DNA from: Microbacterium festucae
GTDB taxonomy: Bacteria > Actinomycetota > Actinomycetes > Actinomycetales > Microbacteriaceae
NCBI RefSeq assembly: GCF_025421715.1
Contig: NZ_JAOEFC010000002.1
Span: 248,001-312,000 of the forward strand
Length of the DNA: 64,000 bases
Direction of reading: 5' to 3'
Under the pieces are notes generated by a model that was not told where the DNA came from, searched no databases, and worked only from the letters and a program-made list of their open reading frames with translations. Positions 1 through 64,000 of the stretch are shown piece after piece (position 1 is the first letter of the stretch; each line of letters opens with the position of its first letter). The translations under genes were made by a program, and so were the position numbers.

Positions 1-378
1 GATCGCGGGGGCCACGAAGCAGCCCGACTTCGCGTTGCCCATCACCGGGTCGCACGCGTAGACGGCGGCGGGGTTCTCGGCCTTGACCCGTGCCACCGCG
101 TCGAGGATCACATCGCCGATGCCCTCGCCGCCCTGGTAGCCCGACAGCACGACGTCGATCTCGCCGAAGACACCGCGCTCCTGGATGCCGGTGAGCACGT
201 CGCGCACGTCGTCGGGGGATATGAGCGGGCCGCGCCACGCGCCGTAGCCGGTGTGGTTGGAGAAGTTCACCGTGTAGACCGGGAGCACCTCGACGCCGAT
301 GCGCTGCAGGGGGAACACGGCGGCGGAGTTGCCGACGTGCCCATAGGCGACGGCGGACTGGATCGACAGGATCTTCAC
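1..378 (-). CDS. pdxY: Pyridoxal kinase PdxY, N-terminal part (cut by window edge)
   Basis: The first 126 codons begin MKILSIQSAVAYGHVGNSAA and contain VNFSNHTGYGAWRG, LSGYQGG and CDPVMGN, the hallmarks of PdxY-type pyridoxal kinases of the ribokinase fold. The enzyme phosphorylates pyridoxal in the cytoplasm in the B6 salvage pathway. The start is a GTG four bases after the stop of the upstream pdxR gene, so the two are probably co-transcribed. The remaining C-terminal half, including the ATP-binding region, lies beyond position 1. The family assignment is secure; PdxK is the only close alternative. Confidence 0.9.
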   Translation of the reverse strand, partial: MKILSIQSAVAYGHVGNSAAVFPLQRIGVEVLPVYTVNFSNHTGYGAWRGPLISPDDVRDVLTGIQERGVFGEIDVVLSGYQGGEGIGDVILDAVARVKAENPAAVYACDPVMGNAKSGCFVAPAI

Positions 379-382
379 GGGA

Positions 383-1714
383 TCATCCCACTTTCAGAAG
401 ACGGGCCGCCTCGACGGCGGCGTGGATGTCGGCGGCCAGGCGGCGGGCCTGGTCATCGGAGAGGTCGTGGACGGTGAGGCGCAGGTGCGCGGCGGCATCG
501 TCGTCGGCGAGCACGAACTCGTCGCCGGGGCGGGCAAGCCACCCGCGGCGCATGAGCTGCTCGGCCACGGCGCGCGCCGGCACCGGCACCCGCACCCACA
601 GGTTGAGGCCGTCGCCGACGGCGACCTCGACATCGTGGCCGCGCAGCAGGTCGGCGAAGGCGGCGTTCGCGCGGGCGTAGTGGGCGGCGGCCGAGCGGAT
701 GCCGTCGGTCACGGCCTCGTCGGTGAGCTGGGCGTGTGCGAGGCGCTGCAGCAGGTGGCTCACCCACGTGGTGCCGGGGCTCAGGCGCGTGGCCAGGCGT
801 TCGGCGGTGTCGGGGTCGGAGGCGGTGACGGCCAGGCACATGTCGGGTCCCAGGAACTTCGACACCGACCGGATGAGCGCGAACCGGCGCTGGGTGGGCC
901 CGATGAGCGAGTGGAACGGGCGCGACGACAGCAGGGAGAAGTGGTCGTCCTCGATCACCAGGAGGTAGGGATGCTCGGCCAGCACCGCGCGCAGCTGCGC
1001 GGCGCGCTCGGCGCTGAGGCTGGCGCCGGTGGGGTTCTGCGCGCGGGGCGTGCACACCACCGCGCGCACCCCGGCCGCGATGGCGGCCTGCAGGCCGGCG
1101 ACGGTCATGCCCTCGGCGTCGACGGGGACGGGCACCGGGCGGTAGCCGCCCAGGCGCACGGTGTTCATGCTCGACAGGAAGCAGGGGTCTTCGAGGGCGA
1201 CCGCGTCGTCGCGGGTGAGGGTCTGGGCGAGCAGTCGCTCGATGGCGTCGGAGGCGCCGCCGGTGACGGTCAGGCGGAACTCGAGCGCGGGGTCGACGGC
1301 AGCCCGCATCCAGTCGCGCGCCCAGCCTTCCAGGCCGCGGTCGATCACCGGCTCGCCGTAGAGCACGGTGCGACGGCCGATGCGCGCGAGCGCCGGGGTG
1401 GGGTCGGGGATGAGGGCGGGATCGGGGTTGCCGGTGCCGATGTCGCGCAGCACGCTGCCCTGGGCGAAGCCCTCCTGCGCGATGGGCGCGCGTCGGGCGA
1501 CGCGGGTGCCGGCGCGGCCGCGGGTGACGACGACCCCGGCGGCGGTGAGCTGCTTGTAGGCGGCGACGACGGTGTTGCGGTTGACGCCGAGGTCGTCGGC
1601 GAGGGTGCGCACGGGAGGCAGGGGAGCTCCGGCGGCGAGGGCGCCGCGGTCGACGAGTTCGCGCACGCTGTCGGCGATGTCGCCGGCGGTCGTGCCGGTG
1701 ATCTCGGCGGTCAT
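383..1714 (-). CDS. pdxR: MocR/PdxR-type GntR-family regulator with aminotransferase-like domain
   Basis: The 443-residue protein has an N-terminal GntR winged helix (about residues 10-75, with VNRNTVVAAYKQL as the recognition region) joined to a class I aminotransferase fold. The PLP lysine is in SVSKFLGP (about K286). MocR proteins of this layout sense PLP and activate pdxST. It lies divergent to pdxST and directly upstream of pdxY, which fits that role. The ATG at 1714 is preferred over upstream in-frame codons because AAGGAGG sits seven to eight bases before it. A possible -10 box (TAGACT, read leftward) is at 1788-1783. Function is inferred from family and context. Confidence 0.88.
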   Translation of the reverse strand: MTAEITGTTAGDIADSVRELVDRGALAAGAPLPPVRTLADDLGVNRNTVVAAYKQLTAAGVVVTRGRAGTRVARRAPIAQEGFAQGSVLRDIGTGNPDPALIPDPTPALARIGRRTVLYGEPVIDRGLEGWARDWMRAAVDPALEFRLTVTGGASDAIERLLAQTLTRDDAVALEDPCFLSSMNTVRLGGYRPVPVPVDAEGMTVAGLQAAIAAGVRAVVCTPRAQNPTGASLSAERAAQLRAVLAEHPYLLVIEDDHFSLLSSRPFHSLIGPTQRRFALIRSVSKFLGPDMCLAVTASDPDTAERLATRLSPGTTWVSHLLQRLAHAQLTDEAVTDGIRSAAAHYARANAAFADLLRGHDVEVAVGDGLNLWVRVPVPARAVAEQLMRRGWLARPGDEFVLADDDAAAHLRLTVHDLSDDQARRLAADIHAAVEAARLLKVG

Positions 1715-1782
1715 GCGCCCTCCTTCGCTCGTGGCGGTGTTGCCTCCGTGGCCGGCGGGTTCGCCGCTGGCCGGCCCTGACG

Positions 1783-1845
1783 AGTCTAGGTGGTGGAACA
1801 TGGTAGTTTTTGGCCTAGGTCAAACGTCGTCATCTTCGAAGGAGC
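1783..1845. promoter_or_regulatory. Divergent pdxR / pdxST control region
   Basis: The 135-bp gap between pdxR and pdxS carries CTAGGT as a direct repeat at 1786-1791 and 1815-1820, 29 bp apart. A leftward -10 candidate TAGACT (1788-1783) and a rightward one TAGGTC (1816-1821) overlap these repeats. AAGGAG before the pdxS GTG is at about 1839-1844. PdxR regulators are known to bind repeated sites in such intergenic regions; assignment of these repeats as the operator is inference. Confidence 0.45.
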
Positions 1846-1849
1846 CCCC

Positions 1850-2740
1850 GTGTCCACTGCCACCACCGGATCGTCACGCGTCAAGCGGGGCCTCGCCGAG
1901 ATGCTCAAGGGCGGCGTCATCATGGACGTCGTCACCCCCGACCAGGCCAAGATCGCCGAGGATGCCGGGGCCGTGGCCGTCATGGCTCTCGAGCGGGTGC
2001 CCGCTGACATCCGGGCCCAGGGCGGGGTGTCGCGCATGAGCGATCCCGACATGATCGACGGAATCATCGAGGCCGTCTCGATCCCGGTGATGGCCAAGGC
2101 GCGCATCGGCCACTTCGTCGAGGCCCAGGTGCTGCAGGAGCTGGGCGTGGACTACATCGACGAGTCGGAGGTGCTCTCGCCGGCCGACTACGTCAATCAC
2201 ATCGACAAGTGGGGCTTCACGGTGCCCTTCGTGTGCGGCGCGACGAACCTGGGCGAGGCGCTCCGTCGCATCAACGAAGGCGCGGCGATGATCCGCTCCA
2301 AGGGCGAGGCGGGCACCGGCGACGTCTCGGAGGCGATGAAGCACATCCGGCGGATCCGCGGCGAGATCGCCGCGCTGACCGCCCTCCCGGCCGACGAGCT
2401 CTACGTCGCCGCCAAAGAGCTGCAGGCGCCCTACGAGCTGGTCGCCGAGATCGCGGCCACCGGCACGCTGCCGGTGGTGCTGTTCGTCGCCGGGGGCGTG
2501 GCCACCCCCGCGGATGCCGCGATGATGATGCAGCTGGGAGCCGACGGCGTGTTCGTGGGCTCCGGCATCTTCAAGTCGGGCGATCCGGCCGCGCGGGCGG
2601 CGGCCATCGTGAAGGCGACCACCTTCTTCGACGACCCGAAGGTCGTCGCCGACGTGTCGCGCGGGCTGGGGGAGGCGATGGTCGGCATCAACGTCGCCGA
2701 TCTGCCCGCCCCGCACCGCCTCGCCGAGCGTGGCTGGTAG
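1850..2740 (+). CDS. pdxS: Pyridoxal 5'-phosphate synthase subunit PdxS
   Basis: The 296-residue protein matches the usual PdxS length. It begins after a short tail with [17 protein letters not shown], and has [18 protein letters not shown] and [12 protein letters not shown], which carry the family's substrate-binding lysines. PdxS is a TIM-barrel synthase that builds PLP from ribose 5-phosphate, glyceraldehyde 3-phosphate and ammonia. The GTG at 1850 is chosen because AAGGAG lies six bases upstream and the family N-terminus follows; an in-frame ATG at 1790 would add 20 unrelated residues. It overlaps pdxT by 11 bases, the partner that supplies ammonia. Confidence 0.96.
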
Positions 2741-3320
2741 CCCCCGGGTCGGCGTGCTCGCCCTGCAGGGCGACGTGCGCGAGCATCGCCGGGTGCTGAC
2801 CGCGCTCGGTGCCGAGGTGGTGTCGGTGCGGCGCCCCGACGAACTGGCATCCGTCGACGGGCTCGTGCTGCCGGGCGGCGAGTCGAGCGTCATCGACAAG
2901 CTGATCCGCGCCTTCGGCATGCAGCAGCCGCTGCGGGATGCCGTTGCGGCCGGGCTTCCGGTGTACGGCACGTGCGCGGGGATGATCCTGCTCGCCGACC
3001 GCATCGTGAACCCGATCGCCGGTCAGCAGAGCATCGGCGGCCTCGATGTCGACGTGGAGCGCAACGCCTTCGGCGGCCAGGTGGAGTCGTTCGAAACGGC
3101 CCTCGACGTCGTCGGCTTCGACGCGCCCGTCCAGGCCGCGTTCATCCGCGCGCCGTTGGCGACACGGGTCGGGCCGCGGGCGCACGCCATCGCGACGCTC
3201 CCCGGCGGCGGTGTGGTGGCGGTGCGCCAGCAGGCGCTGCTGGCCACCGCCTTCCACCCCGAGGTGGCCGGCGAGACCCGCTTCCACGAGCTGTTCCTGG
3301 ATCTCGTCCGCGCGGCGTGA
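2730..3320 (+). CDS. pdxT: PLP synthase glutaminase subunit PdxT
   Basis: This 196-residue class I glutamine amidotransferase hydrolyses glutamine and channels ammonia to Pdx[28 protein letters not shown], the nucleophile cysteine in [10 protein letters not shown] (about C78) and the His-Glu pair in AFHPEVAGE are all present, so the catalytic triad is intact. The GTG start lies inside the end of pdxS (11-base overlap), implying translational coupling and stoichiometric expression. Confidence 0.95.
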
Positions 3321-3386
3321 GCACGCGGTGAGCGCGCCGTGAGCACGCCGTCCGCATGCCCGCATCGGCAGCGGCGAGTTGCCCTG

Positions 3387-3392
3387 TAAAAT
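3387..3392 (+). promoter_or_regulatory. -10 box of a predicted leaderless yebC promoter
   Basis: TAAAAT is followed by seven bases and then the yebC ATG at 3400, so transcription would start at or next to the start codon. There is no Shine-Dalgarno sequence between them. No convincing -35 is seen. Confidence 0.55.
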
Positions 3393-3399
3393 CGAGCGC

Positions 3400-4158
3400 A
3401 TGTCCGGACACTCCAAATGGGCCACGACCAAGCACAAGAAGGCTGTCATCGACTCGCGTCGTGCCAAGTCGTGGGCCAAGCTCATCAAGAACATCGAGGT
3501 CGCCGCGAAGCTCGGCGGGGCGGACCTGCAGGGCAACCCGACCCTGTTCGACGCCGTGCTCAAGGCCAAGAAGACCTCGGTGCCCAAGGACAACATCGAC
3601 CGCGCGATCAAGCGCGGCGCGGGCATCGGCGGCGAGTCGGTCGACTACGCCTCGATCATGTACGAGGGCTACGGCCCCAACGGCGTGGCGCTGCTCATCG
3701 AGTGTCTGACCGACAACAAGAACCGCGCCGCTGCCGAGGTGCGCACGGCGCTCTCGCGCAACGGCGGCACGCTGGCGGACCCCGGTTCGGTCGCCTACAA
3801 CTTCCACCGCAAGGGCGTCATCGTCGTCTCCGGTGAGGGCACGACCGAAGACGACGTCATGCTGGCGGCGCTGGAGGCCGGTGCCGAGGAGATCGAGCCC
3901 CACGCCGAGGGCTTCGAGGTCATCACCGACCCGTCCGACCTCGTCGCGGTGCGCACGGCGATCCAGGAGGCCGGCATCGAGTACGAGTCGGCCGACGCCG
4001 AGTTCGTGCCCTCGCTCAAGGTCGAGGTCGACGCCGAGACCGCGCGCAAGATCTTCCGTCTCATCGACGCCCTCGAAGACAGCGACGACGTGCAGAACGT
4101 CTTCAGCAATTTCGACCTGACCCCCGAGGTGCAGGCCGAGCTCGAACAGGACGAGTGA
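3400..4158 (+). CDS. yebC: YebC/PmpR family regulatory protein
   Basis: The 252-residue protein starts [15 protein letters not shown] and continues with [20 protein letters not shown], the signature N-terminus of the YebC/TACO1 family, and ends in the typical [11 protein letters not shown] segment. Family members act as DNA-binding regulators in some bacteria and have been linked to translation of proline-rich stretches in others; which role applies here cannot be told from sequence. It sits just upstream of ruvC, a conserved arrangement. The ATG at 3400 fits both the family N-terminus and the -10 box at 3387. No Shine-Dalgarno is present. Confidence 0.93.
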
Positions 4159-4206
4159 CCCGCACTGCGGTCCGCGTTTCTGGAGCGGATGCCGCCTGCC
4201 CGCACG

Positions 4207-4212
4207 TAGCGT
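4207..4212 (+). promoter_or_regulatory. -10 box of a predicted leaderless ruvC promoter
   Basis: TAGCGT lies six bases before the ruvC GTG at 4219. The spacing fits a leaderless transcript. The G-rich spacer could alternatively serve as a Shine-Dalgarno for a transcript reading in from yebC. Confidence 0.45.
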
Positions 4213-4218
4213 GGGGGA

Positions 4219-4785
4219 GTGGCATCCGCTCTTCGCGTTCTCGGGGTCGATCCCGGCCTCACCCGTTGCGGGGTGGGCGTGGTCGATGTCGCCCGTGACC
4301 GCTCGGCGTCGCTCGTGCACGTCGGGGTGGTGCGTTCGTCTCCCGATCTGCCGATCGAGCGGCGCCTGCACGCCATCGCCGAAGGCATCCGCGCCGTGCT
4401 CGACGAGCACCGGCCCGATGTGGTGGCCGTGGAGCGCGTGTTCGCCCAGAACAACCGTCACAGCGTGATGGGCACCGCCCAGGCCAGCGGCATCGCGCTG
4501 CTCGTGGCCGCCGAGCGCGGACTGCCCGCCCACACCCACACCCCCTCCGAGGTGAAGGCGGCCATCAGCGGCTACGGCGCGGCCGACAAGCGGCAGGTGC
4601 AGACGATGGTGGCCCGGGTGCTGCGGCTGGACGCCCTGCCGCAGCCGGCGGATGCCGCCGACGCGCTCGCGCTCGCCCTGTGCCACGCCTGGCGCGGCGG
4701 CGGTGCGGCCCCGGCGGCCGGCGGCGGCGCGCTCACACCCGCCCAGCGGGCCTGGGCCGACGCGGAGCGCGGCGCCCGGCGATGA
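4219..4785 (+). CDS. ruvC: Crossover junction endodeoxyribonuclease RuvC
   Basis: RuvC resolves Holliday junctions bound by RuvAB. The 188-residue protein keeps the acidic active site of the RNase H-like fold: D11 in [11 protein letters not shown]72 in [11 protein letters not shown], and D145/D148 in the C-terminal [16 protein letters not shown] helix. The first two-thirds match the family throughout, and the last 25 residues are an Ala/Gly-rich tail. It is followed by ruvA and ruvB, the usual actinobacterial ruvCAB order after yebC, with a 55-bp gap holding a separate ruvA promoter. Confidence 0.95.
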
Positions 4786-4803
4786 GGTCGACATGCGTGT
4801 CGC

Positions 4804-4834
4804 TCGAACAAATCTGCGAATCCTGCTCTAGGCT
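4804..4834 (+). promoter_or_regulatory. ruvAB promoter with degenerate SOS-like box
   Basis: TAGGCT at 4829-4834 is followed by six bases and the ruvA ATG at 4841, predicting a leaderless transcript. Upstream, TCGAAC-4-CTGCGA at 4804-4819 resembles the actinobacterial LexA site TCGAAC-4-GTTCGA: the left half is perfect and the right half has four of six bases. It covers the expected -35 position. The promoter call is moderate; LexA control is an inference. Confidence 0.45.
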
Positions 4835-4840
4835 TGTGGC

Positions 4841-5458
4841 ATGATCTCGTCACTGCGCGGCCGCGTGCTGCATCTCGACTCCGAGAGCGTCGTCATCGAC
4901 GTCGGCGGCGTCGGCTTCGCCGTCGCGGTCACCGCCCAGGTCGCCCGCGAGTTCCACATCGGCGACGACATCGTGCTGCACACGACCCTCATCGTGCGCG
5001 AAGACGCGCTCTCGCTCTACGGCTTCCGTGAGCGCGAGGAGCTCGGCGTGTTCTCGCTGCTGCTGAGCGTGTCGGGGGTGGGCCCGAAGTCTGCCCTCGG
5101 CGTGCTCTCGTCGCTGACCACCGCCCAGATCGCGGATGCCGTGGCCGCCGAGGACGACGCCCCGTTCCGGCGCGTGTCGGGGATCGGCCCGAAGACGGCC
5201 AAGCTCATCGTCGTGCAGCTGGCCGGCAAGCTCACCGCCGTGGCCGCCAGCACCTCGCGGCCCGCCGCCGCCCCGGGCGCCCTCGCGCCGCAGGTGATCG
5301 CGGCCCTCGTCGCCCTGGGCTGGAACGAGCGGATCTCGGCCGAGGTCGTCACCACCGTGATGGCCGAGGCGCCCGCCGACGCGGCATCCGTGCCGGCCCT
5401 GCTCAAGCAGGCGCTCGCCCACCTCGGCCCCGCCCGCCCGGAGCCGCGCGGTGTCTGA
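4841..5458 (+). CDS. ruvA: Holliday junction branch-migration protein RuvA
   Basis: The 205-residue RuvA has the N-terminal OB fold ([26 protein letters not shown]), the helix-hairpin-helix region ([19 protein letters not shown] and [18 protein letters not shown]) and a C-terminal domain that contacts RuvB, joined by an Ala/Pro linker. Tetramers hold the four-way junction open while RuvB pumps DNA. It overlaps ruvB by eight bases, so the two are translationally coupled. Confidence 0.95.
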
Positions 5459-6491
5459 CGGCCGCGACCCCGCCGCCGCGGAAGACCAGACCGAGCTCGC
5501 CGTCGAGGGCGCGCTGCGTCCGACGTCGCTCGGCGAGTTCGTCGGGCAGCAGAAGGTGCGCGGCCAGCTGCAGCTGCTGCTGGACGCCGCCCGCATCCAG
5601 CAGCGCCCCGCCGACCACATCCTGCTGTCGGGCCCTCCGGGCCTGGGCAAGACCACCCTCGCGATGATCGTCGCGCACGAGAGCGAGCGACCGCTGCGCA
5701 TGTCGAGCGGTCCGGCCATCCAGCACGCCGGCGACCTCGCCGCGCTGCTGTCGAGCCTCACGCCCGGCGAAGTGCTGTTCATCGACGAGATCCACCGCAT
5801 GGCGCGCTCGGCCGAAGAGATGCTGTACCTCGCGATGGAGGACTTCCGCATCGACATCATGGTCGGCAAGGGCGCCGGCGCCACCAGCATTCCGCTCGAC
5901 CTGGCCCCGTTCACCCTCGTGGGGGCGACGACCCGCTCGGGCATGCTGCCCAACCCGCTGCGCGACCGGTTCGGCTTCACCGCCCACCTCGAGTACTACG
6001 AACCCGGCGAGCTCGAGCAGGTGATCGCCCGATCGGCGGCGGTGCTCGACATCCAGCTGCCCGCGTACGCGCGCGCCGAGATCGCCCGTCGCTCGCGCGG
6101 CACGCCCCGCATCGCCAACCGCCTGCTGCGGCGCGTGCGCGACTACGTCATCGTCCACGGTGAGCGAGACGGCGCGCTGCCGCGTGCCACCACCGCCGAC
6201 GTCAACGCCGCGCTCGAGCTGTACGACGTGGATGCCATCGGCCTCGACCGCCTCGACCGTGCCGTGCTCGACGCGGTCGTGCGCCGGTTCCGCGGCGGAC
6301 CGGTGGGGCTGAACACCCTCGCGGTCACCGTCGGGGAAGAGGCCGACACGATCGAGTCGGTCGTGGAGCCCTACCTCGTGCGCATCGGCTTCCTCGGCCG
6401 CAGCCCCCGTGGCCGCATCGCGACGCCGGAGGCCTATGCGCACCTCGGCGTGATGCACCCCGAGGGGGCGCTGAGGCTGGATGACCTATAA
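5451..6491 (+). CDS. ruvB: Holliday junction branch-migration ATPase RuvB
   Basis: A 346-residue AAA+ motor with Walker A GPPGLGKT at residues 61-68, Walker B LFIDEIHR around 109-116, sensor [18 protein letters not shown], and the C-terminal winged helix ending [21 protein letters not shown]. Length and motifs are standard. The GTG start lies within the ruvA reading frame. Its TAA stop overlaps a perfect TATAAT hexamer that probably drives the following yajC-secDF operon. Confidence 0.96.
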
Positions 6492-6492
6492 T
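6487..6492 (+). promoter_or_regulatory. Consensus -10 box for yajC-secDF
   Basis: TATAAT overlaps the ruvB stop codon. It would give a start near 6499 and a leader of about 60 nt. No TTG-type -35 is visible at the right distance, and a chance match is possible. Confidence 0.4.
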
Positions 6493-6561
6493 CGCTGAGG
6501 GCTCCGGTCCACTCTCGCCGCCTGCTCGCGGCACACCACCGTGAAAGGCGCGCCTTCCTCC

Positions 6562-7077
6562 ATGTTCTTCGCATCGACGCAGCAGACTCAGCAGGCCGAC
6601 CCGGTCATGTCGTTCTTCGCCCAGTACGGGATGATCCTCATCCTGGTCGTGCTCATCGTCTTCATGTTCTGGAGCTCGCGTCGCCGCGCCCAGCGCAACA
6701 AGGTCGAGCAGGAGGCGAAGGCCCGCGCCATGGTCCCCGGCGTGAAGGTGCTCCTGCAGGGCGGCCTGTACGGCGTGCTGACCGAGTTCGACGGCGACGA
6801 CCTCTCCAAGTCGGCGAAGGTGGAGCTCGCTCCCGGCGTCGAGATCGAGGTGCACAGCCAGGCGATCCTGCGCGTGGTCGAGAACGAGGACCTCACCGAG
6901 GAGGAGTTCGTCGAGGCGGAGGCCGAGAAGGCCGAGTACGAGTCCGACGTCGCCGCCGGCGTGGTCACCTCCCTCAGCGACGACGCCGCCCACCGCCCCG
7001 CGCCCGAGGCGCCCGCGGTGCCGGCCGAGGCCGCCGCCTCGCCGTCCGCCGAGCCGGACGACAAGCCCAAGGCCTGA
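6562..7077 (+). CDS. yajC: Preprotein translocase subunit YajC
   Basis: The 171-residue protein has a short periplasmic-side N-terminus, one membrane helix (AQYGMILILVVLIVFMFW, about residues 20-38), a basic stop-transfer stretch RRRAQRNK, and the small soluble YajC fold (MVPGVKVLLQGGLYGVLTEFDGD). It continues into an acidic, Ala/Pro-rich tail of about 60 residues that is longer than in E. coli. YajC associates with SecDF at the translocon, and secD and secF follow directly. The ATG at 6562 is chosen; a GTG at 6541 and an ATG at 6607 are in-frame alternatives. Confidence 0.9.
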   Translation: MFFASTQQTQQADPVMSFFAQYGMILILVVLIVFMFWSSRRRAQRNKVEQEAKARAMVPGVKVLLQGGLYGVLTEFDGDDLSKSAKVELAPGVEIEVHSQAILRVVENEDLTEEEFVEAEAEKAEYESDVAAGVVTSLSDDAAHRPAPEAPAVPAEAAASPSAEPDDKPKA

Positions 7078-7121
7078 CCGCACCCACCGCCCCCCGCGGT
7101 CCCTCGTAGGAAGCTCCCTCC

Positions 7122-8834
7122 GTGGCAACACCTCCCACTGTCCGGCATGCCTGGCGTGCACTGACCGGACTCATCGTCTTGACCGCGCTCCTGTTCGGCG
7201 TCAACGCCCTCGGGGTCTACGTCTTCAAGGGCAGCTCCTGGGCACCCGAGCTCGCGCTCGACCTGCAGGGCGGAACGCAGATCATCCTCGAGGCGAACAC
7301 GCCCGACGGCAGTGCGCCCACGCCCGAGCAGATGGACCAGGCCGCCGCGATCATCCGCCAGCGCATCGACGCCTCGGGTGTCGCCGAGGCCGACGTGACC
7401 ACGCAGGGCGGTAACCAGATCGTCGTGCAGGTCCCCGGCCAGGTGGACGACGAGACCCGCAACCGCATCGAGGCCTCGGCCCAGATGCAGCTGCGCGCGG
7501 TCTTGTACACCGGCAGCCCGGCCACGAGCTTCGTGGGGGAGGACGGCGCCTCGACGCCCTACCCGACGCCCGACGGCTCGCTGAACTCCACCCCGACCAC
7601 CGCGCCCACCAACGGCAGCGACCCGGCGTGGGTGACCGACCAGCTGCAGGCCGAGTTCCTCGCCTACGACTGCGCCAGCGCCGACAACGACCCGGCCAAC
7701 GCACCCGCCGACCAGCCGCTGATCACGTGCGACCCCACCGGCACGGTGAAGTACATCCTCGGCCCGGTCGAGCTCGACGGCTCGTCGATCGACGATGCGA
7801 CCAACGGCCTCGTCACCACCAACAACCAGTGGGCCGTCAACCTCGTCTTCGATGCCGACGGCACCGAGACCTTCGGCAAGATCAGCCAGCGTCTCTACGG
7901 TGAGACCGCGCCGCGCAACCAGTTCGCGTTCGTGCTCGACGGCGTCGTGATCTCGGCTCCGTCGATGAACGGCGTCATCCTCGACGGCAAGCCGCAGATC
8001 ACCGGCAGCTTCACGCAGGAGACCTCCAAGACCCTCGCCGACCAGCTCAAGTACGGCGCCCTGCCGCTGAGCTTCGAGGTGCAGAGCACCAACTCCATCT
8101 CGGCGACCCTCGGCTCGCAGCAGCTGCAGATCGGCCTCATCGCCGGCCTCATCGGCCTGCTGCTGGTGGCGGTCTACTCGCTGGTGGTCTACCGCGCCCT
8201 CGGCTTCGTGATCATCGCGTCGCTGATGGTGATGGGTGTGCTCACCTACATCACGCTGTGCATCCTGGCCTGGCGGATGGGCTTCCGCCTGTCGCTGGCC
8301 GGTGTGGCGGGTCTGATCGTGACGATCGGCTTCACCGCCGACTCGTTCATCGTCTACTTCGAACGCATCCGAGACGAGCTGCGCGACGGCAAGTCGATCA
8401 CCGGCGCCGTCGAAGACGGCTGGGGCCGCGCCAAGCGCACGATCTACATCTCGAAGTCGATCAACATCCTCGCCGCCGTGGTGCTGTACATCCTCGCCGA
8501 CGCCACCGTGAAGGGCTTCGCGTTCACGCTGGGTCTGACGACGCTGATCGACATCCTGATCTTCATCCTGTTCACCCACCCGGTGCTGCAGCTGCTGGCG
8601 CGCACCCGCTTCTTCGGCGTCGGCCACAAGCTCTCCGGGCTCGACCCCGAGGCCCTCGGCGCGGTCTACCGCGGGCGCGCGCAGTTCCGCGCTCCGGTGG
8701 CCACGGGCAAGAGCGGAGCGCAGAAGCGCGCGGCCCGCTCGCGCGGTGAGGCCGAGAGGCGCCAGACGATCGCCGAGCGCAAGCAGGCCGAACTCTCGAC
8801 ATCGTCGCGCTCGACGAAGGAAGCAGGCGAGTGA
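7122..8834 (+). CDS. secD: Protein translocase subunit SecD
   Basis: The 570-residue membrane protein has the first helix (LTGLIVLTALLFGVNALGVYVF), LALDLQGGTQIILEA (the DLQGG motif), a large extracytoplasmic P1 domain with an Asp/Thr-rich insert, and five C-terminal helices including GFTADSFIVYFERIRDELRDG. SecDF uses the proton motive force to pull proteins out of SecYEG. The GTG start has AGGAAG upstream, and the stop overlaps secF. The C-terminal 60 residues are basic and cytoplasmic. Confidence 0.95.
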   Translation: MATPPTVRHAWRALTGLIVLTALLFGVNALGVYVFKGSSWAPELALDLQGGTQIILEANTPDGSAPTPEQMDQAAAIIRQRIDASGVAEADVTTQGGNQIVVQVPGQVDDETRNRIEASAQMQLRAVLYTGSPATSFVGEDGASTPYPTPDGSLNSTPTTAPTNGSDPAWVTDQLQAEFLAYDCASADNDPANAPADQPLITCDPTGTVKYILGPVELDGSSIDDATNGLVTTNNQWAVNLVFDADGTETFGKISQRLYGETAPRNQFAFVLDGVVISAPSMNGVILDGKPQITGSFTQETSKTLADQLKYGALPLSFEVQSTNSISATLGSQQLQIGLIAGLIGLLLVAVYSLVVYRALGFVIIASLMVMGVLTYITLCILAWRMGFRLSLAGVAGLIVTIGFTADSFIVYFERIRDELRDGKSITGAVEDGWGRAKRTIYISKSINILAAVVLYILADATVKGFAFTLGLTTLIDILIFILFTHPVLQLLARTRFFGVGHKLSGLDPEALGAVYRGRAQFRAPVATGKSGAQKRAARSRGEAERRQTIAERKQAELSTSSRSTKEAGE

Positions 8835-9823
8835 TGCGTTCCATGAACGACCTCGGCAACGACCTCTACACCGGGAAGACCTCTTTCCCGTTCGTCGGCA
8901 AGCGTCGCCTGTGGTTCATCATCGCGGCGATCCTCGTGATCGGCGCGGCCCTGGTGCCCGTCTTCCGCCCGATCCAGTTCTCGATCGAGTTCACCGGCGG
9001 CTCGCAGTTCACCGTGAGCGGTGTGACCGCGCCCGATCAGACCCTCGCCACCGAGGCGGTGCAGTCCGTCGTGCCCGGGGCCACCACCAAGGTGACCACG
9101 ATCGGCGACGACACCGTGCGGGTGCAGACCGACCAGATGAGCGATGCCGACACGCGCGCGGTCACCACCGCCCTCGCCGACATCTACTCGGTCGACGAAG
9201 CCGACGTCAGCTCGTCGTTCATCGGACCCAGCTGGGGTCAGGACGTCACCCGGCAGTCGCTGTGGGGCCTGGCGATCTTCCTCGCGCTGACCTTCCTCAT
9301 CCTGGCCGTGTACTTCCGCACGTGGAAGATGTCGGTGGCGGCCATCATCGGCCTCGTCGACGTGCTCGTCATCACCGTCGGCGTCTACGCGCTGTTCGGC
9401 TTCGAGATCTCGCCCGCCGCGGTGATCGGCTTCCTCACGATCCTCTCCTATTCGCTGTACGACACCACCGTCGTCTTCGACAAGATCCGTGAGAACACCC
9501 ACGAAGACGGGGAGCAGTCTGCGCGCCTGTTCGGCGAGTCGGTCAACCTCGCGGTGAACCAGACGCTCATCCGCTCGATCAACACGACCGTCGTCGCGGC
9601 CCTGCCCACCGGCGCGATCCTGTTCATCGGCGCCCTGTGGCTCGGCGCGCAGACCCTGACCGACATCTCGCTGTCGATCTTCGTCGGCACGATCGTCGCC
9701 GCCTACTCGACCCTGTTCGTCGCGGCGCCGCTGTTCTCGCTGCTGCGCGAGAACGAGCCCGCGATCCGGGCCCGCGACGCGCGGGTGCGCGAGGCGCGCG
9801 AGCTCGCCGTGGCCGCGGCCTGA
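8834..9823 (+). CDS. secF: Protein translocase subunit SecF
   Basis: The 329-residue partner of SecD shows the same topology: one N-terminal helix, the FTGGSQFTV motif in the extracytoplasmic loop, and five C-terminal helices with ILSYSLYDTTVVFDKIRENT and LGAQTLTDISLSIFVGTIVAAYST. The ATG overlaps the secD stop by one base (TGATG) and is preceded by AGGAAGCAGG. A GTG three bases upstream is the only competing start. Confidence 0.95.
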   Translation: MRSMNDLGNDLYTGKTSFPFVGKRRLWFIIAAILVIGAALVPVFRPIQFSIEFTGGSQFTVSGVTAPDQTLATEAVQSVVPGATTKVTTIGDDTVRVQTDQMSDADTRAVTTALADIYSVDEADVSSSFIGPSWGQDVTRQSLWGLAIFLALTFLILAVYFRTWKMSVAAIIGLVDVLVITVGVYALFGFEISPAAVIGFLTILSYSLYDTTVVFDKIRENTHEDGEQSARLFGESVNLAVNQTLIRSINTTVVAALPTGAILFIGALWLGAQTLTDISLSIFVGTIVAAYSTLFVAAPLFSLLRENEPAIRARDARVREARELAVAAA

Positions 9824-9841
9824 GCGGGGCCGGGCCAGGCG

Positions 9842-9847
9842 TAGGAT
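9842..9847 (+). promoter_or_regulatory. -10 box of the rsh promoter
   Basis: TAGGAT lies 33 bases before the rsh ATG. It would give a short leader containing the Shine-Dalgarno GGAGG at about 9861-9865. Confidence 0.4.
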
Positions 9848-9874
9848 GGGGTTTCGCAGCGCGGAGGTGACCGG

Positions 9875-12166
9875 ATGACCGAGACGTCGCACGGTTCCGC
9901 GCCGAAGGCCCCGCAGGTGCCGGCACAGCCCGCACCGCAGGCCGGTTCGCTGCGGCGCCTGGTGCCGCGGCTGTTCTCGCGCTCCGCCGGTCGCGGCGGC
10001 GTCGAGCAGCTCATCCGCACGGTGCGCACGCATCACCCCAAGGGCGACATCGCGATCATCGACCGGGCCTACCGGGTGGCCGAGGCCGCGCACGCCCAGC
10101 AGAAGCGCCAGAGCGGCGAGCCCTACATCACGCATCCGCTGGCCGTCGCGCAGATCCTCGCCGATCTGGGCCTCGGGCCGCGTGCGATCGCCGCCGCGCT
10201 GCTCCACGACACCGTCGAAGACACCGCCTACCGCCTCGACGAGCTGCGCGCCGAGTTCGGCGACGAGGTCGCGATGCTCGTGGACGGCGTGACCAAGCTC
10301 GACAAGGTCAAGTACGGCGACGCCGCGCAGGCCGAGACGGTGCGCAAGATGATCGTCGCGATGTCCAAAGACATCCGCGTGCTGCTCATCAAGCTCGCCG
10401 ACCGGCTGCACAACGCCCGCACCTGGGGGTTCGTGCCGCCCGAGAAGGCGGCCAAGAAGGCCACCGAGACCCTCGAGATCTACGCTCCGCTGGCCCATCG
10501 CCTCGGCATCCAGGCGATCAAGAGCGAGCTCGAAGACCTCTCGTTCGCGGTGCTGCACCCCAAGCTCTACGTCGAGATCGACAGCCTCGTCAAGCAGCGC
10601 ACCCCGCAGCGCGAGCAGTACGTGCAGAAGGTGATCGAAGCCGTCGAGGCCGATCTGCGCGACCTGCGCATCCGCGGGCGCATCATGGGCCGCCCCAAGC
10701 AGCTCTACTCGGTGTACCAGAAGATGGTGGTGCGCGGCCGCGAGTTCGACGACATCTACGACCTCATCGGCATCCGCGTGCTCGTGGGCACCGTGCGCGA
10801 CTGCTATGCCGTGCTCGGCGCGATCCACGCGCGGTGGACGCCGCTGCCGGGCCGCTTCAAGGACTACATCGCCACGCCGAAGTTCAACCTGTACCAGTCG
10901 CTGCACACGACGGTGATCGGACCGGGCGGGCGCACCGTCGAGATCCAGATCCGCACCAACGAGATGCACCAGCAGGCCGAGTACGGCGTGGCCGCGCACT
11001 GGAAGTACAAGGAGCAGATGGGCGGCGGCAAGCCCGACGCCAAGTCGGTCGACACCGACATGGCGTGGCTGGCCCACATCTCCGACTGGCAGGCCGAGAC
11101 GGCCGACCCGGGTGAGTTCCTCGACTCTCTGCGCTTCGAGATCGGCGCCAAAGAGGTCTACGTCTTCACCCCCAAGGGGCGCGTGGTGGGCCTGCCCGCG
11201 GGGGCGACGCCGGTCGACTTCGCCTACGCGGTGCACACCGAGGTCGGCCACCGCACGATGGGCGCCAAGGTCAACGGGCGACTGGTTCCCCTCGAGTCGG
11301 AGCTCAACTCGGGCGACGTCGTCGAGGTGTTCACCTCGAAGAACCCCGATGCCGGTCCGAGCCAGGACTGGCTGAGCTTCGTGAAGTCGACCCGCGCGCG
11401 CAGCAAGATCCGCGGGTGGTTCACCAAGGAGCGGCGCGAAGAGGCCGTCGAGCAGGGCAAGGAGGCCATCGCCCGCGCGATGCGCCGTCAGAATCTGCCG
11501 CTGCAGCGCCTGATGAACCAGGACTCGTTCACCGAGGTCGCCCACCAGCTGCGCTACGAAGACGTCACCGCGCTCTACGCCGCCGTCGGCGAGGGGCACG
11601 TGTCGACCCAGTCGGTGATCGAGAAGGTCACCACGCTCGTCAAGGCCGAGGAGGACACCTCCACCGGCCCGATCGAGATCCCCACCGTCGGGCGCTCCCG
11701 CGCTCCCCGCGGCGGCGACTCGGGCGTTCTCGTGCGCGGCGCCCCCGACATCCTCGTCAAGCTCTCCAAGTGCTGCACGCCCGTCCCCGGCGACGAGATC
11801 GTCGGCTTCGTCACCCGCGGCAGCGGGGTGTCGGTGCACCGCGCCGACTGCACGAACGTCGCCTCGCTGTCGGCCGACGCCGAGCGCATGATCGACGTGT
11901 CGTGGGCCCCGACGACCAAGAGCGTGTTCCTTGTGCACATCCAGGTGGAGGCCCTCGACCGCTCGGGCCTGCTCAGCGACATCACCCGGGTGCTCAGCGA
12001 GCACCACGTCAACATCCTGTCGGCCTCGGTGCAGACCACCAACGACCGTCTCGCCCTCAGCCGCTACGTGTTCGAGATGGGCGACATCGTGCATCTCGAT
12101 CGCGTGCTCAACGCGGTGCGCCGCATCGACGCCGTCTACGACGTCTACCGCGTCACCTCGTCGTGA
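9875..12166 (+). CDS. Bifunctional (p)ppGpp synthetase/hydrolase (RelA/SpoT homologue)
   Basis: The 763-residue Rsh protein makes and degrades the stringent-response alarmone. The HD hydrolase site is intact (H87 in [17 protein letters not shown] at 111-117). The synthetase follows around residues 245-400 with [14 protein letters not shown] and [24 protein letters not shown] domain begins near 426 ([28 protein letters not shown]). A Cys-rich segment [16 protein letters not shown] and a C-terminal ACT domain complete the family layout. Both catalytic halves look active. Its 3' end overlaps the convergent gene at 12153-12701 by 14 bases. Often called relA in actinobacteria. Confidence 0.95.
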
Positions 12167-12701
12167 GCGCGGTCAGATAGTCCACCGCGCGCCGCTTGTG
12201 GTGCACGGGCGGCCCTGACCGCAGGGTCGCGAGACCGCGGGCTGCCAGGTGCGGGTCCCATGCGGCCATCGCCGCGATCGCCGGCTCCGCATCGCCCCGC
12301 CCGTCGACGAGGTCGCGCACCAGGTCGGTGAAGGTGCGCACCGGCGAGGTCACCAGCACCCGGCCGATGAGCTCGGCGTCCTCGGGCGGCACGGGCACGT
12401 CGCGGTAGCTCAGCCGCGGGTCGAGGGCGTACGGCGTGTGGCGGCCGCCGCAGCGCTGACCCCGGTGCCGCAGCGGCGGCTGCGGCAGTGCCCCGTGCAC
12501 CCAGGCCGCGCTCTCATGGGTGGCCGCGAGCGTGTCGCCCAGCAGCGATCGCAGCGAGGCGGCGCGCAGTTCGCGGGTCTCGACGGCATCGGCCGGCATG
12601 AACGCCTCACCGACTTCGACGACGTCGCCGTCCAGACGCGCCGCCGACAGTTCGGATGCCGTCAGCCGGTCACCGGGGTAGTACAGGAAGGGCCAGACCA
12701 T
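12153..12701 (-). CDS. Conserved hypothetical protein
   Basis: A 182-residue soluble protein starting [50 protein letters not shown]. No catalytic motif is recognised. The N-terminus resembles the short wing domains seen in AbiEi-type antitoxin-like actinobacterial proteins, but the match is weak and no toxin partner lies beside it. It is transcribed with the DUF349 gene upstream and converges on rsh with a 14-bp overlap. The ATG at 12699-12701 is preferred because the 37 residues upstream are low-complexity. It may be specific to the Microbacteriaceae. Confidence 0.7.
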
Positions 12702-12832
12702 GACCGCACTCTGCCCTGGTGTGCGCGGGCGCGGGGGCAGCGACGGCCGGTCTGTGGACAACCCCACCGTCCGCAGGCCGGGGGAGGAAGCGCCGGAATG
12801 GTGCGCCGGCACCTCCCGGTGGCGTCAGCCGG

Positions 12833-14458
12833 TCAGCCGCCGAGGGCCTTCAGCCAGCCCTTGCGCGCTTCCAGCGCGTCGGATGCCTTCGAGATCGCGG
12901 CCGGGTTGCCCGTGGCCTTGGCGGCCTCGAGCTCCTCTTCCAGCTTCGCGATGGCGTCGTGCAGCTGCGAGGTCATGTCGTTCTGACGCGCCTTGGTCTC
13001 GGGGTTGTTGCTCTTCCAGTCGGCGTCCTCGCGGCCCTTGACGGTCTGCTCGATCTTGCGCAGGTCGTCGTCGAGGGCGCGCTCGGCCTCGCGCGGGAAG
13101 ATGCGACCGATCTCGTCCCAGCGGCGCTGGATGCCGGTGAGCAGGTTGCGCGCCTTGGCGGTGTCCTTCTCCTTGGGCACGGCGGCCGCCTCGACCAGCA
13201 GGGCCTTCTTGGCGTCGATCTTCTCCTTCGACGCCTCGGCGTCGGCGTGCTCGCGGTCGGCGCGGGCGCCGTAGAGCGCGTCGCCGGCCGCCTTGAAGCG
13301 GGCCCACAGCGCGTCGTCGACCTTCTTGCCGGCACGGCCGACCGTCTTCCACTGGTCGAGCAGGTTGCGGTACTCGGCGATGCCGTCCTCACCCTTGGGG
13401 GCGAGGGCCTCGGCACGCTCGGCCAGGCGGGTCTTCGCATCCCGCGACGAGCGGTGCTGCTCGTCCAGACCCGAGTAGAACTCACGACGGTGCTTGTCGA
13501 GCGTGGCCCGCGCGTCGCGGAACCGCTTCCAGAGCTGCTGGCCGAGCGCCTTGGGCAGTCGCGCCCCCGAGCTCTGCTGGGCCTGCCACTGCTCGAACAG
13601 CGCGGTGATCTCGGCGGTGGTCTGCTTCCACTGGATCGACTTGGGGTCGCGGGCGGCGAGGGCCTCGATCTTCTCGACCAGGGCGACGCGGTCGGCGGTG
13701 GCCTGCTCGCGGGCTTCGCGGGCCGCCTCGGCCTCTTCGGCCGAGGCCTCGGTGAGCGCACCGGCCAGCGCGTCGAGGCGGGCCTCGAGCGCGGCGAGGT
13801 CGCCCACGGCGGCGGCGCCGGTGAGGCGCTCGCGCACGGTCTTCAGGGTGCCGCGCAGGTCGGACGCCGAGGCGCCGCCGCGGCGGTGGCGCACCTCGAG
13901 AAGCGTCACCTCGCCGGCGAGGTCGGCGTACTTGCGCTGGAAGTAGGCCAGCGCCTCGTCGGGGGTGCCGTCGGGGTACTGCCCGACCACGCGCCACTGG
14001 TCGCCTTCGCGCACCGACACGGTGCCCTCGTCGTCGACGCGGCCCCACGGCTCGCCGGAGACGGGTGCGGCGGGGACGGCCGGCTTCACGGCGGACGGCC
14101 GCGGCCGCGGCGCCGGGGAGGGGGCGGGCGACGGAGACGGCGCGGCGGGCGCGGCGGGCGCGGCGTCCTCGGACGGGGCCTCCTCGGCCGGGGCCTCCTC
14201 GGCGGCTGCCGCTTCGGGCTCGGCGGCCTCGGGCTCGGCGGCCTCGGGCTCGGCGTCGCTCGCGGAGGCGACGGCATCCGGCTCGGCATCGGCCGTGGGC
14301 GCGTCGGCCTCGGCAGCGGGGGCGTCGGTCGCCGCGGGGGCGTCGGTCGCGTTCTGCGCACCCTCGACGGTGTCGGTCTGCTCCGCCTCGACGGCGTCGG
14401 AGACAGACGACTCGGTCGTCGAGTCGTCGGGGGTTGCTGCAGTGGTGTCGGAAGTCAC
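12833..14458 (-). CDS. DUF349 domain-containing protein
   Basis: The 541-residue protein has a disordered, Ala/Glu/Pro-rich N-terminus of about 135 residues. It is followed by a mostly helical body with repeated DUF349 units, recognisable by spaced tryptophans and phrases such as FEQWQAQQSSGARLPKALGQQLWKRFRDARATLDKHR and LLDQWKTVGRAGKKVDDALWARFKAAGDALY. The biochemical function of DUF349 is unknown to me; long coiled helices suggest a nucleic-acid or protein scaffold. The GTG at 14458 is chosen because GAGGTG lies six bases upstream. A -10 box TAGGCT (leftward, 14514-14509) gives a 44-nt leader. Conservation near rsh is common in actinobacteria. Confidence 0.85.
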   Translation of the reverse strand: MTSDTTAATPDDSTTESSVSDAVEAEQTDTVEGAQNATDAPAATDAPAAEADAPTADAEPDAVASASDAEPEAAEPEAAEPEAAAAEEAPAEEAPSEDAAPAAPAAPSPSPAPSPAPRPRPSAVKPAVPAAPVSGEPWGRVDDEGTVSVREGDQWRVVGQYPDGTPDEALAYFQRKYADLAGEVTLLEVRHRRGGASASDLRGTLKTVRERLTGAAAVGDLAALEARLDALAGALTEASAEEAEAAREAREQATADRVALVEKIEALAARDPKSIQWKQTTAEITALFEQWQAQQSSGARLPKALGQQLWKRFRDARATLDKHRREFYSGLDEQHRSSRDAKTRLAERAEALAPKGEDGIAEYRNLLDQWKTVGRAGKKVDDALWARFKAAGDALYGARADREHADAEASKEKIDAKKALLVEAAAVPKEKDTAKARNLLTGIQRRWDEIGRIFPREAERALDDDLRKIEQTVKGREDADWKSNNPETKARQNDMTSQLHDAIAKLEEELEAAKATGNPAAISKASDALEARKGWLKALGG

Positions 14459-14524
14459 AGGTGCACCTCGTCGCGGCTCACGCCGCCTGGCGGTCGGGGT
14501 AGGCACTCAGCCTAGCGGGCGGGG

Positions 14525-14848
14525 TCAGGGGGTGGGAGTGGGCGAGACCGGCTCGGTCTCGACGTCGGTGGGGGTGGGCGCGGGGGTCGCCGGGTCGGTG
14601 GGCGCCACGGTGCCGGTCGGCGTCGCCGAAGGAGAGGGGGCGGGTGCCGGGGTGCCGGGGCCGACCGTGTAATAGGCGACCTGCCCGCCGAGGACGGCGA
14701 GGATCAGCACTCCGCCGGCGACGCCGGCGATCAGGTTGTCGCGGCGACGGCGACGCAGCAGACCCGCGTGGAAGTCGCGGCGGGCCTGATACAGCCGCCC
14801 GCGGTCGCGCTCGGCGCGCGTCTGCCTCTTGTTCGCACCCGTCGCCAC
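14525..14848 (-). CDS. Small membrane-anchored protein with Pro/Thr-rich tail
   Basis: The 107-residue protein has a basic cytoplasmic start (ATGANKRQTRAERDRGRLYQARRDFHAGLLRRRRRD), one membrane helix (LIAGVAGGVLILAVLGGQVAYYTV, about residues 37-60) and an outside tail of Pro/Thr/Ala repeats. No enzyme motif is seen. The GTG start is supported by a strong GAAGGAGG nine to ten bases upstream, and a -10 box TAGGCT (leftward, 14893-14888) lies before it. Function unknown. Confidence 0.75.
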   Translation of the reverse strand: MATGANKRQTRAERDRGRLYQARRDFHAGLLRRRRRDNLIAGVAGGVLILAVLGGQVAYYTVGPGTPAPAPSPSATPTGTVAPTDPATPAPTPTDVETEPVSPTPTP

Positions 14849-14958
14849 GGGACCTCCTTCGATTCCCGGGATCCCGGGGCAGGGCAAAGCCTACGGGGCC
14901 GCTCGCGCGCGCGACAAACCGGCGCGCACCCCGCCGCGCCGGTGTCGCCGCACGCGGA

Positions 14959-14964
14959 TAGCCT
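14959..14964 (+). promoter_or_regulatory. -10 box of a predicted leaderless rarA promoter
   Basis: TAGCCT is followed by GGAGCG and then the rarA GTG at 14971. The six-base spacing predicts a leaderless transcript. GGAG at four bases is too close to act as a good ribosome site. Confidence 0.5.
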
Positions 14965-14970
14965 GGAGCG

Positions 14971-16293
14971 GTGACCACGGCATCCGCGCTCTTCCAGGGG
15001 CAGACCCCGCTCGCGGTGCGCATGCGGCCGGTCTCGCTCGACGAGGTGGCCGGTCAGCAGCATCTGCTGCGTCGCGGATCGCCGCTCGTGTCGCTGGCCG
15101 ACCCCGACGCCAACGCGACGCGCGCCGTGTCGGTGATCCTGTGGGGACCGCCGGGCACCGGCAAGACCACCCTCGCCCAGGCGATCGCGCGCACCTCGGG
15201 CCGCCGCTTCGTGGAGCTGTCGGCGGTCACCGCCGGGGTGAAGGACGTGCGCGAGGTCATGCAGGAGGCGATGACCCAGCGCGACCTGTACGGCATGTCG
15301 ACGATCCTCTTCCTCGACGAGATCCACCGCTTCACCAAGGCCCAGCAGGACGCGCTGCTGCCGGGCGTGGAGAACGGGTGGGTCATCCTCATCGCCGCCA
15401 CCACCGAGAACCCCTCGTTCTCGGTGATCTCGCCGCTGCTGTCGCGGTCGCTGCTGCTGACCCTGCAGCCGCTCACCGACGACGACCTCGGGATGCTGAT
15501 CGACCGGGCCGTCACCGACCCGCGCGGGCTCGCCGGGGCCGTCGAGCTGTCGGCCGAGGCGCGCACCGCACTCGTGCAGCTGGCCTCGGGCGACGCGCGC
15601 CGGGCGCTGACCGCGCTGGAGGCGGCGGCATCCATGCCCGAGGGCGACGAGAACACGGTCACCGCCGACCACGTCGCCCAGGCCGTCGACCGCGCCCTGC
15701 TGCGCTACGACCGGCAGGGCGACGAGCACTACGACGTCATCAGCGCCTTCATCAAGTCGATCCGCGGCAGCGACGTCGACGCCGCCATGCACTACCTGGC
15801 ACGCATGATCGAGGCGGGGGAGGACCCCCGCTTCATCGCGCGGCGCCTGGTGATCTCGGCATCCGAAGACATCGGACTGGCCGACCCGCAGGCGCTGCAG
15901 ATCGCCGTGGCCGCCGCCGACGCGGTCGCCTTCATCGGCATGCCGGAAGGGCGCATCCCGCTGGCCGAGGCCACCGCCTATCTGGCGACGACCGCCAAGT
16001 CCAACGCCGCCTACAACGCCATCAACGCCGCCATCGCCGACGTGCGGGCGGGCGGCTTCGGGCGCGTGCCCACCCACCTGCGCGACGCGCACTACCCCGG
16101 CGCCAAACGCCTCGGACACGGCAAGGGCTACATCTACCCGCACGACCTCGACGTCGGCGTGGCCACCCAGCAGTACCTGCCCGACGAGTTGCGGGGCCGC
16201 CGCTACTACGAGCCGACCGGGCGCGGCGTGGAGCGCGACATCTCGGCGCGGGTGGAGAAGATCCGCAAGATCCTGGGCAGCGACGGCGCATGA
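14971..16293 (+). CDS. rarA: Replication-associated recombination protein A (RarA/MgsA)
   Basis: A 440-residue clamp-loader-like AAA+ ATPase with Walker A GPPGTGKT (residues 59-66), Walker [11 protein letters not shown], sensor [18 protein letters not shown]-type segment, and the RarA C-terminal region ([30 protein letters not shown]). RarA acts at stalled replication forks. The start matches the family N-terminus ([22 protein letters not shown]). Its stop overlaps the next start (ATGA). Confidence 0.94.
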
Positions 16294-17204
16294 GCGCCAC
16301 CTGGGACGAGCGCATCGGCCGGTTCTGGGCCCGCGCCGACGACGCCGAACCCGAGCGGATGCGGCGGGAGCTCTCGGCGCTGATCCTCGAGCGCCGCGCC
16401 GACGACCCCGACGTGCTGTTCGAGCGCGCGTCGCTGCACGACTATCTCGGCGAGGAGGAGGCGGCGATCCCGCTGTACCGGGCGGCGCTGGCGGGCGGGC
16501 TGGCCGATCCGCACCGCACCGCCGCGACCATCCAGCTCGCCAGCTCGCTGCGCAACGTCGGTCAGCCGTCGGCGGCGATCGCGCTGCTGCAGCACGTGCC
16601 GGCCGACGATCCGCTCGCCGACGCGGCCCGGGCCTTCCTCGCCCTCGCGCTGCTCGACGACGCCAAGCCGGGGCCGGCGCTGCGCACCGCGCTGCACGCC
16701 CTCGCCCCGCACCTGCCCGCCTACAACCGCGCCGTGGAGATGTACGCCGACGAGGCGATGTCGCCACCGCGGGCGCGCAACGTGGTCGTGGCCCTGATCG
16801 TGCAGGACGGCTGGGTGCTCGCCGAGGAGTACGCCGCCACCGGCGACCACGGCTCGTTCCTCCGGGCGCCGGGCGGCGGCCTGGAGTTCGGCGAGACCAC
16901 CGCGGCCGGGATGCGCCGCGAACTCGACGAAGAACTCGCCGCCGATGTGCAGGAGGCGCGGCTGCTGGCCGTGACCGAGAACATCTTCACGCTCGGCCCC
17001 AAGCACGGGCACGAGATCGTGCACGTGTTCGCGGTGCGCAGCACCCGGCTGGAGGCACTGCCGCGCGGGTCGCGACTGCCGGTGCTCGACAGCGACACCA
17101 CCGTCGGCTGGTACCGCATCGACGACCTCGCCGGCGGTGACCCGCCGTTCTATCCCGACGGGATCCTCGACCTCGCACGGCAGCTGGCGGCGGGCGAGAT
17201 CTGA
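16290..17204 (+). CDS. TPR-NUDIX fusion protein
   Basis: A 304-residue protein with two unlike halves in one frame. Residues 1-150 are a tetratricopeptide-like helical repeat ([36 protein letters not shown]). Residues 165-300 form a NUDIX hydrolase: [17 protein letters not shown], then the NUDIX box near 194-218 with [10 protein letters not shown] and [10 protein letters not shown]. The glycine that usually follows EEx is alanine, but the metal-binding RE..EE residues remain. NUDIX enzymes hydrolyse nucleoside-diphosphate derivatives; the substrate is unknown. Coupling to rarA by ATGA overlap suggests co-expression. The fused architecture is the notable point. Confidence 0.82.
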
Positions 17205-17385
17205 GCGCAGGGCGCACGCAGCGCGGTCTGATAACATGAACCGGCTCGAAACCGTGTTTTCGGGCATCCCCCTCCTCTGAATCAGACCTCTCGGCGTGCC
17301 CCGGCGTGCAGTCCGAGCAGGGCGAGGAACGGGAGATACGTCCGCGAGCCGTGACAGCCACGGCCGCGTCAGGAAAGGAATCTTC
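17205..17385 (+). promoter_or_regulatory. rpsD leader region
   Basis: A 181-nt gap precedes rpsD. TAACAT at 17232-17237 is a -10 candidate that would give a leader of about 140 nt, long for this genome. S4 represses its own mRNA through leader structures in several bacteria; here no known S4-leader motif was recognised, so autoregulation is only a possibility. AGGAAAGGAA before the GTG is the ribosome site. Confidence 0.35.
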
Positions 17386-18015
17386 GTGGCTACGAAGTCC
17401 CAGGACCGCCGCAAGGTGCGCCTCTCGCGCGCCCTCGGCATCGCGCTGACCCCCAAGGCGGCCAAGTACCTCGAGAAGCGTCCTTACGCTCCCGGTGAGC
17501 ACGGCCGCACCAAGCGCAAGCAGGACAGCGACTTCGCGGTCCGTCTGCGCGAGAAGCAGCGTCTTCGCGAGCAGTACGGCATCCGCGAGAAGCAGATGCG
17601 CAACACCTTCAACGAGGCCCGCCGCAAGGACGGCCTGACCGGTGAGAACCTGGTCGAGCTGCTCGAGATGCGTCTGGACGCCCTCGTGCTGCGTGCCGGC
17701 TTCGCCCGCACCACCGCGCAGGCCCGCCAGCTCGTCGTGCACCGCCACATCCTCGTGGACGGCCAGCTCGTCGACCGCCCGTCCTTCCGCGTGAAGCCGG
17801 GCCAGCTCATCCACGTCAAGGCCAAGAGCGAGGGCACCGAGCCCTTCCAGGTCGCAGCCGCCGGCGGTCACGCCGAGGTGCTGCCCCCGGTTCCGGCCTA
17901 CCTCGAGGTCGAGCTCGACAAGCTGCAGGCGCGCCTCGTGCGTCGCCCCAAGCGCGCCGAGGTCCCCGTGACCGGCGACGTGCAGCTGGTCGTCGAGTAC
18001 TACGCCGCGCGCTGA
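17386..18015 (+). CDS. rpsD: 30S ribosomal protein S4
   Basis: A 209-residue S4 with the N-terminal RKVRLSRALG region, basic RPYAPGEHGRTKRK, the EKQRLREQYGIREKQMRN helix and the S4 RNA-binding domain (RLDALVLRAGFARTTAQARQLVVHRHILVDGQ). It lacks the N-terminal zinc cysteines, as in C-minus S4 proteins. The GTG start is supported by AGGAAAGGA upstream. In this lineage rpsD stands alone instead of sitting in the alpha operon. Two stem-loops follow the stop. Confidence 0.96.
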   Translation: MATKSQDRRKVRLSRALGIALTPKAAKYLEKRPYAPGEHGRTKRKQDSDFAVRLREKQRLREQYGIREKQMRNTFNEARRKDGLTGENLVELLEMRLDALVLRAGFARTTAQARQLVVHRHILVDGQLVDRPSFRVKPGQLIHVKAKSEGTEPFQVAAAGGHAEVLPPVPAYLEVELDKLQARLVRRPKRAEVPVTGDVQLVVEYYAAR

Positions 18016-18030
18016 GCGGATCGTCATCGC

Positions 18031-18080
18031 TCGCCCGTACTCCGGGCGATCAGGAGGGCGTCGGGTTCATCCCGGCGCCC
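18031..18080 (+). terminator. Tandem stem-loops after rpsD
   Basis: TCGCCCG-5-CGGGCGA at 18031-18049 is followed at 18056-18080 by a 10-bp stem GGGCGTCGGG-5-CCCGGCGCCC with one G-U pair. There is no clear T-run, so termination efficiency is uncertain. Confidence 0.55.
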
Positions 18081-18146
18081 TTCGGCGTTCCCGCCCGGTG
18101 CCCCGTCCGGTGCGTACCGGGGGAGCGGTGCACCGATCCGAGCATC

Positions 18147-18152
18147 TAGCAT
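18147..18152 (+). promoter_or_regulatory. -10 box of a predicted leaderless promoter
   Basis: TAGCAT lies seven bases before the ATG at 18160. There is no Shine-Dalgarno in the gap, so a leaderless transcript is the simplest reading. Confidence 0.5.
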
Positions 18153-18159
18153 GGGTCGC

Positions 18160-18534
18160 ATGAAGAACGCGCTCTGGTTCGTGGTGGGACTCGCCGGCGG
18201 CTTCGTCGCAGCCCACCTGGTCAACAAGGACCCCCGGGGCCACGAGCTGCTCGCCGAGGTCGACGCGCGCATCTCGGAGTTCACCGACCGCATCGCCGAC
18301 GCCTACCACGAGCAGGAGGCGCAGATCGCCGGACTCGTCGAGAGCGCGAAGGTCGCCGCGGGCGACGCCGCCGGCCGCGCCGCCGACATCGCCTCCGACG
18401 TGACCGACCGCACGGTCGCCGCCGCCTCCGACGCGGCATCCGCCCTCGCCGACGCGGCATCGGACGCCGCCGCCGCGGCCGGCGACTCGGTCAAGGGCGC
18501 GGCGAAGAACGTCGCCGACAAGCTCTCCGACTGA
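18160..18534 (+). CDS. Small membrane-anchored amphipathic-helix protein
   Basis: A 124-residue protein with one N-terminal membrane helix (ALWFVVGLAGGFVAAHLV). It is followed by a long Ala/Asp/Lys-rich amphipathic helix with apolipoprotein- or YtxH-like repeats (AASDAASALADAASDAAAAAGDSVKGAAKNVADKLSD). A cytoplasmic or periplasmic scaffold or stress role is possible but not shown. The ATG at 18160 is chosen from the -10 spacing; an ATG nine bases earlier is in frame. It precedes alaS on the same strand by 65 bp, as in related genomes. Confidence 0.75.
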   Translation: MKNALWFVVGLAGGFVAAHLVNKDPRGHELLAEVDARISEFTDRIADAYHEQEAQIAGLVESAKVAAGDAAGRAADIASDVTDRTVAAASDAASALADAASDAAAAAGDSVKGAAKNVADKLSD

Positions 18535-18599
18535 GCACCTGCTCCCCACCATCCCTGTTCGCGACGCCGTGTCGTCGCGCGCCCGCAAGAGGAACGCAC

Positions 18600-21257
18600 A
18601 TGAAGACCGCTGAGATCGCCCAGCGCTACCTGGACTACTTCGAGAAGAAGGGTCACACCATCGTGCCGTCGGCGTCGCTGGTGACCGACGACCCGGCCCT
18701 GCTGTTCACCGTGGCCGGCATGGTGCCCTTCATCCCGTACCTGAGCGGCGACGTGCCCGCCCCGTACCGGCGCGCGGCCGACAACCAGAAGTGCATCCGC
18801 ACCAACGACATCGAAGAGGTCGGCAAGACCCCCCGTCACGGCACCTTCTTCCAGATGCTGGGCAACTGGTCGTTCGGCGACTACTTCAAGGAAGGCGCCA
18901 TCGGCTACGCCTGGGAGCTGCTGACCACCCCCGAGTCCGACGGCGGCCTCGGCTTCGACCCGAAGGACCTGTGGGTCACCGTCTACGAAGAGGACGACGA
19001 GGCGCGCGATCTCTGGCTGAAGCTCACCGACCTGCCCGAGGAGCGCATCCAGCGTCTGGGCAAGGACACCAACTACTGGTCGACGGGCCTTCCCGGCCCC
19101 GCCGGCCCCTGCTCGGAGATCTTCTTCGACCGGGGCCCCGCGTACGGCATCGACGGCGGCCCCGCCACCGACGACGACCGGTACGTCGAGATCTGGAACC
19201 TCGTGTTCATGCAGTACGAGATCACCGATGTGAAGAGCAAGTACGACTTCACGATCGTCGGCGAGCTGCCCGCAAAGAACATCGACACCGGCATGGGGCT
19301 GGAGCGCATCGCGTTCCTCAAGCAGGGCGTCGACAACATGTACGAGACCGACCAGGTGCGCCCGGTGCTCGACAAGGCCGTGGAGCTGTCCGGCCGCACC
19401 TACGGCGCCGACCACGAGGACGACGTGCGCTTCCGCGTGATCGCCGACCACGTGCGCTCCTCGCTGATGCTGCTCGCCGACGGCGTCACCCCGTCCAACG
19501 ACGGGCGCGGCTACATCCTGCGCCGCCTCATGCGCCGGGCCATCCGCTCGATGCGCCTGCTGGGCGTGGACGGTGCGAGCTTCGCCGAGCTGTTCGCCGC
19601 GTCGCGCGACGCGATGAAGGAGGCGTACCCGATCGTCGAGACCGACTACGAGCGTCTCGCCCAGTACGCGCTGGCCGAGGAGGCCACGTTCCTGCGCACC
19701 CTCGCGGCCGGCGAGACCCTGCTCGACGACTCGCTCGCGCAGACCAAGCAGGCCGGCGGCACGACCATCCCCGGCTCCGAGGCCTTCCTGCTGCACGACA
19801 CCTACGGCTTCCCGATCGACCTGACGCTCGAGATCGCCGAAGAGGCGGGCATCACCGTCGACCGCGCCGCGTTCGACGAGCTGATGCAGGAGCAGCGCGC
19901 CCGCGCCAAGGCCGACGCGCGCTCGCGCAAGCGTCAGCTGGCCGACACCAGCGTCTACCGCGACTTCCGCGCCCAGGGCGAGACCGTCTTCACCGGCTAC
20001 ACCGAGCTGGAGACCGCCTCGCGCATCCTCGGCATCCTCGTCGACGGCCACCCCGCCCAGCGGGCGCTGGCGGGCGAGGTGGCCGAGGTGATCCTCGCCG
20101 AGACGGCGCTCTACGCCGAGAGCGGCGGCCAGGTCGCCGACAAGGGCGTGATCGTCGGTCCCGGCTACGAGCTCGAGGTGCTCGACGTGCAGAAGCCGGT
20201 CCCCGGCCTCATCAGCCACACCGTCGAGGTCACCAGCGGCGAGGTCGGCATCGGCCAGCCCGCCACCACGGTCGTCGACACCGCCAACCGGCGCGCGGCC
20301 CGGCAGGCCCACTCCGCCACGCACCTGGTGCACGCGGCGCTGCGCGACACGCTGGGCAAGAGCGCCACCCAGGCGGGCTCGCTCAACCGCGCCGGCTACA
20401 TGCGCTTCGACTTCTCGTGGGGCCAGGCGCTCTCGGATGCCACGAAGTCCGAGATCGAGGAGATCGCCGGCAACGCCGTGCGCGACAACCTCGAGGTCAC
20501 CACGCGCGTGCTGCCGCTGGCCGAGGCCAAGGAGCTCGGTGCGATGGCCCTGTTCGGCGAGAAGTACGGCGACACGGTGCGCATGGTCGACATCGGCGGG
20601 CCGTGGTCGCGCGAGCTGTGCGCCGGCACCCACGTGTCGACGTCGGCGGAGATCGGGCTCATCTCGCTCGTCGGCGAGTCGTCGGTGGGAGCCTCCACCC
20701 GCCGCGTCGAGGCCCTCGTCGGACTCGACGCGTTCCGCGACCTCGCCGCCGAGCGCGCGATCGTCTCGCAGCTGTCGTCGAGCCTGAAGGCGCCGCGCGA
20801 GCAGCTGCCGGCACGCATCGCCGAGCTGCAGGCCAACCTCAAGGCGGCCGAGAAGAAGATCGCCCAGTTCGAGGCGAAGGCCCTCGGCGACCGCGCCCCG
20901 CAGCTGGCCCAGACCGCCACGCGCGTCGGGGCCCACCTGCTGGTCGCAGAGGCGATCGGCGCGGCCGGCTCGGGCGACGACGTGCGCACGCTCGCGCTGC
21001 AGGTGCGCGACCGGCTCGGGTCGGATGCCGTGGTGGTCGCCCTGGCCGCCGAGGTCGGCGGACGCCCCGTGGTCATCGTCGCCACCAACGACGCCGCCCG
21101 CGCGGCGGGTGCCAAGGCCGGTGCGCTGGCCAAGGCCGCCGCCGGTGCGCTCGGCGGCGGTGGCGGCGGACGCGACGATGTCGCCCAGGGCGGCGGCGCC
21201 GATGTCGCGGCGATCCCCGCGGCGCTGGACGCCGTGTCGGCGGGGCTGGCCTCGTAG
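18600..21257 (+). CDS. alaS: Alanyl-tRNA synthetase
   Basis: The 885-residue class II enzyme charges tRNA-Ala. The catalytic core starts MKTAEIAQRYLDYFEKKGHTIVPSASLVTDDPALLFT. The editing domain has the metal site HSATHLVH (H571, H575) and CAGTH (C674, H678). The C-terminal Ala/Gly-rich region ends in the oligomerisation domain. GAGG lies before the ATG. The stop TAG overlaps the ruvX GTG by one base, opening a chain of coupled genes through to aroB and beyond. Confidence 0.97.
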   Translation: MKTAEIAQRYLDYFEKKGHTIVPSASLVTDDPALLFTVAGMVPFIPYLSGDVPAPYRRAADNQKCIRTNDIEEVGKTPRHGTFFQMLGNWSFGDYFKEGAIGYAWELLTTPESDGGLGFDPKDLWVTVYEEDDEARDLWLKLTDLPEERIQRLGKDTNYWSTGLPGPAGPCSEIFFDRGPAYGIDGGPATDDDRYVEIWNLVFMQYEITDVKSKYDFTIVGELPAKNIDTGMGLERIAFLKQGVDNMYETDQVRPVLDKAVELSGRTYGADHEDDVRFRVIADHVRSSLMLLADGVTPSNDGRGYILRRLMRRAIRSMRLLGVDGASFAELFAASRDAMKEAYPIVETDYERLAQYALAEEATFLRTLAAGETLLDDSLAQTKQAGGTTIPGSEAFLLHDTYGFPIDLTLEIAEEAGITVDRAAFDELMQEQRARAKADARSRKRQLADTSVYRDFRAQGETVFTGYTELETASRILGILVDGHPAQRALAGEVAEVILAETALYAESGGQVADKGVIVGPGYELEVLDVQKPVPGLISHTVEVTSGEVGIGQPATTVVDTANRRAARQAHSATHLVHAALRDTLGKSATQAGSLNRAGYMRFDFSWGQALSDATKSEIEEIAGNAVRDNLEVTTRVLPLAEAKELGAMALFGEKYGDTVRMVDIGGPWSRELCAGTHVSTSAEIGLISLVGESSVGASTRRVEALVGLDAFRDLAAERAIVSQLSSSLKAPREQLPARIAELQANLKAAEKKIAQFEAKALGDRAPQLAQTATRVGAHLLVAEAIGAAGSGDDVRTLALQVRDRLGSDAVVVALAAEVGGRPVVIVATNDAARAAGAKAGALAKAAAGALGGGGGGRDDVAQGGGADVAAIPAALDAVSAGLAS

Positions 21258-21730
21258 TGACCGGATTCCGTCGCGGCACGCGACTGGGTGTCGACGTCGG
21301 CAAGGCGAGGGTCGGTGTCGCGCGCTGCGATCCCGACGGCATGCTGGCGGTGCCGGTGGAGACGGTGGCGCGGGGCGAGGCGGCGGTGGCCCGGGTGGCG
21401 GCGCTGGCTGCGGAGCACTCCGCGTTCGAGGTGCTCGTGGGGCTGCCGCTGAGTCTCAGCGGCGCCTCGACGGCCTCGACCGACGATGCGCGGGCCTTCG
21501 CCGGCGAGTTGGCGACCGCGACCCGACTGCCCGTGCGACTCGTCGACGAGCGCCTCAGTACGGTCTCGGCGCACGCGGCGCTGCGCGAGGCGGGGCGATC
21601 CCAGAAATCGTCTCGTAGGATTGTCGACCAGGTCGCCGCCGTCGTCCTGCTCCAGCAGGCGATCGACGTCGAGAAGCGCACCGGAAACCCTGCCGGTGAG
21701 CTGCTGGAAGATCCCCTGGAGCACGCCTGA
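21257..21730 (+). CDS. ruvX: YqgF/RuvX family putative pre-16S rRNA nuclease
   Basis: A 157-residue RNase H-like protein with RLGVDVGKARVGVA, LVGLPLSLSG, VRLVDERLSTVSA and IVDQVAAVVLLQQAID, carrying the family's conserved acidic residues. YqgF is implicated in 16S rRNA 5' maturation in E. coli; the older name suggests a junction resolvase. The GTG start overlaps the alaS stop (TAGTG). It is followed by mltG with a TGATG overlap. alaS-ruvX-mltG is a common actinobacterial order. Confidence 0.93.
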   Translation: MTGFRRGTRLGVDVGKARVGVARCDPDGMLAVPVETVARGEAAVARVAALAAEHSAFEVLVGLPLSLSGASTASTDDARAFAGELATATRLPVRLVDERLSTVSAHAALREAGRSQKSSRRIVDQVAAVVLLQQAIDVEKRTGNPAGELLEDPLEHA

Positions 21731-23259
21731 TGCCCGACACTCCGTCGAACGACGATCAGTTCGCCGACTTGTTCAGCCGTCTCCCGTCCGCGCGCAGCGC
21801 CGCCGACACGGATGCGGGTGCTCCCCGCCCGGGTGAGTCCGGTGCCCGCGACGAGGCCGCCCGTGGTGAGCCATCCCGCGCCGCCGACACCGGCGCGCCG
21901 CTGAGCCGACGCGCCGCACGGGCGGCCGCCCAGCCCGACACGGCCCCCGGCGCCGCACAGCCCGCGGCCGCCCAGCCGACAGCGCCGCAGCCGGCCGCCG
22001 CGCAGCCGGTACCGGCCACGGCGGCTCACGCCACCGCATCCGGCCCGCCCGTCACCCCCGGAACACCGGCTGCCCCCGCACCGGCCCCGGCCGGGGGCAC
22101 GCTGGATGCGCTCTTCGGCGGCGAGCTCGACGCCGACGAGCAGATCCGCCACAAGCGGCAGGCCGCCGACCGGCGCAAGAGCCGCATCGCGAAGTGGGTG
22201 ATCCTGGGCGTCGTCCTGGCCATCCTCGGCGGCATCGTCGGCGGCGGCTACTACGTGTGGTCGACCTACGAAGACAAGATCCGCGCCTTCATGGGCTGGG
22301 AGGAGCCGCGCGACTTCGCCGCGGACGAGGCCACCGGTGAGGCCACCGTGACGATCGTCGCCGGGGACAACGGGTCGAGCATCTCGCAGACGCTCTTCGA
22401 CGCCGGCGTCACCAAGACCCCCGACGCCTTCTACCGCTACCTCGTCGACGAGGTGCTCAATCCGACCTTCTACCCCGGCGCCTACAAGCTGCAGCAGAAG
22501 ATGACCTCGGCGGCTGCGCTGGAAGCGCTGGAGAACCCCGACAACAAGCTGGAGAACACCGCCCAGCTGCGCGAGGGTCTCACCGTCGACCAGTCGCTGC
22601 CGATCCTCTCCGACGGCACCGGCATCCCGCTGGAGGAGCTGCAGGCGGCCGTCGCCGATCCCTCGGCCTACGGCGTGAGCGCGCAGAGCCTCGAGGGCTG
22701 GCTGTTCCCCGCCACCTACACGTTCGGTCCCGACGCGACCGCGCAGTCGGTCATCCAGACCCTCGTCGACCGCACCGTGACCTCGCTCGACTCCGCCGGC
22801 GTGCCGGTGGAACGGCGCGAGGAGATCCTGAACATCGCGTCGATCATCCAGCGCGAAGCCCGTTTCGAGGACGACTTCTACAAGGTGTCCCGCGTCATCC
22901 AGAACCGACTGTCGCCCGACAACGGCGAGACGTTCGGCAAGCTGCAGATGGACTCGACCGCCCAGTACGGCTACGGCGAGATGCACGACGGCACCGTGAG
23001 CTCGTCGCGGGAAGCTCTCGAAGACGACAACGCGTGGAACACGTACGTGCACCCCGGGCTGCCGATCGGTCCGATCGCCAACCCCGGCGACGTCGCGATC
23101 GACGCGGCGATGCACCCCGCCGACGGGCCCTGGCTCTACTTCGTCACCGTCAACCTCGCCACCGGCGAGACCGTCTTCACCACCACCTACGCCGAGCACC
23201 AGAAGGCCGTGACGCAGTGGCAGGACTGGTGCAAGGCCAACCCCGACTCCGGATGCTGA
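21730..23259 (+). CDS. mltG: Endolytic murein transglycosylase MltG
   Basis: A 509-residue YceG-family protein with a cytoplasmic Ala/Pro-rich extension (about residues 1-150), one membrane helix (WVILGVVLAILGGIVGGGYYVW, about 156-178) and the extracytoplasmic YceG domain. The catalytic glutamate is in NIASIIQREARFEDDF (about E376), followed by KVSRVIQNRL and the typical C-terminal YFVTVNLATGETVFTTTYAEHQKAV. MltG cuts nascent glycan strands and limits their length. The long disordered N-terminal extension is characteristic of actinobacteria. Confidence 0.95.
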   Translation: MPDTPSNDDQFADLFSRLPSARSAADTDAGAPRPGESGARDEAARGEPSRAADTGAPLSRRAARAAAQPDTAPGAAQPAAAQPTAPQPAAAQPVPATAAHATASGPPVTPGTPAAPAPAPAGGTLDALFGGELDADEQIRHKRQAADRRKSRIAKWVILGVVLAILGGIVGGGYYVWSTYEDKIRAFMGWEEPRDFAADEATGEATVTIVAGDNGSSISQTLFDAGVTKTPDAFYRYLVDEVLNPTFYPGAYKLQQKMTSAAALEALENPDNKLENTAQLREGLTVDQSLPILSDGTGIPLEELQAAVADPSAYGVSAQSLEGWLFPATYTFGPDATAQSVIQTLVDRTVTSLDSAGVPVERREEILNIASIIQREARFEDDFYKVSRVIQNRLSPDNGETFGKLQMDSTAQYGYGEMHDGTVSSSREALEDDNAWNTYVHPGLPIGPIANPGDVAIDAAMHPADGPWLYFVTVNLATGETVFTTTYAEHQKAVTQWQDWCKANPDSGC

Positions 23260-23268
23260 GTCGCTGAC

Positions 23269-24108
23269 GTGACCGCGACGGCCCTGGAGGTGTGGGGCGA
23301 CCCGATCGCACACAGCCTGTCACCGGTGCTGCACGGCGCCGCCTACCGGCACCTGGGGTGGGACTGGACCTACGGCCGCCGCCGCGTCGACGAGCGCTCG
23401 TTCGCCGCGGAGCTGGCAGGGCTGGATGCCACCTACCGCGGGCTGTCGTGCACGATGCCCCTGAAGGGCGTCGCCCACGACGCCGCGGTGTGGCGCGACG
23501 ACCGCGCGGCGGCCACCGGCGCCGCCAACACGCTGCTGCTCGGCGCCGACGGCCCCCGCGCCTGGAACACCGACGTCGGCGGCATCGTGCGGGCCCTCGC
23601 CGACGAGGGGATCACCGACGCCGAGACGGTGCGGATCGTCGGCGCCGGGGCGACGGCCACCTCGGCCCTCGCCGCGTGCGCCGAGCTCGGCACCCGCCAC
23701 GTCGACATCGTCGCCCGGCGCCCCGACGCCGCCGCGTCGCTGCAGCAGCTGGGGGAGCGCCTGGGCCTCGCGGTGACGGCATCCGCGCTGTCGGGCGCAG
23801 CCGCCGCACACCGCCCGGCCGCCCTCACCCTGTCGACGCTGCCCGGCGCGGCGGAACTGCCCGCCGAGGTCGCCGACGGGCTCGCCGCGGGCGGCGGGCT
23901 GCTCTTCGACGTCGTCTACGGACACTGGCCCACCGCACTGGCCGAGGCGTGGCAGCGCGCCGGACACCGGGCCGTGCCCGGCACCGGGATGCTGCTGCAC
24001 CAGGCGGTGCTGCAGATCCGCGTCTTCGCCACCGGCGACGTGTCGCAGGCGCTCCCCGACGAGACCGCCGTCGTCGACGTCATGCGCCGCGCGCTCGTGG
24101 GAGGATAG
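23269..24108 (+). CDS. aroE: Shikimate dehydrogenase family protein
   Basis: A 279-residue enzyme that reduces 3-dehydroshikimate with NADPH. The substrate site [11 protein letters not shown], the catalytic lysine in [18 protein letters not shown] and the NTDVGG motif are present, followed by a Rossmann domain starting [15 protein letters not shown] (GxGxTA variant of the GAGGAA loop). It sits between mltG and aroC in the shikimate cluster. The GTG start follows the mltG stop by nine bases. Confidence 0.93.
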
Positions 24109-24112
24109 GCGA

Positions 24113-25324
24113 ATGCTCCGCGTCCTCACCGCCGGCGAATCGCACGGCCCCGAACTGGTCGCCATGATGGAGGGTCTGCCTGCCGGCGTCCCCGTCTCAC
24201 GCGCCGAGATCCAGGCAGACCTCGCTCGTCGCAAGCTCGGCTACGGCCGCGGCTCGCGCATGAAGTTCGAAGAGGACGAGCTGACGATCTCGTCGGGGGT
24301 GCGCCACGGCTACAGCATCGGCAGCCCCATCGCGGTGCGCATCGGCAACACCGAGTGGCCCAAGTGGACCGAGGTCATGAGCGCCGAGCCGGTGCCGCTC
24401 ACCGAGATGTCGCGCGGCCGCGGCGCCGCCCTCACCCGCCCGCGCCCCGGTCACGCCGACCTGGTGGGCATGCAGAAGTACGGCTTCGACGAGGCCCGGC
24501 CCATCCTCGAGCGCGCCAGCGCCCGCGAGACCGCCGCGCGCGTCGCCCTCGGCGCGATCGCCCGCGCGTTCCTCGGCGAACTCGGCATCCGACTGGTCAG
24601 CCACACCCTCTCCATCGGGCCCGTGCGCGTGCCGGACGGCGCGGCCCTGCCCACCCCCGACGACGTCGACGCGCTCGATGCCGACCCGCTGCGCTGCTTC
24701 CACGCCGACACCTCGGCCGCGATGGTCACCGAGGTCGACGCGGCCAAGAAGGACGGCGACACGCTCGGCGGCATCGTCGAGGTGCTCGCCTACGGCCTGC
24801 CCCCGGGGCTCGGCTCCCACGTGCAGTGGGACCGGCGTCTGGACGCCAAGCTCGCGCAGGCGCTCATGGGCATCCAGGCCATCAAGGGCGTGGAGGTCGG
24901 GGACGGGTTCGAGACCACCCGCCGCCGCGGCTCCGCCGCCCACGACGAGCTGTTCGCCGCCGACGGGTCGATCACCCGCTCCAGCGACAAAGCCGGCGGC
25001 ACCGAGGGCGGCATGTCGACGGGCACCGTGCTGCGCGTGCGCGCCGGGATGAAGCCCATCGCGACCGTTCCCCACTCGCTGCGCACCGTCGACGTCGCCA
25101 CCGGCGAAGCCGCCACGGCGCACCACCAGCGCTCCGACGTGTGCGCCGTGCCCGCCGCCGGCGTCGTCGCCGAGGCGATGGTCGCCCTCACCCTCGTCGA
25201 CGTCGTGCTCGAGAAGTTCGGCGGCGACTCGGTCGCCGAGACGCGCCGCAACCTCGAGGGCTACCTCGCCGCCATCCCCGAGAGCCTCCACACCGCCGCG
25301 GACAGCGACGCCTCGCTCGGATGA
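24113..25324 (+). CDS. aroC: Chorismate synthase
   Basis: A 403-residue FMN-dependent enzyme that converts EPSP to chorismate. Signature segments are [52 protein letters not shown], and [13 protein letters not shown], all intact. It lies four bases after aroE and overlaps aroK by four bases (ATGA). Confidence 0.97.
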
Positions 25325-25845
25325 CCGCGCGCGCGATCGTGCTCATCGGACCGATGGGCGCGGGCAAGACGAGCGTCGGCAAACGTGCCGCCAAGGCGCT
25401 CGGCATCCCGTTCTACGACAGCGACGCGGCCGTCGTGCGCGCCCACGGCCCGATCGCCGAGATCTTCACCACCCACGGCGAGGAGCACTTCCGCGCGCTC
25501 GAGCGCGACGCCGTGGCCGCCGGACTGGCCCAGGGGGGCGTCGTCGCCCTGGGCGGCGGCGCCGTGCTCGACCCGCAGACGCAGCAGCAGCTGGCCGGGC
25601 ATCGGGTGGTGCTGCTCACCGTCGATCCCGCCATCGTCGCCGGTCGCATCCGCGGGGCCGCCCGGCCCCTCCTCAACGACGACGTCGACGACCCGGTGGC
25701 GCGCTGGAACGCGGTCTACGACGCGCGGCGCGAGCTGTACACCCGTCTGGCCGACGTCACCTTCGACACCTCGACCGGCCCGCTGCAGGGGATCGTCGAC
25801 GCGATCGTCGACTGGGCGCGCAACGAACAGGAGCCTCTCCCATGA
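25321..25845 (+). CDS. aroK: Shikimate kinase
   Basis: A 174-residue P-loop kinase with Walker [13 protein letters not shown] (residues 10-21), the shikimate-binding DSD motif in [22 protein letters not shown] and the LID arginine in RGAARPLLN. It phosphorylates shikimate with ATP. It overlaps aroC and aroB by four bases each, so the aro genes form one coupled unit. Confidence 0.95.
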
Positions 25846-26924
25846 GCCAGTCCACCGTCATCACCGTCGCCGGTGACGAGCCCTACGACATCACGGTCGG
25901 CCGCGGCATCCTGCCCCTCGTGGGCGAGGCGCTGCCGCCCGGCGCCCGCCGCGTGCTCGTCGTGCACCCGCCGACGCTGGCCGCCGCCGCCGCCGACCTG
26001 CGCGAGCAGCTGACGGCGTCCGGTGACCGCCAGGTGCTGCTGGCCGAGATCCCCGACGCCGAGCAGGGCAAGCGCGTCGAGGTCGCCGCGTTCTGCTGGC
26101 AGGTCATGGGTCAGGCCGACTTCACCCGCACCGACGCCGTCGTGGGCTTCGGCGGCGGGGCCGTGACCGACCTCGCGGGCTTCGTCGCGGCCACCTGGCT
26201 GCGGGGCGTGGCGGTCGTGCAGGTGCCCACCACGGTGCTCGGCATGGTCGACGCGGCCGTGGGCGGCAAGACCGGCATCAACACCGCCGAGGGCAAGAAC
26301 CTCGTGGGCGCCTTCTGGCCGCCGCGCGCGGTCATCTGCGACCTCGACCTGCTCGACTCGCTGACCGACAACGAGCGTGTCGCCGGCTTCGCCGAGGTCG
26401 TCAAGGCCGGCTTCATCTGGTACCCCGAGATCCTCGACCTCATCGAGGCCGACCCGGTCGCCGCCGTCGACCCGCACTCCGACGCGTTCCGGCGCTGCAT
26501 CGAGCTGGCAATCGAGATGAAGGCGCGGGTCGTGGGGGAGGACCTGCGCGAGGCGGGCCTGCGCGAGGTGCTCAACTACGGCCACACGCTGGGGCACGCC
26601 ATCGAGCACGCCGAGCGCTACCGGTGGCGCCACGGCGCGGCCGTCTCGGTGGGCATGGTCTTCGCCGCCGAGCTGTCGCGCCTGGCCGGCAGACTCTCGG
26701 ATGCCGCCGCGCAGCGCCACCGCGACATCCTCGAGCTGCTGGGGCTGCCGACGACCTACCGGGCCGGCGCATGGAACCAGCTGCTGGCGACGATGCAGCG
26801 CGACAAGAAGACCCGCGGCTCGATGCTGCGCTTCATCGTGCTCGACGACATCGGCAAGCCGACCGTGCTGCAGGCCCCCGACGAGTCGCTGCTGTTCGCG
26901 GCCTATCAGGAAGTCGGGGAGTGA
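25842..26924 (+). CDS. aroB: 3-dehydroquinate synthase
   Basis: A 360-residue NAD- and metal-dependent enzyme that closes the DAHP ring. GFGGGAVTDLAGFVAATWLRG, PTTVLGMVDAAVGGKTGIN, NLVGAFWPP and the metal ligands in GFAEVVKAG and NYGHTLGHAIEH are present. The TGA stop overlaps the next GTG start by four bases. DAHP synthase and aroA/aroQ are not in the window. Confidence 0.96.
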   Translation: MSQSTVITVAGDEPYDITVGRGILPLVGEALPPGARRVLVVHPPTLAAAAADLREQLTASGDRQVLLAEIPDAEQGKRVEVAAFCWQVMGQADFTRTDAVVGFGGGAVTDLAGFVAATWLRGVAVVQVPTTVLGMVDAAVGGKTGINTAEGKNLVGAFWPPRAVICDLDLLDSLTDNERVAGFAEVVKAGFIWYPEILDLIEADPVAAVDPHSDAFRRCIELAIEMKARVVGEDLREAGLREVLNYGHTLGHAIEHAERYRWRHGAAVSVGMVFAAELSRLAGRLSDAAAQRHRDILELLGLPTTYRAGAWNQLLATMQRDKKTRGSMLRFIVLDDIGKPTVLQAPDESLLFAAYQEVGE

Positions 26925-27439
26925 CCTCGCCCGTCGTCCGTCGGGTGGCGCTGCACGAGTGGCGCGAGGTGCGCGACCTGCGCATCCAGGCGGTCGGCGA
27001 CGAGAACGCGGCCATCGCGTTCACCACGACGCGCGACGAGGAGCTCGCCCGCGACGACGCCTTCTGGCGCGGTCGCACGGCGGGGGCGGCGATGGGCGAC
27101 AACGCCGCCCAGTTCGTCGCGATCGTCGGCGATGCGTGGGTGGGCTCGGCCAGCGTGCTGCTGCGGGCGGCCGACGCCCCGGCGGCGGGCGCGCTGCGGG
27201 CCGATGTCGTGGGCGTCTACGTCGCTCCGGTCCATCGCGGTGCCGGCATCCTCGGGCTGCTCTTCGACGAGGCCGCCGCCTGGGCGCGTGCGCAGGGCTG
27301 CGATGCGCTGACCCTCTCGACCCACCTCGACAACGCGCGTGCGCGGGCCGCGTATCGCAAGGCCGGGTTCACCCCGACCGGCGTCACCTTCACCAGCTCG
27401 GTGGGACCCGAGCTGGAGATGCGGCGCGCCATCGCGTGA
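26921..27439 (+). CDS. GNAT family N-acetyltransferase
   Basis: A 172-residue acetyltransferase with the acetyl-CoA loop region VVGVYVAPVHRGAGILGLLFDEAAAWARAQG and the following LSTHLDNARARAAYRKAGF, typical motifs A and B of GNAT enzymes. The substrate is unknown. The GTG overlaps the aroB stop (GTGA), so it is the last gene of the aro operon. The gene behind it converges. Confidence 0.87.
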   Translation: MTSPVVRRVALHEWREVRDLRIQAVGDENAAIAFTTTRDEELARDDAFWRGRTAGAAMGDNAAQFVAIVGDAWVGSASVLLRAADAPAAGALRADVVGVYVAPVHRGAGILGLLFDEAAAWARAQGCDALTLSTHLDNARARAAYRKAGFTPTGVTFTSSVGPELEMRRAIA

Positions 27440-27451
27440 GACGGGCCGCCG

Positions 27452-27946
27452 TCAGTCCCGCACGGGCAGGATGAGGTCGGTGCGCAGCTCGGCCGGGTCG
27501 TCGGTCGGGTCGCTCACATAGCTCTCGATCCAGACGCCCGTCGGGGTCTCCTGGACAGCGTGCACCAGCTCGGCCCACGCCTGCCCGAGCCCGTCGTACG
27601 CGCCCGTGTGGGTCGTGGCGATCGCGGGCCCGGACGGCAATGCCGAGCCGATCACCGCGACGGCGCCGACGACGACCGGCTCGGTCGGCGCCGCGGCCAC
27701 GGGGAAGCCCAGTTCGAGGTCGAACGTGTCCATCGGGTCGCCGTAGTAGATCGCCAGCGCGGGCCCGGTGGGCACCAGGGTGCCGTCGCCGAAGAGCCCC
27801 GCGATGGCGGAGTACCCCTGGTCGAAGGCGTCGCGGAGAGCGTCGATGCGGATGCCCTCGTGGCGGACCACCGCCAGCGGCAGCGGGTCGAGCTGGATGC
27901 GGGCGGGGGAGGCGAACGGGGCGTCGGGGAAGGCTGCGCGTGACAT
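27452..27946 (-). CDS. GyrI-like/AraC effector-binding domain protein
   Basis: A 164-residue single-domain protein. It opens with IQLDPLPLAVVRHEGIRIDALRDAFDQGYSAIAGLFGDG and ends with WIESYVSDPTDDPAELRTDLILPV, matching the stand-alone GyrI-like effector-binding fold that also forms the ligand domain of BmrR-type regulators. There is no DNA-binding domain. It may bind hydrophobic small molecules. The ATG at 27946 follows GGGAGG. It is 12 bp from the convergent acetyltransferase and downstream of the M3 peptidase. Confidence 0.82.
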   Translation of the reverse strand: MSRAAFPDAPFASPARIQLDPLPLAVVRHEGIRIDALRDAFDQGYSAIAGLFGDGTLVPTGPALAIYYGDPMDTFDLELGFPVAAAPTEPVVVGAVAVIGSALPSGPAIATTHTGAYDGLGQAWAELVHAVQETPTGVWIESYVSDPTDDPAELRTDLILPVRD

Positions 27947-28045
27947 GCGGTCATCCTCCCAGCTCGGTGCGCACCCGTCCATGGTGGACGAGCGCCCCGT
28001 CGGGCGGGCGTGGGCCTGCCCGGCGGGGCGCCCGGTCGGTCGTCG

Positions 28046-30097
28046 TCAGTCGGCGAGGCCGCGCCGGGCCAGCAGCGGGGCGATCTCGGCATCGCGCCCG
28101 CGGAAGTCGCGGTAGGCCTCGAGCGGATCCTTCGACCCGCCCACGCCCAACAGGCGCGTGCGGAACCGGTCGCCGTTCTCGCGGGTGAGTCCGCCGTTCT
28201 CGCGGAACCACTCCACCGTGTCGGCGTCGAGCACCTCGCTCCAGATGTACGAGTAGTAGCCGGCGCTGTAGCCGCCCGAGAACACGTGGGCGAAGTACGT
28301 CGACGAGTAGCGGGTGGGAACGGCCGGGTTGTCCAGACCGATCTCGGCCAGCGCCGCGGCCTCGTAGGCGCCGACGTCGTCGATCGCGGCCGCAGCGGCC
28401 GCCGACGGCGAGTGCCACATCTGGTCGAGCCAGGCCGCGGCGAGGTACTCGCTGGTCGAGAAGCCCTGGTTGAACGCCTCCGAGGCGTGGAGGCGCTCGA
28501 CGACGTCCTGCGGCAGCGGCTCGTCGGTGTCGATGTGACGCGCGTAGGCGGCGAGGATCTCGGGCCACAGGATCCACATCTCGTTGACCTGGCTCGGGAA
28601 CTCGACGAAGTCGCGGAACACGTTGGTGCCGGCGAAGTGCGGGTAGGTGACGGTGGCGAACAGGCCGTGCAGCGCGTGGCCGAACTCGTGGAACAGCGTC
28701 GTGACCTCATCGAGGGTCAGCAGCGTCCTGCCGGAGGCGGGCTGGGGCACGTTGAGGTTGTTGACGACCACCGGGGCGGTGCCGCGCAGGTCGGACTGCA
28801 GCACGATCGAGTTCATCCACGCGCCGCCCCGCTTGGTGTCGCGCGTGTACAGGTCGAGGATGAACAGGCCCAGCGCCGAGCCGTCGGGGTTGAAGACCTC
28901 GAACACGCGCGCATCGGGGTGGTAGGCGGGCAGATCGGGCCGCTCGGTGAAGGTGATGCCGTACAGGCGGTTCGCGGCGGTGAACACGCCGTCCTGCAGC
29001 ACGCGCTCCGCCTCGAACCACGGCCGCAGCGCGGTGCGGTCGAGATCGTAGCGGGCGGCGCGCACCCGCTCGGTGTAGAACGCCCAGTCGTGCGCTTCGA
29101 GCGCGAAGCTCTCGGGTCCGGCGTCGATGATCTGCTGCAGGGCCGCCTCCTCGCGGCGCGCGTTGGCCGCAGCCGGCACCGCGAGGCGCCGCAGCAGGTC
29201 GTGCACCGCCTCGGGGGAGCCGGCGGTCTCGTCGCTGGTGATGTAGGCGGCGTGCGACGGGTAGCCCAGCAGCTCGGCGCGCTCGGCGCGCAACCGCACG
29301 ATCTCGGTGAGCACGGCCCGGTTGTCGTTGTCGTTGCCGCGCGACCCGCGCGAGCGCGAGGCCTCGAGCAGGCGCCGGCGGCTCTCGCGGTCGGTGAGGC
29401 TCGACAGGTAGGGGTGCCCGGTGAACAGCGTCAGCGTGATGACGTACGAGCCCGGCAGGCCGCGATCGTCGGCATTGCGCGCGGCGGCCGAGATCTCGCC
29501 CTCGGTGAGCCCGGCGAGCTGGTCGGCCGAGTCGAAGACGACCGCCAGGTCGTTGGTGTCGGCGAGCAGGTTCTTCTCGAAGGCCGTCGTCAGCACCGAC
29601 AGGCGCTGGTTGAGCTCGACGAGACGCTCCTTCTGGGCGGCGTCCAGGCCCGCACCGGCGTGGGTCATCTCGCGGTGGTGGCGCTGCACCAGGTAGCGCT
29701 GCTCGGCGGTGAGGTCGAGCGCGTCGAGGCGGTCGTGCACGGCGCTGATGCGGCCGTAGAGGGCGGCGTCGAGCTGGATGGCATCCTGGTGGGCCGACAT
29801 CAGCGGCGCGAGCGCCTCGTCGATCTGCTGGATCTCGGGCGTCGCGTCGGCCGACGAGACCGTGTAGAAGGTGCGCGCGACGCGGCCCAGCAGGTCGCCG
29901 GCCCGCTCCAGCGGCACGAGCGTGTTCTCGAACGTGGGCTCGTCTGCCGACGCGGTGATCGCGTCGATCTCGGCGCGGTGGGCGGCGAAGGCCTCGGTGA
30001 AGGCGGGCAGGTAGTGCGCGGGCCGGATCTCCCGGTAGTCGGGCAGACCGTACGGGAGGGTCGGGGGAGCGAGCAGGGGGTTCACGGCATCCGTCAT
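28046..30097 (-). CDS. M3 family metallopeptidase (peptidyl-dipeptidase Dcp-like)
   Basis: A 683-residue zinc peptidase. The HEFGH motif (about residues 470-474) has its third ligand in the following EFPSQVNE. The C-terminal segment YSSTYFAHVFSGGYSAGYYSYIWSEVLDAD is characteristic of Dcp/OpdA enzymes. No signal peptide is seen, so it is probably cytoplasmic and trims short peptides. The ATG at 30097 gives the family N-terminus (NPLLAPPTLPYGLPDY); an ATG at 30115 is possible and has GGAG ten bases before it. The promoter overlaps one operator of the divergent regulator. Confidence 0.93.
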   Translation of the reverse strand: MTDAVNPLLAPPTLPYGLPDYREIRPAHYLPAFTEAFAAHRAEIDAITASADEPTFENTLVPLERAGDLLGRVARTFYTVSSADATPEIQQIDEALAPLMSAHQDAIQLDAALYGRISAVHDRLDALDLTAEQRYLVQRHHREMTHAGAGLDAAQKERLVELNQRLSVLTTAFEKNLLADTNDLAVVFDSADQLAGLTEGEISAAARNADDRGLPGSYVITLTLFTGHPYLSSLTDRESRRRLLEASRSRGSRGNDNDNRAVLTEIVRLRAERAELLGYPSHAAYITSDETAGSPEAVHDLLRRLAVPAAANARREEAALQQIIDAGPESFALEAHDWAFYTERVRAARYDLDRTALRPWFEAERVLQDGVFTAANRLYGITFTERPDLPAYHPDARVFEVFNPDGSALGLFILDLYTRDTKRGGAWMNSIVLQSDLRGTAPVVVNNLNVPQPASGRTLLTLDEVTTLFHEFGHALHGLFATVTYPHFAGTNVFRDFVEFPSQVNEMWILWPEILAAYARHIDTDEPLPQDVVERLHASEAFNQGFSTSEYLAAAWLDQMWHSPSAAAAAAIDDVGAYEAAALAEIGLDNPAVPTRYSSTYFAHVFSGGYSAGYYSYIWSEVLDADTVEWFRENGGLTRENGDRFRTRLLGVGGSKDPLEAYRDFRGRDAEIAPLLARRGLAD

Positions 30098-30134
30098 CCC
30101 CCCCAGCGTATTCATCGATCGCGAGCTCCGGGCC

Positions 30135-30183
30135 ATTATGCAAAGAAATGCTTGCATCCATCTGTTTGCAAAGCTATCTTTGC
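30135..30183. promoter_or_regulatory. Shared operator-promoter region for the HTH-MFS and peptidase genes
   Basis: A perfect palindrome TGCAAAG-4-CTTTGCA lies at 30167-30184, and a weaker copy GCAAAG-4-GCTTGC at 30140-30155, with centres 28 bp apart. The rightward promoter has -35 TTGCAT (30152-30157), a 17-bp spacer and -10 TATCTT (30175-30180), seven bases before the ATG at 30188. The leftward -10 CATAAT (30140-30135) for the peptidase touches the first site. The palindromes cover the -35 and -10 elements, as expected of a repressor site; binding by the adjacent regulator is inference. Confidence 0.7.
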
Positions 30184-30187
30184 ATGC

Positions 30188-30793
30188 ATGAGCGACGAGA
30201 AGGATGCCGGGACACCGACCACCGCACCGGTGCGCACCCTCGACCAGGGGGCGCTGAAGGCGCTCGCGCATCCGCTGCGCGTGCAGATCTACGACATCCT
30301 GTCGCAGCAGGGCGCGCAGACCGCCTCGAGCCTGGCCGAACTGACGGGGGAGTCGTCGGGGTCGACGAGCTATCACCTGCGGGCCCTGGCCAAGCACGAC
30401 CTCATCCGCGAGGTCGAGGGGCGCGGCTCGGCACGTGAGCGGTGGTGGGAGCGCCCGCGGGGCGGGGTGTCGTTCACCAACCCCGATGCGCTCAAGACCC
30501 CGTCCGGGCGGGCCGCCTCGCAGGTGGTCATGACCGAGTTCCTCGGCCGGCGCCACCAGCAGCTCATGCGCTACATCACCCAGAGCATGAACGCCCCGGC
30601 GCTGCCGTCCGAGGACGAGGCGCTCATCTCGACCTCGACGGTGCCGCTGACCCCCGCGCAGTCCGCCGAACTCATCCGCCGGCTGCAGGCCGTGGTCGAC
30701 GAGTTCTCCGACGCCTACCGCGGACAGGAGTCCCCGGATGCGCGCCTGTTCAACATCCGAGCCGATGTGTTCCCGCTTCCGGACGAAGCCTGA
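30188..30793 (+). CDS. Winged-helix (ArsR-like HTH_20) transcriptional regulator
   Basis: A 201-residue protein with an N-terminal winged helix at about residues 20-90 ([51 protein letters not shown]), the pattern of ArsR/HTH_20 regulators often paired with MFS exporters. The C-terminal half is helical and may dimerise or bind ligand; no metal cysteines are seen. It is 19 bp upstream of the MFS gene and overlooks two palindromic sites, so autorepression with control of the transporter is likely. The transcript appears leaderless. Confidence 0.88.
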
Positions 30794-30812
30794 GCCGAGG
30801 AAGGCCACCACC

Positions 30813-32192
30813 ATGTTCGTCGACGCCTCCACCGACACCTCCCGCGACGACGCCGACGCGTCCGCGGCACCCTCCCGCGGCCTCGGCCGCGACTTCGGCA
30901 AGCTGTGGACCGCCTCGGCGTTCAGCAACCTCGCCGACGGCATCGGGCGCACCGCCGTGCCGCTGGCGGCGACGACGCTGACCTCCGACCCGCTGGCCAT
31001 CGCCGCGCTGGGCGCCCTCGCCTTCGTGCCCTGGCTGCTGTTCGGTCTGCCCGCCGGCATGATCGTCGACCGCTTCGACCGCCGCATCGTCATGGCGGTG
31101 GCCAACACCCTGCGCGCCGGCGTCGCGCTGTGGCTGGCCATCCTCGCCGTGGGCGGCGGCCTGACGATGCCGGCCCTGCTCATCGGCACCCTCATCTTCG
31201 GGCTCGGCGAGACGCTGTTCGACAACGCCACCATCGCGATCGTGCCGACCGTCGTGCGCCGCGATCAGCTCGACCGCGCGAACGGCTGGATGCAGGCCGC
31301 CCAGATCACGATCGACAACTTCGTGGCCAGCCCCATCGCCGGTGTGCTGTTCGCGCTCTCGCTGGCGCTGCCGCTGTGGACCGGCGCCGTCGGCTACCTC
31401 GCGCCCATCGTGCTGGCCCTGCTGCTGCCGCTGTCGGCAGCGCACGCGCTGCGCCGCACGCCCGAGCCCGCCGCGACCCCCGCGGCCACAGCGACCGCCG
31501 CGGCCGCCCCGCCCGATGTGGCGCCCGGCGTGGTCTCCGAACCGGTCGCCGCGCCGGCGCCGGCGGAGGCGGTGCCGTCCCGTGCCACGCTGCGCGACGC
31601 GCTCGGGTTCCTCGTGCGCCACCGCTACCTGCGGGCGATGGTGCTGTTCACCTCGATCATCGGCTCGTGCCTGTCGTTCGCGCAGGCGCCCATCGTGCTG
31701 TTCTTCCTCGACACCATGGCCGTCCCCGCCTACGGCATCGGCTTCGTCACCGCCGGCATCGGGGTCGGCGCGCTCGTGGGCTCGCTGGTGGCCGCCCGTC
31801 TGGTGGCGCGCCTCGGCCGGGGCCCCGTGATGTTCTCGGCGACGCTGCTCAGCGGCGCGATGCTGCTGGCCACCGGTCTCGCCCCCGAGGTGTGGTCGGC
31901 GGTCACCGCCTTCGCGATCAGCGCGTTCGCCGTGGCGATCTGGAACGTGCCGTGGGGGAGCCTGCGCCAGCAGATCGTCCCGCCCGAGCTGTTCGGCCGG
32001 GTGCTCGGCGTCATCCGCACCCTCACCTGGGGCATGTTCCCGCTGGCCACGATGCTGGGCGGCTGGGTCGCACGCTACGACCTGCGCGCCCCGCTGGTGA
32101 TCGGGGGCGCCGTCGCGGTGGTCACGACCCTCGTCGCGGTGCGCCTGCTCATCGTCGGCACCCGCCAGGCCCACGCCGACGCGGTCGTCTGA
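30813..32192 (+). CDS. MFS transporter, drug-efflux type
   Basis: A 459-residue membrane protein with 10-12 predicted helices. It carries motif A-like [13 protein letters not shown] after the second helix and a matching [11 protein letters not shown] in the second half, separated by an Ala/Pro-rich central loop (about residues 215-255). It resembles the enterobactin-exporter/MFS_3 group. The substrate is unknown. AGGAAGG precedes the ATG at 30813. It is co-transcribed with the HTH regulator. Confidence 0.9.
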
Positions 32193-32199
32193 CGGCGCC

Positions 32200-32241
32200 G
32201 TTCACCCGGCGGCCGGCGCGCGGCGCGGCCGCCGGGTGAAC
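32200..32241. terminator. Bidirectional terminator, 15-bp perfect stem
   Basis: GTTCACCCGGCGGCC and GGCCGCCGGGTGAAC are perfectly complementary around a 12-base loop. They lie between the convergent MFS gene and the valS operon, eight bases after the MFS stop. Confidence 0.8.
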
Positions 32242-32247
32242 GCGTGC

Positions 32248-32484
32248 TCAGGACAGGGGGTCGTCGGCGTGCCCCACGATGACGTCGCCGGATGCCGTCA
32301 GCGACACGGTCACGCCGGTGTCGAGCTCGGCGATCGGTCGCCCCTCGAGGAAGGTGAGCGTCCAGCTGGGCCGGGGCGACTCGCCGGGCAGCAGCGCCTC
32401 GACGGCGGCCAGCTGCGCGTGGAGCGCGGCGGGCACCGCCGCCGGGGGCACCGTGCCGGCGGTCCACCGCGTACCCAGACGCAT
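32248..32484 (-). CDS. Small conserved protein coupled to valS
   Basis: A 78-residue protein beginning MRLGTRWTAGTVPPAAVPAA and containing WTLTFLEGRPIAELDTGVTVSLTASGDV, which reads as a small beta-rich domain. Its ATG overlaps the valS TGA by one base, and AGGAGG in the last valS codons provides a ribosome site, so it is a real translated gene. Function unknown; no motif recognised. The 3' end is close to the bidirectional terminator. Confidence 0.75.
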   Translation of the reverse strand: MRLGTRWTAGTVPPAAVPAALHAQLAAVEALLPGESPRPSWTLTFLEGRPIAELDTGVTVSLTASGDVIVGHADDPLS

Positions 32485-35060
32485 CACGCCTCCTGCGGGG
32501 CCAGCACGATGCCGGTCACCGCGAGCTGGTCGGCGACCTCGTAGGTCACCTCGGCGATGCGTCCGACGGCCTTGAGGTCGCCCTCGGCGGCGCGCAGGGC
32601 GTCGAGCGCGGCGGCCGGACCTGCCAGCACGATGCGCTCGACGGGCGTCTTCTGCGAGGCCTTGGCCTCGGTCTTGGCGCGGCGGATGCCGATGAGCGCC
32701 TCGCCCACCCGGGCGAGCACCGCCGGGTCGCCCTCGATGCCCAGGGGCTCGGGCCACGGCGCGGTGTGCACCGAGCCCTCCTCGAACCACGACCACGACT
32801 CCTCGGCGGCGAAGGCCAGCACCGGGGCCAGCAGTCGCAGCAGCGTCGACAGGGCCAGGCGCAGCGCGAGGGCGGCCGAGGCCTGTCCCGCGTCGGTCTG
32901 GTTGTAGGCGCGCTCCTTGACCAGCTCGAGGTAGTCGTCGCAGAACGTCCAGAAGAACGCCTCGGTCACCTCCAGCGCGCGGGCGTGGTCGTAGGCCTCG
33001 AAGGCGCGGGTGGCGTCGCGCACCACCTGGTCGAGCGTCGCGAGCATCGCGGCGTCGAGCGCGTGGGTGATCCGTGCGCCCTCGGGCACCGGGAACGACA
33101 GCACGAACTTCGCGGCGTTGAGCACCTTGATCGCGAGCCGGCGGCCGATCTTCACCTGCGTCGGGTTCTGCGGGTCGAAGGCCGCGTCGGCGCCCAGGCG
33201 GCTGGAGGCCGCCCAGTAGCGCACCGCGTCGGTGCCGTGCTGGTCGAGGATGTCGGCGGGGGTGACGACGTTGCCCTTCGACTTGGACATCTTCTTGCGG
33301 TCGGGGTCGACGATGAAGCCCGAGATGGCGGCATCCGACCACGGTGCCCGGTCGTCTTCGAGTGCGGAGCGCAGCATCGTGGAGAACAGCCAGGTGCGGA
33401 TGATGTCCTGACCCTGCGGACGCACGTCGAACGGGGCGACGAGCTCCCACAGCTGCGGGTCGCGCTCCCAGCCGCCGGCCAGCTGCGGCGTCAGGGACGA
33501 GGTCGCCCAGGTGTCGAAGATGTCGCGCTCCGCGTCGAAGCCGCCCGGCACCCCGCGCTGGTCGGCGGTGTAGCCGGCCGGCACATCGGTGGTCGGGTCG
33601 ATCGGCAGCAGCGCGGTGTCGGGCACGATGACGCGGTCGTAGTCGCGGTCGCCGTTCTCGTCGAGGCCGTACCAGACCGGGATCGGCACGCCGAAGAAGC
33701 GCTGACGCGAGACGAGCCAGTCGCCGGTGAGGCCGTTGGTCCAGTTCTCGTAGCGCACCCGCATGAAGTCGGGGTGCCAGTCCATGCCCTTGCCGAGTGC
33801 GATGAGCTTGTCGCGCAGGGCGCCGTCGCGGGCGCCGTTGCGCAGGTACCACTGCCGGGTGGAGACGATCTCCAGCGGCCGGTCGCCCTTCTCGTAGAAC
33901 TTCACCGGGTGGGAGAAGGGCTTGGAGACCTCGAGCAGCTCGCCCGACTCCTGCAGCAGCTCCACGACGCGCTTCTTGGCGCTGAAGACGGTCTTGCCGG
34001 CCAGCTCCGCGTAGGCGGCGCGGGCGGCGTCGGTGGTGAGCACGTCGGGGGCGTCGGGCAGCACGCGGCCGTCGGCACCGAGGATCGTGCGGTTGGGAAG
34101 GTCGAGCTCACGCCACCACACGATGTCGGTGACGTCGCCGAAGGTGCAGACCATCGCGATGCCCGAGCCCTTGTCCTTCTGGGCGAGGGGGTGGGCCAGC
34201 ACCGGCACCTCCACGTCGAACAGGGGAGTGCGCACCGTCTGCCCGAAGTAGGGCTGGTAGCGCTCGTCGTCGGGGTTGGCCACGAGCGCCACGCACGCCG
34301 CGAGCAGCTCGGGGCGCGTGGTCTCGATGAGGATGTCGCCCGAGCCGTCGCTCTTGTGGAACGCGATGCGGTGGTACGAGGCCTGCTGGTCGCGGTCTTC
34401 GAGCTCGGCCTGCGCGATGGCGGAGCGGAAATCGATGTCCCACAGGGTCGGCGCGAGCGCCTGGTAGGCCTCGCCGCGCTGCAGGTTGCGCAGGAACGCG
34501 AGCTGGCTGATGCGGATGGTGTCATCCGAGATGGTGCGGTAGGTCTGCGTCCAGTCCACCGACAGCGCGAGCTGGCGGAACAGGTTCTCGAAGGTCTTCT
34601 CGTCTTCGAGCGTGAGCTTCTCGCACAGCTCGATGAAGTTGCGGCGGCTGATGGGCACCTGATCGGCCGGCTTCAGGCTCTTCGCGTCGCCCTGGAACGG
34701 CGGCACGAAGTCGGCGTCGTAGGTGAGCGAGGTGTCGCAGCGCACGCCGTAGTAGTTCTGCACGCGGCGCTCGGTGGGCAGGCCGTTGTCGTCCCAGCCC
34801 ATCGGGTAGAACACGGTCTTGCCGCGCATCCGCTCGAAGCGGGCCTTCACGTCGGTATGCGTGTAGCTGAACACGTGACCGATGTGCAGCGAGCCCGACG
34901 CGGTGGGCGGGGGCGTGTCGACCGAGAACACTCCGCCGCGGCCGCGGCGGGCGGCGGCGTCGCGGTCGAACAGGTAGGTGCCCTGCGCCGACCAGGCGGC
35001 ATCCCACTTCTGCTCGAGGCCTTCCAGGGCGGGCTTGTCGGGAATCTGCGCGTTCGACAT
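32484..35060 (-). CDS. valS: Valyl-tRNA synthetase
   Basis: An 858-residue class I enzyme with the HIGH motif in GSLHIGHVFSYTHTD, MGWDDNGLPTERRVQ, the CP1 editing domain, [11 protein letters not shown] (KMSKS loop) and the anticodon-binding helical region. It begins at the ATG with GAGGAGAG six bases upstream; an in-frame ATG at 35123 would add 21 residues of leader sequence. A -10 box TAGACT (leftward, 35128-35123) predicts a leader of about 55 nt with no T-box. Confidence 0.96.
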   Translation of the reverse strand: MSNAQIPDKPALEGLEQKWDAAWSAQGTYLFDRDAAARRGRGGVFSVDTPPPTASGSLHIGHVFSYTHTDVKARFERMRGKTVFYPMGWDDNGLPTERRVQNYYGVRCDTSLTYDADFVPPFQGDAKSLKPADQVPISRRNFIELCEKLTLEDEKTFENLFRQLALSVDWTQTYRTISDDTIRISQLAFLRNLQRGEAYQALAPTLWDIDFRSAIAQAELEDRDQQASYHRIAFHKSDGSGDILIETTRPELLAACVALVANPDDERYQPYFGQTVRTPLFDVEVPVLAHPLAQKDKGSGIAMVCTFGDVTDIVWWRELDLPNRTILGADGRVLPDAPDVLTTDAARAAYAELAGKTVFSAKKRVVELLQESGELLEVSKPFSHPVKFYEKGDRPLEIVSTRQWYLRNGARDGALRDKLIALGKGMDWHPDFMRVRYENWTNGLTGDWLVSRQRFFGVPIPVWYGLDENGDRDYDRVIVPDTALLPIDPTTDVPAGYTADQRGVPGGFDAERDIFDTWATSSLTPQLAGGWERDPQLWELVAPFDVRPQGQDIIRTWLFSTMLRSALEDDRAPWSDAAISGFIVDPDRKKMSKSKGNVVTPADILDQHGTDAVRYWAASSRLGADAAFDPQNPTQVKIGRRLAIKVLNAAKFVLSFPVPEGARITHALDAAMLATLDQVVRDATRAFEAYDHARALEVTEAFFWTFCDDYLELVKERAYNQTDAGQASAALALRLALSTLLRLLAPVLAFAAEESWSWFEEGSVHTAPWPEPLGIEGDPAVLARVGEALIGIRRAKTEAKASQKTPVERIVLAGPAAALDALRAAEGDLKAVGRIAEVTYEVADQLAVTGIVLAPQEA

Positions 35061-35181
35061 GGGTCTCTCCTCGAGCGGATATGTGCGGCACTGTGTGAGC
35101 GTGCCTGAGTGTGGGTGCGGCAAGTCTACCGGGGGTCACCCGCCGGCGCCCCGTGTCGGGAGGGGCCCCGCGGCGGCGGGA

Positions 35182-35838
35182 TCAGCGCACGCGGATGCCG
35201 AGGGCGGCGGCCAGCGCCTCGGCGTGCTGCGCGACCTGGTGCGCGTCGAGGGTCGCGTCGCGCAGCCCCCGCGGATCGGTGAACGACAGGGCGTCCAGTC
35301 CCCGCAGGTCGACGTCGACCGCGCGCAGCTCGCGGGTGTCGACCTCGTCGACGCGCGTGCGCTCGAAGCGCACCCGGGTGAGCCGGGCGTCGGGCGCATC
35401 GAGGGTGCCGATCTCGCAGTCGACGACGTGCAGGTCGTTCACTCGCGCCGAGGCGAGGGAGAGGTAGTCGATGCGCAGGCCCCGCAGCACCACGCCGTCC
35501 CATTCGGCGCGCAGGCCGTCGATGCTGCCGATGCGGCCGCCCGAGACCACGGTGTCACGCCAACTGCCCTCGCGGGCGACCACCTCGACGGCGCGCATCT
35601 CGCCCACCTCCACGTCGACCAGCGCGGCCCCGGTGAGGTCGAGCCGGTCGACGGATGCCGTCACGATGCGCGCCTCGACGATGCGGGCGTGGGCGGCGTC
35701 GACGTCGCCGGTCAGTCCGGTGAGCCGCACGGCCTGCAGGTCGGTGCGCGCGGTGAGCGCGTCGAGGTCCTGCAGGACGTCGGGAAGGTCGGGCTCGACG
35801 GGGCGGGGCGGACGGGGAGCGGAGCCGGGTCGTGCCAT
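35182..35838 (-). CDS. Pentapeptide repeat protein
   Basis: A 218-residue protein made largely of five-residue steps with hydrophobic residues at the centre ([61 protein letters not shown]), the signature of a right-handed quadrilateral beta-helix. Such proteins can mimic DNA and protect gyrase, but many have unknown roles. The N-terminus is Pro-rich. The ATG at 35838 is seven bases from a -10 box TAGGCT (leftward, 35851-35846). It is divergent to ileS with back-to-back promoters. Confidence 0.85.
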
Positions 35839-35845
35839 ACCGGTC

Positions 35846-35866
35846 AGCCTACGGGCCCGGTATGAT
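35846..35866. promoter_or_regulatory. Back-to-back -10 boxes of divergent promoters
   Basis: A leftward -10 TAGGCT (35851-35846) serves the pentapeptide gene and a rightward -10 TATGAT (35861-35866) serves the ileS leader. Only nine bases separate them, so each polymerase footprint would cover the other promoter. Confidence 0.6.
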
Positions 35867-35872
35867 GGGCTT

Positions 35873-36062
35873 TCCAGCGTCGATCCGGCCATCACCGGGG
35901 AGCTCTCGGAAGAACGGGGCCTCGGCCCTCACTAGAACCGAGCGGGGCAGGCCCGTCACAGCCGCAGGAGAGTGGCCCGGGTGCGACACCGTGCACGGGC
36001 AAGCGGGGTGGTACCGCGGTCGACAGATCGTCCTCGCAGGAAGCATCGCAACCTGCTGGAGT
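35873..36062 (+). promoter_or_regulatory. ileS T-box riboswitch (translational, ultrashort stem I)
   Basis: The leader carries the T-box core GGGGTGGTACCGCGG (36005-36019), which pairs with the tRNA acceptor end. An ultrashort stem I (CCGG-6-CCGG at 35885-35898) displays the Ile specifier ATC at 35891-35893 in its loop. AGAACCGAGCGGGG and CCCGTCACAGCC between them match actinobacterial ileS T-boxes. There is no terminator; GTCCT-CGCAGG (36030-36040) can pair with CCTGC-T-GGAG (36052-36061), hiding the Shine-Dalgarno. Uncharged tRNA-Ile would free it. This is the known translational mode; the exact helix is inferred. Confidence 0.93.
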
Positions 36063-36065
36063 GAC

Positions 36066-39000
36066 ATGGTCTATCCCCGTAACAGTGCCGAACCGGTCGT
36101 CCCGAGCCCGCGTCTGCCCGACGTCGAGCGCGGCATCCTCGCGTTCTGGAAGCAGGACGACACCTTCCGCGAGTCGATCCGGCAGCGCGAGGGCGCTCCG
36201 GAGTGGGTCTTCTACGACGGACCGCCCTTCGCCAACGGCCTGCCCCACTACGGGCACCTGCTCACCGGGTACGCGAAGGACCTGTTCCCGCGCTTCCAGA
36301 CCATGTGCGGCAAGAAGGTCGACCGCGTCTTCGGCTGGGACACCCACGGCCTGCCCGCCGAGCTCGAGGCGATGAAGCAGCTCGGTCTCACCGAGAAGAG
36401 CGAGATCGTCGAGATGGGCATCGACGCGTTCAACGCGAAGGCCCGCGAGTCGGTGCTGGCCTACACGCGCGAGTGGGAGGACTACGTCACCCGCCAGGCC
36501 CGCTGGGTCGATTTCGAGCGCGGCTACAAGACCCTCGACACCGGGTTCATGGAGTCGGTGCTGTGGGCGTTCAAGAGCCTGTGGGACAAGGGCCTGGCCT
36601 ACGAGGGCCACCGCGTGCTGCCCTACTGCTGGCGCGACGAGACCCCGCTGAGCAACCACGAGCTGCGCATGGACGACGACGTCTACAAGATGCGCCAGGA
36701 CCCGTCGGTGACGGTGACCTTCCCGCTGGTGGGCGCCAAGGCCGAGGCGCTCGGGCTCACCGGCGTGCGGGCGCTGGCGTGGACGACCACCCCGTGGACG
36801 CTGCCGACCAACCTCGCCCTGGCCGTCGGACCCGACATCTCGTACGTCGTCGTGCCCGGCGGCCCCGCCGGGGCTGCCGACGTGCCCGCGGGCGATGACC
36901 CCGAGGGCGCCACCGCGCACCGCTACCTGCTGGCCGCCGAGCTGCTGGGCGCCCACGCGAAAGAGCTCGGCTACGCCGACGCGGCCGCCGCCGTGGCCGC
37001 TGTCGAGCGCACCGTGGTCGGTGCCGAGCTCGCCGACGTGCACTACGACCGGCTGTTCGACTATTACGCGGATGCCGAGACGTGGGGCACCGGGTCGGCC
37101 TGGCGCATCCTCGTCGACGACTACGTCACCACCAGCGACGGCACCGGCATCGTGCACCAGGCGCCCGCCTACGGTGAGGACGACCAGCGCGTCACCGAGG
37201 CCGCCGGCATCCCGCTCATCATGAGCCTCGACGACGGCGGACGGTTCCTGCCGCAGGTCGCCGACGTCGCCGGCGAGCTGTGGATGGATGCCAACCGGCC
37301 GCTGATCCGCCTGCTCAAGGCGCAGGGGCGTCTGCTGCGCGAGGCGAGCTACGAGCACTCCTACCCGCACTGCTGGCGGTGCCGCAACCCCCTCATCTAC
37401 AAGGCCGTCTCGAGCTGGTTCGTGCGGGTGACGCAGATCAAGGACCGCCTGCTCGAGCTCAACGAGCAGATCACGTGGGCTCCCGAGAACGTCAAGCACG
37501 GGCAGTTCGGCAAGTGGCTCGAGGGCGCGCGCGACTGGTCGATCAGCCGCAACCGGTTCTGGGGCTCGCCCATCCCGGTGTGGAAGAGCGACGACCCCGA
37601 GCACCCGCGCGTGGACGTGTACGGCTCGCTGGCCGACATCGAGCGCGACTTCGGGCGGCTGCCGCGCAACGAGCAGGGCGAGGTGGACCTGCACCGCCCG
37701 TACATCGACGACCTCACCCGGCCGAACCCCGACGACCCCACCGGGCGCTCGACGATGCGACGCATCGAGGACGTGTTCGACGTGTGGTTCGACTCGGGCT
37801 CGATGCCCTACGCGCAGGTGCACTACCCGTTCGAGAACCGCGAGTGGTTCGACACGCACGCGCCCGCCGACTTCATCGTCGAGTACATCGGGCAGACCCG
37901 CGGCTGGTTCTACGTCATGCACGTGCTCTCGGGCGCGCTGTTCGACCGGCCGGCGTTCGCCGGCGTCGCCTGCCACGGCATCGTGCTCGGCAGCGACGGG
38001 CAGAAGATGTCGAAGTCGCTGCGCAACTACCCCGACGTCAGCGAGGTCTTCGACCGCGACGGCTCCGACGCGATGCGCTGGTTCCTGATGGCCTCGTCGG
38101 TGCTGCGCGGCGGCAACCTCGTGGTCACCGAGGAGGGCATCCGCGCCGGCGTGCGCGAGTTCCTGCTGCCGCTGTGGAGCGCCTGGTACTTCTTCGCCAC
38201 GTACGCCAACGCGGCCGGCGGGGTCGACGGCACCGGGTACACCGCCCGTCGCCGCACCGACTCGACCAACCCGCTCGACCGCTACATCCTCGCCCTCGCC
38301 GGCGACCTCGTGCGCGAGGTGGCCGCCGACCTCGAGGCGCTGGATTCGACGATGGCCGCCGCCAAGCTGCGCGACTTCGCCGAGGCGCTGACCAACTGGT
38401 ACATCCGACGCTCCCGCGACCGCTTCTGGGTGGGCGTGAGCGAGGACGACGCGGCATCCACCGAGGCCTTCGACACGCTCTACACCGTGCTCGAGACGCT
38501 CACCCGGGTGGCGGCGCCCCTCATCCCGCTCGTGTCCGAGCAGGTGTGGCAGGGCCTCACCGGCGGGCGCAGCGTGCACCTGCAGGACTGGCCCGACGCG
38601 GCCGAGTTCCCCGCGGCGCACGACATCCGCGCGGCGATGGATGCCGTCCGCGAGGTGTCCAGCGTCGCCAATGCGCTGCGCAAGAAGGAGGGCAAGCGCG
38701 TGCGCCTGCCGCTGCCGCGCCTGACGATCGCCGCCGCCGATGCGGCCGCGCTCGCGCAGTTCGACGACATCGTCCGCGACGAGCTCAACGTCAAGGAGGT
38801 CGAGGTCGTCGAGCTCACCGACGGGCTCGCCGAGGGCTACGGCATCAGCCAGCGCCTGGCCGTCAACGCCCGCGCGGCGGGGCCGCGTCTGGGCAAGCAG
38901 GTGCAGCACGTCATCGCCGGCGCCAAGGCGGGCCTGTGGAGCGAGAACGGCGGCGTCGTGGTCGTCGACGGCATCGCGCTGGAGCCGGGGGAGTACGAGC

Positions 39001-39431
39001 TCACCCTCGAGGCCGGCGGCGTGGCCGAAGGCACCGCCATCGCGCTGCTGCCGGGCGGCGGGTTCGTGCTGCTGGACACCCAGACCACCCCCGCCCTCGA
39101 GGCGGAGGGCCTGGCCCGCGACGCGATCCGCGTCGTGCAGGAGGCGCGCCGCAGTGCCGGGCTCGAGGTGAGCGACCGCATCGTGCTCGCCCTGAACGTC
39201 GACCCCGACACCGCCGATGCCCTCACCGCCCACACCGGCCTCATCGCCGAGGAGACCCTCGCGGTCGCCTTCGCGGTGCAGGCCACCGACGAGCTCGACG
39301 GGCTGGTCGACGAGGTCACCAGCCCCGGCGACGGCGTCTACCGCACCGGCGCCCGGGCGCTGGGCACCGCCAAGGCGCCCATCATCGTCACGATCGACCG
39401 CAACGTGACGGCATCCGAGGAGGACGCATGA
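36066..39431 (+). CDS. ileS: Isoleucyl-tRNA synthetase
   Basis: A 1121-residue enzyme of the long, eukaryote-like IleS class typical of actinobacteria. It has [18 protein letters not shown] (HIGH equivalent HYGH), [10 protein letters not shown], the editing domain with [14 protein letters not shown], and [11 protein letters not shown]. The C-terminal third holds the anticodon-binding region. The eukaryote-like class includes enzymes resistant to mupirocin, but resistance is not asserted here. The ATG at 36066 has GGAG five bases upstream inside the T-box leader. The stop overlaps folC. Confidence 0.97.
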
Positions 39432-40783
39432 ACGACCGCACCCGCGCCGACGCGGTGTACGAGGCGCTGCTGACCCGTCAGGGCGAGCAGTGGGTGCAGC
39501 CGCGCGTGGAGCGCACCCGGCGGGTGCTCGAGCTGCTCGACGACCCGCAGCGCACCTACCGCGTCGTGCACGTGACCGGCACCAACGGCAAGACCTCGAC
39601 GAGCCGCATCGTGGAGAGCATCGTGCGCGCCCACGGGCTGCGCACGGGCCTGTTCACGAGCCCCCACCTGGAGCGGTTCACCGAGCGCATCATGATCGAC
39701 GGCGAGCCCATCGACGACGCGGCCGTCGCGGCCGCGTGGGACGAGATCGCCCCCATCGTGGAGCTCGTGGACACCGAGCTCGAGGCCGCCGGCGACGCCG
39801 CGCTCACCTTCTTCGAGCTGCTCACCGTGCTCGCCTTCGTGGCCTTCGCCGACGCGCCGGTCGACGTGGCCGTCGTCGAGGTGGGCATGGGCGGGGCGTG
39901 GGACTCCACGAACACCGCCGACGGGGACGTGGCGGTGTTCGCCCCGATCGACATCGACCACGCCGACCGCCTCGGCGACACGATCGCCGAGATCGCCACC
40001 GTGAAGTCGGGGATCATCAAAGACGGCGCGATCGCCGTGTCGGCCGTGCAGCACGCCGATGCCGCCGCCGTGCTGCAGCGCGCCGCCGTCGAGCGGCAGG
40101 CGACGCTCGCCGTCGAGCAGGCCCAGTTCGGCCTCACCGCGCAGCAGCTGGCCGTCGGCGGTCAGCAGATCAGCGTGCGCGGCCTCGCCGGTGCCTACGA
40201 CGACCTCTACCTGCCGCTCTACGGGGCGCACCAGGGCCACAACGCCGCGCTGGCCATCGCCGCCGTCGAAGCGCTCATCGGGGGCGGCACGCAGCCGCTC
40301 ACCCCGGAGATCGTGGGGGAGGGCCTGGCCCAGGTGACCTCGCCCGGCCGCCTGCAGCTGCTCGGCGTCGCGCCGACCGTGCTCGTCGACGCCGCGCACA
40401 ACCCGCACGGTGCCCGCTCGCTCGTGGCGGCCCTGCGCGACTCGTTCGACTTCGACGAGTGGGGCCTCGTGCTCGGGGTGTTCGGCGACAAGGATGCCGA
40501 CGGCATCGTCGCCGAGCTGTCCGGCGCCGCCGCGCAGGTGTTCGCGACCGAGCCCGCCTCCGAGCGGGCCGCGTCGGCCGACCGCATCGCCGACCTCGTC
40601 GAGGCCCACGGCGTTCCGGTGAGCGTGCACCGCGACCTGTCGGAGGCCGCCGAGGCCGCCCGCGCGTGGGCGGCCTCCGCCGATCGCCGGGCCGTCGTCA
40701 TCGCGGGCAGCGTCGTGCTGGCCGGCGAAGCCCTGCAGCTGGCCGCGGCGGAGGACTGGAAGAGCGGCTGGCGCGATGACTGA
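39428..40783 (+). CDS. folC: Folylpolyglutamate synthase / dihydrofolate synthase
   Basis: A 451-residue Mur-ligase-fold enzyme with [16 protein letters not shown] (P-loop), [49 protein letters not shown] and DAAHNPHGA. It adds glutamate to folates. It overlaps ileS by four bases and the next gene by eight, forming the coupled series ileS-folC-DUF4233-ndk found widely in actinobacteria. Confidence 0.95.
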
Positions 40784-41177
40784 GCGCCGCCGCCGCGGGG
40801 CCGCGGAGTCGCTGGCATCCATCGTTCTCGGCTTCGAGTCGGTGATCGTGTTCCTCGGCGGGCTCGTGCTGTTCGGGCTGCGCGCCCTGCCGGCGGGGAT
40901 CGAGCCGTGGTGGGGGATCGTCGTGGGCAGCGTGCTCGCGGTGCTGATGGTGCTCACCGCCGGAGTCGTCCGCCACACCTGGGGCATCGCGCTCGGGTGG
41001 TTCTGGCAGCTGCTGCTCGTGCTCGGCGGGCTGCTCGAGCCCACCCTCGCCGTCGTCGGGCTCATTTTCGGCCTGATGTACGCCTATGCCACCATCAAGG
41101 GGGCGTCTTTGGACCGCCTCAACGCCCAGCGCCGCATCGATGCGGAGCGGGCCGCAGACCAACCGAATGGAGATTGA
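40776..41177 (+). CDS. DUF4233 membrane protein
   Basis: A 133-residue protein with four predicted helices (LASIVLGFESVIVFLGGLVLFGL, PWWGIVVGSVLAVLMVLTAGVV, WGIALGWFWQLLLVLGGLL, PTLAVVGLIFGLMYAYATIKG). It matches the DUF4233 family found between folC and ndk in actinobacteria. It starts inside the last codons of folC and ends one base before ndk. Its function is unknown. Confidence 0.88.
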   Translation: MTERRRRGAAESLASIVLGFESVIVFLGGLVLFGLRALPAGIEPWWGIVVGSVLAVLMVLTAGVVRHTWGIALGWFWQLLLVLGGLLEPTLAVVGLIFGLMYAYATIKGASLDRLNAQRRIDAERAADQPNGD

Positions 41178-41178
41178 C

Positions 41179-41595
41179 ATGCCCACGGAAGAGACCCTCG
41201 TCCTCGTCAAGCCGGACGGCGTCGCCCGCGGGCTGACCGGCGCGATCCTCGCCCGCATCGAGGCGAAGGGCTACGCCCTCGTCGACATCAAGCTCGTCGA
41301 GCCCGACCGCGAGACCCTGGAGGAGCACTACGCCGAGCACGTCGGCAAGCCCTTCTTCGAGCCGCTCGTCGAGTTCATGCTGTCGGGCCCGTCGGTGGCC
41401 ATCCGCCTCGCGGGCAACCGCGTGATCGAGGGCTTCCGCTCCCTCGCCGGCACCACCGACCCCACCACCGCCGCCCCCGGCACCATCCGCGGCGACTTCG
41501 GCCGCGACTGGGGCCTCAAGGTGCAGCAGAACCTCGTGCACGGCTCCGACAGCCCCGAGTCCGCCGCCCGAGAGCTCGGCATCTGGTTCGGCTGA
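41179..41595 (+). CDS. ndk: Nucleoside diphosphate kinase
   Basis: A 138-residue enzyme that balances NTP pools. TLVLVKPDGVARGLTGAIL, the central GPSVAIRLAGNRVIEGFRSLAGTTDP, RGDFGRDW and the phosphorylated histidine in NLVHGSDSPESA (about H121) are present. GGAG lies before the ATG. It is the last gene of the ileS operon and is followed by a stem-loop and the first 63-bp repeat array. Confidence 0.96.
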   Translation: MPTEETLVLVKPDGVARGLTGAILARIEAKGYALVDIKLVEPDRETLEEHYAEHVGKPFFEPLVEFMLSGPSVAIRLAGNRVIEGFRSLAGTTDPTTAAPGTIRGDFGRDWGLKVQQNLVHGSDSPESAARELGIWFG

Positions 41596-41604
41596 GTCCG
41601 GTGT

Positions 41605-41622
41605 GACCCGCCCGGGCGGGTC
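41605..41622 (+). terminator. Palindromic stem-loop after ndk
   Basis: GACCCGCCCGGGCGGGTC is a perfect 18-bp palindrome ten bases after the ndk stop. It lacks a T-run, so it may be a weak terminator or 3' end stabiliser. Confidence 0.45.
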
Positions 41623-41660
41623 CGTCGGCGCTCGTGCGGGGTCTGTGTCTCGTGCGGGCG

Positions 41661-42660
41661 TGCGCGGGTGCGCGGGGTACGTGTCCCGTGATGTGCGGGT
41701 GCTGGTGCCCCGACCCGCGGTTTGTGGGACCTGGCATCCGTGCGTGTCCCGTGTTGGGTGGGTGCTGACGCAGTGAGGTCAGCGTTCGCGTGACCTGCTG
41801 CTCTGGTGGGTCCCGCGATCGGTGGGTGGTGGTGCTGAGACCCGCAGTTTGTGGGACGCGGCATCCGCGCGTGTCCCGAACTGTGTGAGTGCTGCCGCAC
41901 CCGCCGTCTGCGGACCAAGCATCCGTGCGTGTTCCGCATTCTGCGGGGTGATGGTGTGCTGACCCACGGTTTGTGGGACGTGGCATCCGTTGGTGTCTCG
42001 CATTCCGCGGATGCTGGTTCCCCGACCCGCGGTCTGTGGGCCCTCGCATCCGTGCGTGTCCCGTGTCTGGTGGGTCTTGCTGCCCGGACCAGCGGTTTGT
42101 GGGACCTCGCATCCGTGCGTGTCCCGTGATGTGTGGGTGCTGGTCCCGATGCCCGCGGTTTGTGGGACCTGACGTCCGTTGGTGTTCCGCATTCTGCGGG
42201 TGATGGTGTGCTGACTCGCGGTTTGTGGGACATGGCATCCGTTGGTGTCTCGCATTCTGCGGATGCTGGTGGCCCGACCCGCGGTCTGTGGGACCTGGCA
42301 TCCGTGCGTGTCCCGCGATCTGCGGTCGGTGGTGCGCTGAGCCGCGTGGTCCCGGGGGCGAGGTGGTGGTCGGGTCGCGCGAAGGGCGGGGTGGATGCCG
42401 TCGCCCGCCGGTCCCGCTGCCGTCACCGCCTCAGCGGGACGCAGCGGCGCCCAGTCCCAGAATGCGCGAGTACCGGCAGCAAACAGCAGTCTGCGGGACG
42501 TGGTCTCTCGCCAGGTCCCGCTAACGGCGGGTGCTGAGGCCCGTCACCCGCGATCTGCGGGACGCGGTCTCGACACAGGTCCCGCTATCGGCGGGTGTAG
42601 AGCCCAATACCCGCACATTCCGGGACACGTTCCGGCGGCATGTCCCGCGATCTGCGACCA
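41661..42660. repeat. Array 1 of 63-bp double-hairpin repeats (non-coding)
   Basis: About a dozen units fill the gap between convergent ndk and the VKOR gene. The ideal unit is GTGGGAC, 15 bp, GTCCCGC, 5 bp, GTGGGTG, 10 bp, CACCCGC, 5 bp, a total of 63 bp. GTGGGAC-type arms start at 41724, 41851, 41909, 41973, 42036, 42099, 42162, 42225 and 42288, the last six at exact 63-bp steps. After a degenerate stretch, a second sub-array with GCGGGAC arms starts at 42493, 42557 and 42620. Each unit can form two hairpins. All frames look open only because the repeats lack stops; there is no start with a ribosome site. The rest of the gap to 42756 shows a few short GATA/CCGGT repeats. Confidence 0.9.
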
Positions 42661-42756
42661 CGGATGCGGTCAACCCGATATCCGGTCACCGCGATACCGG
42701 TCCCCCGACCCCCGGAGCACGCGGAGCACACCGCCCTCCCGCGCACCGGCGCTCAC

Positions 42757-43371
42757 TCAGAACAGGATGTCGATGAGCTGCGGGACGGCGTCGAGGCGAA
42801 TCTGGGCGAGAAGGAGCACGACGGCGTAGGTGACGAAGGCCATGAGCGGCACCCACGCCGACAGGGCCGCGCCGATCGAGCGCGCGCGCTCCGACGACGA
42901 GATCGTGCCGTTGCGCAGCAGCTGCACCCACACGGCGTAGAACGTCGGGATCGTCACGAGCCAGGTCACCATGCACCACGGGCAGAGGGTGCCGAGCACG
43001 AAGATGCTCTGCCCGATGAGCCACAGCACGAAACCGAACGCGAAGGTGATCCCGGCGGCGAAGCACCACCAGAACCAGCGGGCGAAGCGCGCTCCGGCCA
43101 GGATCGCCATGCCGACGACGATGGGGGCGACCCATCCGGTGAGGCCGAGGATCGGGTTGGGGAAGCCGAACGCCGACCCCTGCGGAGAGTCGAGGTTCGC
43201 CGAGCACTGCACGATCACACTGAAGTCGCAGGACGCCCCGTCGCCGGGGGAGGTGAGCGCGTGGAACTTCTCGAGCGTCAGGGCGAATGCCGCGATCCAG
43301 CCGATCACGCCGGCCACGACGAGCCAGATCGCGAACACGGTCGGACGGGCTTCTGCGGGGCGTGACGGCAT
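42757..43371 (-). CDS. Vitamin K epoxide reductase (VKOR) family protein
   Basis: A 204-residue membrane protein with about five helices. The active-site CxxC is in LGTLCPWCMVTW, with a loop cysteine pair in ASCDFSVIVQCSANL, the VKOR arrangement. Bacterial VKORs reoxidise DsbA-like thiol oxidases using quinone. No DsbA-like gene is adjacent. The ATG at 43371 is six bases from a -10 candidate GATAAT (leftward, 43383-43378), so the transcript may be leaderless. Confidence 0.92.
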   Translation of the reverse strand: MPSRPAEARPTVFAIWLVVAGVIGWIAAFALTLEKFHALTSPGDGASCDFSVIVQCSANLDSPQGSAFGFPNPILGLTGWVAPIVVGMAILAGARFARWFWWCFAAGITFAFGFVLWLIGQSIFVLGTLCPWCMVTWLVTIPTFYAVWVQLLRNGTISSSERARSIGAALSAWVPLMAFVTYAVVLLLAQIRLDAVPQLIDILF

Positions 43372-43445
43372 CCGCCGATTATCCCATCCGCAGGCCTCCG
43401 GCACGCGCGGGACGGCGCGTCCGCGCAATCGAACGGGCCGCGTGC

Positions 43446-43652
43446 GATAATGGTGCCCGACGTCTCCGCGGCCGCGCCGCGATCCACGTCACAGCAGACT
43501 TCGGGCGACGACCGCCCAGTGCGATGCGCACCCAGCCCTGGAGCGGGTGCATCGCAGACCGAATGAGTTCGCGGCTCCTCCGAATCGGAGCGGCGCCGCC
43601 AGAGGTGAGCGGGACGGCACGCGGAGCCGTACCTGCGAGGAGTTGGCCAGCG
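43446..43652 (+). promoter_or_regulatory. RNase E/G leader with strong stem-loop
   Basis: GATAAT at 43446-43451 is a -10 candidate giving a leader of roughly 195 nt. Within it, TGCGATGCGCACCC (43520-43533) pairs with GGGTGCATCGCA (43545-43556), a 12-bp stem with a two-base bulge. CTCCG-AAT-CGGAG forms a smaller hairpin near 43576-43588. E. coli rne is autoregulated through its long leader; the same role here is only inferred. Confidence 0.5.
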
Positions 43653-46223
43653 ATGGCAGATGCAAAAGACCACAACGACACCAGCGTCGAGCTCCCCGAG
43701 ACGCCGGATGCCCTTCCCACCAGCGCCGATGAGACGGTGACCGGCGACGAGACGCCCGCGTCCGAACGCGCCGCAGAGCAGGCCCCCACAGAGGATGCCG
43801 TCCCGGCCGAGGTTGCTGCGGATGCTGCGCCCGCCGAGCCCGACGCGCCGGCCGAGGAGCCGGCCGAGGAGCCCGCGGCCGAAGCCGCGGAGCCCGCCGA
43901 GGCCGAGCCCGAAGCCGCTGAGCCCGTCGAGGACGCGGCGCCCGAGGCGCCCGCCGCCGAGGCTGACGTCCCCGCCGACACCGCCGCCCCCGCCGACACC
44001 GCCGCCCCGGCCGACACCGACGCCGTGGAGCGCACCCCCGAGGCCCCCGAGCCCGACGCCACCCCCGAGCCCGAGGCCCCGGCCGAGGACCTTCCGGTGA
44101 CGGCCGTGACGCTGGGCCTGCTGCCCGAGGTGTTCGTCTCGCAGGTGTCGACCCAGCTGCACTTCTACGCGCCTGCCGTCGCGCTGCTGCCCACCCCGCC
44201 CGCCGACGACAGCGACGACGACAACGTCGCCGAGCAGTCCGGCAGCAGCCGTCGGCGCAACCGTCGCCGCAGCGGCGGGTCGCAGCGCGACGATGCCGCC
44301 GACGAGCCGGCCGCGCCCAGCGCGCCGAGCAACCAGGGCGGCCGCCGCCGCGCCGTCGAGCTCATCACCGAGCCGCAGCGCATCAAGGGCTCCACGCGGC
44401 TCGAGGCCAAGAAGCAGCGCCGTCGCGACGGCCGCGAGGCCGGGCGCCGCCGCGCCGTGGTGACCGAGGCCGAGTTCCTCGCTCGCCGCGAGTCGGTCGA
44501 CCGCGTCATGATCGTCCGTTCCAAGAACGGCCGCGTGCAGATCGCGGTGCTCGAAGACAACGTGCTCGTCGAGCACTACGTCGCCCGCAACCAGGACGCG
44601 TCGCTCATCGGCAACGTGTACCTGGGCCGCGTGCAGAACGTGCTGCCCAGCATGGAGGCCGCCTTCGTCGACATCGGCCGCGGCCGCAACGCGGTGCTGT
44701 ACTCCGGCGAGGTCGACTGGGATGCCGTCGAGACCGGCAACCAGCCGCGCCGCATCGAGCTGGCGCTCAAGAGCGGCGACCGCGTGCTCGTGCAGGTCAC
44801 CAAAGACCCGGTGGGCCACAAGGGGGCCCGCCTGACGAGCCAGATTTCGCTGCCCGGCCGCTACCTCGTGTACGTGCCCGGCGGTGCGATGAACGGCATC
44901 TCGCGCAAGCTCCCCGACACCGAGCGTGCACGCCTGAAGAAGATCCTCAAGGAGGTGCTCCCCGAGTCGTCGGGCGTCATCGTGCGCACCGCGGCCGAGG
45001 GCGCCACCGAAGACCAGCTGACCCGCGACGTGCAGCGCCTCACCAACCAGTGGGAGCACATCAGCCGCCAGCTCGAGTCGATCCAGGCGCCTGCCCTGCT
45101 GCACTCGGAGCCCGACCTGCTGGTCAAGATCGTGCGCGACGTCTTCAACGAGGACTTCTCGCGCATGCTCATCCAGGGCGAGGACGCGCACCAGACGATC
45201 ACCCAGTACCTCACCGGTGTGGCCCCCGACCTGCTCGAGCGCATCGAGAAGTTCGAGGGCGACCACGACCCGTTCGACGAGTTCCGCATCACGGAGCAGA
45301 TCGAGAAGGCGCTCGACCGCAAGGTGTGGCTGCCCTCCGGCGGTTCGCTGGTCATCGACCGCACCGAGGCGATGACCGTCGTCGACGTCAACACCGGCAA
45401 GTTCGTCGGGTCGGGCGGCAACCTCGAAGAGACGGTCACCAAGAACAACCTCGAGGCCGCGGAGGAGATCGTCCGTCAGCTGCGGCTGCGCGACATCGGT
45501 GGCATCATCGTCGTCGACTTCATCGACATGGTGCTCGAGTCCAACCGCGACCTCGTGCTGCGCCGTCTGGTGGAGTGCCTGAGCCGCGACCGCACGAAGC
45601 ACCAGGTCGCCGAGGTCACCTCGCTCGGCCTCGTGCAGATGACCCGCAAGAAGCTGGGGCTCGGCCTGCTCGAGACCTTCAGCGAGGCGTGCGAGGTGTG
45701 CGCCGGCCGCGGCGTCATCGTGCACCACGACCCCGTCGTCAAGCACCGCGCGCCGCAGCAGCAGTCAGGCTCCAACCGTCGCGGTCGCGGCGGCAACAGC
45801 AACGGCGGCGGCAACGGCAACGGCAATGCCCCGGCGGCCACGGCCACCGGCGGCACCCACACGATCACCGACGGGGTGAAGTCGGCGCTCGCCCAGATCG
45901 CCGCCTCCACCATCCAGCCCGCCCACGACGAGGCGGAGGCCCCGCAGGTGCCCGAGCAGGCGAGCGAGGCTCCGGCGCAGGACGAGCAGCCGCGCGGCGG
46001 CTCCCGTCCCGAGCGGTCGGGCGGCAAGGCCGAGCGTGCCTCCAAGCCGCGCCGCCGCAAGGGCGAGGGCGCCTCGGCGCCCAAGACCGAGAAGGACATG
46101 CTCCTCGACTCGGTCCTCAGCGCCCTTCCCGAGCCCAAGGCGCCCGGACAGGGCCGCGCACGGCGCCGTGTGACCACGGCCGCCCTCAGCGGCACCCCGG
46201 TGCAGGCCACGCCCGAGGACTGA
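43653..46223 (+). CDS. rne: Ribonuclease E/G
   Basis: An 856-residue endoribonuclease. Residues 1-275 are disordered, acidic Ala/Glu/Pro-rich, then basic Arg-rich. The catalytic core follows, with an S1 domain (DASLIGNVYLGRVQNVLPSMEAAFVDIGRGRNAVLY), active-site aspartates about D578 (VVDVNTGKFVG) and D622 (VVDFIDMV), and the zinc-link CEVC (C680, C683). A low-complexity Gly/Asn and basic tail completes it. The core in the middle with disordered arms on both sides is the actinobacterial plan, with arms probably recruiting degradosome partners. The ATG has GAGGAG about ten bases upstream. Confidence 0.95.
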   Translation: MADAKDHNDTSVELPETPDALPTSADETVTGDETPASERAAEQAPTEDAVPAEVAADAAPAEPDAPAEEPAEEPAAEAAEPAEAEPEAAEPVEDAAPEAPAAEADVPADTAAPADTAAPADTDAVERTPEAPEPDATPEPEAPAEDLPVTAVTLGLLPEVFVSQVSTQLHFYAPAVALLPTPPADDSDDDNVAEQSGSSRRRNRRRSGGSQRDDAADEPAAPSAPSNQGGRRRAVELITEPQRIKGSTRLEAKKQRRRDGREAGRRRAVVTEAEFLARRESVDRVMIVRSKNGRVQIAVLEDNVLVEHYVARNQDASLIGNVYLGRVQNVLPSMEAAFVDIGRGRNAVLYSGEVDWDAVETGNQPRRIELALKSGDRVLVQVTKDPVGHKGARLTSQISLPGRYLVYVPGGAMNGISRKLPDTERARLKKILKEVLPESSGVIVRTAAEGATEDQLTRDVQRLTNQWEHISRQLESIQAPALLHSEPDLLVKIVRDVFNEDFSRMLIQGEDAHQTITQYLTGVAPDLLERIEKFEGDHDPFDEFRITEQIEKALDRKVWLPSGGSLVIDRTEAMTVVDVNTGKFVGSGGNLEETVTKNNLEAAEEIVRQLRLRDIGGIIVVDFIDMVLESNRDLVLRRLVECLSRDRTKHQVAEVTSLGLVQMTRKKLGLGLLETFSEACEVCAGRGVIVHHDPVVKHRAPQQQSGSNRRGRGGNSNGGGNGNGNAPAATATGGTHTITDGVKSALAQIAASTIQPAHDEAEAPQVPEQASEAPAQDEQPRGGSRPERSGGKAERASKPRRRKGEGASAPKTEKDMLLDSVLSALPEPKAPGQGRARRRVTTAALSGTPVQATPED

Positions 46224-46229
46224 GCCCGG

Positions 46230-46502
46230 TCAGCGGGTGCGCCGCTCCCGGGCGGTCACCCGCAGACCCGACGCGATGAGTCGGCGTACCAGCTCGTGAC
46301 CCGTCACGTGCTGGGCGCCGGCGGCGATCAGCCGGTCGACGGCGTCTTCCGGGACGTCGTAGTGGTCACGGTCGAAACCGCGCCGGGGGATGCCGTTGGC
46401 GTCCGCGAACCGGTGCAGTTCCTCGATCGACGCGTCGCTGACCAGGTGGGCCCAGAGGCGGCCGTGCGCCGGCCAGCGTGCGTCGTCGATGAGGATCGCC
46501 AT
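46230..46502 (-). CDS. DUF4031 domain-containing protein
   Basis: A 90-residue protein covering the full DUF4031 domain (MAILIDDARWPAHGRLWAHLVSD, IPRRGFDRDHYDVPEDAVDRLIAAGA). The function is unknown. The ATG at 46502 is preceded by TAGGAT (leftward, 46514-46509) with a six-base gap, so the transcript is probably leaderless. It converges on the RNase E gene with six bases between. Confidence 0.88.
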   Translation of the reverse strand: MAILIDDARWPAHGRLWAHLVSDASIEELHRFADANGIPRRGFDRDHYDVPEDAVDRLIAAGAQHVTGHELVRRLIASGLRVTARERRTR

Positions 46503-46543
46503 CCGCCGATCCTACGGCGGGCGACACGCGGAGCCGGCCGCTT

Positions 46544-46681
46544 TTGCCAGACCGGTGGGTCATCGGGTAAAGTTGACCCTTGGTGCGTCGAGGTCCGCCT
46601 CCGCACTGGATATCTTTCGGGACTTGCCGGTCCCACAAGGACAATCGGAGCCGAGCGCTCCACAGAAGAAACAGGTGTGAA
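46544..46681 (+). promoter_or_regulatory. rplU-rpmA promoter and structured leader
   Basis: TTGCCA (46544-46549) and TAAAGT (46568-46573) with an 18-bp spacer form a good promoter, giving a leader of about 100 nt. The leader holds GGGAC-6-GTCCC (46619-46634) and GGAGC-5-GCTCC (46647-46661). L21 leaders regulate rplU in other phyla; whether this one binds L21 is unknown. Confidence 0.5.
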
Positions 46682-46990
46682 GTGGTTTACGCAGTTGTGC
46701 GCGCCGGTGGCCGTCAGGAGAAGGTCCAGGTCGGCACCATCGTCGTCCTCGACCGTCAGCAGGCGAAGGTCGGCGACACGCTCGAGCTTCCCGCCGTGCT
46801 GCTCGTGGACGGCGACGCCGTCACGACCGACGCCGACAAGCTGGCGAAGGTCTCCGTGACCGCCGAGGTCCTCGGCGAGGAGCGCGGCCCGAAGATCGTC
46901 ATCCAGAAGTTCAAGAACAAGACCGGTTACAAGAAGCGCCAGGGCCACCGCCAGGACCTCACGCGCGTCAAGATCACCGGCATCAAGTAA
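46682..46990 (+). CDS. rplU: 50S ribosomal protein L21
   Basis: A 102-residue L21 starting [25 protein letters not shown] and ending [25 protein letters not shown], both family hallmarks. The GTG at 46682 gives the expected length. It is followed by rpmA after 19 bases. Confidence 0.96.
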
Positions 46991-47009
46991 AGCCAGGGAG
47001 ATACGCGAG

Positions 47010-47267
47010 ATGGCACACAAAAAGGGCGCAAGCTCCACCCGTAACGGTCGTGACTCCAACGCACAGCGCCTCGGCGTGAAGCGTTTCGGCGGCCAGGCCG
47101 TCAGCGCCGGCGAGATCCTCGTCCGCCAGCGCGGCACCCACTTCCACCCGGGCGCCAACGTCGGCCGTGGTGGCGACGACACGCTGTTCGCCCTCGCCGC
47201 CGGTGCGGTCGAGTTCGGCCAGAAGGGCGGCCGCAAGGTCGTCAACATCGTGGCGGCTGCAGAGTAA
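47010..47267 (+). CDS. rpmA: 50S ribosomal protein L27
   Basis: An 85-residue L27 beginning [29 protein letters not shown], with [28 protein letters not shown]. It lacks the cleavable N-terminal extension of firmicute L27. L27's tail reaches the peptidyl transferase centre. It ends before a strong terminator that separates it from obgE. Confidence 0.97.
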
Positions 47268-47287
47268 GTCGCACAGCGAGCTTTCAC

Positions 47288-49692
<2,405 letters not shown>

Positions 49693-49699
49693 GCCCGAC

Positions 49700-49705
49700 T
49701 AGACT
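49700..49705 (+). promoter_or_regulatory. -10 box of a predicted leaderless proA promoter
   Basis: TAGACT is followed by six bases and the proA ATG at 49712. proA could therefore be expressed apart from obgE-proB. Confidence 0.5.
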
Positions 49706-49711
49706 GGCGCG

Positions 49712-50971
<1,260 letters not shown>

Positions 50972-51014
50972 CGCCGTAAACTGGCCCCTGCGCACCCGAC
51001 CGAACGGAGCCCGT

Positions 51015-51239
51015 ATGACCCTCGCCACCATCGCCGCCCTTGCCGGGGCGGCGGAGCATCACGGCAACCCCCAGGCCGAGACCTTCATCTTCGGCGTGAT
51101 CGCGTTCGTCGTCTTCCTGGCGCTGGGGCTGGTGACCGTTTCGTACCGCAACGTGGCCAACCGCCACGCGCACAAGGCTGACGCCTACGCCAAGACCCAC
51201 CCCGTCGACCTGTCGCAGGCGGGCCACGGCCACCACTGA
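51015..51239 (+). CDS. Small His-rich single-pass membrane protein
   Basis: A 74-residue protein with one helix ([23 protein letters not shown], about residues 22-44) flanked by histidines on both sides (EHHGN, NRHAHK, ending GHGHH). It has nine histidines in total. A role in metal contact is conceivable but unproven. CGGAG precedes the ATG, and TAAACT at 50977-50982 is a -10 candidate. It sits just before nadD on the same strand. Confidence 0.78.
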
Positions 51240-51247
51240 GGGCTCCG

Positions 51248-51844
51248 ATGACAACGGAGCGGGCCCCGCGGATCGGGGTCATGGGCGGCACGTTCGACCC
51301 GATCCACCACGGTCACCTCGTGGCCGCGAGCGAGGTGGCGCAGTCGTTCGACCTCGATGAGGTCGTGTTCGTCCCCACCGGGCGCCCCTGGCAGAAGCAG
51401 GAGGTCAGCCCCAGCGAGCACCGCTATCTCATGACGGTGATCGCCACGGCATCCAACCCGCGCTTCACGGTGAGCCGCGTCGACATCGACCGCACCGGGC
51501 CGACCTACACGATCGACACGCTCCGCGACCTGAAGGCGCAGCGTCCCGACGCGCAGCTGTTCTTCATCACCGGCGCCGATGCGATCGCGCAGATCCTCGG
51601 ATGGCGCGACCACGACGAGCTGTGGGAGCTCGCCCACTTCGTGGCCGTCTCGCGTCCGGGGCACGTCCTCAGCACCGACGGACTGCCCAGCGAGGTCGTC
51701 AGCCAGCTCGAGGTCCCCGCCCTCTCCATCTCTTCCACGGACTGCCGGGCACGCGTACGTCGCGGTCACCCGGTGTGGTACCTCGTACCCGACGGGGTCG
51801 TCCAATACATTGCGAAGCACCATCTGTATCGGAGCAAGGCATGA
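51248..51844 (+). CDS. nadD: Nicotinate-nucleotide adenylyltransferase
   Basis: A 198-residue nucleotidyltransferase that converts NaMN to NaAD in NAD synthesis. [21 protein letters not shown] (the (H/T)xGH site), [15 protein letters not shown], and [25 protein letters not shown] are present. GAGG lies before the ATG. The order nadD, acidic protein, rsfS is typical for the family. It overlaps the next gene by four bases. Confidence 0.95.
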
Positions 51845-53274
51845 GCACACCCGACCAGCCCGACGAGCCGCAGCTGACCCGACGTCAGCTGCGCGAACTG
51901 CGCAACACCGCCGCCACGCCGATCATCACGCCCGAAGAGGCGGCCGCTGCCGCCGAGGCGCAGCAGGCGCCGGCGCCGGTGGCACCCCTCCCGCGGGCGG
52001 CCGAGCCGGTGGAGATCCCCGCCGCGCCCGAGCTTCCCGACGACCCGGAGCCCGCCGACGACGGCAGCGAGGGGCCCGTGCTCACCCGCCGCCAGGTGCG
52101 CGACCGTGAGCGCCTGCGCACCGCGTCGGTGCCGGTGATCGACCCCGACGGCGCGATCGCCGAGCAGGCGGATGCCGAGGGGCACGAGGCCGATGGGACT
52201 GACGGCGCCGAGGGCGCCGAGGGTGCCGAGGCCGGTGACGACGTCGACGCGCACGCGGACGCCGACGAGCACGAGGGTGCCGACGAGCACGCGGATGCTG
52301 ACGAGCACGCGGATGCTGACGAGCACGCGGATGCTGATGAGCGCGCGGACCGTCCGTCCGACGTCGCCGCGGGCGAGCAGTCGGACGAGGTGTCGCCGTG
52401 GGCACCGGTGGCCGCGACGCCGGCCGCCGAGGATGCGGACGGTGACGACCACGCTCCGGCCGACGGTGACGCCGAGGCGTCCGAGCCGGTCGACCACGCC
52501 GACGACGAAGACGATGAGACGCCCGCGGCCGCCGCGGACGATGAGACCCCGGCGGGCGAGACCGAGGACGCCGAGACTCCCGACGCCGAGACGACCGAGT
52601 CGTCGGAGTCGGAGTGGGCGGACGGGACTGCGGCCGACGAGACGCCGGAGACGGTGGTTGCGGTCGAGGTCGTCGTCGACGACGACGACGAGGTCGAGGC
52701 TGCCGACGCCGATGCCGAGGCCGACCCGCTCGCCGTGCTCACCACGGATGGCGACGATGCCGCGGAGGCGCGTCGTGCGGCGATCTCGCCGACGTTCGGC
52801 GCGAATCTGTTGGGCGCGGAGTCCGTCGAGGCCCCGCTGCCGCCGTCGTTCGACCAGGTGCTCACCCGCGGCAGCGGTTCGTCGTCGTCGGGCACCTCGA
52901 ACGCCCTGATCCTGTCGCAGACCCCCGAGACCGGTGCGTTCACGGCGCCCGTCACGGCCACCGGCGAGGTGCTGATCACCGGCACCTTCCTGCTGCCCGA
53001 CAACTACGGGTCGACCGGCAGCGCCCCGGGCACCGCCGACGGCAAAGACATCGATGCGGTGCTCGTCGACGGCGAACTGCCGCCGGCATCCTCGCCGACG
53101 CCGATCGCCGCCAGCTCGGCGATCAGCACGATCAAGGCCGCCGACGACATCATCAAACCCCCGGCGCCCGAAAAGGGCAGCCGACTCATGATGGTGCTGG
53201 CCATCACCGCGGGGGTGCTCGCCGTCGCTCTGGCCGGCGTGCTCATCCTCGCGTTCGCGACAGGAGTGCTGTGA
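51841..53274 (+). CDS. Acidic, repeat-bearing, tail-anchored protein
   Basis: A 477-residue protein with three parts. The N-terminus has two copies of a basic motif [10 protein letters not shown] and [13 protein letters not shown], about 70 residues apart. The middle (about residues 100-320) is highly acidic and Ala-rich, including four DEHADA-type hexads around 140-163 encoded by an 18-bp tandem repeat. The C-terminus ends in a membrane helix ([29 protein letters not shown]), placing most of the chain in the cytoplasm if tail-anchored. No enzyme motif is seen. The gene is coupled to nadD and rsfS by overlaps, so it is certainly translated. Function unknown. Confidence 0.8.
52256..52350. repeat. 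18-bp coding tandem repeat (DEHADA)
   Basis: GACGAGCACGCGGATGCT is repeated about four times, the last three almost identical. Near-identical units suggest recent expansion or contraction, so the copy number may vary between strains. Confidence 0.75.
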
Positions 53275-53666
53275 TGACCGCCGCTGATTCGACCCGTCTG
53301 CTCGTGCAGGCCGCCGCCGAGGCGGCCGCCGGCAAGGGCGGCGAAGACCTCGTCGCCTTCGACGTCTCCCAGCCGCTGCCGCTCGTGGATGCCTTCCTGC
53401 TCGTCACCGGTCGCAGCGAGCGCAACGTCGCCGCCATCGCCGACGAGGTCGAGGAGAAGATGCTCGAGCAGGGCGTCAAGCGCCTGCGTCGCGAGGGCCG
53501 CGGCGAGTCGCGCTGGGTGCTGTTGGACTTCGGCGACCTCGTCGTGCACGTGTTCCACGAGGAGGAGCGTTCCTTCTACAGCCTCGAGCGACTGTGGAAA
53601 GACTGCCCGATCATCCCGATCGAGGCGCCTGTGGTTCAAGGCACCGGTTCAGATGTAGTAAGCTGA
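53274..53666 (+). CDS. rsfS: Ribosomal silencing factor RsfS
   Basis: A 130-residue RsfS/Iojap protein. DLVAFDVSQPLPLVDAFLLVTGRSERNVAAIADEVEEKM and WVLLDFGDLVVHVFHEEERSFYSLERLWKD are diagnostic. It binds L14 and blocks subunit joining under starvation. The ATG overlaps the stop of the acidic protein by one base. The tRNA-Ala gene follows 25 bases after its stop. Confidence 0.94.
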   Translation: MTAADSTRLLVQAAAEAAAGKGGEDLVAFDVSQPLPLVDAFLLVTGRSERNVAAIADEVEEKMLEQGVKRLRREGRGESRWVLLDFGDLVVHVFHEEERSFYSLERLWKDCPIIPIEAPVVQGTGSDVVS

Positions 53667-53691
53667 ACAAGTTGCCGGGAACGGCAGCCGA

Positions 53692-53764
53692 GGGCCTGTG
53701 GCGCAGCTGGTAGCGCACCTGCATGGCATGCAGGGGGTCAGGGGTTCGAGTCCCCTCAGGTCCA
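53692..53764 (+). tRNA. tRNA-Ala (GGC)
   Basis: The cloverleaf is complete. Acceptor arms GGGCCTG and CAGGTCC (one G-U), D arm GCGC-8-GCGC, anticodon stem CCTGC with loop ATGGCAT (anticodon GGC) and GCAGG, a TTCGAGT T-loop, and discriminator A. The 3' CCA is not encoded. A terminator follows. Confidence 0.96.
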
Positions 53765-53797
53765 CGAAAAACCCCCGCTCAGGCGGGGGTTTTCGTG
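53765..53797 (+). terminator. Intrinsic terminator after tRNA-Ala
   Basis: The stem CCCCCGC-TCAG-GCGGGGG (53772-53789), extended by AAAA/TTTT pairing and followed by TTTTCG, ends the rsfS-tRNA transcript. Confidence 0.85.
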
Positions 53798-53859
53798 TTT
53801 TCCGGGGGCGCGTGGGGTGCTCCGGGGGAGTCCGCCCGTGCTGGAGGGACAGGGCCGGG

Positions 53860-54324
53860 TCAGCGGGGTCGTTCCTCATCGGTTGTGAATCCCTCGCGCG
53901 CTGCACGCTCCTCCAGCGTCTCCAGCTCCTGGAAGAACGTCACCTGCCAGCCATCCGGCCCCTGCACCCGCGCGTTCAGGCTCTGGAACGGGGTGCGCAC
54001 CGGCGCCGCGATCACCTCGGTGCCCTCATCGCGCACGGTCGCGACCGCCTGCTCGGTGTCGGCCACCTCGAGCGCGATCCGCAGCACGCCCGGCGCGTGC
54101 GGCGCGTTCTCGACCTCGTCGATGTTCCGCGCATGGGCTGGCGTGGCGAGCTCGATCGTCGCGATCCCCGCGTGCAGGATCGCCACCCGGTCGTCGCCCT
54201 CGGTCGCGAAGGCCAGCTGCTCCGGCATCCCCAGCACGTCGCGGTAGAAGCGCACGGCGCTGTCGAAGTCGGCGGTCTCGATGATCAGGCGGAGCTGGCG
54301 GGGAGCGTTCTCGTGCGATGTCAT
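53860..54324 (-). CDS. VOC superfamily (glyoxalase/bleomycin-resistance-like) protein
   Basis: A 154-residue protein with two beta-alpha-beta-beta-beta modules: LRLIIETADFDSAVRFYRDVLGMPEQL and VLRIALEVADTEQAVATVRDEGTEV, ending VQGPDGWQVTFFQE with the metal-binding glutamate position of the family. The substrate is unknown. The ATG at 54324 has GAGGGG upstream. The gene reads away from the adjacent repeat array, so its promoter must lie in the short strip next to or inside the array. Confidence 0.87.
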   Translation of the reverse strand: MTSHENAPRQLRLIIETADFDSAVRFYRDVLGMPEQLAFATEGDDRVAILHAGIATIELATPAHARNIDEVENAPHAPGVLRIALEVADTEQAVATVRDEGTEVIAAPVRTPFQSLNARVQGPDGWQVTFFQELETLEERAAREGFTTDEERPR

Positions 54325-54379
54325 GCCCCTCATTCTTCCCGCGCGCGGCGGCGGCGGCATTCGCCGTGTGTGCGACGGG

Positions 54380-55080
54380 CGTGCGGGGGAGGTCCCGCAC
54401 CGTGTGGGTGCCCGCGCACCGCACTCACCGTTCGCGTGACCCGCGCCGAGTGGAGGTCCCGCGACCTGTGGGTGCCGCATCCGTCACCCGCGGATTGTGG
54501 GACATGCACCGTGGGGAGGTCCCGCGACCTGTGGGTGCAGCATCCGTCACCCGCGGATTGTGGGACACGCGCCGAGGGGAGGTCCCGCGACCTGTGGGTG
54601 CAGCATCCGTCACCCGCGGATTGTGGGACATGCGCCGTGGGGAGGTTCCGCGACCGGTGGCTGCAGGATCCGTCTCGCGCCGATAGTGGGACACGCGCCG
54701 AGAGCGGGTCCCGCAACCTGCGGATGCCGCACCCTCGACCCGCGGTTTGCGGGACGCGCGCTGAGAGCGGGTGCCGCGACCTGTGGGTGCAGCACCCGTG
54801 ACCCGCCGATTGTGGGACATGCGCTGAGAGCGGGTCCCGCCACCTGTGGGTGCAGCATCCGTCACCCGCCGCCTGCGGCGACACCCGGGCATGTCCCGCA
54901 AGCTGCGGGTGCAAGCGCCCGCCACCCGCCTTCTGCGTGACGCACCCCGGAAGCATGTCCCGCAACTCGCGGGTGCTGCGCCCACCACCCACCAGCTGCG
55001 TGACGCGCCCCCACGCCGTGTCCCACAGAGTGCGGATCCCACGCCCTGACACCGGCCACTCGCGGGACCTCGCGCCCGCA
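54380..55080. repeat. Array 2 of 63-bp double-hairpin repeats (non-coding)
   Basis: The divergent gap between the VOC gene and nagE holds at least seven units on an exact 63-bp period. GTGGGAC-type arms start at 54497, 54560, 54623, 54686, 54749, 54812 and about 54875. The units follow the same plan as array 1 (7-bp arms with 15, 5, 10 and 5 bp spacers). Here loop B often reads CAGCATCCGT and loop A is purine-rich. Units near both ends are degenerate. No ribosome site or start supports coding. The remaining strip to 55213 contains the nagE control region. Confidence 0.9.
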
Positions 55081-55093
55081 CCCACCGCCGCGA

Positions 55094-55165
55094 AACGAAT
55101 TCGTTAACCTTCTTTCGTTTTAACCGGGCGAGTCCTGTGCGTTTGCTGGGAGCGAGGAGTAGCGT
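55094..55165 (+). promoter_or_regulatory. nagE control region with palindromic operator
   Basis: AACGAATTCGTT at 55094-55105 is a perfect 12-bp palindrome, followed by a related half-site TTTCGTTTTAACC at 55113-55125. TAGCGT at 55160-55165 is a -10 candidate. This AT-richer strip stands out from its surroundings. A sugar-responsive repressor (GntR, LacI or ROK type) would be expected, but none is encoded nearby. Confidence 0.55.
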
Positions 55166-55213
55166 CGCTTCGAACCCGTACCCACGGGCGACCTCTCTCA
55201 GGTTGGAGTCCTC

Positions 55214-57229
55214 ATGAAGTTCTTCCAGAGACTCGGCAGATCGATCATGCTTCCGGTGGCTGTGCTGCCGGTCGCCGCAATCCTGTCCGGAATCTCGTAC
55301 TGGATCGCCTCGGCCGCGGGCGGTGCGAACGTCGTCTCGACGTTCCTCGGCGCCGCCGGCGGCGCGCTGCTCGACAACATGCCGCTGCTGTTCGCGGTCG
55401 GCATCTCGATCGGCATGGCGAACAAGACCGACGGCACATCGGCGCTGGCCGGTCTGGTGTCGTGGCTGACGATCACCACGCTGCTGAGCCCCGCCAATGT
55501 CGGCGGTCTGCTCGGAATCGGCGACGTCGCCGAGGTGAACCCCGCGTTCGGCAAGATCCAGAACGTGTTCGTCGGCATCATCGCCGGTCTCATCGGCGCC
55601 TGGTGCTACAACAAGTTCAAGGACACCAAGCTGCCCGACGCGCTGTCGTTCTTCTCGGGCAAGCGCTCGGTGGCGATCGTGACGGCCGCCTTCTCGCTCG
55701 TGGTGGCCGTGGTGCTGCTGTTCGTCTGGCCGGTCATCTACACGGGCCTCGTGATGTTCGGCGAGTGGATCGCCACGATGGGTCCCTTCGGCGCCGGCCT
55801 CTACGGCTTCTTCAACCGCCTGCTCATCCCGACCGGCCTCCACCACGCGCTGAACTCGGTCTTCTGGTTCGACGTGGCCGGCATCAACGACCTCACGAAC
55901 TTCCTCAACGGCGCCAACGGCGACGGCGTCTACGGTGTGACCGGTCAGTACATGGCCGGCTTCTTCCCGATCATGATGTTCGGCCTGCCGGGTGCGGCGC
56001 TGGCCATGCTGCTCACCGCGAAGGACAAGCGCCGCAAGATCACCTACGGCATCATGCTGTCGGCGGCCATCGCCTCGTTCTTCGTCGGCGTCACCGAGCC
56101 GCTCGAGTTCGCCTTCATGTTCGTGGCGCCCTGGCTCTTCCTCGTGCACGCCGTGTTCACCGGCATCTCGGTCGGGTTGGCGGCATGGCTGCCCACCCGC
56201 CTCGGCTTCGGCTTCTCGGCGGGCTTCATCGACATGGTGCTGCAGTGGGTCAACCCCCTCACGCAGAACCCGTGGATGCTGTTGCTGATGGGTGTCGGCT
56301 GGTTCTTCATCTACTTCTTCACGTTCTACTTCCTCATCAAGCGCTTCCGCCTGAAGACCCCCGGACGCGAGGAGGACGAAGACACGCAGGACGCCGACAA
56401 CATCGAGACGAGCCTCACCGGCTACCACGGCACCGCGGAGAAGTTCATCACCGCGCTGGGCGGCAAGGACAACATCATCGACGTCGACAACTGCGCGACC
56501 CGTCTGCGCATGGAGATCGAGAACCCCGCCGTCATCGACGAGCACGCCCTCAAGCGCGCCGGTGCCGCGGGCGTCATCAAGCCCGGTGGCAAGTCGGTGC
56601 AGGTCGTCTACGGCCTGAACGTGCAGTTCGTGAAGGATGCCATGGACGACATCATCAACGACCGCACCGAGCGCATCGAGGCTTTCGGCCGTGCGACGGC
56701 CGCCGAGACCGGCGCCGCCATGGGCGCGGCCACGATGCTCGGCGTGCCGAACGTGGCCGCCGGTGCGGTGGCCGCCGGTGCGGCCGCGCAGCAGCGGTCG
56801 GCCGAGCAGCGCACGGCGCCGTCGGCGGTCGTGACGCTGCGCCAGCCGGTGGCGGGCACCGTCGTGCCGCTGTCGGAGGTGCCCGATCCGATGTTCGCCG
56901 AGGGGACCATGGGCCCGGGCCTGGCGGTCGACCCGACCGGTGACACGATCGTCGCCCCGGCCGATGCCACGGTCGCGTCGGTGTTCCCGACCGGTCATGC
57001 GATCGGGTTGGCGCTGAGCGATGGCACCGAGCTGCTCATCCACGTCGGCATCGACACCGTCACGCTCAAGGGCGACGGTTTCGAGACGCTCGTGCAGGCA
57101 GGTCAGCAGGTGACGGCGGGAACGCCGCTGCTGCGGTTCGACGTCGCGAAGATCCGCGCCGCCGGCCTCTCGCCGATCACCCCGGTGATCGTGCTGAACA
57201 ACGAGTCGGCGACCGTCTCGTTCTCGTGA
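55214..57229 (+). CDS. nagE: PTS EIICBA permease, N-acetylglucosamine type (NagE-like)
   Basis: A 671-residue fused sugar transporter. The EIIC channel (about residues 1-380) has LLIPTGLHHALNSVFWFDVAG, FFPIMMFGLPGAALAMLLTA and FVGVTEPLEFAFMFVAP. EIIB follows, with the phosphocysteine in DNCATRLRME (about C427). After an Ala-rich linker, EIIA holds the phosphohistidine in LLIHVGIDTV (about H610). Sequence is closest to NagE over PtsG (for example LKTPGRE after EIIC), so N-acetylglucosamine is the likely substrate. GGAG precedes the ATG. Confidence 0.88.
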   Translation: MKFFQRLGRSIMLPVAVLPVAAILSGISYWIASAAGGANVVSTFLGAAGGALLDNMPLLFAVGISIGMANKTDGTSALAGLVSWLTITTLLSPANVGGLLGIGDVAEVNPAFGKIQNVFVGIIAGLIGAWCYNKFKDTKLPDALSFFSGKRSVAIVTAAFSLVVAVVLLFVWPVIYTGLVMFGEWIATMGPFGAGLYGFFNRLLIPTGLHHALNSVFWFDVAGINDLTNFLNGANGDGVYGVTGQYMAGFFPIMMFGLPGAALAMLLTAKDKRRKITYGIMLSAAIASFFVGVTEPLEFAFMFVAPWLFLVHAVFTGISVGLAAWLPTRLGFGFSAGFIDMVLQWVNPLTQNPWMLLLMGVGWFFIYFFTFYFLIKRFRLKTPGREEDEDTQDADNIETSLTGYHGTAEKFITALGGKDNIIDVDNCATRLRMEIENPAVIDEHALKRAGAAGVIKPGGKSVQVVYGLNVQFVKDAMDDIINDRTERIEAFGRATAAETGAAMGAATMLGVPNVAAGAVAAGAAAQQRSAEQRTAPSAVVTLRQPVAGTVVPLSEVPDPMFAEGTMGPGLAVDPTGDTIVAPADATVASVFPTGHAIGLALSDGTELLIHVGIDTVTLKGDGFETLVQAGQQVTAGTPLLRFDVAKIRAAGLSPITPVIVLNNESATVSFS

Positions 57230-57232
57230 GAC

Positions 57233-57269
57233 ATCGGGTGACCGGGGCGCCCCGCCCCGGTCACCCGAT
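57233..57269. terminator. Bidirectional terminator, 17-bp perfect stem
   Basis: ATCGGGTGACCGGGGCG and CGCCCCGGTCACCCGAT pair perfectly around a CCC loop. It starts just after nagE and runs into the last codons of the convergent SRAP gene. No T-run follows. Confidence 0.8.
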
Positions 57270-57971
57270 CGGCTCGATGAGCTCGGGGCCGTTGTTGCGC
57301 ACGTTGCCCACGGCACGGTCGACGACGTAGGCCTCGAGCGTGTCGGCGAGGGTCGGCGCCGCATCGATGGCGGCATCCAGCACGTCGCCGACGTTGTCGG
57401 TGGTCGGGTCGAGCCAGGCATCGGCGAAATCGGGGTCGAGGAACAGCGGCATCCGGTCGTGGATGGAGCCGAGGTCGCCCACCGCGTCGCGGGTCATGAT
57501 CGTGAAGCTCAACAGCCACCGGGCGGGGTCGTCATCGGCCTTCGCCGGGTCTTTCCACCACTCGTAGAGGCCGGCGAACATCATCGGCGAGCCGTCGGCG
57601 GGCCGGATGAAGTGCGGCGTCTTCACGCCGTCTTCGGTCTTCCACTCGTAGTAACCCGTCGCCGGCACGACCGCGCGACGCTTGATGAGCGCCTGACGGA
57701 ACATCGGCTTGTCTTCGACCTCTTCCGAGCGCGCGTTGAACGCCCGCGAGCCGACGCCGGTGTCTTTGGCCCATGCGGGCACCAGGCCCCACCGCGCGGC
57801 CTCGAGCCGGCGGGTGGGCGGCTCGGTCTTCGCCGAGTCGAGCACGATCGCCACCCGGTCGGTGGGGGCGATGTTGTACGACGGCTCGGGCAGGTCGTCG
57901 CCGACGACGTCGACGCGCAGCACCCCCACGAGCTCGGATCCGGCCTGGGCCACCACGAAACGTCCGCACAT
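57261..57971 (-). CDS. SOS response-associated peptidase (SRAP/HMCES family)
   Basis: A 236-residue protein starting MCGRFV, where Cys2 is the catalytic residue that crosslinks to abasic sites in single-stranded DNA. ARWGLVPAWAKD, FNARSEEV, PATGYYEWK and IHDRMPLFL are the other family motifs. The ATG is seven bases from TAGGGT (leftward, 57984-57979), so the message looks leaderless. No LexA box was seen upstream. Confidence 0.93.
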   Translation of the reverse strand: MCGRFVVAQAGSELVGVLRVDVVGDDLPEPSYNIAPTDRVAIVLDSAKTEPPTRRLEAARWGLVPAWAKDTGVGSRAFNARSEEVEDKPMFRQALIKRRAVVPATGYYEWKTEDGVKTPHFIRPADGSPMMFAGLYEWWKDPAKADDDPARWLLSFTIMTRDAVGDLGSIHDRMPLFLDPDFADAWLDPTTDNVGDVLDAAIDAAPTLADTLEAYVVDRAVGNVRNNGPELIEPIG

Positions 57972-58063
57972 GGGTGCCACCCTACGCGCGGCCACCGACA
58001 GCGCGTCGCGCCCGCGGGACGACGGCGCCCGCCGGCCCGCGGCCGCGGCGTCGCGCCGGTCGG

Positions 58064-59101
58064 TCAGTCCTCGTCGATGACGCCGACCTCGGCGAGCCGG
58101 TCGAGCAGACCCGCGCCGTCGATGTCGGAGACCCACGGCACCTCGGCGGCGGTGTGGTCGTTCACGGCGGTGCGACCACCGGCGAGCACGGCCTCAGTGG
58201 GGGAGAGCTTGCGGATCGCGACCGCGCGCACCCGGTCGGGGAACTCCGCGGTGAACGCGGTGTACAGCTCGTCGTCGTGCTGCCCGTCGTCGCCGATCAG
58301 CATCCACTTCATCTGCGGGAACTCGCGCGCGAGACGGCGGAGGTTCTCCTCCTTGTGGGCCTTGCCGCTGCGGAACCACCGGTCGTGGGTGGGGCCCCAG
58401 TCGGTGAGGAGCATCGAGCCCGGCGGGAACAGGTGGCGCCGCAGGAACCGCACGAGGGTGGGTGCGACGTTCCACGCGCCCGTGGACAGGTAGATGATCG
58501 GCGCACCCGGGTGATCGCGCACCAGCCGCTCCAGCAGCACCGCCATGCCGGGCACCGGCTGCCGGGCGTGCTCGTTGAGCACGAACGAGTTCCAGAACGC
58601 CACGAACGGGCGGGGGAGCGCGGTGACCATGACGGTGTCGTCGATGTCGGAGATCACGCCGAACCGGGTCTCGGCGCCCACGACGAACACGCGGGTCTCG
58701 ATCGGCGCCGAGCCCTCCACGCTCATCGTGATGGTCTGCCACCCGGCATCCAGGCGTGCCGGCAGGGTCGCGTCGATGACGCCGCCCCGGTCGGCCACCA
58801 CGTGGTGCTCGACCCCGTCGATGGTGACGGTCACCGTCGCCCGGGCCACGGCGACGGCCGCGAAGCTGCGCCAGCCGCGCACGCCGGCGAACTCGCTGCG
58901 CTGGCGCCGCTTCGACATGGCGGGGACGATCAGCACCCGGCCGAGCACGCGCACCCAGTCCTCCCCGCCGTAGCCGGGGAAGGCGGCCACCGTCGCGCGC
59001 TGCCCGCGGGCACGCGCCCGCCGTTCGCGCCAGGCGTGGAAGCCGTACTCCAGTCTGGCGAGCCAGAGCACCTTCGAGTTCGCTTCAGCGGGAGACGTCA
59101 T
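58064..59101 (-). CDS. APP1-like (DUF2183) phosphatase domain protein
   Basis: A 345-residue protein with a beta-rich N-terminal domain and a C-terminal HAD-like domain. The active-site stretch VISDIDDTVMVTALP is followed by IIYLSTGAWNVAPTLVRFL, LTDWGPTHDRWFRSG and MLIGDDGQHDDELY, as in yeast App1 phosphatidate phosphatase. Bacterial members lack a proven substrate. The ATG at 59101 gives the family N-terminus (KVLWLARLEYGFHAWRERRARARG); GGGGA is the nearest ribosome site. Confidence 0.87.
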   Translation of the reverse strand: MTSPAEANSKVLWLARLEYGFHAWRERRARARGQRATVAAFPGYGGEDWVRVLGRVLIVPAMSKRRQRSEFAGVRGWRSFAAVAVARATVTVTIDGVEHHVVADRGGVIDATLPARLDAGWQTITMSVEGSAPIETRVFVVGAETRFGVISDIDDTVMVTALPRPFVAFWNSFVLNEHARQPVPGMAVLLERLVRDHPGAPIIYLSTGAWNVAPTLVRFLRRHLFPPGSMLLTDWGPTHDRWFRSGKAHKEENLRRLAREFPQMKWMLIGDDGQHDDELYTAFTAEFPDRVRAVAIRKLSPTEAVLAGGRTAVNDHTAAEVPWVSDIDGAGLLDRLAEVGVIDED

Positions 59102-59157
59102 CGTCCCCAGTCTTTCACGCCCGCGCGCCGGGGCAGCCCCGGGAACGGGATCGGCTT

Positions 59158-59811
59158 TCAGGAGGCGTCGTCGTCCAGGCGCAGGTGCCGGGCCTCGCGG
59201 CGCGAGATGACGCGCTTGATCACGACGACCAGCACGAGGAAGACGACGATCACCGCGACGAACACGTACCCGGCGTAGTGCAGCTGATCGGCGAGCTCGC
59301 GGTAGGTGCCGGCGGCGGCCGCCGTCACGCTGACGTACAGGGTCGCCCACACCACGCAGGCCGGCGCCGTCCACGCGAGGAACCGCCGATACGAGTAGCC
59401 GCTCATCCCGACCGTCAACGGCACCAGCGAGTGCAGCACCGGCAGGAACCGCGACAGGAAGATCGCCGGCCCGCCGCGGCGTCGCAGATACAGCTCCGCC
59501 CGCGTCCAGTTGTGCTCGCCGACCATGCGCCCCACCCGCGAGAAGCGGATCTTGGGGCCGAGCCACCGCCCGAGCCAGAAGCCGATGCTCTCACCCAGCA
59601 GGGCGCCGACGACGACCGCGAGCCCGAGCACGATCCCCTCCAGCGGCGTGGCGACCGCGGTGCCCGCGATGATGACGATCGTGTCGCCGGGCACGACCAG
59701 TCCGACCAGCACGCTCGTCTCGAGCATGATCGCGACCCCGGCCAGCACCGTGCGCAGCACCGGGTCGACGCTCTGCACCGTGTCGAGCAGCCAGGTGAGG
59801 AACTCGTTCAC
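59158..59811 (-). CDS. DedA family membrane protein
   Basis: A 217-residue protein with the DedA/SNARE-associated pattern: E in LETSVLVGLVVPGDTIVIIAG, GALLGESIGFWLGRWLG, and the FLSRFLPVLHSLVPLTVGMSGYSYRRFL segment with the conserved arginine. Four to five helices are evident. DedA proteins are thought to move lipid carriers such as undecaprenyl phosphate; the substrate here is not known. The GTG start is six bases from TAATCT (leftward, 59823-59818). Confidence 0.92.
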   Translation of the reverse strand: MNEFLTWLLDTVQSVDPVLRTVLAGVAIMLETSVLVGLVVPGDTIVIIAGTAVATPLEGIVLGLAVVVGALLGESIGFWLGRWLGPKIRFSRVGRMVGEHNWTRAELYLRRRGGPAIFLSRFLPVLHSLVPLTVGMSGYSYRRFLAWTAPACVVWATLYVSVTAAAAGTYRELADQLHYAGYVFVAVIVVFLVLVVVIKRVISRREARHLRLDDDAS

Positions 59812-59817
59812 GATCCC

Positions 59818-59845
59818 AGATTAGGGCGCGCCGCCCGTCTAGCCT
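59818..59845. promoter_or_regulatory. Paired divergent leaderless promoters (dedA / pabB-like)
   Basis: The leftward -10 TAATCT (59823-59818) and the rightward -10 TAGCCT (59840-59845) each lie six bases before a GTG start. Only 16 bases separate the two hexamers, so the promoters overlap. Confidence 0.6.
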
Positions 59846-59851
59846 GGGAAG

Positions 59852-61144
59852 GTGCCCGAACCCCTCGTCGCCCGCGCGCTGAGCGCCTGGATCGACCCGG
59901 CCGAGCGGTTCGTCTCCGGTCCCGGTCGGGGCCCCGACGCGTTCTGGCTCGACGCCGGTCCGGATGCCGTCGACGGGTGGAGCTGGTTGGGTGCCGGCAC
60001 CCCGGTCGCCGACGCGCCCCGCGAGGTCGCCTGCGCACGCGACGAGCCGGACCGCGCGTGGGGGCCCTTCGGCGGGGGCTGGGTGGGCTGGCTCGCCTAC
60101 GACGATGCGGCCGCCCGTGCGGGGGCGCCGGCCACCCCGGATGCCGGGACCGCGGCGGCCGCCTTCGTGCACGTCGACCGGTTCCTCGCCGTCGACCACG
60201 CCGCCCGGCGGCAGTGGGCGGTGGCCCCGGCATCCGCGATCGACGCCTTCGCCGCCGAGGTCGAGCAGTGGCGCGGGGTCTCGGCGAGCGCGCCGCCCGC
60301 CCCGGCCACGACCGCGCGGGCGCGCCACACCGCCGGTGCTTACGCCCACCTGATCGCGCGCTGCCGCGACGCGATCCGCGAGGGCGACGCCTACCAGCTG
60401 TGCCTCACGACCCGCTTCGACGTCGACGGCGACATCGACCCGCTGGCGGCCTATCTGCGGCTGCGGGCGGCCTCGCCCTCGCACCACGGCGGGTACCTGC
60501 GCACCGGCGGCATCGCGCTGGCCTCGGCGACCCCGGAGAGATTCCTCGAGATCACCGCCGGGCGCGTGCGCACGAGCCCGATCAAGGGCACGCGTCCGCG
60601 CGGGGCGGATGCCGCCGCCGACGCGGCCCTGGCCCGGGAGCTGGCCGCGAGCATCAAGGAACAGGCCGAGAACGTCATGATCGTCGACCTCATGCGCAAC
60701 GACCTGCAGCGGGTGTGCGAACCCGGCTCGGTGATCGCCGAGCGCCTGCTCGAGGTGGAGAGCTACCCGGCCGTGCACCAGCTGGTGAGCACCGTGTCGG
60801 GGCGCCTGCGCGACGGCATCCGCATCGGCGATGTGCTGGATGCCGCCTTTCCGGCCGGCAGCATGACGGGCGCCCCGAAGCTGTCGGCCATGTCGATCCT
60901 GCACGCGCTGGAGCAGGGCCCGCGGGGCGTGTTCTCGGGCTGCTTCGGATGGATCGGATCCGACGGCGCCGCCGACCTCGCGATGGTGATCCGCTCGATC
61001 GTGGTGCATCCCGGCGGCGCATACGTCGGGGCCGGCGGCGGCATCACCTGGCGCTCCGACCCCGCCGAGGAGGTGGCTGAGGTGGCGCTGAAGGCCCGCC
61101 GGCCGCTCGCTGCGATCGGAGCCGCCCTGCCGAACGGCTGGTGA
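59852..61144 (+). CDS. pabB: Anthranilate synthase component I family / aminodeoxychorismate synthase (PabB-like)
   Basis: A 430-residue chorismate-using enzyme. The C-terminal catalytic half has AYQLCLTTRFDV, ASATPERFLEI, SPIKGTRPRGAD (the lysine typical of aminodeoxychorismate synthases), IVDLMRNDLQRV, HQLVSTVSGRL, PAGSMTGAPKLSAM and GCFGWIGSDGAADLAMVIRSI. No glutaminase (PabA/TrpG) is encoded here. Anthranilate synthase TrpE is the main alternative, but the PIKGTRPR motif and short N-terminal domain favour PabB. The GTG start is six bases from its -10 box. Confidence 0.85.
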   Translation: MPEPLVARALSAWIDPAERFVSGPGRGPDAFWLDAGPDAVDGWSWLGAGTPVADAPREVACARDEPDRAWGPFGGGWVGWLAYDDAAARAGAPATPDAGTAAAAFVHVDRFLAVDHAARRQWAVAPASAIDAFAAEVEQWRGVSASAPPAPATTARARHTAGAYAHLIARCRDAIREGDAYQLCLTTRFDVDGDIDPLAAYLRLRAASPSHHGGYLRTGGIALASATPERFLEITAGRVRTSPIKGTRPRGADAAADAALARELAASIKEQAENVMIVDLMRNDLQRVCEPGSVIAERLLEVESYPAVHQLVSTVSGRLRDGIRIGDVLDAAFPAGSMTGAPKLSAMSILHALEQGPRGVFSGCFGWIGSDGAADLAMVIRSIVVHPGGAYVGAGGGITWRSDPAEEVAEVALKARRPLAAIGAALPNGW

Positions 61145-61158
61145 AAAGGCCGTTCCGG

Positions 61159-61240
61159 TAGGCTGGGGACACGCGCCCGCGCGTTCCCGCGCGCCTTCCG
61201 CGCGTTCCCGAACTTTCCGCACGATTGGTTCCGCCGTTCC
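61159..61240 (+). promoter_or_regulatory. leuS promoter and pyrimidine-rich leader
   Basis: TAGGCT at 61159-61164 gives a leader of about 70 nt. The leader repeats CGCGCGTTCCCG (61178-61189 and 61199-61210, 21 bp apart) and has several TTCC elements, one ending directly at the ATG. There is no Shine-Dalgarno and no T-box core. Confidence 0.45.
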
Positions 61241-63814
61241 ATGAGCACCCCCGTCGAGTCCGCCGCCGCACGCAACCCGTTCGATCCGTACGCCATCCAG
61301 CAGAAGTGGCAGGAGCGCTGGGAGGCGGCCGACCCGTTCCGTGCCGGCGGCGAGAGCGACACCCGCCCGCGCAAGTACGTGCTCGGCATGTTCCCCTACC
61401 CCTCCGGCGACCTGCACATGGGTCACGCCGAGAGCTACGCCTACGTCGACATCGTGGCGCGGTTCTGGCGCCACCGCGGCTACAACGTGCTCAACCCCAT
61501 CGGGTGGGACTCGTTCGGCCTGCCGGCCGAGAACGCCGCCATCCAGCGCGGCGCCGACCCGCGCGAGTGGACCTACGCCAACATCGCCCAGCACAAGAAG
61601 AGCTTCCGCGAGTACGGCTCGTCCTACGACTGGTCGCGCATCCTCCACACCAGCGACCCCGAGTACTACCGCTGGAACCAGTGGCTGTTCCAGAAGATGT
61701 TCGAGCGGGGCCTGGCGTACCGCAAGGAGAGCCCGGTCAACTGGTGCCCCAACGACCAGACCGTGCTCGCCAACGAGCAGGTCGTCGACGGCCACTGCGA
61801 GCGCTGCGGCGCCGAGGTCATCAAGAAGAAGCTGACGCAGTGGTACTTCAAGATCACCGACTACGCCGACCGGCTGCTCGACGACCTGAACCAGCTCGAG
61901 GGCTTCTGGCCGCACAAGGTGCTGCAGATGCAGCGCAACTGGATCGGCCGCTCCATCGGCGCCGACGTCGATTTCGAGATCGAAGGCCGTGACGGCAAGG
62001 TCACCGTCTTCACCACGCGCCCCGACACCCTGCACGGGGCGACGTTCATGGTCATCGCCCCCGACTCCGACCTCGCCGCGGAGCTCGCCGCCGGGTCCTC
62101 CGACGACGTGCAGGCGCGCTTCCAGGACTACCTCGCGACGGTGCAGAAGACCAGCGAGATCGACCGGCAGATCACCGACCGGCCGAAGACCGGCGTGTTC
62201 CTCGAGCGCTACGCCGTCAACCCGATCAACGGCGACCGCCTGCCGATCTGGGCCGCCGACTACGTGCTGGCCGACTACGGCCACGGCGCCGTCATGGCCG
62301 TGCCCGGCCACGACCAGCGCGACCTCGACTTCGCCCGCGCGTTCGGCCTGCCGGTGCGCGTGGTGGTCGACACCACCGCGCCGGTCACCGGTGCCATCCC
62401 GGTGATCGAGCTCGACGAGCAGGGCGTGCCGATCGATCCGGGCAACCCCCAGCTCGACGAGCTCGACCCCGCCACCACCGGCATCGCCCTCACCGGCGAC
62501 GGCCGCATGGTCAACTCGGGCTCGCTCGACGGCCTCAGCAAGCGCAACGCCATCGCCCGCGCGATCGAGGAGCTGACGGCATCCGGCAACGGCCGCGCCA
62601 GCAAGACCTACCGCCTGCGCGACTGGCTCATCTCCCGGCAGCGGTTCTGGGGCACCCCGATCCCCATGATCCACACCGAGGACGGGCGCATCGTGCCCGT
62701 GCCCGAAGACCAGCTCCCGCTGACGCTCCCCGACGCGCAGGGCCTCGACCTCGCGCCCAAGGGCACCTCGCCCCTGGGTGGGGCGACCGAGTGGATGCAG
62801 ACCGTCGACCCCGAGACCGGTGAGCCGGCGCTGCGCGACCCCGACACGATGGACACGTTCGTCGACAGCTCGTGGTACTTCCTGCGCTTCCTCGCCCCCC
62901 ACGACGCCACCGAGGCGTTCCCGCGCCGTGAGGCTGACCGCTGGGCGCCCGTCGACTCCTACATCGGCGGTGTCGAGCACGCGATCCTGCACCTGCTGTA
63001 CGCGCGCTTCATCACCAAGGTGCTCTTCGACCTGGGCGAGATCGACTTCACCGAGCCGTTCTCCAACCTCATCAACCAGGGCATGGTGCTGCTGGGCGGC
63101 TCGAAGATGTCCAAGAGCAAGGGCAACCTCGTCGAGTTCGCCGCCAGCATGGTCGACCCGGGTGCGGATGCCGTGCGCGTGGCGATCGCGTTCGCCGGCC
63201 CCGTCGAAGACGACATCGAGTGGGAGGACGTGTCCACCACCGGTGCGCAGAAGTTCCTCGCCCGAGCCTGGCGTGTGGCCGAAGACGTCACCAGCGCGCC
63301 CGACGTGGTGTGGGCCGAGGGCGACACCGCCCTGCGGCGCGTCACCCACCGGCTGCTGGCCGACGCCCCCGGCCTGGTCGAGCAGACGAAGTTCAACGTC
63401 GTCGTCGCCCGCCTGATGGAGCTCGTCAACGCCACCCGCAAGGCCATCGACACCGGTGCCGGCCCCGCCGACCCGGCCGTGCGCGAAGCCGCCGAGGCGA
63501 TTGCGATGATCCTCGACCTGTTCGCCCCGCACACCGCGGAGGAGATGTGGGAGATCCTCGGCTACGAGCCCTTCGTCGGCCTCGTGCCCTGGCGTCAGGC
63601 CGACCCGACCCTGCTGGTCGAGGAGTCGGTCACCGCGGTCGTGCAGATCGACGGCAAGGTGCGCAGCACCCTCGAGGTGCCCGCGCGCATCAGCCCCGAC
63701 GAGCTCGAGGCCCTCGCCCGCGCCGACGAGAAGGTGCTCCGCTCGCTCGGCGACCGCGAGATCGTCCGCGTCGTCGTGCGCGCCCCGAAGGTCGTGAGCT
63801 TCACCACCGCCTGA
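61241..63814 (+). CDS. leuS: Leucyl-tRNA synthetase
   Basis: An 857-residue class I enzyme. [24 protein letters not shown] holds the HIGH equivalent. [14 protein letters not shown], the CP1 editing domain with [14 protein letters not shown], zinc-type cysteines in [26 protein letters not shown], and [13 protein letters not shown] (KMSKS) follow. The start gives the family N-terminus [15 protein letters not shown]. It lacks a Shine-Dalgarno, which is unusual for a gene with a leader. Confidence 0.96.
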
Positions 63815-63931
63815 GTGGTGGGCGCTGCGGCGCTGGGCGCTGGTGCTGCGGTGCTGGTGTGCTGGGCGTTGCGGCGCTGCGCCGCTGCGGTGCTGCGGTG
63901 CTGCGGTGCTGCGGTGCTGGGCGTTGTTGCT
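63815..63931. repeat. Low-complexity GCTGCGGT repeat after leuS
   Basis: Between leuS and the hairpin at 63932, the sequence is built from GCTGCGG-type words. At about 63883-63920 the octamer GCTGCGGT is repeated in tandem about four times. No gene is supported here. Confidence 0.7.
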
Positions 63932-63963
63932 GAACGGGACGCCCCTGAGGGGTTGTCCCGTTC
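63932..63963 (+). terminator. Nested hairpin after leuS
   Basis: GAACGGGAC and GTCCCGTTC form a perfect 9-bp outer stem around CCCC-TGA-GGGG. It may terminate leuS, and its GGGAC/GTCCC arms with a 14-base loop recall stem A of the 63-bp arrays. The last 37 bases of the window contain another GGGGC/GCCCC pair. Confidence 0.6.
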
Positions 63964-64000
63964 GGTGTTGGTGGGGCTGTGCCCCGTTCGCTCGCGCCCT

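Follow-up and report, generated by a model that had tools for sequence, protein, structure and literature searches.

What kind of repeat fills the gap between ndk and a VKOR-like gene in Microbacterium festucae, and what could have put it there? The locus lies in a window of 64,000 nt (the whole stretch of DNA that was analysed). A preliminary description had reported a tandem 63-bp array of double hairpins at this place and had offered three roles for it: a binding array for a nucleoid protein, a REP-like dispersed element or a structured RNA.

Anatomy of the arrays in the window

As described, the array lies between two convergent genes, ndk (nucleoside diphosphate kinase; ORF at 41179..41595, plus strand) and the VKOR-like gene (42757..43428, minus strand); orthologues of ndk adjoin VKOR in congeners. 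Repeat calls give 23 imperfect palindromes at 41683-42626, and TRF returns a period of 63 with 10.6 copies (41680-42346). In the main array (41683..42328, plus strand), a 19-bp repeat, REP A (GTCCCRC-N5-GYGGGTG), alternates with its inverted copy, REP B, at start-to-start distances of 29 and then 34 bp, which make up the 63-bp unit. In one such unit (42247..42309, plus strand), REP A at 42247-42265 is followed by a 10-bp spacer, REP B at 42276-42294 and a 15-bp linker. The plan that had been proposed (arms of 7, loops of 5, an inner spacer of 10 and an outer spacer of 15) is borne out by these calls and by the TRF period. The unit of two hairpins with a common core also stands, but the hairpins are not two different ones; a single asymmetric repeat is present twice, in opposite orientations. 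A weaker, outlying block (42515..42657, plus strand) contains two units and a terminal REP, with an A-to-B spacing of 30 bp (that of the 49-bp element described below) and then of 29 bp; the last weak repeat of the array ends at 42657.

Directly 3' of ndk, and separate from the array, is a perfect GC-rich hairpin, GACCCGCCCGGGCGGGTC (41605..41622), possibly a terminator without a U-tract. The 3'-3' gap between ndk and VKOR measures 1161 bp here vs 2-465 bp in 18 congeners, in all of which the gap is free of the repeat (empty sites). In G006, the gap (locus L074, 1192-1415) contains a tandem palindrome of 86 bp that is unrelated, GTGTCCACGAAACCCGG...GTTGTGGACAC, and thus one site has been colonised by different repeat families. 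A third family, built around GTGCACAACCTC with a period of 105 bp, is seen near the VKOR locus of G020 (L073, 1239-1434), and similar words are also present in L070.

A second 63-bp array with 22 REPs (54392..55068, plus strand; TRF and repeat calls) occupies a divergent intergenic region, with a glyoxalase-superfamily gene on its left (53860..54324, minus strand) and a PTS EIIC/EIIB/EIIA gene on its right (55214..57229, plus strand). Three consecutive, near-identical units at 54456..54644 (plus strand) are the cleanest copies in the window. A short tandem repeat of the GGCGCTGC type is found at the end of the window (63815-63926).

A genome-wide family with fixed spacing

The whole genome contains 27 arrays with 436 repeats, amounting to 0.53% of its length. 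Given these and the second array in the window, the ndk-VKOR array is not a one-off, and the reading as a solitary satellite fails. Genome-wide, there are 111 exact matches to the half-unit GTCCCRC-N5-GYGGGTG, vs three for a reversed control, which puts the repeat far above chance; no convincing solitary copy of it was found in the genome. Within the arrays, the distance from a plus to a minus repeat is 29 bp in 116 of 153 cases and 30 bp in another 22, and from minus to plus it is 34 bp in 139 of 149. In an unbiased slot test, which needs no repeat detection, 83% of the next slots show at most 3 mismatches in 14 positions, vs ~1% at control offsets.

When different arrays are compared, identity is 0.64-0.87 in the arms and 0.39 in the linkers, with 0.30 for random sequence. 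Thus, the arms keep their sequence and their spacing, and the linkers drift to near randomness. Compensatory pairing shows no sign within this genome, in small or in large hairpins: Watson-Crick pairing of the arms is as frequent as expected at most positions, and positions 6/14 have fewer double changes than expected (11 vs about 27). The arrays as they stand therefore do not require recognition of a hairpin.

The unit length of 63 is a multiple of 3, and long minus-strand ORFs cross the array, which would suit a coding sequence with repeats of 21 residues. We give this practically no credence, as 23% of the units have a length that is not divisible by 3, a gene finder based on codon usage calls no gene inside any array, and one congener, G297, has a period of 64.

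In most arrays (41683-42626 in the window and others), the CCCGC/GTGGG wobble lies on one strand for both orientations of the repeat, irrespective of gene direction. A polarity set by the transcribed strand was considered and rejected, since polarity is uniform within most arrays, yet independent of the direction of the genes. Vsr-type enzymes act on T-G mismatches, and the strand bias of the wobble may or may not be related to this.

Genomic context

By the calls of the same simple gene finder, all 27 arrays are intergenic: 15 in convergent, 9 in codirectional and 3 in divergent gaps. Convergent gaps are enriched (15/27 vs 20/137, p=1.6e-5), and eight of the nine codirectional arrays are closer to the 3' end of the upstream gene. 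The orientation relative to gene ends, once mapped, places most arrays at the 3' ends of core genes, with a convergent bias; the neighbours are ordinary ones such as nusG|rplK, murG|murC, rpe|rsmB and holA|rpsT. Elements adjoin the 3' end of a luciferase-like monooxygenase gene (loci L050 and L189) in two genomes, the source genome, G000, where they form an array, and G009, where there are two, 82 bp apart.

Such positions would be expected if the arrays acted in RNA, their hairpins serving as bidirectional terminators or as stabilisers of transcripts. The plus strand of the ndk-VKOR array folds better than its shuffles (z -4.7), and the 49-bp element has compensatory pairing across species (below). 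We nevertheless consider this explanation very unlikely: pairing covariation is absent within the genome, no U-tract terminator-like sites were found, and ndk has a hairpin of its own ahead of the array. An Rfam search of the window matched a tRNA only and gave nothing for the array. Together with the three arrays in divergent promoter regions, these results weaken the structured RNA of the preliminary description. Its REP-like dispersed element, in contrast, becomes the best supported of the three roles, with 27 loci in this genome and carriers among the congeners.

The 49-bp element in Microbacterium

The exact doublet is absent from the other 299 genomes of a 300-genome Microbacteriaceae sample, and the exact single repeat occurs at chance level in 296 congeners. 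Counts of the single repeat are misleading here because relatives have other arm sequences, which become visible only through the doublet pattern and a model. With the arms relaxed to the doublet pattern, the same plan is found with other sequences in congeners. A model built on sequence only detects members of the element in 55 of the 296, which is an undercount, as the scoring covered a small number of candidates in each genome.

In 18 species, the element reads GTCCCA...TGGGAC and is exactly 49 or 48 bp long, a constancy that is partly biased because retrieval with a model of 64 columns favours similar lengths. Its sequence is species-specific and its length nearly constant. With one element per family, compensatory change across species is strong: both sides change in 13 of 21 pairs, and the covariation score is 0.261 vs 0.122 shuffled (0/500 shuffles). 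Periods of 63 are found again in G080, G241 and, at one locus, G245, and G297 has a period of 64; G080 and G241 are distant from the source genome on an IleRS tree. Three sister species have one (G218), two (G080) and about four copies (G241) at glmS-acpS, differing in 63-bp steps, which amounts to growth of a tandem at a site that they share. The 63-bp unit derives from the genus-wide inverted-repeat element of 49 bp (48).

A Y1 transposase (the RAYT enzyme, PF01797) is absent from the source genome, from 22 congeners and from all carriers tested. An origin of the repeat in a phage or a plasmid was considered and rejected: blastn with the array of G000 or of G080 gave no match, and viral contigs contained no doublet.

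Two further arrangements were seen among the congeners. In G206, G107, G096 and G243 (and also G290 and G146), the 49-bp element is accompanied by an additional half-site at a distance of 21-22 bp, or two helical turns, the order being + 43 - 22 - (loci L161, L162, L172, L178, L179 and L180). In G241, a different palindrome, GTGTCGTT...AACGACAC, forms 82-bp tandem repeats upstream of a 63-bp array (L110, 219-798).

A nuclease gene between elements

One gene of this genome stands between two arrays (contig C5, 101680-102651), and its product is a DUF559/MTES_1575 PD-(D/E)XK nuclease. Homologues were sought in all loci that had previously been fetched for their elements rather than for genes, and besides the source genome only G297, G243, G206, G080 and G241 have one among these loci. 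In each of the six species, elements are present on both sides of the gene. Upstream, the closest one has its start at -154 to -157 bp relative to the homologous start codon in five species; downstream, an element is within about 45 bp of the stop in five of the six (+8 in G000). The locus is syntenic (ptrB-nuclease-pfkA) in four species and rearranged in two; being largely syntenic, the six loci are not six independent events. Among the element-fetched loci, the nuclease is the only neighbour that recurs beside elements across many species; the remaining array loci of the source genome are common to at most one further sampled species.

The protein matches PF18741 in all six species (E 1e-6 to 8e-5, though below the curated cut-off), and PF04480 is above its cut-off in two of the six. 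Residues D249, E260, D262 and H266 of a conserved D...ExDG..H pattern are invariant. The N-terminal domain has no Pfam match, and our guess is that it binds DNA; PDB searches with the nuclease gave nothing significant.

The fixed position of the upstream element, near -155, would also be expected if the repeats were binding sites of a sequence-specific host protein, the nuclease or another, that polymerises along one face of the DNA and either gives the nucleoid its shape or acts as an insulator between genes; ordinary recombination would have spread such arrays, and the sites at the nuclease gene would serve autoregulation. Conserved arms and helical spacing with randomised linkers, and the lack of pairing covariation inside the genome, point the same way, and a similar role has been proposed for constant-size repeats by Subirana and Messeguer (PMC8161180). 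The nucleoid-protein array that had been suggested is thus compatible with the arms, the linkers and the locked helical phase; binding itself is putative. We think this explanation unlikely. The element sequence is species-specific and its loci are mostly unshared, unlike the sites of a conserved nucleoid protein, and carriers were detected in only 55 of 296 congeners, probably an undercount.

Comparison with known systems

Nunvar et al. (PMC2817692) defined RAYTs by a gene for an enzyme that lies between palindromes with dispersed copies elsewhere in the host genome. Since an enzyme gene is bracketed in this way here and a Y1 transposase is absent, we propose a REPIN/RAYT-like system with an unrelated PD-(D/E)XK nuclease, whose tandem, phase-locked form is the 63-bp array; we hold this reading to be moderately probable. 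Like REPINs and REPs with their RAYT (TnpA-REP; PMC2817692, PMC3116915, PMC8049555), the Microbacterium repeats are inverted pairs of imperfect palindromes, extragenic and species-specific, with compensatory changes in the arms (here across species, not within a genome), tandem clusters and a gene bracketed by repeats. Unlike them, they come without a Y1 transposase, bracket a nuclease gene, have no GTAG (or CGTC) tag at the foot, where the consensus is CRnGTCCCRC, and form long 63-bp arrays that are locked in phase. In E. coli, the REPs of BIME-2 alternate in orientation in tandem, with fixed spacers between repeats. The Microbacterium arrays do the same, but are unrelated to BIME-2 in sequence and host, longer and more regular. 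They also differ from CRISPR, in that linkers of adjacent units are 60% identical and the repeats alternate in orientation.

Enigmatic bacterial tandem repeats of constant size, 20-21 and 52 nt, were described by Subirana and Messeguer (PMC8161180). Our arrays share with these a constant length, a species-specific sequence and, in each repeat, short conserved words together with their reverse. The period of 63 (64) is a new size, however, and here the unit leads back to an inverted-repeat element that is dispersed and to a nuclease gene with such elements on both sides. A constant period with a changing sequence may offer a mechanistic entry to such satellites, and 20-21, 52 and 63 are all near whole numbers of helical turns.

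The bracketed gene belongs to the same DUF559 fold family as the Vsr-like nucleases, of which Caulobacter VsrA is linked to cytosine methylation (PMC12907096). In a literature search that covered subscription papers poorly, we found nothing that joins DUF559 with palindromic repeats and no earlier description of a partnership between nuclease and palindrome.

How the system might work

The array would be a tandem amplification of a non-autonomous, REPIN-like element. The amplified unit would consist of the inverted pair of imperfect palindromes, 48/49 bp in length (GTCCCR...YGGGAC), followed by a linker of 14-15 bp. We infer that the nuclease mobilises the elements, and that binding, cutting and helical phase have a part in this: the enzyme would recognise its cognate palindrome and cut or nick there, and repair of the break, or strand slippage, may then copy elements into new intergenic sites and lengthen tandem arrays. 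The period of 63 bp (6 x 10.5 bp) would be held because equivalent arms must share a helix face for cooperative binding.

Such a nuclease system would be the functional counterpart of the RAYT transposases, with a different enzyme. With neither the Y1 enzyme nor the GTAG tag, it falls outside the RAYT family, but may work in a similar way. In many bacteria, REP-like repeats are explained by RAYT transposases; here they are abundant in the absence of such an enzyme. Should the nuclease prove to be the partner, this would provide a concrete substrate, and a role that can be tested, for a nuclease family that is widespread but poorly characterised.

Nuclease homologues in other genera

Homologues outside this sample were chosen from a plasmid collection by protein similarity alone, which gave three from Arthrobacter, three from Tsukamurella and one from Nonomuraea. 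Palindromes of ~50 bp, different from case to case and their own, bracket all three Arthrobacter genes and two of the three Tsukamurella genes. For each of these five genes, the best palindrome on one side or both scores 16-20 of 20 pairs, and a score of 16 is reached by 3.3% of background windows. Around the third Tsukamurella gene there are matched inverted copies, but the palindrome is weak. At the Nonomuraea homologue there are no convincing palindromes (score 13, background level) and no matched inverted copies. For the six positive genes, the upstream flank aligns with the downstream flank at scores of 33-49; with gene flanks taken from other genera, the highest score is 25. Three of the palindromes were tested for dispersal and were found at 11, 10 and 20 sites, all within records of the respective strain.

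These homologues bear on a further possibility, that a DDE transposase since lost spread passive 49-bp inverted repeats, that slippage grew the tandems and that the nuclease is a recurrent bystander. Like MITEs, the Microbacterium element is short and non-autonomous with inverted ends of constant length, no autonomous copy has been seen, and arrays grew in 63-bp steps at a shared site. Neither a parent transposon nor a clear target-site duplication was identified for it; its ends merge into a longer palindrome, and no pair of a single element and its empty site was aligned. Arms conserved far above the linkers, the nuclease as the one neighbour that recurs across many species, and palindromes on both sides of Arthrobacter and Tsukamurella genes selected by protein all speak against such an origin, which we regard as decidedly improbable.

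Extended beyond Microbacterium, the proposed REPIN/RAYT-like system would mean that Actinomycetes have a second, independent solution of the REP/RAYT kind, in which DUF559/MTES_1575 nucleases are each bracketed by a genome-restricted palindrome family of their own, ~50 bp in length, co-evolve with it, disperse it and, in some Microbacterium, amplify it into arrays with a period fixed at six helical turns. We put this forward tentatively, at slightly below an even chance. One of the Tsukamurella loci (L278, ~937-1842) has its DUF559 gene between inverted copies of a repeat containing ACTTAACAGCGTTAGCCCAGG, and these copies resemble terminal inverted repeats more than full palindromes.
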